Positions 1 through 32,649 of a DNA stretch of 32,649 nucleotides are shown piece by piece. The notes under the pieces are model-generated. The model saw only the letters and a program-made list of their open reading frames with translations, did no database searches and was not told where the DNA came from. The stretch covers positions 972,722-1,005,370 of the forward strand of contig NZ_KB235941.1 in assembly GCF_000332315.1 (NCBI RefSeq), in the 5' to 3' direction. A program made the translations under genes and the position numbers. How positions within the stretch are numbered: the stretch's first letter is position 1; the number at the start of each line of letters is the position of its first letter. This DNA is from Prochlorothrix hollandica PCC 9006 = CALU 1027. GTDB taxonomy: Bacteria > Cyanobacteriota > Cyanobacteriia > Prochlorotrichales > Prochlorotrichaceae.

Positions 1-96
1 GACCATGCCTGAAAGGGTTTCTGCTTGCTGTAAGCTGCCGATCTGTTTTTCCCACTCTGAGAGGGAGGCCACAGGAAGTTCAATTTTTGTTACCAT
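1..96 (-). CDS. Partial hypothetical ORF running off the left edge
   Basis: An ATG at 96 opens a minus-strand frame that stays open for 32 codons to the window edge, beginning MVTKIELPVASLSEW. It overlaps the last 17 bases of the CHASE2 ORF in another frame, and no clear ribosome binding site precedes it. I do not recognise the protein. The fragment is hydrophilic, with no membrane segment or motif. It may be a real downstream gene, since the tail of the CHASE2 ORF is itself suspicious, or simply a short open frame. Confidence 0.35.
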   Translation of the reverse strand, partial: MVTKIELPVASLSEWEKQIGSLQQAETLSGMV

Positions 97-1309
97 GGTT
101 GTACATTTTTTGTTTTTCAGAGCGTCTCGATAGGGGCGCTCTTTCTCTTATTGTAGTACCCCCCCAACCTCTGGATGCGCCCCCCAACCCTGGGGCCACC
201 ACGGGCAGAATCCAGCCGATGTGGAAGCTGCCGTAGCTCACGACCGCCAATAGGCAGAGGATCAACCCCAACCCCAGCCAGGTGAGCCACGGTTGTTTGG
301 TGTAGGACAGTCCCAGGTTGACACTGGCGACGATGCCCAGGACGATCCAAACCCAGACGAGATAGCGGTTTACGGGGCGTAGTAGGTTGCGCCCATCCAG
401 GGCCGCGCTGATCATTTGACTGGTGAGGTTGGCATGGATGACGACACCGGGCATGAGGGGGGTGCTGTGGAGAACGCTGTTGTTGTAGGGGGTGCGGTGG
501 TTGTCGTTGAGGCTGGGGGCTTCGGAGCCGATCAGGACAATGCGATCGCGGAACAGATCCGGATCCAGATCCCCCGTCAGCACCTGGGTTAAGCTCACCG
601 TGGCAAAGCGATCGAGTCCGCCTCGGTAGTTCAGGAGAATTTGATAGCCCCCCAGTTCGTCCGGTTCATAGGCTCCAGCCCGACCCACCAAGGGCACAAA
701 GCGCCCTTTGCCCAGGCCATAAATGCTGCGATCGCTGTCAATCTCCGTCAGTTCCACCCCCTCATCGGCCAAGTAGCCCAGGGCCAGGGCTGCACCCAAG
801 CTGGTGCTGAGGGAACCGTCCGATCGTCCTAACAAAATCAAGGCGCGGCGAATTTTGCCATCCCGATCCAGCAGTAAGTCACTGGCGGCCACCTGACCTT
901 TGGCGGCTAGGATCGGCGGCGGAGCAATGGTGTCCCCAGCCACTTTTTCAATGGCGATGATGTTATCGTGGCTGGTCCAAAAGTCTTGGAGTTGGTCATG
1001 GCCGGGGTTGACCGGCAGATCCCGGTAGATGTCGAGACCGATGAGGCGAGGGGCTTGGGCTTGGATCTGGGTAAGGGCTTGGAGGAGGCGGGCATCGGTC
1101 ATGGGCCATTGCTGGACGTAGGTGATGTCGGCCTCGCTGATGCTGACGATGACAATGCGATCGTCCTGGGGTTCTGGCGATCGCACACTAAAGGCTTGAT
1201 CCACCACAATCCAGTCCAAGGTTCGTAGCCAGCCATTGTCCTGGATTACCAGCACCACGACTGCGATCAGCACTGTTAGTCCGAAAAAACTGCGTTGCTT
1301 ACTGTTCAA
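80..1309 (-). CDS. CHASE2 domain membrane protein lacking an output domain
   Basis: A protein of 409 residues with an N-terminal membrane helix (about 8-23), a long extracytoplasmic CHASE2 sensor domain (about 30-305; motifs DRIVIVSISEADI, GLDIYRDLP, RDRIVLIGSEAPS) and three C-terminal membrane helices (about 315-378). CHASE2 is an extracellular sensory domain, in cyanobacteria usually followed by a cyclase, kinase or diguanylate cyclase module. Here the ORF stops about 30 residues after the last helix with a basic tail of no recognised domain. The nucleotide sequence at the end of the helices has G-rich runs (C runs on the plus strand near 167-185), so a frameshift could have altered the tail; one base fewer would end the protein at a TAA at 148-150. 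No effector domain is visible in either frame before the edge. The gene probably encodes a stand-alone sensor or a truncated relic. Confidence 0.8.
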   Translation of the reverse strand: MNSKQRSFFGLTVLIAVVVLVIQDNGWLRTLDWIVVDQAFSVRSPEPQDDRIVIVSISEADITYVQQWPMTDARLLQALTQIQAQAPRLIGLDIYRDLPVNPGHDQLQDFWTSHDNIIAIEKVAGDTIAPPPILAAKGQVAASDLLLDRDGKIRRALILLGRSDGSLSTSLGAALALGYLADEGVELTEIDSDRSIYGLGKGRFVPLVGRAGAYEPDELGGYQILLNYRGGLDRFATVSLTQVLTGDLDPDLFRDRIVLIGSEAPSLNDNHRTPYNNSVLHSTPLMPGVVIHANLTSQMISAALDGRNLLRPVNRYLVWVWIVLGIVASVNLGLSYTKQPWLTWLGLGLILCLLAVVSYGSFHIGWILPVVAPGLGGASRGWGGTTIRERAPLSRRSEKQKMYNHGNKN

Positions 1310-1323
1310 GACCCATCTGCCCT

Positions 1324-1378
1324 AGGAGTTGCATAGGAGTTGCATAGGAGTTGCATAGGAGTTGCATAGGAGTTGCAT
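1324..1378. repeat. 11-bp tandem repeat, five copies
   Basis: Five perfect head-to-tail copies of AGGAGTTGCAT fill these bases, directly upstream of the CHASE2 gene (its start codon ends at 1309). Such short direct repeats in a 5' region may be neutral slippage products or may carry operator half-sites. No coding function is supported. Confidence 0.95.
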
Positions 1379-1536
1379 AATTAACGGTTGGCGATCCCTG
1401 GCCTTGCCCCGGTTTTGGCGATCGCCCGGTGGCCCTCCTCATAACCGTGGGGTATGTTTCCAGTACTATACTGCCTAAGATCCGGGCTTCCCAACCAGCG
1501 GGTAACCGGGTAGCACGGATCCCAACCTTATTCACG

Positions 1537-1612
1537 ACAGCAATCCCAAATGGGTCGCGTGGTGTGCGATCTCCGGGCGCACACTCCACAGAGGGTTTCA
1601 GCCATCGAGATC
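1537..1612 (+). repeat. MITE-like element, copy A (3' end missing)
   Basis: This copy begins ACAGCAATCCCAAATGGGTC and ends in a CAGCCATCGAGATCC block, matching copy B at 1617-1739. The right terminal repeat is absent, because copy B begins immediately after it. An internal hairpin-like segment (GTGGTGTGCG ... CGCACACTCCAC) is kept. Confidence 0.75.
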
Positions 1613-1616
1613 CTTA

Positions 1617-1739
1617 TACAGCAGTCCTAAATGGGTCGTGTGGTGTGCCCCCTCCGGGGACACACCACACCAAGGGTTTCAGCCATCGAGATTCCTACAA
1701 CTGATTTAGGGTTGCTGTAACTGATTTAGGATTGCTGTA
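1617..1739 (+). mobile_element. MITE-like element, copy B
   Basis: The left end reads TACAGCAGTCCTAAAT and the right end at 1704-1719 reads ATTTAGGGTTGCTGTA, near-perfect inverted repeats of 16 bases; the right end is then duplicated at 1720-1739. Inside is a hairpin of GTGTGGTGTG with CACACCACAC. There is no transposase. TA at both outer ends fits the TA target duplication of IS630/Tc1-mariner elements, so this may be a MITE mobilised by such an enzyme (inference). Together with copy A and the 11-bp repeats it fills the 457-base gap upstream of pfkA, where I see no further gene. Confidence 0.75.
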
Positions 1740-1766
1740 GCACTTCTTAATGTATAGGAATCTACC

Positions 1767-2909
1767 ATGAAAAAAATTGGAATCCTGACCAGTGGCGGAG
1801 ACTGCCCTGGACTCAATGCGGTTATTCGTGCCGTTGTGAAGTCAGCAACCCGTCGGGGCTGGGATGTTTATGGAATTCCCAGGGGCACCGATGGTTTTAT
1901 CCAAATTTACAACGGCCAATGTCAGCCCGCCGACCTCAAACTGCGGGAACATGGCTATGATATTCCCGGCGTGGTGCAGGGCTTGGATGTGCTGCAATTT
2001 CTCAGTGGCAGCATTTTAGGATCCCTCAGTAAGGGCAATCCCAACGAACCAGCGGTGGCCCAACAGGTGTTGGCGGGTTACGCCATGTTGGGGCTGGATG
2101 CCCTGGTGGTGGTGGGGGGCGATGGCAGCTTGGATATTATTTGCAACCTAGCGGCCCAGGGCAACTGGAATGTGATGGCGGTGCCCAAAACCATTGATAA
2201 TGACGTGCCCTTTACGGAGCAATCGGTGGGCTTTAGTACGGCGGTGGATACCGTCACCGATGCCCTCTATGACCTGACCTTCACGGCTGCTAGCCACGAT
2301 CGGGTCATGGTGGTGCAGGTGATGGGGCGGGATGCAGGGCACCTGGGGCTGAATGCGGGCATTGCCGGAGGGGCGGATGTGATCCTGATTCCGGAGCGTG
2401 CTCCCCAACTGACCCTGGCCGTTATTGATGCAGTTTGCCAGCATTTGGCCAAGATTCGCAGTGAGGGGCGTTTGTTTGCCCTGATGGTGGTGGCGGAGGG
2501 GGTGCGTAGCCCTGGGGGAACGTTAGAGCGAAATATTGGGGAGATTCTAGCCCAAGAGGTCTATGACCACAGTCGCAACCTCTGTAAGGCTGGCCATGCA
2601 GCCTTTTGCGCCATGGAAGCGGTGGATACCCGATCGACGGTGTTGGGCCATATCCAACGCAGTGGCACTCCCTCCGCCTTCGATCGCCTCTTGGCCACCT
2701 CCTATGGCACCAAAGCCGTGGAACTGATTGCCGCCGGTCAACGCAATCAAATGGTGGTGTGGCAAGGGGGGCAGGTGCAGGTCAAAGCCCTGGAGGAGGT
2801 GTTGCCGGTCATTCGTCAGTGCCATCAGGACAACCGCTGTGCCGGTCCTGTGACTTCAGACTCGGCCTTAGTCCAGGTGGCCCAAGCCATTGGCATTTAC
2901 GTGGGTTAG
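1767..2909 (+). CDS. pfkA: 6-phosphofructokinase
   Basis: A 380-residue PfkA-family protein that phosphorylates fructose 6-phosphate to the 1,6-bisphosphate in glycolysis. Visible motifs: SGGDCPGLNAVIRA at 9-22 (nucleotide loop), GGDGS at 117-121, PKTIDND at 140-146 containing the catalytic aspartate (Asp144), MGRDAGHLGL, and a C-terminal HIQRSGTPSAFDR. In the family, Gly at the last G of GGDG is associated with ATP use, whereas Lys before TIDND (in place of Gly) is common in group III and PPi-type enzymes. The G/K combination seen here is the mixed type, so the phosphoryl donor should not be assumed. The ATG is preceded by TAGGA. The last 42 bases overlap the 3' end of the convergent response-regulator gene. 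The upstream region is full of MITE-like repeats. Confidence 0.95.
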   Translation: MKKIGILTSGGDCPGLNAVIRAVVKSATRRGWDVYGIPRGTDGFIQIYNGQCQPADLKLREHGYDIPGVVQGLDVLQFLSGSILGSLSKGNPNEPAVAQQVLAGYAMLGLDALVVVGGDGSLDIICNLAAQGNWNVMAVPKTIDNDVPFTEQSVGFSTAVDTVTDALYDLTFTAASHDRVMVVQVMGRDAGHLGLNAGIAGGADVILIPERAPQLTLAVIDAVCQHLAKIRSEGRLFALMVVAEGVRSPGGTLERNIGEILAQEVYDHSRNLCKAGHAAFCAMEAVDTRSTVLGHIQRSGTPSAFDRLLATSYGTKAVELIAAGQRNQMVVWQGGQVQVKALEEVLPVIRQCHQDNRCAGPVTSDSALVQVAQAIGIYVG

Positions 2910-4502
2910 TGCCAGGGATGGCAGTGTCCCGCATCGGGTTCCTGTGACGGGGGAAACGGCAGGGGCAGGAAGGGACTGAACAGGACGGGAGCCGGTGTCT
3001 AGGGGCAGTTCCCGCACCATGATCACCACCTCGTCGGCATCCCCACAGGGCACTATGCGCACTTCCTTCCGCAATACCTGCCCCTCCACCTCTAGGAACT
3101 GCTCATAGATTTGGAGGGTTTGGCTGTCTAGGGCTAGGGCTGCGTAGTGGAGATATTGCTGGGCAATGGGGGGGGAGAAAACATCAAACACGGTGTTGGC
3201 TTCCAGGGGAGCCTTGGGGGGCAAGATCATGCCCCGATCGCAGTCATTGAGAAAGTCTAAATAGCGCCCGTCTCGGTGTATGTGAATCACCAGGTCAGGA
3301 CAAGCCCACAAAATAGCCTCAAGCTGATGCTGCTGTTGTTGGAGCCGCTGTTGACTGAGGTCTAAATCCTTCTGCTGTTGGGTCACTTGGCGTTGCAGGA
3401 AGTTATTGAGTTGCGCTTGATACTGATACAACTCCGCCTGTTGAATAGCGATGGTGAGATGGATGGCAAGTTCCTGGAGTAGGTTAATTTCCAGGGGTTC
3501 CCAGGAGCGACTGCCCTCGCATTGATGCACCATCAGCAACCCCCAGGGATAGCGCTGGGGATTTTTCTGATGATCCAAGAGGGAGCAGGTCAAGGGGAAG
3601 CTGGTGGGGTTGAGGGTTGAGTCTGGCCGATCGCCCCCGGAGCAATCTACCCAAATGGGCACCACATGGAGGGACTTCACCTGCCACTGGGCCAGGATTT
3701 CCAGGGGATAGGTGGCAAAAAAGCTTTGATTCTGCCAGTGGGCAGTGGTATTGTGGGTCTCGGTTTCCCAAATATCTTGGTGAAGCTGCTGGAAAATGGC
3801 ATCGAGGGACGGGTCTGGGACTGCAACCCAGGCATCTGGCCCTAGGGTTTGACCGAGGCTTTGGGTCCATGCCTCCTGCACCGATTCCGCCACCACTGTA
3901 CTGCTGCCATCGGTGGCAAACTGCAAGACTAGGACCCGATCGGCCTTCAAACAGTGGCCCAGGGCTTGGACGGTGGTGTCTAAAATATTCGAGAGTTCCA
4001 GGGATTGGAGAATCCGCAGCGCCAGGTCTTTAGTCAGTTGTTGTTGGTTTTGTTGCTGTTGCAGCGATCGCCGCATCCCAGCCTCCTCCAACACCTTTTT
4101 GAGGGTTCGTTGGAGGAGATCCGGTGTCACCTGATCCTTCACCAGATAGTCTTGTATTCCCGCTTGAATGGCTTCCACGGCCATGGCCTGATCCCGATGC
4201 TTGGTCATCATGACGGTGGGGGGCATGGTGTACCCTAGACTGTCTTTGAGCAGGGCAAAGAGGTCGATGCCATCGTAGTCTGGCAGGAAATAGTCTAATA
4301 AAATGACATCCGGCTGGCATTGTTCACAAAAAGATAGGGCTTCCTCCCCTGTTTCTGCCTCTAAGATGGTATAGCGATCGCTCTGGGACTGCAGATAGCG
4401 GTGACAAACTTGGCGATCGGCTAAGGAGTCATCCACCAATAGAATAATGTAGGGAACAGCCATAGATCTGGGGATATTAAAAGATTTTAGTAATTCATTC
4501 AA
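2868..4502 (-). CDS. Response regulator with REC, GAF and PAS domains
   Basis: A protein of 544 residues. An N-terminal receiver domain (about 17-140) has the acidic pair Asp24-Asp25, the phosphoacceptor Asp70 in VILLDYFLP, the MMTKHRD segment and the conserved Lys in YLVKDQ. A Gln-rich helical linker follows, then a GAF domain (about 165-365; LDTTVQALGHCLKADRVLVLQF, WGLLMVHQC), a second Gln-rich coiled coil, and a PAS domain (about 395-505; ACPDLVIHIHRDGRYLDFL, VVIMVREL). There is no kinase, DNA-binding, GGDEF or cyclase output, so it probably signals by protein contact. An internal ATG at 4463 would place the phosphoacceptor at residue 57, the usual number; neither start has a clear ribosome binding site. 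The C-terminus overlaps pfkA by 42 bases. The PAS domain resembles that of the cyclase at 26946. Confidence 0.85.
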   Translation of the reverse strand: MNELLKSFNIPRSMAVPYIILLVDDSLADRQVCHRYLQSQSDRYTILEAETGEEALSFCEQCQPDVILLDYFLPDYDGIDLFALLKDSLGYTMPPTVMMTKHRDQAMAVEAIQAGIQDYLVKDQVTPDLLQRTLKKVLEEAGMRRSLQQQQNQQQLTKDLALRILQSLELSNILDTTVQALGHCLKADRVLVLQFATDGSSTVVAESVQEAWTQSLGQTLGPDAWVAVPDPSLDAIFQQLHQDIWETETHNTTAHWQNQSFFATYPLEILAQWQVKSLHVVPIWVDCSGGDRPDSTLNPTSFPLTCSLLDHQKNPQRYPWGLLMVHQCEGSRSWEPLEINLLQELAIHLTIAIQQAELYQYQAQLNNFLQRQVTQQQKDLDLSQQRLQQQQHQLEAILWACPDLVIHIHRDGRYLDFLNDCDRGMILPPKAPLEANTVFDVFSPPIAQQYLHYAALALDSQTLQIYEQFLEVEGQVLRKEVRIVPCGDADEVVIMVRELPLDTGSRPVQSLPAPAVSPVTGTRCGTLPSLALTHVNANGLGHLD

Positions 4503-4675
4503 GTAACGATTCAGGGTTCAACGGGGGAATGTGGGTTTCAGGCTCTGAAAGTCTAGGATCGTCGCACTTCGGATCATTTTAGCCCTCGATCGGAGGGCTG
4601 AAACGTACTAACTTCGTACCTCCCCGAACGGTTACTTCATTCAAAGCGGATATCTCTATAAAGTTACAACAAAGT

Positions 4676-4760
4676 TACAGCAATCCTAAGTCAGTTGTCA
4701 GGATCTCGATGGTTTAAACCCTCCGGGCGCACACCACATGACCCGTTTTGGACTGCTGTA
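4676..4760 (-). mobile_element. MITE-like element, copy C (inverted)
   Basis: Read on the minus strand, this 85-base segment starts TACAGCAGTCC and ends GGATTGCTGTA. In between it carries the GGGTC-TGTGGTGTGCGCCC block, the CCATCGAGATCC block and the ACAACTGACTTAGG block of copy B. TA dinucleotides flank both ends. Related AT-rich sequence (CTATAAAGTT) occurs on both sides, which may reflect a duplicated target. Confidence 0.75.
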
Positions 4761-4826
4761 TCTATAAAGTTAAGGTTGAAACAGCTTTTAAATGGGTTGA
4801 TTTCATCGCTGTCTACTGATGTAGAT

Positions 4827-4874
4827 GGGGCGCATTGAGAGGGGCGCATTGAGAGGGGCGCATTGAGAGGGGCA
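4827..4874. repeat. 14-bp tandem repeat, three full copies
   Basis: Perfect head-to-tail copies of GGGGCGCATTGAGA at 4827-4840, 4841-4854 and 4855-4868, followed by a partial fourth (GGGGCA). Confidence 0.95.
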
Positions 4875-5295
4875 CCTTAAATCATTCCCAGGGTTGTTCC
4901 AGTGCCAACGCGGGAATCAAGGTTGTCGGGGGCGGCAGCGCAACTTTACCCCAGTCATCAAGGCACCCAATCTGGGGAGGGAGACCAATGAATGGATCCT
5001 CTGTCCCGTTTTTCAAGGGGTGAATTTTCAAGGGGTGAATCGGAGTCTGCGATCGCACGATCCGACCCACCCCTAGCCCCAACCTGGAGGGGAATACGAG
5101 CCGATATTCTCCCTGGCGGGAGGTGATGCCCTGAGCTTGCTGAAGGGGGGGAGGGGTCGGAAAACTGCCTAGGGTCCTCAAGACTCCGTGGCTGTTCTGG
5201 GTCGGGTCTAGCAGCCCATGGTGGATGCCCTAGCCCGATCGAGCGGATATCCCCCCTTGGTTCATAATTATTAGGTATTAACTGCGGATTTTGCT

Positions 5296-6069
5296 ATGGA
5301 TGTTTGGCTAAACCCCTGGACGATCGCCCTGATCCTCAATACCGGTTTAATTGCCTTTGCCCTTGTTGCCCCTAAAAAGCTGCTGACCCCGGCGGGGTAT
5401 GGCCATGCTTGGGCCTTGGGGGTGTTGGTGTGGGGAACCTTAGGCTGGCAGGGCTATGGGGTGGTGATGTTTTACTTTTTGGTGGGATCCGGGGTGACCC
5501 GCATTGGCATGGCGGAAAAAGAAGCCGCTGGTATTGCGGAAGGGCGATCGGGGATGCGCGGCCCAGAGAATGTCTGGGGTTCAGCCTTGACGGGCACCCT
5601 CTGCGGCTTGGGCATCTTGGCCCTGTCCTATGGCCAACCCGATGCCCAACCCGATACCTCCTCTCCGTGGATTCCCCTGTTGGCCCTGGGCTATGTGGCG
5701 AGTTTCGCCACCAAGCTTTCGGATACCACCGCTAGCGAAGTGGGGAAAGCCTATGGTCGCCGCACCTTTTTGATCACCACCCTGCGCCCTGTTCCCCGGG
5801 GCACCGAGGGAGCCGTGAGCCTGGAGGGAACCCTGGCGGGGCTGGGGGCTTCTGTGGTGTTGGCGTTGGTGGGCTGGGGGGTGGGTTTGGTGGGGCTGGG
5901 GGGGGTGCTGATCTGTGTCCTTGCTGCCTTTGTGGCCACTACCGTGGAAAGCCTGATCGGGGCCACGCTGCAAAGCCAATGGCGCTGGCTGACCAATGAA
6001 GTGGTTAATTTAATCAACACCACGGTGGGGGCACTGGTGGCGATCGCCCTGGGGGTAGCGGTTCTTTAG
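5296..6069 (+). CDS. DUF92/TIGR00297 membrane protein, VTE6-like phytyl-phosphate kinase
   Basis: A 257-residue polytopic membrane protein (about six helices). Family hallmarks are KKLLTPAGYGHAWALG near residue 28, a FYFLVGSGVTRIG segment, and the signature TKLSDTTASEVGKAYGRRT followed by LITTLRPVPRGTEGAVSLEG. Members of this family from plants and cyanobacteria (VTE6) phosphorylate phytyl phosphate to phytyl diphosphate, salvaging phytol from chlorophyll turnover for tocopherol and phylloquinone synthesis. The enzyme assignment is by family; the sequence itself shows only the family. The gene stands alone, with repeats on both sides. Confidence 0.85.
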   Translation: MDVWLNPWTIALILNTGLIAFALVAPKKLLTPAGYGHAWALGVLVWGTLGWQGYGVVMFYFLVGSGVTRIGMAEKEAAGIAEGRSGMRGPENVWGSALTGTLCGLGILALSYGQPDAQPDTSSPWIPLLALGYVASFATKLSDTTASEVGKAYGRRTFLITTLRPVPRGTEGAVSLEGTLAGLGASVVLALVGWGVGLVGLGGVLICVLAAFVATTVESLIGATLQSQWRWLTNEVVNLINTTVGALVAIALGVAVL

Positions 6070-6080
6070 GCCATGTCTAA

Positions 6081-6094
6081 CCGCAATGCCTAAC
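6081..6094 (+). repeat. Left flanking direct repeat of the 129-bp array
   Basis: CCGCAATGCCTAAC at this position recurs with one mismatch as CCGCGATGCCTAAC at 6536-6549, on the other side of the array. The pair looks like a duplicated target site or a recombination footprint. The right copy contains the stop codon of the gene at 6545-8347. Confidence 0.7.
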
Positions 6095-6103
6095 TGAAGA
6101 ATT

Positions 6104-6535
6104 GCACTCGACAATCCCAATTTATATCCCCCTGGGAGCGCCGACTTGTAGTCGGCTCCGGGTCGAGTGCAACTCGACAATCCCAGGCTTGGGAGCGTCG
6201 GCTTTGGGTCGAGTACAACTCGACAATCCCAGCAACTCGACAATCCCAGCAACTCGACAATCCCAATTTATATCCTCCTGGGAGCGCCGACTTGTAGTCG
6301 GCTCCGGGTCGAGTGCAACTCGACAATCCCAGGCGTGGGAGCGTCGGCTTCGGGTCGAGTACAACTCGACAATCCCAGCAACTCGACAATCCCAATTTAT
6401 ATCCTCCTGGGAGCGCCGACTTGTAGTCGGCTCCGGGTCGAGTGCAACTCGACAATCCCAGGCGTGGGAGCGTCGGCTTTGGGTCGAGTACAACTCGACA
6501 ATCCCAGCAACTCGACAATCCCAGCAACTCGACAA
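6104..6535. repeat. 129-bp tandem repeat array with 17-bp sub-repeats
   Basis: Three long units, anchored by TTTATATCC at 6121, 6267 and 6396 (spacings 146 and 129 bases; the difference is one extra 17-base sub-repeat CAACTCGACAATCCCAG). Each unit contains a perfect hairpin GCCGACTTGTAGTCGGC (7-bp stem) and a GGGTCGAGT block complementary to the ACTCGAC of the sub-repeat. Because 129 is divisible by three, frames stay open on both strands; these are not genes. Confidence 0.95.
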
Positions 6536-6544
6536 CCGCGATGC

Positions 6545-8347
6545 CTAACCGCGATCGCTCAGGCGCTGCCAATAACGTTGACTGGGGCGATCGTTGGGGC
6601 ATTGGGCCAAACAGTCCCCAAAGGCCGATCGGGCGATGGCCCATTGCTGTTGTTCATAGGCTTGTACCCCTGTTTCAAAGCGATCGCACCAGGCTTGCCG
6701 CTCTGGCGACAACGTTCCTCCATAGCCCAGTAATTCATACACCGGTTCCGGTTCACGGCCACCGGGCAACCACAGGCGATCGACACAGCGGGCGGCGATG
6801 GTGGTTCCCGCTTGCTGCCGCACTGCTGCCGTGATCAGGATCTGGGTGCCATACAACCCATTGGACTCTGCTAAAACCTGGGCCTGTTGCACCGGCAACC
6901 CCACCGGACGGCGGCGCAGGACTCCGGCCACCCACTGTTCCCCCCAGACCCAGGATCCTGCTGCCAATCCCAGGGCTAGGCAGGGGCGGTGCCCGGAATC
7001 AACGGCATCCGGGGACAAACTCCGGGCTTGATCTTGGGTCACCCCTAGGGCGAGAGACTGCTCCAAGGCTAGCCAACAGGCGCGGGTTGCGGGAGAGAGA
7101 TCCGGATCAACCCCGGTTTCCCAGGTCGTGACGAGGGTATGGGCTGCTAGGGATTGGCCCTGGCCCTGGGTGGACTCTAAACTGGATTGCAGGCGATCGC
7201 ACCATAGATCAAGCCATAGATCAAGCCATAGATTAAGCTCTAGATTAAGCCGCGAATTAAGCCCCGAATTAAGCCATTGACGATTAGTTTCTAAGTCTAG
7301 TGACTTAACCTCCTCTCCAGGATTCTTAACCCCATCGCAGTCTTGAGCATTAGCTTGAGTATTAGCTTGAGTATTAGCTTGAGCATTAGCTTGAGTATTT
7401 CCGTGAACCTTAGAAACCTCAATCACCGCCACCACGCCCTCCCCCAGGCCAGAGGAATCGAGAGAGGTGGGGTGCAAAGGCCGCTGCCCCTGGTGTCGCC
7501 GCTGCCACTGTTGATTATTCCTGGCATCCTGGAGCCGCTGCACCGAGTCCCAGAGATAGATTTCTAGTTTGATGCCCCAAATCCAGGCCAGTAGCCAGCT
7601 TCCTATCCCTAGAATTGCGAAAATCGTCCATAACCGCAGCGGGGGGGCTTGGAGTTGCCCGATGGCTTCCTGGCGCTGGTGCTGGAGTTGGCTCTGGAGT
7701 TGGCCTAGGGTTTGGCGCAGATCCGCCCGATCGCGATCCAGTTCCCGGTGTAGCAGGGCCAGTTCTGGCGGTGAGGCGGTGCCCAGGGCTTGGAGCAAAA
7801 CCAGGCTGCGATCGTGGAGTCGCCCATAGTCCCGGTTCAGGATTTGCAGTTGGCTGGCCATCCCCAGGCTGCCATCGGGGGCGGTGGATCTCCCCTCAGC
7901 ATCAGAGTAGGACTGAACTAGGGCCAAGGCTCCCCCCAGTAACTGCTGCACCTGTTCCTGTTGCACCATCAAAGGCTGTAGATCCGTTGGCTCCAGAACC
8001 GGTGGGGGCACTGGAGCCGGACTGGGAGGGGGGGACTGCTGGGGGGCCAATTTTTGCACCTTCGGCGAAGACGGGGTATTCTGCACCCTAGCCCGTGCCA
8101 ACGCTTTGGCCTCAGTCACCTGCTGTCCATGCAACCGCTCCAGGCGAGCTACGGTTACTTCCTGCTCCAAAAGTCCCTGATCCAGGGCCGTCACCACCAC
8201 CGTCAGTTGGAGGAGGGGTTCCCCCAAATCCTGGAGCGCTGCTTGGGAACGGTTGAGGGATTGGTGACTGAGGGCTAGGGTGGTTCCCAGTAGGCTGAGA
8301 AGGGTGCCCGCCAAGGTCAGAACTTGCCGCCGAAAGGAGAAAGCCAT
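6545..8347 (-). CDS. Membrane protein with degenerate class III cyclase-like C-terminal domain
   Basis: A protein of 600 residues. A membrane helix (about 8-27) is followed by an extracytoplasmic helical and Pro-rich region, a second membrane helix (about 238-260), a low-complexity linker with NTQANAQ repeats and Leu/Trp-rich repeats, and a C-terminal domain. That domain (about 455-560) resembles the second half of a class III nucleotide cyclase: CLALGLAAGSWVWGEQ in the position of the IGI.TG..V.G segment, then PVQQAQVLAESNGLYGTQIL in the position of G..VN.A.R.E....YGTQIL, then VDRLWLPGGREPEPVYELLG. A final Y.QQQWAIARSAFGDCL...P.DRPSQRYWQR helix pair is common at the ends of cyanobacterial cyclases. 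The metal-binding F.DI.GFT and GD.Y motifs are absent, so it cannot be catalytic. This looks like a pseudo-cyclase receptor or a decaying gene; the assignment is inference from motif spacing. Confidence 0.6.
   Translation of the reverse strand: MAFSFRRQVLTLAGTLLSLLGTTLALSHQSLNRSQAALQDLGEPLLQLTVVVTALDQGLLEQEVTVARLERLHGQQVTEAKALARARVQNTPSSPKVQKLAPQQSPPPSPAPVPPPVLEPTDLQPLMVQQEQVQQLLGGALALVQSYSDAEGRSTAPDGSLGMASQLQILNRDYGRLHDRSLVLLQALGTASPPELALLHRELDRDRADLRQTLGQLQSQLQHQRQEAIGQLQAPPLRLWTIFAILGIGSWLLAWIWGIKLEIYLWDSVQRLQDARNNQQWQRRHQGQRPLHPTSLDSSGLGEGVVAVIEVSKVHGNTQANAQANTQANTQANAQDCDGVKNPGEEVKSLDLETNRQWLNSGLNSRLNLELNLWLDLWLDLWCDRLQSSLESTQGQGQSLAAHTLVTTWETGVDPDLSPATRACWLALEQSLALGVTQDQARSLSPDAVDSGHRPCLALGLAAGSWVWGEQWVAGVLRRRPVGLPVQQAQVLAESNGLYGTQILITAAVRQQAGTTIAARCVDRLWLPGGREPEPVYELLGYGGTLSPERQAWCDRFETGVQAYEQQQWAIARSAFGDCLAQCPNDRPSQRYWQRLSDRG
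7195..7400. repeat. Short in-gene tandem repeats in the linker of the cyclase-like protein
   Basis: Two runs of short repeats: CATAGATCAAGC-type units of about 15 bases (7195-7275) and AGCTTGAGTATT-type units of 12 bases (about 7346-7400). Both are in frame and encode the Leu/Trp/Asn-rich and NTQANAQ-rich parts of the linker. Confidence 0.8.
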
Positions 8348-8669
8348 AGGGGTTGCGCGATCGGGAACTCCCGCTTAAACAATGGGTTCAGACTCAGGGG
8401 GGCAGGGGGTAACGACTCAGGCTCCCTTAACCCTGAGGGTTGCCCGTCTCCCTGGTTCGGCTCAGTTCAGCCAACGGCAGCGTTTCGCCAATGGGAGGCT
8501 GCGTTTAGCGGTTCTCCCCCATTTTACCAGACCGCCTTTCCCCTGTTCCCTGCCTTGTTTTCAGCCCACTCTCCCCTGTTTGATGATGGTTCATCTTTTT
8601 ACCGACAATTCCCCCCGTTACCGTCATTTATCCTGGATCTGGACCCCCTCTAATGCCTGGGGTATCAGG
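8348..8669. other. Intergenic region between divergent genes, no gene seen
   Basis: About 320 bases between the start of the cyclase-like gene and the chosen start of the pilin-like gene. The upstream part of the plus-strand frame is open, but it encodes an unlikely mixture of residues before any signal peptide. I see no conserved promoter or RNA. Confidence 0.5.
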
Positions 8670-10007
8670 ATGGACCTCTGGTCTTCAGGACTGCCCTCCT
8701 GTCTGGGGGACGATCGCCGAGTTCGGGGTCGATCGCCGCTGCCCTTTGCCCAGGGACGACAGATCTGCACCGGCATTCTGGGGCTAAGCCTGGGGCTGGT
8801 TTTGGGGTTCACCCCCGCCAGGGCCGAGGATCTGTCCCCTGGGGTGCAGTCTGGTAGTGTGCAGTTTGGTAGTTTGCAGTCTGGTAATTTGCGATCGGCT
8901 AGCTTGCAACCGGCTAGTTTGCAGTCTGGTAATTTGCGATCGGCTAGCTTGCAACCGGCTAGCTTGCAACCGGCTAGTGTGCGATCGGGCACCTTAAACC
9001 CCGACGGTTTACTGGTCTCTGGGGGTGCAGCCAACCCGGACCCCGTGATCCAGCTTCAGGGCCACTGGCAATGGCAAAGTCCCGACGGTACCCGGATGAT
9101 CTTGACCTTTACGGAACCCGATCGCCTGGTGCTCCAGGTTCAAAGTCCCAACCCCGACGGGACGGGCAGCAATAGCCTGCAACTCCTGGAAGAACTGCGC
9201 TATACCATCCAGACAGACGCTGATCCCATGGCCTTGGACTTGACCCTGGCCGATAACCAGCAGATTCAGACCATTTTTAAGCTGGAAACCCCCGATCGCC
9301 TGCTCCTGGAGCTATCCCAACTCAGCCCCGGTCAACCCCGCCCCACCGCCTTTGGGGATGCCACCTTAACCTTTGAACGCCTCGACACCCCGCCCCCCTT
9401 GCCCGACAGCCTGACCCTGGTGCCCTACGAAACCCGCCAGCAGCAACAACAGGAAGCCCAAGCCCAAGCCTATCTTCAAGCCCTCACCCAGGCCCAAACC
9501 GCCTATTACCAGGGCCAGGGCACTTTTGCCAGCCAGTGGGATGATTTTGTTGTGGGCCTAGACGCGGAAACCCCCGCTTATACCTATGGGGTGCTGGTGT
9601 TACCGGATTTAGGGGAAATACCCACCGCTGGTGCCCTGCCGCCCCACCAGGGAGTGCTGATCACGGCCCAAGCCCAAGGGGAGGGCATCCACAGTTATGG
9701 GGGCTTACTGGTGGCCGTGGAACCCGCACCGGGGGATCTCCAGTTTCTTTGGCAAGCCTGCGCCTCCCCCCAGCCCAGTCCCAAACTGCCCCCCCTCCCC
9801 AGGGTTGAGGTCACTGCTGCTCTCCCCGATCCCAGTCCTGAGGATCCTGGATCCCAGACCCCCTCATCCCTGATCCTGACCCCCAGATCCACGGCGGACC
9901 CCACCAGCCTCCAAGCCCTGGAACCTGCCGCCCCCCCCCCTCAGTTCCCAACCATGGTGATCCTAAGCTGTGCCCCTGGGTCCCTACCCTTGGAGTTCTC
10001 CCCCTAG
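8670..10007 (+). CDS. Secreted type IV pilin-like G/H family protein with pentapeptide-like repeats
   Basis: The frame is open from 8382, but the ATG at 8670 gives a sensible signal peptide: a basic n-region, the hydrophobic core GILGLSLGLVLG, and cleavage after TPARA near residue 52. The mature protein starts with about nine pentapeptide-like repeats (GNLRS, ASLQP, ASLQS). A beta-rich domain follows (LQGHWQWQSPDGTRMILTF, DRLVLQVQ, IQTIFKLETPDRLLLEL, RPTAFGDATLTFERL). Last is a pilin-like segment (ALTQAQTAYYQGQGTF, YTYGVLVLP, IHSYGGLLVAVEP) of the type annotated in cyanobacteria as type IV pilin-like G/H, and a Pro-rich tail. It lacks the prepilin peptidase motif and N-terminal pilin helix, so it is probably a secreted or periplasmic protein rather than a pilus subunit. 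Length from this start is 445 residues. Confidence 0.7.
   Translation: MDLWSSGLPSCLGDDRRVRGRSPLPFAQGRQICTGILGLSLGLVLGFTPARAEDLSPGVQSGSVQFGSLQSGNLRSASLQPASLQSGNLRSASLQPASLQPASVRSGTLNPDGLLVSGGAANPDPVIQLQGHWQWQSPDGTRMILTFTEPDRLVLQVQSPNPDGTGSNSLQLLEELRYTIQTDADPMALDLTLADNQQIQTIFKLETPDRLLLELSQLSPGQPRPTAFGDATLTFERLDTPPPLPDSLTLVPYETRQQQQQEAQAQAYLQALTQAQTAYYQGQGTFASQWDDFVVGLDAETPAYTYGVLVLPDLGEIPTAGALPPHQGVLITAQAQGEGIHSYGGLLVAVEPAPGDLQFLWQACASPQPSPKLPPLPRVEVTAALPDPSPEDPGSQTPSSLILTPRSTADPTSLQALEPAAPPPQFPTMVILSCAPGSLPLEFSP
8846..8990 (+). repeat. 15-bp tandem repeats encoding the pentapeptides
   Basis: Units of 15 bases such as TTGCAACCGGCTAGC and TTGCAGTCTGGTAAT are repeated about nine times in frame. 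The antisense strand is also open here and also reads as five-residue repeats (CKLAG, RKLPD). This follows from the 15-base period and does not indicate an antisense gene. Confidence 0.9.
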
Positions 10008-10113
10008 TCCCGGCCCTGGGTCCCTAAGCCGGTGCGGCCATGTGATATCGTCAAAAGGCTACCTCAACCGGCTGCGATCGCCCGCCGATCCCCTCCTACT
10101 CCCCCCCCATCCC

Positions 10114-10482
10114 ATGGCCCAAACCCACACCGTCCGTATTTATCACCGCCAATCCGATCGTCACTACACTGTTCAGGTGCCGGACGATCGCTATGTGCTC
10201 CACAGTGCCGAGAACCAGGGGGCAGATTTGCCGTTTTCCTGCCGCAATGGGGCGTGTACCGCCTGTGCTGTGCGGGTTACGTCGGGGGAAGTGTACCAAC
10301 CGGAGGCCATGGGTCTATCGCCGGATCTGCGGGCACAAGGCTATGCCCTGCTCTGTGTCAGCTATGCGCGATCGGACTTGGAGGTGGAAACCCAGGACGA
10401 AGATGAGGTCTATGAGTTGCAGTTTGGCCGGTATTTCGGCAAGGGCAAAATTGTCCGTGGCCTACCCCTAGACGAAGAGTAA
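10114..10482 (+). CDS. Plant-type 2Fe-2S ferredoxin with C-terminal extension (FdC-like)
   Basis: A 122-residue protein starting MAQTHTVRIYH. The cluster-binding cysteines are in SCRNGACTACAVR (C-x4-C-x2-C), with the fourth in YALLCVSY about 30 residues later. The chain continues past the usual ferredoxin end with DEVYELQFGRYFGKGKIVRG, a conserved extension like that of FdC-type ferredoxins, which differ from photosynthetic PetF in redox potential and partners (family knowledge; partner unknown here). The start was chosen because the fold begins there; the frame is open further upstream but encodes no conserved sequence. The convergent methyltransferase gene ends 25 bases downstream. Confidence 0.9.
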   Translation: MAQTHTVRIYHRQSDRHYTVQVPDDRYVLHSAENQGADLPFSCRNGACTACAVRVTSGEVYQPEAMGLSPDLRAQGYALLCVSYARSDLEVETQDEDEVYELQFGRYFGKGKIVRGLPLDEE

Positions 10483-10506
10483 CTTGGCGGTAAACCGCTA
10501 TCCATT

Positions 10507-11211
10507 TCAAAACAAGACCCCCCGCACCCAGAGGTGCCGATCGCCCAATAACACCACCTCCAGGGAAGATAGCCCCGCGTCCCGCAGTTGTTGTTGCACC
10601 TCCCCCACCGTAAACGCGGCGCAGAGGGAGTTGTAGAAGTCCCGTTGCAGAATGTCGGGGGCAGTGGGGGCGATCGCGGCCACAATGGCCTGGGCAGCGG
10701 CGGGGCTGGGGGGGCGGCGCAGATCCATGACGGATACAGCGACGGGGGTCGTGGTGTGGCCGCTGTGGCGCAAATGTAAGAGGCTAGACCAGAGACTGTG
10801 GGGCTGGGGCAGGTGGTGCAGCATATCCTTGGAGATCAGGGCCGAAAAGGCGGGTTGTGTGCGGAAATCGGCGGAGGGCCAGTGGGGCAGTTGGCCTTGG
10901 AGCAGGGTGACCCGATCGCCCAATGCGGCGGCGGTGAGGCGGGCTTGGGCCAGTTCCACCATGGGGGCGGAGGCATCGAGGGCGGTAACCTGGCATTCGG
11001 GCAGGCTACGGGCTAATTCCAGGGCGATATCCCCCGGCCCACAGCCCAGATCGAGGATATGGCGCAAATACTGGGGATAGCTGTGGATCAAGCTATCAAT
11101 GAAGCGGCGGTTGGAGTCGCGGAAGTCGGCTTGGGCGTAGGCGATGGCTTGGGGGCGATCGTCCATGATTTCGGGTTCTAGGATTCGGTCCATGGGTTCG
11201 GCACGGGGCAA
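10507..11211 (-). CDS. Class I SAM-dependent methyltransferase
   Basis: A 234-residue protein with a Rossmann methyltransferase core: motif I ILDLGCGPGDIALELA (about 52-67), the acidic motif II region VTALDASAPMVELAQ, then LISKDMLHHLPQPHSLW (motif IV/V), and a C-terminal LSSLEVVLLGDRHLWVRG. The substrate is not evident; the N-terminal MDRILEPEIMDD-type opening suggests a conserved cyanobacterial subfamily. A second ATG at 11193 begins at that conserved segment and may be the true start. It converges with the ferredoxin gene. Confidence 0.85.
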   Translation of the reverse strand: MPRAEPMDRILEPEIMDDRPQAIAYAQADFRDSNRRFIDSLIHSYPQYLRHILDLGCGPGDIALELARSLPECQVTALDASAPMVELAQARLTAAALGDRVTLLQGQLPHWPSADFRTQPAFSALISKDMLHHLPQPHSLWSSLLHLRHSGHTTTPVAVSVMDLRRPPSPAAAQAIVAAIAPTAPDILQRDFYNSLCAAFTVGEVQQQLRDAGLSSLEVVLLGDRHLWVRGVLF

Positions 11212-11216
11212 CGGGT

Positions 11217-11405
11217 TTACAGAGGTTGGTGGGTTTTGAGTCCATCGCGGCGGACGATGTAGGCGGGGATGCCGACGACGACGCAGCGATCGGGCACGTC
11301 CTTGGTCACTACAATGCCTTGACGGGTCACCAGATCCACCGCTGTTATGGTCATGTCATCCCTACCCCCCAAGTCCAGGGCAATGGCCATACCAACGTAG
11401 TTCAT
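11217..11405 (-). pseudogene. C-terminal fragment of a hexapeptide-repeat acyltransferase
   Basis: The 62-codon frame ends with GIVVTKDVPDRCVVVGIPAYIVRRDG. This matches the closing coil and tail of left-handed beta-helix acyltransferases (serine or sugar O-acetyltransferase type: VVTKDVP..VVVGIPAKIVR). The catalytic repeats that should precede it are missing; the frame begins only a few bases from the end of the restriction-modification island. It is best read as a remnant cut off by the island or by earlier deletion. Confidence 0.65.
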
Positions 11406-11408
11406 TCT

Positions 11409-12308
11409 CTAGTGTTCCAACACCCCCCCAGAAGACTCGATCTCTAGAATTTTTCGCCCAATCCATTCTGCGATTCCTGGGACAACGGCGTTGCCAATGA
11501 GTCGCCCTCGACGACCGTCCAACCGGGGGGAAACCCCATCAGCCTTTCCCACTCTGTCCACGTCAAGTTTCTCGCCACACAGTATTGGTCGGTCTGAATG
11601 ACCTCCTTGATGGCCTCCAGTTTGGGCACGTAGCGTGGGGCAGATGCTTCTTGCCATGGTATACCCGAAGCCTCCGCGACGTTGTACCACAAGCGGATTG
11701 TCTCCGAGAGTGATTTCACGAAAACGAGGTCGAGCTTGCGACCAGCTCTGTTTTCGCGACGGAGAATCCCCAGACAGTTGGCTGCCGTCAGCAAAGATTC
11801 GATAGGCACGCGGTGACTTAAAACTTGCGATAAGGAATACTCGGTCTCGGTGGTGGGGTAAGCCCGTATGGGCAGCATTACACGATAACCATCCCCCCAG
11901 ATACCCGACCTTTTCCAGCGCGTCGATTGCTGCCTCAAGAGCAATTCCTTGCTCTGCCGATAACAGGCCCGGCACATTTTCCATGACCAGCCATTCTGGC
12001 TGAACTTCTCCAGCAAGTTCCATAAACGTGTAGAAAAGTCCACTCCGTTTCCCTTGAAGCCCTTCCCGTTCTGTGTTTGCTGCGCTGAGGTCTTGACAGG
12101 GCCATCCTGCACACCAAAGTTTAGCTGGAGGAATAGCTGTTGCTCTGAGGGTTGTGATGTCCGCATGGAGAGGTACCTTTGGCCAGTGACGTTTAAGAAT
12201 TTCATGACAGAAGTCGTCAATCTCGCATTGGAAAACCACTTCCATTCCGGCCCGTTCAAAGCCGAGGTCAAAGCCTCCAATACCAGCAAAAAATGATGCT
12301 ACCTTCAC
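11409..12308 (-). CDS. C5 cytosine DNA methyltransferase of a type II R-M system
   Basis: A 299-residue enzyme with a GTG start that transfers a methyl group from SAM to cytosine C5. Motif I is VASFFAGIGGFDLGFE (3-18), the catalytic loop GWPCQDLS has nucleophile Cys71, ENVP is at 110-113, and HRDRVFLI at 153-160 holds the motif VIII arginine. The short target-recognition region contains CPTLRAQTGGHQGG, and motif X is IGNAVVP at 271-277. It faces away from the XRE/HNH gene pair, the PvuII-like arrangement. Oddity: in the +1 frame the bases around 11500-11580 read NLTWTEWERLMGFPPGWT, the sequence expected near motif IX of this family, while the annotated frame reads VDRVGKADGVSPRLDG there. Two compensating indels are possible. 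The enzyme may therefore be intact or altered. Confidence 0.88.
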   Translation of the reverse strand: MKVASFFAGIGGFDLGFERAGMEVVFQCEIDDFCHEILKRHWPKVPLHADITTLRATAIPPAKLWCAGWPCQDLSAANTEREGLQGKRSGLFYTFMELAGEVQPEWLVMENVPGLLSAEQGIALEAAIDALEKVGYLGGWLSCNAAHTGLPHHRDRVFLIASFKSPRAYRIFADGSQLSGDSPSRKQSWSQARPRFREITLGDNPLVVQRRGGFGYTMARSICPTLRAQTGGHQGGHSDRPILCGEKLDVDRVGKADGVSPRLDGRRGRLIGNAVVPGIAEWIGRKILEIESSGGVLEH

Positions 12309-12368
12309 AACTTTCTCAATAGGATCTGAGCTGTAAGTATACTCACTTTACCATAGCTTGACCGCAAT

Positions 12369-12385
12369 AGACGATTATCGTCTAC
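12369..12385. promoter_or_regulatory. Perfect palindromic operator candidate in the divergent M / C-R promoter region
   Basis: TAGACGATTATCGTCTA is a perfect inverted repeat with 8-base arms and one central base. It sits 61 bases upstream of the methyltransferase GTG and 54 bases before the XRE gene. Controller proteins of R-M systems bind such sites between divergent promoters. Binding by the XRE protein encoded next to it is inferred. Confidence 0.65.
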
Positions 12386-12405
12386 GATCTTAGGAGCATT
12401 CAGGG

Positions 12406-12433
12406 TACGATTCGCCGTTGATGTAGTCGTACT
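12406..12433. promoter_or_regulatory. Second, weaker inverted repeat upstream of the XRE gene
   Basis: GTACGA and TCGTAC form 6-base arms separated by 16 bases, ending five bases before the start codon of the XRE gene. The TACGAT/ATCGT core resembles the half-sites of the stronger palindrome at 12369. This could be a second controller site, but the arms are short. Confidence 0.35.
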
Positions 12434-12438
12434 TATAC

Positions 12439-12687
12439 ATGAATCCCGCAAATATCGTTGGTCTTCGGTTAAAACAGGCACGCGAGAAGCTAGGGCTTGA
12501 TCAGGCTGATGTAGCCGCAGCGTTGAGCGTTGATTATCAGATCAATCTTGACCAATCAGATATTTCTGAGATCGAGCGCCAAAAGCGTGGCGTGAAAGAT
12601 TTTGAACTGGATGCTCTGGCAAAAGTGCTCCTGGTAGATCCGGTGTGGCTACTTCGCGGCAGCGATGAGGATTCCGGAAATGCCTGA
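12439..12687 (+). CDS. XRE-family regulator, probable R-M controller protein
   Basis: An 82-residue protein with one Cro/C1-type helix-turn-helix: LRLKQAREKLGLDQADVAAAL (about 10-30), recognition helix region LDQSDISEIERQKRG (about 37-51), and the closing ALAKVLLVDPVWLLRG. It precedes the HNH nuclease gene and overlaps it by 23 bases, so the two are surely co-transcribed. In the C-R plus divergent M layout such a protein delays nuclease expression until DNA is methylated (family knowledge). The palindrome at 12369 is its likely site (inference). Confidence 0.8.
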   Translation: MNPANIVGLRLKQAREKLGLDQADVAAALSVDYQINLDQSDISEIERQKRGVKDFELDALAKVLLVDPVWLLRGSDEDSGNA

Positions 12688-13438
12688 AGAATTCCCGAAC
12701 CAGACAGAGTTTTCACGCTTCGAGGTGGCGAATGAGCTAACCACGATAGAAGCCCTTGACCGCGATGAATGGATCGAGACGGTATGCGCCAAATTTGTCC
12801 ATGGAAGTCAAGCAAATCGAACCTACTACCGTTTAGTGCTCGAAACGCTATGGTCTCCAGGTCAGGCACTGCCAGGACCGGTGGTTTCAATGCAAGCCCT
12901 GCGGGCAGTTATTAACAATTACCGAGGCAAACCCTACAGTGACTTGGCGAGACGAATCAGGGAACTACAAGGCGAGGAAGGGGTAGTCGGTATCCAGCGC
13001 ACTGGAAGCGGACTGCACACCAAGTATCAGCTCTTACATACCAGGCTAGAGCCGAAGCGGGTTCCTCGAACCGGGCTTAATGACGAAGACTGGACTAGGG
13101 TGCTCATAGCCTATAAATACCGCTGTGCTGTATGTGGTAGAAGTAGCACTGAGATGCGTCTTGACCAAGACCACAAGCGACCACGTCTTCGAGGGGGTGG
13201 CGATGAGCTTTCAAACTGGCAGCCCCTTTGCAAGGAGTGTAATAACTTCAAGAGTACTGCCTGTAGATACTGTAACTTGGATTGTGCTTCATGCCCCTGG
13301 GCTTTTCCAGAGCATCACGCACCAGTAAGGCTTTCTGCGGAGAATATCGAGCGGATACGAAGCACAGCACTCAAAATAGATCAAGATCCGTCATCAGTCC
13401 TCAATGAGATCGTCGATCACTACTTTGATGTCACGTAA
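12665..13438 (+). CDS. HNH endonuclease, probable type II restriction enzyme
   Basis: A 257-residue protein. An N-terminal region of unrecognised fold (about 1-140) is followed by an HNH nuclease domain: CAVCG (first zinc pair), LDQDHKRPRLRGGG (the HNH core, DH with catalytic His), NWQPLCKECNNFKS (second pair and Asn). A further cysteine group CRYCNLDCASC may hold another zinc. The tail is helical. Its place next to a C5 methyltransferase and a controller gene makes it the restriction partner (inference from context); the recognition sequence cannot be read from the protein. Start could also be the ATG at 12680. Base composition is less GC-biased than neighbouring genes and HIP1 sites are absent. 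Confidence 0.8.
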   Translation: MRIPEMPEEFPNQTEFSRFEVANELTTIEALDRDEWIETVCAKFVHGSQANRTYYRLVLETLWSPGQALPGPVVSMQALRAVINNYRGKPYSDLARRIRELQGEEGVVGIQRTGSGLHTKYQLLHTRLEPKRVPRTGLNDEDWTRVLIAYKYRCAVCGRSSTEMRLDQDHKRPRLRGGGDELSNWQPLCKECNNFKSTACRYCNLDCASCPWAFPEHHAPVRLSAENIERIRSTALKIDQDPSSVLNEIVDHYFDVT

Positions 13439-13494
13439 CCTGAAAAGTATCAATCATATGATTAGGATAGGCTGCCTTTCTAACCCAGGGGCGG

Positions 13495-13677
13495 CTACGG
13501 GGGGATGGCTCCTAGGCCAAGTAGCTTGTTAATTAGGGATGGCTGGAGGGCGATCGGTGAAGATGGGGTGGTGACGAGGTGGAGGGAAATTTCGAGGTTG
13601 TCGGCGATCGCGGTGGGTTGGCCGGTGTTCGTTTGGGTGGGGCGATCGAGCAGTTCTACGAGGCAGTGATCGTTGAG
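13495..13677 (-). pseudogene. Unidentified gene fragment, 61 codons between stops
   Basis: A stop-to-stop minus-strand frame reads LNDHCLVELLDRPTQTNTG ... PTAIADNLEISLHLVTTP and ends LINKLLGLGAIPP. It has no start codon near its beginning. The composition is protein-like and unlike the neighbouring repeats. I cannot assign a family. It probably is the 3' end of a gene interrupted upstream, since the adjacent segment is also broken. Confidence 0.4.
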
Positions 13678-13726
13678 CTACCCTCTGGACTATCGCCACG
13701 GATGCCTTGGGGTATAACGGTTGGGT

Positions 13727-14002
13727 TCAGCGGTTGCCAGAAACTTTGCAATGTAAAAGGGGTTTGAATAAATCCGCACTTTGTAATCCCCCGGTAACCG
13801 TCGTGCGATAGGTTGCATCCAAGCGATCGCCCCGGCGAGACAGATTGGGTACCCCCAAACCAAGACTAAACCGCTCTCCACCAATACTGGGAGGCGATTC
13901 ATTGTCAATAGTGAAATTACCGTCAAAATTGCGGGTTTCCCGGACTTCGATCGTCAACCCATCAGCCTCAGTCTCCGGTTGCCGCTGGAGACGAACCTCT
14001 AA
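13727..14002 (-). pseudogene. Fragment of a TpsB/FhaC-like outer-membrane secretion protein
   Basis: The frame reads LEVRLQRQPE ... LTIEVRETRNFDGNFTIDN, then SPPSIGGERFSLGLGVPNL and GDRLDATYRTTVTGG before losing similarity and stopping. This matches the end of the POTRA domain and the beginning of the beta-barrel in two-partner secretion transporters (consensus V.V.E...F......DN..SPSVG..R......NL.GLGD.L...Y). Both the N-terminal half and nearly all of the barrel are missing, so this is a remnant. Confidence 0.65.
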
Positions 14003-14073
14003 TTAAGCTGGGAGAGTGGGGCGATCTGCGTCCCACTCTCCCGTTAATCTTGTCCCACTTAAAGCGGGAACCC
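14003..14073. repeat. Hairpin repeat family, copy 1
   Basis: The hairpin at 14010-14042 has arms GGGAGAGTGGG and CCCACTCTCCC and is followed by GTTAATCTTGTCCCACTT. The same arrangement is found at 25540-25620 and, inverted, at 17781-17854. Confidence 0.85.
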
Positions 14074-14081
14074 GAAATTAA

Positions 14082-14164
14082 TGCGGATGAAAGGACTTGA
14101 ACCTTCACACTACGAGAGTACTAGAACCTAAATCTAGCGCGTCTACCAATTCCGCCACATCCGC
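14082..14164 (-). tRNA. tRNA-Leu (anticodon UAG)
   Basis: An 83-base tRNA on the minus strand. The acceptor stem GCGGATG pairs with CATCCGC plus discriminator A. The D arm contains GGCGGAATTGGTAGACGC. The anticodon stem CTAGA/TCTAG encloses loop TTTAGGT (anticodon TAG). There is a long class II variable arm (ACTCTCGTAGTGT), and the T arm is GAAGGTTCAAGTCCTTT. CCA is not encoded. Its 3' end faces the block of broken genes and the R-M island. Confidence 0.97.
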
Positions 14165-14290
14165 AAATGCCTAGAACCCAGCCGACCAGGACGAACCCGG
14201 CACAGCCCCAGGGGACGTAAGGCTTAGCCATTGTAGCAAACTTCTGGAACGATGATCCCCTCGCCCCAAAGAAAATTCTCAAGAAAATTC

Positions 14291-14701
14291 TCAGGCTAGC
14301 ACCGGACTGCCGTGGTGGTGCAGCAGATACCAGCGGGAACCCAGATGCTCAAAGACATTCGTCGCCATAGACTGGGCTTCCACCCGGCGTTGGCCGCTGA
14401 TTTGCAGCACATGTTCCACCAACACCACCAGCGCCGCATCCCCATAGACCTCCGTGGTGATCACCTCCGTATTGATTTCGATATAGTCCGTGTTATAGAA
14501 AATCTGTTCCCAGGATTCAGCGATCGCCGCCCAACCCTTCAGAGCCTGTCGTCCGGGATGGACACAAAGGCAGCTAGAACCTTGGGACCACACCTCCGCC
14601 ATGGCCTCCAGATTCTTCTTTTCAAAGGCACGGTAGAAGGCATTGTTGATCATTAACACCGATCGCTGGGGCGTTTCAGGGTCATGGGTCATGGTGCTCA
14701 C
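14291..14701 (-). CDS. SnoaL-like / NTF2-fold protein
   Basis: A 136-residue protein of the cone-shaped SnoaL/DUF4440 fold: INNAFYRAFEKKNLEAMAEVW at the N-terminus, CVHPGRQALKGWAAIAESW in the middle, then AALVVLVEHVLQI and a closing SRWYLLHHHGSPVL. Small proteins of this family serve as isomerases, as stress-related proteins or as ligand-binding partners; no specific role is apparent. A second ATG three codons in is equally possible. Upstream, ATATGGCGGCAGA is duplicated at about 14707-14732. Confidence 0.8.
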   Translation of the reverse strand: MSTMTHDPETPQRSVLMINNAFYRAFEKKNLEAMAEVWSQGSSCLCVHPGRQALKGWAAIAESWEQIFYNTDYIEINTEVITTEVYGDAALVVLVEHVLQISGQRRVEAQSMATNVFEHLGSRWYLLHHHGSPVLA

Positions 14702-14892
14702 CTCAATATATGGCGGCAGAATATGGCGGCAGAATGCACGCGGGATTCATCCCTTATATTTTGCGACAAATTTCAAGGGCTGGTGGAATTCTCTGGAGTT
14801 CAGGAGACCGGCGCTAGGGTGGGGCGTTTGGCAAGGACACCGAGCAAGGTCGATAATAGCGAAGCATTGGTTGCCTCCCCCACATCCTGCCC

Positions 14893-17039
14893 ATGTTCCC
14901 CGACTTCTTCTCACTGCCCCTCTTGCCCGTCCATCTCCAGGAATTGCCCCTGCTGTTGAGCCATGGCTTGGCGATCGCCGTCGGTCTGGCCAGTGGTGGG
15001 CTGTATCTGATGGTGTTTTTAGTGCCGGTGTTGGCGCGATCGGGGGATTTACCCTGGAGTGGCCTGGGGTTGTTCTATAGCCTGGTGCTGTGGTTCGGCG
15101 GGGGGCAGTTCCAAGGGGTGGCCCTGGTGGGTCAAGGGGTCTCCGTGGTGCTGCTCTTGGGCACGGGGAGCCAGATCTTGCGCTTCCGCTGGGCCGATCT
15201 AACAGAGAACCAGAAAGTTTCTATCCCCTTGGTGCGCCGTGTGCGACGGTGGCAACGGGCACGGGCCACAGCAGCGGCAGCTAGGGTTGCAGCGGTAGGG
15301 GTGAAGGAGTCAGACTCCCCAGTAACCACACCAATAACCACACCAATAACCACGCCAGTAACCACACCAATAACCCTGGCCACTTCTACCCCAGGGGCGA
15401 TCGCTCCCACGCCGATCGATCGGGTACAGGCTAAACCCGGTGAGGCAATAACGGCAGAATCTCCAGCCTTGAAGGACGGGGCAGTACCAGGACCTCCCCC
15501 AGCAAACGCAACAGCGACAGCGGAAACAGCAGCGGAAATCGGTTCAGCGGAAATCGGTGCAGAGGTGTATGCAGCCGTTACCCCGCCAGAGGTTAGCCCC
15601 GTCCGCCCGGTTCCACCGGAGTCCCCCGATCTCGCCACACCCCCAACCGACGTGGGAGCCAGTGCCACCGGTAAGCGCTTTGTGCGCCAACCCAGGGATC
15701 CCAACGCTGCGCCCCGCAACACCCCGCCACCAGCCGCGCCCGCCGCCGATGTGGGAGCTAGCACCACGGGCAAGCGCTTTGTGCGCCAACCCAGGGATCC
15801 CAACGCTGCGGGACCAATCACCCCGCCCCCCGCCGACGTGGGAGCCAGTGCCACCGGTAAACGCTTTGTGCGTCAACCCAGGGATCCTAACGCTGCGGAA
15901 CCAATCACCCCGCCACCAGCCGCGCCCCCCGCCGAGGTGGGAGCCAGCGCCACGGGCAAGCGCTTTGTGCGCCAACCCAGGGATCCCAAGGCTGGGCCAC
16001 GCACCACCCCAGCGTCCCCCCCATCGCCGGAGGTGGGCACCAGTGCCACGGGCAAACAGTTTGTGCGCCAACCCAGGAATCCCAAGGCTACGCCCCCCGC
16101 CAGTAACGACCCAGGGGTAAGTCCAAGCCGCACGGGGAAACAGTTTGTGCGCCAGCCCAGGGATCCCAATATGGCACCCCCCCACCCCCCACCGCTGCCC
16201 CTGGCAGTCCTCCGCCCCGCCGCGATCGCCCCACGGTCCCCCCCGCTGCCCGCGACGATCGCCGCCAACCCAATGCCCTGGGTCCCATGGCCAACTTTTT
16301 CCGAGGTCGCCCCGATGAACCGCCAGGGGTTGACTTGTCCGATCGATCCCCCAGCGATCGGCCCCCCAGCGATCGGCCCCCTGCCGCTGGGCGATCGCCG
16401 CTGGCGCGGAATGCTGGCAATGTCCGTCCCGGACCCCCTCCCCAAAAGGCCGCTCCAACAACCCCAGAGCCGTGGGATTGGGACAATGAGGACGACGACT
16501 GGCAAAACTGGGATGATGAACCCAACGATGAACCCAACGATGAACCCAACGATGAACCCAAGGATGATCCCAAGGATGATCCCAAGGATGATCCAATGCG
16601 GTTCGATCGCCGTCCAGCGGATCCTGCCCCCCGATCGCCGCAACCTCGATCGCCCCAGGCTCCCCCCCGGATGAACCCACGGGATCCGAGATCGGACTCG
16701 ATCGCGCCCAGGTCACCGGGAACTGGAGCAGCCAACCCTAGAGCCAATGCCCCCACCCCTAACCCGGGCGATCGGGTGATGCTGCGATCGAGCCTGGAAC
16801 CATCGCCCCCCTCCAGTTCCAGGGGCGGTCAAATGATCCCCCTCACCCCCAGGGAACAACGGCGCAACCTGCCACCCCAATCCTCACCGCCACCCCAACC
16901 CTCACCAGATGCAGTCCCAGGCAGTCAGGCCATAGTTCCCCCGCCCCCACCCTCGGAGCAGGTGAACCCGAACCCAGGGACTAACGGCGATGATCTAGAC
17001 TCTCCGGCGGACGATCAAACTCCAAAAACAACAGGTTGA
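14893..17039 (+). CDS. Ycf66-like membrane protein with long repeat-rich tail, interrupted by a frameshift
   Basis: The N-terminus has two or three membrane helices, with GLAIAVGLASGGLYL, VPVLARSGDL, FGGGQFQGVALVGQGVSVVLLLG and SQILRFRW. These match the order of the Ycf66 family (GLY...RP.LARD.D, FQGWR, LQFGQ, IRLR). A very long Pro/Ala-rich tail follows, carrying six copies of TGKRFVRQPRDPN-type repeats (15650-16175). After 16177-16190 (C7, A, C6) the sense frame changes by -1: the original frame runs on as an unlikely sequence to 16674, while the other frame reads PNALGPMANFFRGRPDEPPG, WDWDNEDDDWQNWDDEP and acidic 12-base repeats (16515-16594) to a stop at 17039. A one-base deletion in a C run, sequencing error or slippage would explain it. 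Ycf66 proteins are conserved in cyanobacteria and some plastids; their function is not settled. Confidence 0.72.
15650..16175 (+). repeat. In-frame tandem repeats, core TGK(R/Q)FVRQPRDPN
   Basis: Six units of variable length, each with a nearly invariant core (ATGKRFVRQPRDP) and a variable Pro/Ala-rich spacer (TPPPAAP and similar). The core is conserved at protein level even where codons differ, which suggests selection rather than simple slippage. The basic core alternates with neutral spacers. Confidence 0.85.
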
Positions 17040-17081
17040 TAGCTTCTGAACTGACAAAAATCCTGAAAAGATCATGTTCCC

Positions 17082-17196
17082 GTAGGTTGGGTAGAGGAAC
17101 GAAACCCAACGGGCAACCTATGGGTCCCTGTGTTGGGTTTCGCCCCCTGAATCTTGGGCATAAACTGAGACGGGTCGCAAGCTCAACCCAACCTAC
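17082..17196. repeat. Interspersed repeat with GTAGGTTGGGT termini
   Basis: Begins GTAGGTTGGGTAGAGGAACG and ends CAACCCAACCTAC, with inverted termini of about 11 bases and an internal inverted pair (GAAACCCAAC with GTTGGGTTTC). A further half-site GTAGGTTGGGTTGA lies at 17216-17229. Sequences of this kind are scattered through many cyanobacterial genomes. It fills the gap between the Ycf66-like gene and DUF3531. Confidence 0.8.
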
Positions 17197-17234
17197 CTTT
17201 TGGGTTTTGGCGATCGTAGGTTGGGTTGATAGTT

Positions 17235-17687
17235 CTATTGGTCATTGTCGTAAAAGGTATCCTGCTCCTCATGGGGCACGGGCCAGTCGGGGTTTTCGCC
17301 CCCAATGATGAGGCGATCGATGGCCACATACTCCTGACTCAGACCCTTGAGGGTATTGACTAAAATATCCAGAGCTAAAGCATCACTGGTGCCCAGATCA
17401 AACCAACAGCGTAGCCATTGGCCCTGTTGCTCCAGATCTCCCATGTTGTGCATCAAGGAGACTAAACTGGTGCTGGCTCGATCGTGGTCATAGTGCATAT
17501 AGCTGATTTCCATGCCTTCGTCTTGGATTTGCAGGTTTTCTGCATTGAATCCCCCCAATTTACCCATAAAGAACCAAGAACTGAGGGCTTCAGCGATATA
17601 CTGCTGTTCGGCATGGGATGGAACAGTGGAAAATTCAAACCATAACCACACATCAAAGGGGTTAAACTCGCGAAACTCAACGTGCAT
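17235..17687 (-). CDS. DUF3531 family protein
   Basis: A 150-residue protein beginning MHVEFREFNPFDVWLWFEF, with EALSSWFFMGKLGGFNAENLQIQ-like central sequence, WLRCWFDLGTSDALALDILVN and an acidic tail (PHEEQDTFYDNDQ). This is a small soluble family conserved in cyanobacteria and plastid-bearing eukaryotes; the function is unknown. Length agrees with the family. Three 12-base direct repeats lie just upstream. Confidence 0.82.
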   Translation of the reverse strand: MHVEFREFNPFDVWLWFEFSTVPSHAEQQYIAEALSSWFFMGKLGGFNAENLQIQDEGMEISYMHYDHDRASTSLVSLMHNMGDLEQQGQWLRCWFDLGTSDALALDILVNTLKGLSQEYVAIDRLIIGGENPDWPVPHEEQDTFYDNDQ

Positions 17688-17713
17688 TGCCAGGACTCCA
17701 AGTTAAGGTTGTG

Positions 17714-17749
17714 ACGATCGGATTCACGATCGGATTCACGATCGAATTA
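17714..17749. repeat. 12-bp direct repeats upstream of DUF3531
   Basis: ACGATCGGATTC at 17714-17725 and 17726-17737, then ACGATCGAATTA. They start 27 bases before the minus-strand start codon at 17687 and contain a CGATCG palindrome each. They may be regulator sites or slippage. Confidence 0.8.
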
Positions 17750-17780
17750 ATAATCAGATTGGCTTGCCGCCTCAAGGGGG

Positions 17781-17854
17781 ACAAGATGAACGGGACAAGA
17801 TGAACGGGACAGTGGGGCGCTTTAAACCCCACTGTCCCGGCTTAAGTTGATACC
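17781..17854. repeat. Hairpin repeat family, copy 2 (inverted), possible terminator of the antiporter gene
   Basis: Arms GGGACAGTGGGG (17806-17817) and CCCCACTGTCCC (17827-17838) form a 12-bp stem around CGCTTTAAA, followed by GGCTTAAGTTGATA. A partial duplication GGGACAAGATGAAC precedes it. It lies 24 bases downstream of the antiporter stop codon and could end transcription as a structure, though no T-run follows. Confidence 0.85.
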
Positions 17855-17861
17855 TATCGAA

Positions 17862-19421
17862 TTAACGATCGGAAGACGGAAAGACATCCGGCAGGAAGGG
17901 AGCCAGTTCCCGGTTTAACTGACCTGTTTTGACAAACTCGGCATAGGTATCGGCCTCGATCGCCAGCAACTCACTGCGTAACTGATCCCGCGCATAGTCC
18001 CGTAACAGGGGGTTTTCCCGGCGTAATGTCTCCAACTTTTCATCCACATCCTTGATTTGGCCCGATAACAGGGCTTCCTGGTACAAATAGTAATCCTCCT
18101 CCACATCGGGACGGGGGTCGATTTGCCGCAGGCGATCGAGCACCCGTTGCAGAGCCACCCGTCGGGCAATCATTTCGTCATAGTCCTGCTTGAGGGGTTG
18201 ATCCCCCAGAAGATGCAACGCTGCAAGCACCGGCTTCATGGTCAGCCCCTGCACCATCAGCGTAAACAGCACCACCCCAAACACCGTGGCAATAATTTCG
18301 TCTCGCCCCTCCAGGGCTATGGGCACACTCAAGGCCAGAGCAATGGATACCGATCCCCGTAATCCTCCCCACCAGAGGGCCGTTTGTTCCTGTATCTTAA
18401 TCCCCGTCTTGGCCGTGACATTAGCCAGAAAACCCAGCCCATAGATGGTGAGGGCACGGGTGACGAGCATGGCGGCAATGGTAACGCCAATGAGATCCAG
18501 ATGACTGAAGAGGCTGGCAAACTGAATTTGGTCGCCAATCAGCAAAAAGACGATAGAGTTCACAAAAAATGCTAGAAAGTCCCAAAATTCACTGACAATA
18601 ACCCGCGTGCGGGGGTTCATGCCAATGCGGGAGCCAAAGTTACCGAGGATCAAGCCCACGGTCACCACCCCGATCACCCCGGATCCCCCCAGTTCTTCGG
18701 TGATCAAATAGGTGCCATAGGCAGACACCAGGGTTAGGGACTGTTCCACCAAGGGCAAATCGAAGCGCTGGGTTAAATAGGAAATACCAAAGCCAATGAG
18801 GCTGCCCACCCCCACCCCCACGCCCACCACCACGCAAAAGTCAACGATCGTTGTGCGCAGTTCAAAGGTTTGTAGCCCCAGGGGAATGCCCACCAACAAG
18901 CCAAAGGCCACCACCGCCACCCCATCGTTAAAAAGGCTCTCCCCTTCCAGGAGGGTTTTGGGGCGATCGCCCACCCCCAGATCCCGAAACAAGGCAATGA
19001 CCGAGACGGGGTCTGTGGCGGAGAGGCTAGCCCCCACCAACAGGGCAATGGCAATGGGCAGATCCGTAAAGCGACTGAGGCCAAAGGCAATGCCCAAAAC
19101 CGAAATCACAACCCCAAAAATAGCGTAGAGACTGATGGGAAAGAGATCCTTACGCAAATTTGACCATTTGAGATTCCAAGCAGCTTCAAACAGGAGAGGA
19201 GGCAGAAAAATGGAAAGAATGAGAGCCGGTGACAGGTTCACCAACCGCACATCCACCAAGGCCAAGGCAGCTCCCACAATCACCAACAGCAGGGTATAGG
19301 GGATCTGCCGTGCCCAACTGAAGATTTGGGGCAGGGTGGCAACACTGAGGGAGACGGATAAGACAAGGAGAAAGCGTTCCAAATTATGTTGAATCAGCGC
19401 TTCCCCGACCAGGGTTTCCAT
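17862..19421 (-). CDS. nhaP: Na+/H+ antiporter, CPA1/NhaP type
   Basis: A 519-residue protein with about 12 membrane helices and a cytoplasmic C-terminal tail of about 110 residues rich in charged residues. Motifs: GASLSATDPVSVIALFRDLGV (the TDP ion-site region), LLEGESLFNDGVAVVAF (the ND pair expected to bind the cation), and WWGGLRGSVSIALALSVP. Homologues in cyanobacteria (NhaP/NhaS1) exchange Na+ for H+ at the plasma membrane and confer salt and alkali tolerance; specificity depends partly on the C-terminal tail. All key residues seem intact. Monocistronic, with the radical SAM gene divergent upstream. Confidence 0.92.
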   Translation of the reverse strand: METLVGEALIQHNLERFLLVLSVSLSVATLPQIFSWARQIPYTLLLVIVGAALALVDVRLVNLSPALILSIFLPPLLFEAAWNLKWSNLRKDLFPISLYAIFGVVISVLGIAFGLSRFTDLPIAIALLVGASLSATDPVSVIALFRDLGVGDRPKTLLEGESLFNDGVAVVAFGLLVGIPLGLQTFELRTTIVDFCVVVGVGVGVGSLIGFGISYLTQRFDLPLVEQSLTLVSAYGTYLITEELGGSGVIGVVTVGLILGNFGSRIGMNPRTRVIVSEFWDFLAFFVNSIVFLLIGDQIQFASLFSHLDLIGVTIAAMLVTRALTIYGLGFLANVTAKTGIKIQEQTALWWGGLRGSVSIALALSVPIALEGRDEIIATVFGVVLFTLMVQGLTMKPVLAALHLLGDQPLKQDYDEMIARRVALQRVLDRLRQIDPRPDVEEDYYLYQEALLSGQIKDVDEKLETLRRENPLLRDYARDQLRSELLAIEADTYAEFVKTGQLNRELAPFLPDVFPSSDR

Positions 19422-19600
19422 AGATCATGAACTCCGTTTGCTTGGGTCTGATCCCTATCCTAATACGGCCCTGGGATCCGGCTCTGTCTTCAGGGCTATG
19501 GGCGATCGCCCCTGGACCCTCGATTTACCCCAGCCTCAGGTTTTGAGCCATGGCAATAGGCTAGGATAGAGGACGCATTGACGAGAACTTGCCCAAGCCG

Positions 19601-19606
19601 AGGGAG
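19601..19606 (+). promoter_or_regulatory. Ribosome binding site deciding the radical SAM start
   Basis: AGGGAG lies ten bases before the GTG at 19617. The longer reading from a TTG at 19578 has no comparable site and adds 13 residues without similarity to the family. Confidence 0.65.
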
Positions 19607-19616
19607 ATCCCACACC

Positions 19617-22358
19617 GTGGCCGTTGCTGTTGAACACCTTTTAAACCCCGACGTTAGCCGTCCTGCCCGCTATCTGGGCACAGAATTGGGGGCTGTGCAT
19701 AAACCTTGGGTTTTCGATCGCCACCAGACCCAAGTGCGATGGGCCTTGACCTACCCCGAAATCTACGAGGTGGGAGCCTCCAACCTGGGGCACATCATTC
19801 TCTATAACATCATCAATGCCCAGCCCCGGCAACTGTGCGATCGCGCCTATCTGCCCGCCCCCGATCTCTCCGCCAAACTGCGGGACACCGATACCCCCCT
19901 CTTTGCCGTGGAATCCCGCCGCAGCCTCAAGGACTTCGATATTCTGGGCTTTAGCCTCAGCTACGAACTAGGAGCCACCAATATCCTGGAAATGCTGGAC
20001 TTGGCCCAAATTCCCCTGACGGCCAGGGAACGATCGGTCCCCGATCGCCCCCGGGATCACCCCGACAGTTGGCCCCTGATCTTCGCCGGGGGTCAAACCG
20101 CCACCTCCAACCCCGAACCCTACGCCGAGTTCTTTGATTTCATCGCCCTGGGGGATGGGGAAGAATTACTGCCGGAAATTGGCCTAATCGTGGAAGAAGG
20201 CAAGGCGGCGGGCCTGGGGCGGGAGGCGTTGCTGTTGGATCTGGCCCAGGTGCCGGGGGTCTATGTGCCCCAGTTCTATGCCATGGCGGGGGATGGCTCC
20301 GTGCATCCCCTGCGCCCCGATGTGCCCCCCCGGATTTTGCGCCGCGTGGCCACCCCCATCCCCGCCTACTCCATTGGCCTGGTGTCCTATGTGCAAACGG
20401 TGCACGATCGCCTGACCCTGGAAATTCGCCGGGGCTGTACCCGGGGCTGTCGCTTTTGCCAACCGGGAATGCTGACCCGTCCGGCGCGGGATGTGGAACC
20501 GGAGGCGGTGGTGGAAGCCATCGAAAAGGGCATTCGGGCCACGGGTCACAATGAATTTTCCCTGCTATCCCTCAGTTGCTCCGATTATCTGGCCCTACCG
20601 GGCCTGGGCATGGAAATCAAAAATCGCCTCAAGGATGAAAATATTTCCCTATCTTTGCCCAGTCAGCGGGTCGATCGCTTTGATGAGAATATCGCCAATA
20701 TTCTGGGGGGAGTGCGCAAAACCGGCATTACCTTTGCTCCCGAAGCCGGTACCCAGCGAATGCGGGATATTGTTAACAAAGGCTTGACCAACGAGGAACT
20801 GCTGCGGGGGGTGCGGGAAGCTCACCGCCAAGGCTGGACTAAGATTAAGCTCTATTTCATGATCGGCCTGCCAGGGGAAACCGATGCCGATGTGGTGGGC
20901 ATTGCTGAAACCGTGCGCTGGTTGCGCCAGGAGTGCCAGGGTCGCCGTCGCCTTGACTTTAATCTGACCATTTCTAATTTCACCCCCAAGCCCCACACCC
21001 CGTTCCAGTGGCATTCCGTGTCCACCACGGAATTTAGCCGCAAACAACGGCTGCTTCAGGGGGAATTCCGGGGTATGGGGGGGGTCAAGATTAACTTTAC
21101 CGATGTGCGCATCTCCGCCATGGAAGATTTTGTGGGCCGGGGCGATCGTCGCCTGGGGGCAGTGGTGCGGCGGGCCTGGGAACTGGGGGCGGGGATGGAT
21201 TCCTGGTGGGAGAGCGTGGACAAAGCTTTCGCGGCCTGGACCCAAGCCATTGAGGAGTCGGATTTGACGTGGAAATACCGCCAAGTGGAGGCGGGGGAAT
21301 GGAACCTGTTTGCCCATCGGTCAGACTCTGGCACCCCGCCAGACCCAGACTCGCCCCTAGACTCTCCAGAATCCCCAGAATCCCCAGAATTCCCTGATTC
21401 TCACCCCCCAGCCCCCAATCTCCAGGCGGCTCTCCCCTGGGATCACCTGGACACGGGCATTGATAAACAGTGGCTGATCGATGACCTAGCCCGTGCCCTG
21501 GAAGCGGCAACGGTGCCGGACTGTTCCTTTGAGGGCTGTTCCCACTGTGGGGTTTGTGGGGTGGACTTTGGCCATAATGTGGTGGTGCCGCCCCTGCCTA
21601 TTCCCCGGTTTGAGGGCCACTTTCAGCCCCCCAAGGAGCGGGCGCAACGGCTGCGGGTTCATTTTGGCAAGTTGGGGGATATGCGCCTCCTCAGCCATTT
21701 GGATCTGCTGCGGCTGTGGGAGCGGACGGTGCGCCGTGCCCAGTTACCCATTGCCTTTAGTGGCGGTTTCCACCCCAGCCCCCGCATTGTCCCCGCCAAT
21801 GCCCTGTCCTTAGGGTCCACCAGTTCGGCGGAGTTGCTGGATCTGGAGCTAACCGAGGAGCGGGATCCGGCGGTGGTGTTGGCCCAGCTTCAAGCCCATT
21901 TTCCGGCCACTATTCCGGTGTACAGTGTTACGGTTGTTCCCGATCGACCGGGGGTCAAGTCCCTGGCCCTCACCCAGGTGCTGGAGGAGGCCCAGTATTC
22001 CATTGGGGTGACGGCCCTGGATGGGGAGGGGGTGGCGGAAGCCGTCGATCGCCCGCTTTGGCTGGGTTGGGTGGCCCAGGTGCTGGCGGCGACGACGATC
22101 GAACTGGAACACACCACGAAGTCGGGTAAGGTGCAGTGGGTCAATGTGCGAGATCGCTTGGTGAGTCTGGAACTACGCCCCCCGCTGGAGTCTGGGGATC
22201 TGGGGGTGACGCTGACCTATCGGGGCAGTTGCCGCAATGATGGCACGTTGCTGCGTCCGGAACAGGTGGTGCAGATGCTGGGCCAGGTGGCGAACCGGGA
22301 GTTCCAGTTGGGCCGAATCCACCGCGATCGGCTGTTTCTACAGGAAGCGGCGGTCTAG
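19617..22358 (+). CDS. B12-binding-type radical SAM protein fused to DUF2344 (TIGR03960/TIGR03936)
   Basis: From the GTG the protein has 913 residues. An N-terminal cobalamin-binding-like domain (DVSRPARYLGTELGAVHKPW, YEVGASNLGHIILY, FAGGQTATSNPEPYAEFFDF) is followed by a radical SAM core with the 4Fe-4S motif RRGCTRGCRFCQPGM (C-x3-C-x2-C) and SLSLPSQRVDRFDE, FAPEAGTQRMRDIVNKG. A Pro/Asp/Ser-rich insertion interrupts the chain (about residues 575-600). Then comes a cysteine cluster CSFEGCSHCGVCGVDFGHNVV and the DUF2344 domain (VHFGKLGDMRLLSHLDLLRLWERT, FSGGFHPSPRI). The fused family is widespread in cyanobacteria and other bacteria; the reaction is not established. The Ser/Pro/Asp insertion (repeated SPESPESPE) is unusual. 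Confidence 0.88.
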   Translation: MAVAVEHLLNPDVSRPARYLGTELGAVHKPWVFDRHQTQVRWALTYPEIYEVGASNLGHIILYNIINAQPRQLCDRAYLPAPDLSAKLRDTDTPLFAVESRRSLKDFDILGFSLSYELGATNILEMLDLAQIPLTARERSVPDRPRDHPDSWPLIFAGGQTATSNPEPYAEFFDFIALGDGEELLPEIGLIVEEGKAAGLGREALLLDLAQVPGVYVPQFYAMAGDGSVHPLRPDVPPRILRRVATPIPAYSIGLVSYVQTVHDRLTLEIRRGCTRGCRFCQPGMLTRPARDVEPEAVVEAIEKGIRATGHNEFSLLSLSCSDYLALPGLGMEIKNRLKDENISLSLPSQRVDRFDENIANILGGVRKTGITFAPEAGTQRMRDIVNKGLTNEELLRGVREAHRQGWTKIKLYFMIGLPGETDADVVGIAETVRWLRQECQGRRRLDFNLTISNFTPKPHTPFQWHSVSTTEFSRKQRLLQGEFRGMGGVKINFTDVRISAMEDFVGRGDRRLGAVVRRAWELGAGMDSWWESVDKAFAAWTQAIEESDLTWKYRQVEAGEWNLFAHRSDSGTPPDPDSPLDSPESPESPEFPDSHPPAPNLQAALPWDHLDTGIDKQWLIDDLARALEAATVPDCSFEGCSHCGVCGVDFGHNVVVPPLPIPRFEGHFQPPKERAQRLRVHFGKLGDMRLLSHLDLLRLWERTVRRAQLPIAFSGGFHPSPRIVPANALSLGSTSSAELLDLELTEERDPAVVLAQLQAHFPATIPVYSVTVVPDRPGVKSLALTQVLEEAQYSIGVTALDGEGVAEAVDRPLWLGWVAQVLAATTIELEHTTKSGKVQWVNVRDRLVSLELRPPLESGDLGVTLTYRGSCRNDGTLLRPEQVVQMLGQVANREFQLGRIHRDRLFLQEAAV

Positions 22359-22377
22359 AGGGGCGGTTGGGGAGAAT

Positions 22378-22858
22378 TGTAGGGGCGAAGCATTTGCCGC
22401 AAAAACCTGTGGGATTGTGCAAAAAATGCGGGTGCAAATGCTTCGCCCATGCCCCATCCATGATTTGCCGTGAAAATCTTTGAAATTTGCGGGAAATGCG
22501 GGTGCAAATGCTTCGCCCATGCCCCATCCATGATTTGCCGTGAAAATCTTTGAAATTTGCGGGAAATGCGGGTGCAAATGCTTCGCCCGTGACCCATGGA
22601 CGATTTGCGGCGAAAATTTCTGGGGTTTGTGGGAAATGCCGGGGGCGCAACGCTGGGCGAAGCATTTGCGGCATAGTTTTTTGCATTTTTCAGGGAGATC
22701 ACGGCGCAAATGCTTCGCCCCTACCCGGTGGACGATTTGCGGCGAAAATTTCTGGGGTTTGTGGGAAATGCCGGGGGCGCAACGCTGGGCGAAGCATTTG
22801 CGGCATAGTTTTTTGCATTTTTCAGGGAGATCACGGCGCAAATGCTTCGCCCCTACCA
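22378..22858. repeat. Array of 70-bp and 132-bp tandem repeats with GGGCGAAGCATTTGC inverted ends
   Basis: Units of 70 bases start at 22428, 22498 and 22568 (GCGGGTGCAAATGC...), the first two nearly identical. They pass into two units of 132 bases (CGATTTGC at 22601 and 22733). The motif GCAAATGCTTCGCCC and its complement GGGCGAAGCATTTGC recur in both orientations, so the array can fold into several alternative hairpins. Frames stay open on both strands because 132 is a multiple of three; no gene is supported. Confidence 0.92.
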
Positions 22859-22874
22859 GGGAATGGGGGCGGGA

Positions 22875-24221
22875 TCAGGGCATTTGGTTTTGGCAGATTT
22901 GCAGGTTTTCTTGGAAGGTTTGGGTGTTGGGGTGGGTGGGGCCGAGAACTTGGGTGGCAATCTCCACCGCACGCTCGTACAGGGGTAACGCCTCCTCGTA
23001 GCGGCCCATGGACTCGTACAATGCCGCCAAATTGTTCAAAGTGGAGGCGGTGTCGGGATGGCTTGCTCCCAATTCCTGCTCATAAATCGCCAACGATCGC
23101 TGATACAGGGGTAACGCCTCCTCGTAGCGGCCCATGGACTCGTACAAGACCGCCAAATTGTTCAAACTGGTGGCGGTGTCGGGATGGTTTGCCCCCAATT
23201 CCTGCTCCCGTATCGCCAACGATCGCTGATACAGGGGTAACGCCTCCTCGTAGCGGCCCATGGACTTGTACAAAAGCGCCAAATTGTTCAAACTGGTGGC
23301 GGTGTCGGGATGGTTTGCCCCCAATTCCTGCTCACAAATCGCCAAGGCTCGGCCATAGAGGGGTTCTGCTTCTGGGTAGCGGCCTAATAGTTCATAGCTG
23401 CGGGCGTAGCGGTTTAAAGCTGTGGCTAAACCGGTTCCAGAGTTTGCCGCTTCATGGAGCGCAACGGCATGGCCCGCAACCGTTAACGCCTGGTGTAACT
23501 CCTGGCGATAATCCTCAGCCTTTCCCTGCTGACAACGATCGACATAGGCACCCGCCAACGTTGTGTATAACCCCGCCAACAGAGGAGACTGGGGATCCTG
23601 GGTTTCCAGGGCGTGGATTTCCTGGAGCAGCGCCACCGGATCCGGACCGTCTGGGGTGGACTCAGCCGGGGCAGCAGGGGGGGAGAACTCCCTGGGCTGG
23701 GCCACCGTCGCAGTCGGCAGGGGCGTGGGGGCGGAAAACTCAAACACACCGCCCCGCCAACTCCAGAAATCCGGAGCCACACTCGCCAACAGCGTCGCCG
23801 TTTCCGGTCTCAGCCACAGCACCAACGGCACCGCAAACCCCCGCAACGCCTCCCGCGTCCACTGGGCCGAAAACGCAAAACGCTCCTGATCCGACGGGGC
23901 ATCCCCCAAACGCACCCCCAACAGCCCATCCGCCCCCAACACCGTCACCACCGCCGGTGGATTTAGCCCCTGGGGGTGCTGGGCCTGCCACCCCTCCAGG
24001 GTTTGGCGCAAACTCAAACTGTCCCGATCCAAGCGCACCTGATGGCACTGGGTTCCCCCCGCCCCCAACTCCGCCTCATAGGACTGGATCAGGCGATCGC
24101 GGTAGAACCCCTGATCACAGGTGGCCACCAACAGGTTCAGCTTGCCATAGCTGGCCCGCATCGCCACCATCAAGCGCCACAAATTGTAGTCGTTCGTCGC
24201 CGCGATCGTCTTGTCCGCCAT
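22875..24221 (-). CDS. TPR protein with STAND-like N-terminal region, second gene of an ATPase operon
   Basis: A protein of 448 residues. The N-terminal domain (about 1-170) reads NDYNLWRLMVAMRASYGKLNLLVATCD, TQCHQVRLDRDSLSLRQTL, AVVTVLGADGL, WTREALRGFAVPLVLWLRPE and VAPDFWSWRGGVFEF. Sequences of this pattern, ending in the PDFW.WR.GVFEF signature, occur in bacterial STAND-type and TPR proteins, but no Walker A motif is present, so it may be a degenerate NTPase or adaptor. A Pro-rich linker follows, then TPRs of the kinesin-light-chain type (about 270-440; LNNLAVLYESMGRYEEALPLY). Three 126-base TPR units (22984, 23110, 23236) are almost identical at DNA level. The start ATG overlaps the stop of the ATPase gene by one base (TAATG), indicating translational coupling. 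Confidence 0.82.
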   Translation of the reverse strand: MADKTIAATNDYNLWRLMVAMRASYGKLNLLVATCDQGFYRDRLIQSYEAELGAGGTQCHQVRLDRDSLSLRQTLEGWQAQHPQGLNPPAVVTVLGADGLLGVRLGDAPSDQERFAFSAQWTREALRGFAVPLVLWLRPETATLLASVAPDFWSWRGGVFEFSAPTPLPTATVAQPREFSPPAAPAESTPDGPDPVALLQEIHALETQDPQSPLLAGLYTTLAGAYVDRCQQGKAEDYRQELHQALTVAGHAVALHEAANSGTGLATALNRYARSYELLGRYPEAEPLYGRALAICEQELGANHPDTATSLNNLALLYKSMGRYEEALPLYQRSLAIREQELGANHPDTATSLNNLAVLYESMGRYEEALPLYQRSLAIYEQELGASHPDTASTLNNLAALYESMGRYEEALPLYERAVEIATQVLGPTHPNTQTFQENLQICQNQMP

Positions 24222-25510
24222 TAGCTAACCGCCTGTTGTCGTTTCAGCAAATCCAGCACAATGGGATGCACGTCATACCACAGCGCATCATTTTCATACT
24301 CCAACACCATCAACCCATGGAGCAACTTAACAAACCCTAAATCACTGCTATCCAAGGGTTGCCCCTCCTGGTAAACCGTCTGCAAAATTTCATATAAACT
24401 GGCCCCCATCTGGCGAGCAAAATCATTGCGAATATTCCGCACCGCCAGGGCCAAAACTTCCCCATCAATGCGGCCTGTGGCCTCCCCTGGGTCAATCTCC
24501 AAGCGCACCATGGCTTCCGTACAACACTCCCGCCCCAAACGCACCAACTCCCGCAACACCCCGCCACTTTTCAACACCATCTCCCGCGCAGTTTCCGGGT
24601 CAATCAGATCCCCAGGAATCCGCCGTTCCAGGATTCTCAAAAACAGATCGAGGGTTTTGGCAATGGGTTCCGCCTGGGGATCGTGGCGCTGCTCCCAGGG
24701 GAAAAACTTAGCCACCGCAAAGGTTCGGGGCCGCACGATCCCGGCGGAATTGAGGGCACCCATCACCTGGGGTTCTTGGATGGCGGACACGGGAATGGTG
24801 AAAACAATGCGAATAGCCGGAGAAAACAGGGATTTGACGTTTTTCCGGTAGATATCTTCCGCCAGGGGCACATCCAGCTTATCCAGATCATCAATGATCA
24901 CCACCACGGTTTTTTTCCTTTGGCTTTGGATAGTGGCCGCAAGGCGATCGATCTTGCTCACCAGTTCAGAAATCCGTTTCGCAAAGGTGGTTTCCAGCTC
25001 ATCCCGAAAAACTTTTTCCTGTTGCAGTTTCAGGGTGACAGCGCTCAGCAAGTTAGCCTGGAATTCGACCCCCGTTTTATGCTCTTGGCCCTCGGTTTGG
25101 GTCAATTGCTGATTCCACCCCAAAATAGTCTTAACAATATCGTCCGGTACATTGAGGCGGAGTTGGCTAGCGCTACTGATTAATTGCAACGCAATGGCAT
25201 ACAAAATATTGACATGGGTAATGGCGGACAATTCCAACAGATCCGCCACGGAAAAAAAGACCACATGGTGCTGGGATTTTAAGTCCACCGCCAACCGCTT
25301 CAACAGGGTCGATTTACCACAGCCCCGATGCCCCGTAAAGACAAATTTGCCGTCATCTTTCGAGGCTTGGATTTCCCGCTTCAGCCGCACCAACACATCC
25401 AGCCCATAGTCAATGCGGAATCGTTCGATATCCTCCGGCTCCACCAAGGGAGAGAGATCCAGATCCCGGTAGGCTTGTTGTAAGCGATCCATCGGTTGTA
25501 GCGGATCCAT
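24221..25510 (-). CDS. P-loop ATPase (AAA/STAND-like), first gene of the operon
   Basis: The protein has an AAA-type core: Walker A GHRGCGKST (residues 67-75 counted from the upstream ATG at 25531), HHVVFFSVADLLEL, a coiled segment (FRDELETTFAKRISELVSKIDRL-like), Walker B VVVIIDDLDKL (about 208-218), FTIPVSAI after it, and a helical C-terminus ending in a winged-helix-like ALWYDVHPIVLDLLK. The start was placed at the ATG at 25510, as AAGGAG stands ten bases upstream; this gives 429 residues. The pairing with a TPR protein by a one-base overlap suggests they act as a complex, ATPase as switch and TPR as partner-binding arm. No nuclease or other toxic domain is visible in either. Confidence 0.82.
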   Translation of the reverse strand: MDPLQPMDRLQQAYRDLDLSPLVEPEDIERFRIDYGLDVLVRLKREIQASKDDGKFVFTGHRGCGKSTLLKRLAVDLKSQHHVVFFSVADLLELSAITHVNILYAIALQLISSASQLRLNVPDDIVKTILGWNQQLTQTEGQEHKTGVEFQANLLSAVTLKLQQEKVFRDELETTFAKRISELVSKIDRLAATIQSQRKKTVVVIIDDLDKLDVPLAEDIYRKNVKSLFSPAIRIVFTIPVSAIQEPQVMGALNSAGIVRPRTFAVAKFFPWEQRHDPQAEPIAKTLDLFLRILERRIPGDLIDPETAREMVLKSGGVLRELVRLGRECCTEAMVRLEIDPGEATGRIDGEVLALAVRNIRNDFARQMGASLYEILQTVYQEGQPLDSSDLGFVKLLHGLMVLEYENDALWYDVHPIVLDLLKRQQAVS

Positions 25511-25520
25511 GGCGATCGCA

Positions 25521-25526
25521 CTCCTT
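25521..25526 (-). promoter_or_regulatory. Ribosome binding site of the ATPase gene
   Basis: AAGGAG on the minus strand, ten bases before the ATG at 25510. It lies inside the alternative longer reading from 25531, which argues against that start. Confidence 0.75.
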
Positions 25527-25539
25527 AACATGGGCAGGG

Positions 25540-25620
25540 TATCAACTTAAGCCGGGACAGTGGGGCGCTTCGCGCCCCACTGTCCCGTTAATCTTGTCCC
25601 GCTTTAAGGGGAAACCCCAT
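25540..25620. repeat. Hairpin repeat family, copy 3, with a 15-bp perfect stem
   Basis: GGGACAGTGGGGCGC (25554-25568) and GCGCCCCACTGTCCC (25572-25586) enclose only TTC. The element starts ATCAACTTAAGCC and continues with GTTAATCTTGTCCCGCTTTA. It is the strongest hairpin of the three copies and lies just upstream of the ATPase/TPR operon. Confidence 0.9.
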
Positions 25621-25709
25621 GAGCAGACTAGAAAATTGTAAATCAAGGGAGCCAGAGTATGCCGGGTTTCGGTTCCGGGGGGCTGTGGCCTAGGGACTGC
25701 TAGGGGCTG

Positions 25710-26189
25710 CTAGGGATTAATCAGCGCGAAAAACTCGTCTGCCAGTTCATAGCCCAGCATTTGGGTCATGGCCTGAACCCGTGACTTCCCCTCCACCCCC
25801 TGCTGCCGCAGCCAGTCCATGATCACAAAGGTTTTCGCCATCACAAAGATTTCCAGGGCTTCGGGATTATACTGAATGCCCTCCATGGGGTGGAACTGGT
25901 GGGGCACCACCATGGCCATGTACCGTGCCAACTCCCCGGCCTTCCAATCCAGCAGCAGGGGCAACCAGGGGTAACGGGCATCTAAACGCACAAACCACAG
26001 GCGTATTTCGGGAATTTCCGATAACTCGCGGGGATCGCCGTCTTCACGGGGGTAATTGATGGTAAAGGAGATCTGTTGCTCCTGGTGCAGCACCGTCCCT
26101 TGGGCCACGAGGGGATCGAGGAGTTGCTGGGCCGGGGTTAAGTCGAGGCTCTCCAGGATGCTGAGGTCGAGACTGATGGTTAAGGCCAT
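25710..26189 (-). CDS. CRR6 family NdhI maturation factor (DUF1817)
   Basis: A 159-residue protein starting MALTISLDLSILESLDLTPAQ. The family core is very clear: EIPEIRLWFVRLDARYPWLP, LLLDWKAGELARYMAMVVPH, QYNPEALEIFVMAKTFVIMDWL. CRR6 assists assembly of the NdhI-containing hydrophilic arm of the NDH-1 complex in cyanobacteria and chloroplasts (family knowledge). The start at 26189 was chosen over the ATG at 26225, because family similarity begins there. The gene is monocistronic. Confidence 0.88.
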   Translation of the reverse strand: MALTISLDLSILESLDLTPAQQLLDPLVAQGTVLHQEQQISFTINYPREDGDPRELSEIPEIRLWFVRLDARYPWLPLLLDWKAGELARYMAMVVPHQFHPMEGIQYNPEALEIFVMAKTFVIMDWLRQQGVEGKSRVQAMTQMLGYELADEFFALINP

Positions 26190-26305
26190 GGGTACGCTGA
26201 AGTCGAAACCCTTTGATTGTCCCACACTGGGCCAAGTTCAGCGGTAGTCTCCGACGATACGATCGGCGACCAAGATAGTTTTCAGCGAATGGGGTCACAA
26301 CAGAT

Positions 26306-26458
26306 GGGTGCATCCCGCTTTGGCTACCCTCACCCTAAATCCCTCTCCCAGAACGGGAGAGGGACTTTGAACATTCTGGCTCCCCTTCTCCCGCCCTGGG
26401 AGAAGGGGCTGGGGGATGAGGGACTTTGAACGTTCTGGCTCCCCTTTCTAGGGGGTGC
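26306..26458. repeat. Interspersed repeat, short copy of the right-edge array
   Basis: Starts GGGTGCATCCCGCTTTGGCT and continues CTCACCCTAAATCCCTCTCCC, with GGGAGAGGGACTTTGAAC and TTCTGGCTCCCCTTCTCCC modules. There are two modules here against about five at 32357-32649. Inverted GGGAGAAGGGG and CCCCTTCTCCC sequences allow hairpins. Confidence 0.9.
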
Positions 26459-26520
26459 ATCTCGTCATTGGGGGGGCAGGATCGGATTGAAATCAGGGGA
26501 GGTCAATGCCCCCATTTTGG

Positions 26521-26594
26521 GTACGGGCGAAGCATGGGCGCAGGTATTCTCTGGGTGATCGCCCCAAGTTTTGCCGCCCATGCTTCGCCCCTAC
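26521..26594. repeat. Fold-back element with 20-base inverted ends
   Basis: The left end GTACGGGCGAAGCATGGGCG and the right end CGCCCATGCTTCGCCCCTAC are inverted copies with one mismatch, around a 34-base centre. They share GGGCGAAGCAT with the array at 22378-22858, so both may be members of one palindromic family. Confidence 0.88.
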
Positions 26595-26747
26595 GATGCA
26601 CTCCCCCAACCCTGACATGCTCCCCTTTCTAGGGCACTCTCACAAACCGGAGCGAATCCCTAGGGATCAGCAGCCCTAGGAGGATCCGGAATAGGGAGAC
26701 AAGGCATCGTAGCAAAGAGCAGGATGGCTAGGACGACAGCCCAGGAT

Positions 26748-26850
26748 CTGGGATCTGCTGCGCTCTGGGATCTGCTGCGCTCTGGGATCGGTTGCGCTCT
26801 GCGATCGGTTGCGCCCTGGGATTCGGTTGCGCTCTGGGATTGGTTGCACT
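26748..26850. repeat. 17-bp tandem repeat, six copies
   Basis: CTGGGATCTGCTGCGCT at 26748-26764 and 26765-26781, then diverged copies at 26782, 26799, 26816 (one base longer) and 26834 (CTGGGATTGGTTGCACT). The array ends about 95 bases before the cyclase start codon. Confidence 0.92.
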
Positions 26851-26945
26851 AAGAGCAACCCCGATCGCCCTGGATTTCCACCCCCACCAGTTGCGCCTAA
26901 CCCTGGGGTTCAGCCCCCCCTAGCCCCCAGACCCTATTATTCGTT

Positions 26946-28085
26946 ATGGGTTTTGCCCCGTCCCACCCCATGAACTCTCCCCCCGATGCGCTCTGTTACC
27001 CCGAATTAATGGTTTTGCAACAACGGGTTGCCGCGCTGGAGGCTGAGTTGCAGCAAACCCAAGAGGCGTTGATATCCAGCAATGTCCGCCATCGATCGCT
27101 GCTCCAGGCCATCCCCGATCTGATTATGCGCATCAGCGCCCAGGGGGTTTATTTGGACTTTGTGGAAGCCAAAGGCATGACCCTGTTGGTGAAGCGGTCC
27201 CAGGATCGCCTCGGCAAAACGGTGGACGACATCCTACCCCCCGCCCTGGCCCACAGCTATCGGGAGGCCATCACCCTAGCCCTGGCCACGGGGGAAACCC
27301 AGGTGTTTGAGTATCAACTGCACATTCAGGATCGCCTAGGGGACTATGAGGCGCGGGTGGTGGCCTGTGGAGTGGAGGAGGCGGTGGTCATTGTCCGGGA
27401 TATCACCCTGCGCAAACAAACAGAAGCGGCGTTGCGCCTGGAACAGGAACGATCGGAGCAATTACTCCTCAATATCTTGCCCGGTCCCATTGCCGAAAAG
27501 CTAAAACTAGCCCCTACGGCCATCGCCGATCGCTTTGAGGAAGCCACCATTCTCTTTGCCGATATTGTGGGATTCACCCAACTATCCGCCAGCCTCTGTG
27601 CCACGGAACTGGTGAGCTTGCTCAATGATTTGTTTTCCCAATTTGACACAGCAGTGGAGCGGCTGGGGTTGGAGAAAATCAAAACCGTGGGGGATGCCTA
27701 CATGGTGGTGGGGGGGATTCCCACGCCCCAGGCCAACCATGCCCAGGCGATCGCCACCCTGGCGCTGGAGTTGCAGACCATCGTCGATCGCTTTGCCAAC
27801 ACCCGCCAAATGCCTATCGAAATCCGCATTGGTATCAACACCGGGACGGTGGTGGCGGGGGTGATTGGGCTGCGCAAGTTTATCTATGATCTCTGGGGTG
27901 ATGCGGTCAATATTGCCAGCCGCATGGAGTCCCATGGTGTACCGGGGCAAATCCAAGTCAGCGCCAGTACCTATGGCCTGCTGCGGCAGGAGTTCCTGTT
28001 CCAAGACCGGGGGGCGATCGAAATTAAAGGCAAAGGCTGGATGCACACCTATATGCTGTTGGGCCATAAAACCCTGACCGTTTAA
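26946..28085 (+). CDS. PAS domain-containing class III adenylate cyclase
   Basis: A 379-residue soluble protein. An N-terminal coiled coil (about 20-48) leads into a PAS domain (about 50-153; LLQAIPDLIMRISAQGVYLDF, VVIVRDI), a signalling helix (QERSEQLLLNILP) and the cyclase domain (about 195-370). All residues needed for activity are visible: metal-binding Asp206 in LFADIVGFT and Asp250 in TVGDAYM, purine-selecting Lys246 and Asp315 (as in adenylate rather than guanylate cyclases), and transition-state Asn322 and Arg326 in VNIASRME. It should convert ATP to cAMP in response to a signal perceived by the PAS domain; ligand unknown. An ATG nine codons in is an alternative start. Confidence 0.92.
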   Translation: MGFAPSHPMNSPPDALCYPELMVLQQRVAALEAELQQTQEALISSNVRHRSLLQAIPDLIMRISAQGVYLDFVEAKGMTLLVKRSQDRLGKTVDDILPPALAHSYREAITLALATGETQVFEYQLHIQDRLGDYEARVVACGVEEAVVIVRDITLRKQTEAALRLEQERSEQLLLNILPGPIAEKLKLAPTAIADRFEEATILFADIVGFTQLSASLCATELVSLLNDLFSQFDTAVERLGLEKIKTVGDAYMVVGGIPTPQANHAQAIATLALELQTIVDRFANTRQMPIEIRIGINTGTVVAGVIGLRKFIYDLWGDAVNIASRMESHGVPGQIQVSASTYGLLRQEFLFQDRGAIEIKGKGWMHTYMLLGHKTLTV

Positions 28086-28198
28086 CCATAGCTCTCAGTC
28101 TTGCTGAAAATTGCCAAGGACAAACCCAGGTATTACACTGCTGGCTAAACAGGTGCCTCCCCCGGGCTGCGGTCAGGGGATTGCGCCCCGTGCTGTGT

Positions 28199-28204
28199 GA
28201 GGAG
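28199..28204 (+). promoter_or_regulatory. Ribosome binding site of alr
   Basis: GAGGAG lies ten bases before the ATG at 28215 and fixes the start there rather than at the overlapping GTG at 28197. Confidence 0.75.
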
Positions 28205-28214
28205 ACCCATCAAC

Positions 28215-29432
28215 ATGTCAGATCAGCGGCTGGATATTTTGCCTCGGCAGCGGGCTTGGGTAGAAGTGGATCTCGAAGCCCTCGCCCATAATGTGCGGCA
28301 AATTCGGGGACTATTGGCGGCCCAGACTGACCTGTTGGCGGTGGTCAAAGCCGATGCCTATGGCCACGGGTCGATCGGGGTCGCCCAAACGGCCCTGCAA
28401 GCCGGAGCCACCTGGCTGGGGGTGGCCACCGTCATGGAAGGCATTGAACTGCGCCGCGCTGGCATTAACGCCCCGATTTTGCTGCTGGGGTCCGTCCATA
28501 CCCCCGCCGAAATCCAAGCCATTGCCCAATGGCAAATTCAACCGACCCTCTGTAGTCCTAAGCAGGCGTTAATCTTTTCCGAAACCCTGAGTTCTGGCGA
28601 TCGCGCCCTATCGGTTCACCTCAAACTAGATACCGGCATGGCCCGCTTGGGGGCACCCTGGACCGAGGCCGTGGAATTTGTGCAGTGGGTGCAGCGCCTG
28701 CCCCATCTCACCGTTGCCAGTGTTTACTCCCACTTTGCCACCGCCGATGAGGTGGATCAAACCCTGCTGTGGCAACAGAAACATTGTTTTGATCAGGCGA
28801 TCGCCGCCCTCCGCGCCCAGGGCATCTGTCCCCCCTGCCTCCACCTGGCCAACTCCGCCGCCACCCTCCTCGACTCCCACCTCCACTACGACATGGTGCG
28901 GGTGGGGCTGGCCCTCTATGGTCTCTACCCGGCTCCCCATTTTCGGGACAACCCCGATCGGTCCCTGGATCTGCGGCCTGTGCTCCAGGTGAAAGCACGG
29001 GTCACCCAGGTGAAAACCATCCAGGCGGGGATGGGAGTCAGCTACGGCCACCGGTTTATAGCACGCCAGGAAACACGGGTAGCCACCGTGGGCATTGGCT
29101 ATGCCGATGGGGTGCCCCGGCTGCTGTCGAACCAAATGCAGGTGTTGGTGCGGGGGCAAGCAGTGCCCCAAATCGGATCCGTCACCATGGATCAACTCAT
29201 GTTGGATGTGTCCGGGCTGGACCTGGTGGAACCGGGGGAAGTGGTGACCCTGTTGGGACAATCGGGCAACATTCGCCTAGGGGCAGAGGACTGGGCCATG
29301 GCCATCGGCACCATTTCCTGGGAAATTCTCTGTGGCTTTAAGCACCGGTTGCCCCGGGTGGCGGTGCGATCGACGGTGCTAGATCGAAGTTTGTCCAGCA
29401 ATCCAGGGTGTCGGCTCCCGTCGGTGGGATAA
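28215..29432 (+). CDS. alr: Alanine racemase
   Basis: A 405-residue PLP-dependent enzyme converting L- to D-alanine for peptidoglycan. The PLP-binding lysine is in AVVKADAYGHG near the N-terminus of the barrel. Further hallmarks are LKLDTGMARLG, SHFATADE, HLANSAATL, MVRVGLALYGLYP and, in the C-terminal beta domain, the catalytic tyrosine in GVSYGHRF, then GIGYADGVPR and GSVTMDQLMLDVS. Length is slightly above the usual 360-380 because of a polar tail (RSLSSNPGCRLPSVG). The downstream gene converges with it 20 bases away. Confidence 0.95.
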   Translation: MSDQRLDILPRQRAWVEVDLEALAHNVRQIRGLLAAQTDLLAVVKADAYGHGSIGVAQTALQAGATWLGVATVMEGIELRRAGINAPILLLGSVHTPAEIQAIAQWQIQPTLCSPKQALIFSETLSSGDRALSVHLKLDTGMARLGAPWTEAVEFVQWVQRLPHLTVASVYSHFATADEVDQTLLWQQKHCFDQAIAALRAQGICPPCLHLANSAATLLDSHLHYDMVRVGLALYGLYPAPHFRDNPDRSLDLRPVLQVKARVTQVKTIQAGMGVSYGHRFIARQETRVATVGIGYADGVPRLLSNQMQVLVRGQAVPQIGSVTMDQLMLDVSGLDLVEPGEVVTLLGQSGNIRLGAEDWAMAIGTISWEILCGFKHRLPRVAVRSTVLDRSLSSNPGCRLPSVG

Positions 29433-29451
29433 TCCCCAGTCTCCGAGGAGA

Positions 29452-30327
29452 TCAGGACCCTGCCATGCCCAACCAGGTCGGCAACCAAACCCCCAGACCT
29501 GTCCCCACCAGAGCCACACTGCCCATTAGCACCACCTGGTGGTTGTCCTCAAAGGCTTTGCGCTCCCCCCAATAGCCATTCAGGACTTTGCCCGCCCCCG
29601 TCACCAGCACCGCTGTGATCCATACCCAGAGGGGCACCGCCGCCCCATAGATCCAGGCCCAGGCCAGCAAATCCCCAAACTGTTGGCCCAACCAGCGCAA
29701 CGACACCACCCCCAAGGCTACCCCCAGGCCCAAGCCAAGGCTAGCTTTGAGACGGCGCTGAGCGTCCTGCCAACTGACCCAAACTACCGCCCCTCCCCAC
29801 AGGCTGAGGGTGACGAGACCCTGAAGGGCTAAGGTGGCGACAATGACAGATGGGGGCAGTCTATCCAGGGCCACTGCCCCCAGTAGCACCCCGGACCCGC
29901 TGCCCACCCCCAGGAGAATCAGGGCAATGGTGGATTGTTTCAGCCCTTGACCCAGGGTCATCTCCACCGCCATCAACGCCCCCATGGCCATGACGACACC
30001 GGATCCCCACAGGGGAACCCCCAAGGCGTGGGTGAGGGATCCTAGGCCGATCGCCGCCAGGGTTACAAAGCCAAAACAGAGGATCGATCGGATCCCAGTT
30101 CCGCCAATGGAGTCCCGTTCGCTGATGCTGGGCACTCCCATTAACGTTAAGACAAGACAAAGCAATAGATAAAGCTTAAAACCGTTGTAGAGATGGAGAG
30201 GCAAGGCTTTTAAGACCATGGGAATACCTTGCAGAATCCATCCCCCCAACAGGGCAAAAGCCAAGATTAAACCCAAAAACCACAACCAAGGAAGGTTCTG
30301 GATCGGTGAACCATAGGACTGCTTCAT
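29452..30327 (-). CDS. Multispanning membrane protein of unknown function
   Basis: From the ATG at 30327 the protein has 291 residues and about eight or nine hydrophobic helices (LPWLWFLGLILAFALLGGWI, LYLLLCLVLTLMG, ILCFGFVTLAAIGLGSL, SGVVMAMGALMAVEM, IALILLGVGSGSGVLLG, ALQGLVTLSLWGGAVVWV, LGLGLGVALGVVSL, VWITAVLVTGAG). I do not recognise a family. The frame is open to 30474 but the extra 49 residues are polar and partly encoded by 14-bp repeats, so the internal start is preferred. It might be an uncharacterised transporter or assembly factor; no conserved charged motif is visible. Confidence 0.65.
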   Translation of the reverse strand: MKQSYGSPIQNLPWLWFLGLILAFALLGGWILQGIPMVLKALPLHLYNGFKLYLLLCLVLTLMGVPSISERDSIGGTGIRSILCFGFVTLAAIGLGSLTHALGVPLWGSGVVMAMGALMAVEMTLGQGLKQSTIALILLGVGSGSGVLLGAVALDRLPPSVIVATLALQGLVTLSLWGGAVVWVSWQDAQRRLKASLGLGLGVALGVVSLRWLGQQFGDLLAWAWIYGAAVPLWVWITAVLVTGAGKVLNGYWGERKAFEDNHQVVLMGSVALVGTGLGVWLPTWLGMAGS

Positions 30328-30410
30328 AGTTGCTTCAAAGTAGTGAACCCTAGATCGCGGTGCTCTTCTGCCCAAGATCCATGGAACCCCAAACTTAGGG
30401 GTGCTTAGGG

Positions 30411-30452
30411 ACGCGATCGTAGAAACGCGATCGTAGAAACGCGATCGGCTAA
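30411..30452. repeat. 14-bp tandem repeat, three copies
   Basis: ACGCGATCGTAGAA at 30411-30424 and 30425-30438, then ACGCGATCGGCTAA. Each copy contains most of a HIP1 site. It lies 84 bases upstream of the membrane protein's start codon. Confidence 0.85.
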
Positions 30453-30750
30453 ACGGAACGCTACTGATGGCCAACGATCGCCACCGTCACCGTCCCTTTA
30501 AGCTGGGATTTTCTACGCTTCCAATCTCGCGATCGGCCTCGATCGAGGATTTCTTGGGCAGTAATAATGCTTTTGGTAATTTAATAAGTCAGTGTACCAT
30601 ACAAATTCAGCCAAGTCAGCTCAGTTAATGATGCAAAATTGCAATAATGGGATCCTAGGGCGATTGTGGCGATCGGATCCTATACCTGCGCAGTCCTGAG
30701 CCGCTGACGGTCTCAGGTGAACGCTACAGCCCCAGATTCCCCCACCCCGC
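30453..30750. other. Intergenic region upstream of the membrane protein gene, nothing identified
   Basis: About 300 bases of mixed composition, AT-rich around 30560-30650. It probably contains the promoter of the membrane protein. I see no ORF, RNA or repeat here. Confidence 0.5.
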
Positions 30751-30781
30751 AACAAAAAGGGCAGGCCCGTGAGCCTACCCT
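30751..30781 (-). terminator. Rho-independent terminator of pntB
   Basis: On the minus strand AGGGTAGGC and GCCTGCCCT form a 9-bp stem with one wobble pair and a TCACGG loop, followed directly by TTTTTGTT. It starts 72 bases past the pntB stop codon. Confidence 0.85.
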
Positions 30782-30852
30782 CGCTGTAACCCTGACGGAT
30801 TATCTAGCCAACGTCATTAATCTAGCCAATACCATCGGGCCAACTACAGCCC

Positions 30853-32295
30853 TTAAACCTTGAGTAGCTCCTTGGCCGCACCTTTACCGCTGGACTTCTG
30901 GGCCAACAACTGACCCAAGATCGCCGTCACGTTGGTTTTGGCATCCCCAAACAACATGTGGGTATTGTCCTTATAAAATAGGGGATTTTCCACCCCTGCA
31001 TAGCCGCTGGCCATGCCCCGCTTCATCACAATCACATCCGCCCCCTTCCAGACTTCCAACACGGGCATTCCGGCGATCGGACTGGTGGGATCCTCCAAAG
31101 CACTGGGATTGACGGTATCATTGGCCCCAATCACCAACACCACATCGGTTTCGGGGAAATCTTCGTTAATTTCGTCCATTTCTAAAACAATGTCATAGGG
31201 CACATTGGCCTCCGCCAGTAGCACATTCATGTGACCGGGCAAGCGACCGGCGACGGGGTGAATGCCAAAGCGCACCGTTACCCCTTTTTTCCGGAGCATT
31301 TGGGTAATTTCCGACACAGGATGCTGGGCCTGGGCCACCGCCATCCCATAACCGGGCACAATGATCACACTGCGGGCCGCATTGAGCAAGTCCACGGTTT
31401 CCTCAACGCTGGTGGTGGTGATCTGTCCCTCGATCGCGCTAGCGCCACTGGCGGCTTGTCCAGACCCAGCCCCAAATCCCCCCAAAATCACACTCAGAAA
31501 AGAGCGATTCATGGCATTACACATGATGTAGCTCAGGATCGCGCCACTGCTGCCCACCAGGGCACCGGTCACAATCAGCAAATCATTGGACAGCATGAAA
31601 CCCGCTGCCGCCGCCGCCCAGCCGGAGTAGCTGTTGAGCATGGAAATGACCACGGGCATATCCGCGCCGCCAATGGCCGCTACCAAGTGCAGCCCCAGCA
31701 CCGCCGCCAGACCCGTCATGATGACCAGGGGTTGCAGTCCCCCCAGTTCCGGAGCCTGCATAAACTGCACCCCCAGAACCACGACCGCCCCCAGCAGACT
31801 GAGGTTGAGGAGGTGGCGACCGGGAAGGGTGAGGGGTTTGCTGCTGAGGATGGCCCGCAGTTTACCAAAGGCAATGATCGAACCGGTGAAGGTGACCGCT
31901 CCAATGAAAACCCCGATAAAGACTTCTAGCTCATGGATAGTGGCTTCCGCACCCACCAGGTTGGGATCAGGGCTGAGATAGCTGCCAATGCCCACCAATA
32001 CCGCTGCTAAACCCACAAAGCTATGGAGAATAGCCACTAGTTCCGGCATGGAGGTCATGGCGACACGGGAGGCCAAGAGGGCACCGATGATCACCCCCGG
32101 CACAATGACAGCGGCCAGGGTGAGGTAGCCCGTGACCTGGGCACTGAAGGCGGTGGCCACGATCGCCAGCAACATACCCAGAATGCCGTAAAGATTACCG
32201 CGACGGGAGGATTCCTGGTTAGACAGACCTCCCAAACTGAGGATAAAGAGAACACTAGCCGCAATATAGGCGACGCTCGTTAGGCTATTGGTCAT
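30853..32295 (-). CDS. pntB: NAD(P) transhydrogenase subunit beta
   Basis: A 480-residue protein. The N-terminal two thirds hold about eight or nine membrane helices (domain [80 protein letters not shown]). The C-terminal NADP-binding domain III contains [52 protein letters not shown] and [18 protein letters not shown]. With PntA it couples proton movement to hydride transfer from NADH to NADP+. Genes for the alpha subunit usually lie immediately upstream; here at least 350 bases of repeats are found instead, so the partner gene is further away or elsewhere. Confidence 0.96.
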
Positions 32296-32314
32296 AGTTA
32301 AATCGGGATGTAGG

Positions 32315-32347
32315 TCGGGATTTAGTCGGGATTTAGTCGGGATTTAG
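32315..32347. repeat. 11-bp tandem repeat upstream of pntB
   Basis: TCGGGATTTAG three times perfectly (32315, 32326, 32337), with degenerate neighbours on both sides (AATCGGGATGTAGG, ATCGGGATTGGG). It begins 20 bases from the pntB start codon. Confidence 0.92.
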
Positions 32348-32356
32348 ATCGGGATT

Positions 32357-32649
32357 GGGTGCATCCCGCTTGGGCTGCCCTCACCCTAAATCCCTCTCCC
32401 AGAACGGGAGAGGGACTTTGAAGGTTCTGGCTCCCCTTCTCCCGCCCTGGGAGAGGGACTTTGAAGGTTCTGGCTCCCCTTCTCCCGCCCTGGGAGAGGG
32501 ACTTTGAAGGTTCTGGCTCCCCTTCTCCTGCCTTGGGAGAGGGACTTTGAAGGTTCTGGCTCCCCTTCTCCCGCATTGGGAGAGGGACTTTGAACGTTCT
32601 GGCTCCCCTTCTCCCGCCCTGGGAGAAGGGGCTGGGGGATGAGGGGGGG
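32357..32649. repeat. 43-bp tandem array at the right edge
   Basis: The leading part (GGGTGCATCCCGCTTGGGCT and CTCACCCTAAATCCCTCTCC) matches the copy at 26306. It is followed by 43-base units with AGGGACT at 32411, 32454, 32497, 32540 and 32583, and continues to the window edge. A minus-strand frame across it is an artefact of the repeat. Confidence 0.95.

Follow-up and report, generated by a model that had tools for sequence, protein, structure and literature searches.

What do two coupled genes, one for a P-loop ATPase and one for a protein with kinesin-light-chain (KLC) TPRs, do in the cyanobacterium Prochlorothrix hollandica PCC 9006 (= CALU 1027)? The genes lie in a stretch of 32,649 nucleotides that was analysed as a whole and is referred to here as the window. 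The first-pass annotation, made from the letters of the window, took the pair for a sensor whose TPRs recognise a partner. Our analysis leads to a related answer, and we lean towards reading the pair as a split NLR-like (STAND-type) conflict sensor. Both open reading frames are on the minus strand (Table 1), which the first-pass annotation had not stated, and its one-base overlap is real, as the ATPase stop TAA and the start ATG of the TPR gene have one base in common (TAATG). The ATG at 25510 is possibly an alternative start of the ATPase, judged by its fit to the homologues. The upstream flank of the pair is crr6 (NdhI maturation factor), and downstream lies a convergent TIGR03960 radical SAM gene. 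Directly 3' of the TPR gene, the window contains intergenic tandem repeats (22424-22857; 70-bp and 132-bp units, 91-97% match) with spurious ORFs inside them. Further away (29452-30474), a 340-aa ORF without Pfam match sits between alanine racemase and pntB.

Table 1. Features of the gene pair and of one related locus; positions are those of the window unless a protein or another locus is named.
Feature	Location	Strand	Details	Basis
ATPase gene	24221..25531	minus	436 aa; start ATG 25531	ORF
Walker A	aa ~67-74 of ATPase		GHRGCGKST
Walker B	aa ~210-218 of ATPase		VVIIDDLD
VHP motif (MHD-like), within the winged-helix-like C-terminus	aa 421-424 of ATPase
Partner gene, candidate pseudo-ATPase-TPR	22875..24221	minus	448 aa	ORF; TPR_12 E 2.4e-83 (Pfam)
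N-domain, 'PDFWSW' type	23687..24221	minus	aa 1-178 (also delimited as aa 1-165, PDFWSWRGGVFEF)	A2 alignment
KLC-type TPR array	22978..23345	minus	126-bp (42-aa) units, 2.9 copies, 93% match	TRF
Stretch common to the array and two NB-ARC-TPR genes of the own genome	22959..23384	minus		blastn vs L196
ATPase-TIR (C-terminal TIR)	L115 9186-11279		TIR E 1.5e-33

The first protein, judged by its intact motifs, appears to be an active STAND/ORC-like P-loop ATPase. Its Walker A and Walker B motifs had been called intact, which the family corroborates, as each of them, like the C-terminal VHP, is present in 50 of 50 aligned close homologues; distant members contain NP or HP in place of VHP. By its position in the sequence, the VHP appears to resemble the MHD motif of NLRs. 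Pfam matches above gathering are weak and comprise ATPase_2, KAP, NACHT and NPHP3_N, with the nSTAND models below gathering and no match to NB-ARC among the Pfam families shown. The nearest curated model is the ATPase_Sll1717 family (NF047389; E 5.5e-9, aa 56-241), to which the protein does not belong, since its 35.7 bits fall short of the cut-off (75). By sequence, the PDB returned weak P-loop matches only. The AF2 model (pLDDT 88.8) consists of an AAA+/ORC-related core followed by a helical lid and a predicted winged-helix-like region at the C-terminus. Its VIA matches are ORC (Z 16.5), the archaeal ATPase_2 protein 2qen (15.7, nearly whole length), CED-4 (14.1, aa 27-434) and the plant NLR RPP1 (13.4, aa 32-436).

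The second protein joins an N-terminal domain to KLC-type 42-aa TPRs (TPR_12), as the first-pass annotation had described; the domain is present as claimed, and its degenerate ATPase nature had been overlooked. We refer to it as the N-domain, with WTRE and APDFWSWRGGVFEF as its conserved motifs. Among the 62 members scanned, Pfam gave no meaningful family match, and the domain stands outside every Pfam family. The AF2 model on alignment A2 (pLDDT 91.2) has an alternating helix-strand fold, with VIA Z scores of 11.9 for TnsC (167 residues, 4.9 A), 10.6 for Cdc6/Orc1 and 9.8 for the STAND protein Avs5, while Foldseek alone was borderline (E 1e-3). The N-domain is thus predicted to adopt an AAA+/STAND fold. 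The Walker A signature GK[ST] occurs in 0 of 62 rows of the alignment, and the acidic pair is missing at the would-be Walker B strand, so the N-domain appears to be a pseudo-ATPase. The conserved R156 of the N-domain was considered as an arginine finger, but this cannot be a feature of the whole family, as the D...W core is retained in distant members and the Arg is not.

The coupling of the two genes was surveyed across 390 genomes of the class, with presence cut-offs of E <= 1e-40 for the ATPase and E <= 1e-30 for the N-domain. The ATPase family was present in 108 genomes (54 of 160 genera), the N-domain family in 105, and both together in 98 (Fisher p 5e-71, which is overstated because related genomes were counted as independent). 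Unaffected by that assumption is the adjacency count, in which the ATPase stands directly upstream and on the same strand at 115 of 130 N-domain places, several of the exceptions being contig ends. At most loci of the named genomes, the two genes overlap or are separated by a few dozen bases at most. This close form of the module occurs in about a quarter of class genomes, and the wider N-domain family in 78 of 120 genera. Across 64 loci, a third gene recurs through clade synteny only (<=9 loci), and the neighbourhoods of close pairs, which are resident chromosomal genes, are conserved within clades with none fixed across families. The first-pass annotation had let its reading depend on co-occurrence and neighbours, and on both the reading comes through. 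As the genes co-occur and their neighbourhoods are not fixed, a self-contained two-gene module is favoured; on gene content and order, the ATPase and the N-domain protein are to be regarded as a strict, co-inherited module. No relatives of the pair were found in the phage records and IMG/VR collections searched.

The domains that accompany relatives of the pair point to conflict. In an Oscillatoriales MAG (L094), the N-domain-TPR protein ends in a CHAT protease (PF12770, E 4.6e-43) with the His and Cys motifs FACH and LCASETG, and the ATPase lies 0 bp upstream; this is the one CHAT among 80 close loci. A hydrophobic C-terminal helix occurs in 6 or 7 of the roughly 70 complete close homologues. 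Neither the window pair nor most of the 70 carries an effector domain. Distant relatives have fusions of the N-domain to nSTAND1, often with WD40 in addition, that adjoin the ATPase. The own genome encodes such a protein, of 2121 aa with N-domain and nSTAND1, beside an ATPase. A plasmid of Calothrix sp. NIES-4101 carries in a row the ATPase, an ATPase-TIR and a double-N-domain-nSTAND1 protein. On a Nostoc plasmid, a SAV_2336-type protein has the ATPase domain as its tail (A3 E 2e-45), beside MoxR and VMAP-C. It had been supposed that the output would be of a new type or lie elsewhere; the window indeed contains no effector, but a new type need not be invoked, because the close sibling in L094 bears CHAT on its TPR protein.

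The TPR array is the part of the pair that varies and seems to be exchanged. Its internal protein identity at period 42 is 90%. Two NB-ARC-TPR (NLR-like) genes elsewhere in the own genome have arrays to which the common stretch is 84-90% identical as a whole and up to 93.5% over 368 bp, and this identity ends at both flanks of the window array. The first of these genes matches Pfam NB-ARC (E 2.8e-7), and the second was assigned through its closely similar N-terminal sequence. The two genes are located at 3718-6564 and 9221-12241 of locus L196 (G000:C3), and more array fragments are found on the same contig, C3 (L197). In Nodosilinea-type relatives, the N-domains are 95-98% identical, and the TPR regions are 63-75% identical and differ in length. 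Here, in a bacterium, recognition repeats seem to pass from one receptor gene to another.

Within the array, adjacent 42-aa repeats of 26 related proteins differ mainly at positions 3, 6, 13, 16 and 35. In the usual TPR register, 6, 13 and 16 correspond to positions 2, 9 and 12, on the ligand-binding concave face. The pN/pS was held out, in that positions were picked on one taxon group and tested on the other, and at the hypervariable positions it was 1.42 (bootstrap 0.97-2.10) and 4.06 (2.74-13.3), against 0.32 and 0.22 elsewhere. A control set of 26 KLC-TPR ORFs that lack the N-domain, among them several NB-ARC or CHAT proteins, varied at the same positions (pN/pS 1.50 against 0.34). Since the controls show the same pattern, hypervariability is a general mark of TPR recognition arms in these bacteria, and its use as evidence specific to the pair is weakened; the exchange signal of the array is more specific. 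A 40-aa TPR class (8 arrays) also appears to vary at a few positions. In fungal NLRs, the TPRs are mostly of 42 aa with the same pattern of variation (PMC4986451).

Given that the relatives carry cell-death-type domains, the pair probably acts like an immune receptor whose parts are divided between two proteins. We infer the defence role from these relatives, not from a defence island. In such a receptor, the pseudo-ATPase would dock on the ATPase in the way known from other AAA+/STAND heteromers, and through this docking the TPR arm would sense for the whole pair. A ligand, probably foreign, on the diversified TPR surface might then free the ATPase for nucleotide-driven assembly, which would gather the outputs. 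In the siblings, a CHAT protease, a membrane tail or nSTAND1-WD40 would provide a built-in output, or a neighbouring TIR-ATPase would carry it. For the window pair, it may be recruited from elsewhere, for example as a CHAT or TIR protein, or the assembly itself may contain the invader. More tentatively, the pair could stand for a two-gene receptor class in which a STAND ATPase is ruled by a pseudo-ATPase sensor, with TPR cassettes that recombine with those of NB-ARC receptors in a pool like that of fungal NLRs. Of the sensor module first proposed, the ATPase switch, the TPR recognition arm, the coupling and the conflict-type relatives stand as observations, and the defence action as an inference. 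In the proposed check against profile collections, PADLOC, Pfam and NCBIfam gave neither of the proteins a defence family. PADLOC, which does not recognise the pair, had no specific match to either protein; its matches to VakA and PDC-S20 ATPases were rejected as weak and centred on the P-loop region. No description of the pair was found in the open-access literature searched.

Other readings draw on the same observations. TPRs are often binders of host proteins. The two genes might accordingly be a non-immune scaffold or signalling pair, in which the ATPase regulates a TPR adaptor for host partners in the manner of a kinesin-light-chain cargo adaptor, with roles in stress response or in envelope or photosynthetic assembly. 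A resident chromosomal gene with clade-conserved neighbours, members that mostly lack an effector and the abundance of KLC-TPR arrays in the class would all suit such a pair. What makes us think it rather unlikely is the patchy spread over 54 of 160 genera, together with the rapid turnover of the array, the pN/pS above 1 at binding positions, the array sequence common to NB-ARC receptors, and the CHAT, TIR and VMAP/vWA contexts of relatives. The module might instead be decaying or a decoy, with the effector lost from the window copy and the TPR array a by-product of repeat recombination. The pair does lack an effector, its array is short (a protein of 448 aa against a typical 500-700), and intergenic repeats lie nearby. 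Both frames are intact, however, the catalytic motifs are invariant and the coupling is retained; moreover, to be without an effector domain is the normal form, because the majority of the 70 complete close homologues likewise have none. We therefore give decay very little credence.

The folds themselves suggest a further alternative, namely a DNA-associated ATPase pair, an ORC/Cdc6/TnsC-like loader for replication, partition or target selection, in which the pseudo-ATPase would serve either as its counterparts do in ORC heteromers or as a receptor for nucleic acids. ORC, Cdc6 and TnsC are the top fold matches, the ATPase has a winged-helix-like C-terminus, and inactive STAND domains have been proposed as nucleic-acid receptors (Kaur et al.; PMC8195603). 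This ancestry is, however, common to STAND proteins, with ATPase_2, CED-4 and RPP1 matching over the whole length at Z 13-16. Transposase, integrase and replication neighbours are not recurrent at close pairs, and the TPR partner is variable, which leaves such a loader improbable.

The split NLR-like sensor, the reading that we prefer, can be set beside several known systems. The NB-ARC-TPR/AP-ATPase STAND proteins of cyanobacteria are alike in having a STAND-like ATPase, a winged helix, a putative MHD-like His and 42-aa KLC TPRs, with array DNA up to 93% identical in the own genome. The pair, by contrast, divides switch and sensor between two proteins, with a dead ATPase domain on the sensor and no repeats on the ATPase. 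The iSTAND and iSTAND2 components of MoxR-vWA ternary systems contain, like the N-domain, an inactive STAND-type domain of cyanobacteria, and iSTAND is the putative sensing component of these conflict systems (Kaur et al. 2020, 2021; PMC7159879, PMC8195603). One distant ATPase relative shares their VMAP/MoxR/vWA context. The partner in the pair is instead an apparently active STAND-like ATPase, and the pair is not a ternary member, because no MoxR, vWA or VMAP homologue occurs in the 117 other close or distant loci. With Avs/bNACHT, the pair has in common a STAND-fold ATPase, the principle of a C-terminal repeat sensor and the Avs5 fold match of the N-domain; it differs in being two genes with no N-terminal effector, and no Avs model matched in the PADLOC output. 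The TPR-CHAT proteases (Csx29 of Craspase, stand-alone CHAT-TPR) recall the sibling in L094, which joins TPR to CHAT. Here, the TPR lies behind a pseudo-ATPase coupled to an ATPase, and Pfam found no CHAT domain in the window protein. In the NLR-like receptors compared, switch and sensor are on one chain; in the pair they are split, with the dead ATPase on the sensor side. This offers a simple two-protein system for asking how pseudo-ATPases control STAND switches.

Related genes also occur in other layouts. N-domain proteins of 650-1100 aa with few or no C-terminal Pfam matches stand without an adjacent ATPase (L129-L134), as does a 1121-aa N-domain protein of the own genome (L128, 6977-10342). 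In two genomes (L013, 2913-4263; L015, 262-1348), the ATPase is followed by two small proteins and a separate KLC-TPR gene, in place of the N-domain protein. In one of the small proteins, a GDISINGDNIG-type motif recalls the N-terminal end of the NB-ARC-TPR proteins, and this layout is a possible alternative sensor arrangement. On a plasmid of Acidisarcina polymorpha (L119, 9199-11909), a distant ATPase relative overlaps a KLC-TPR gene near a CHAT gene, and the pairing may therefore extend, without a detectable N-domain, beyond cyanobacteria into Acidobacteriota.
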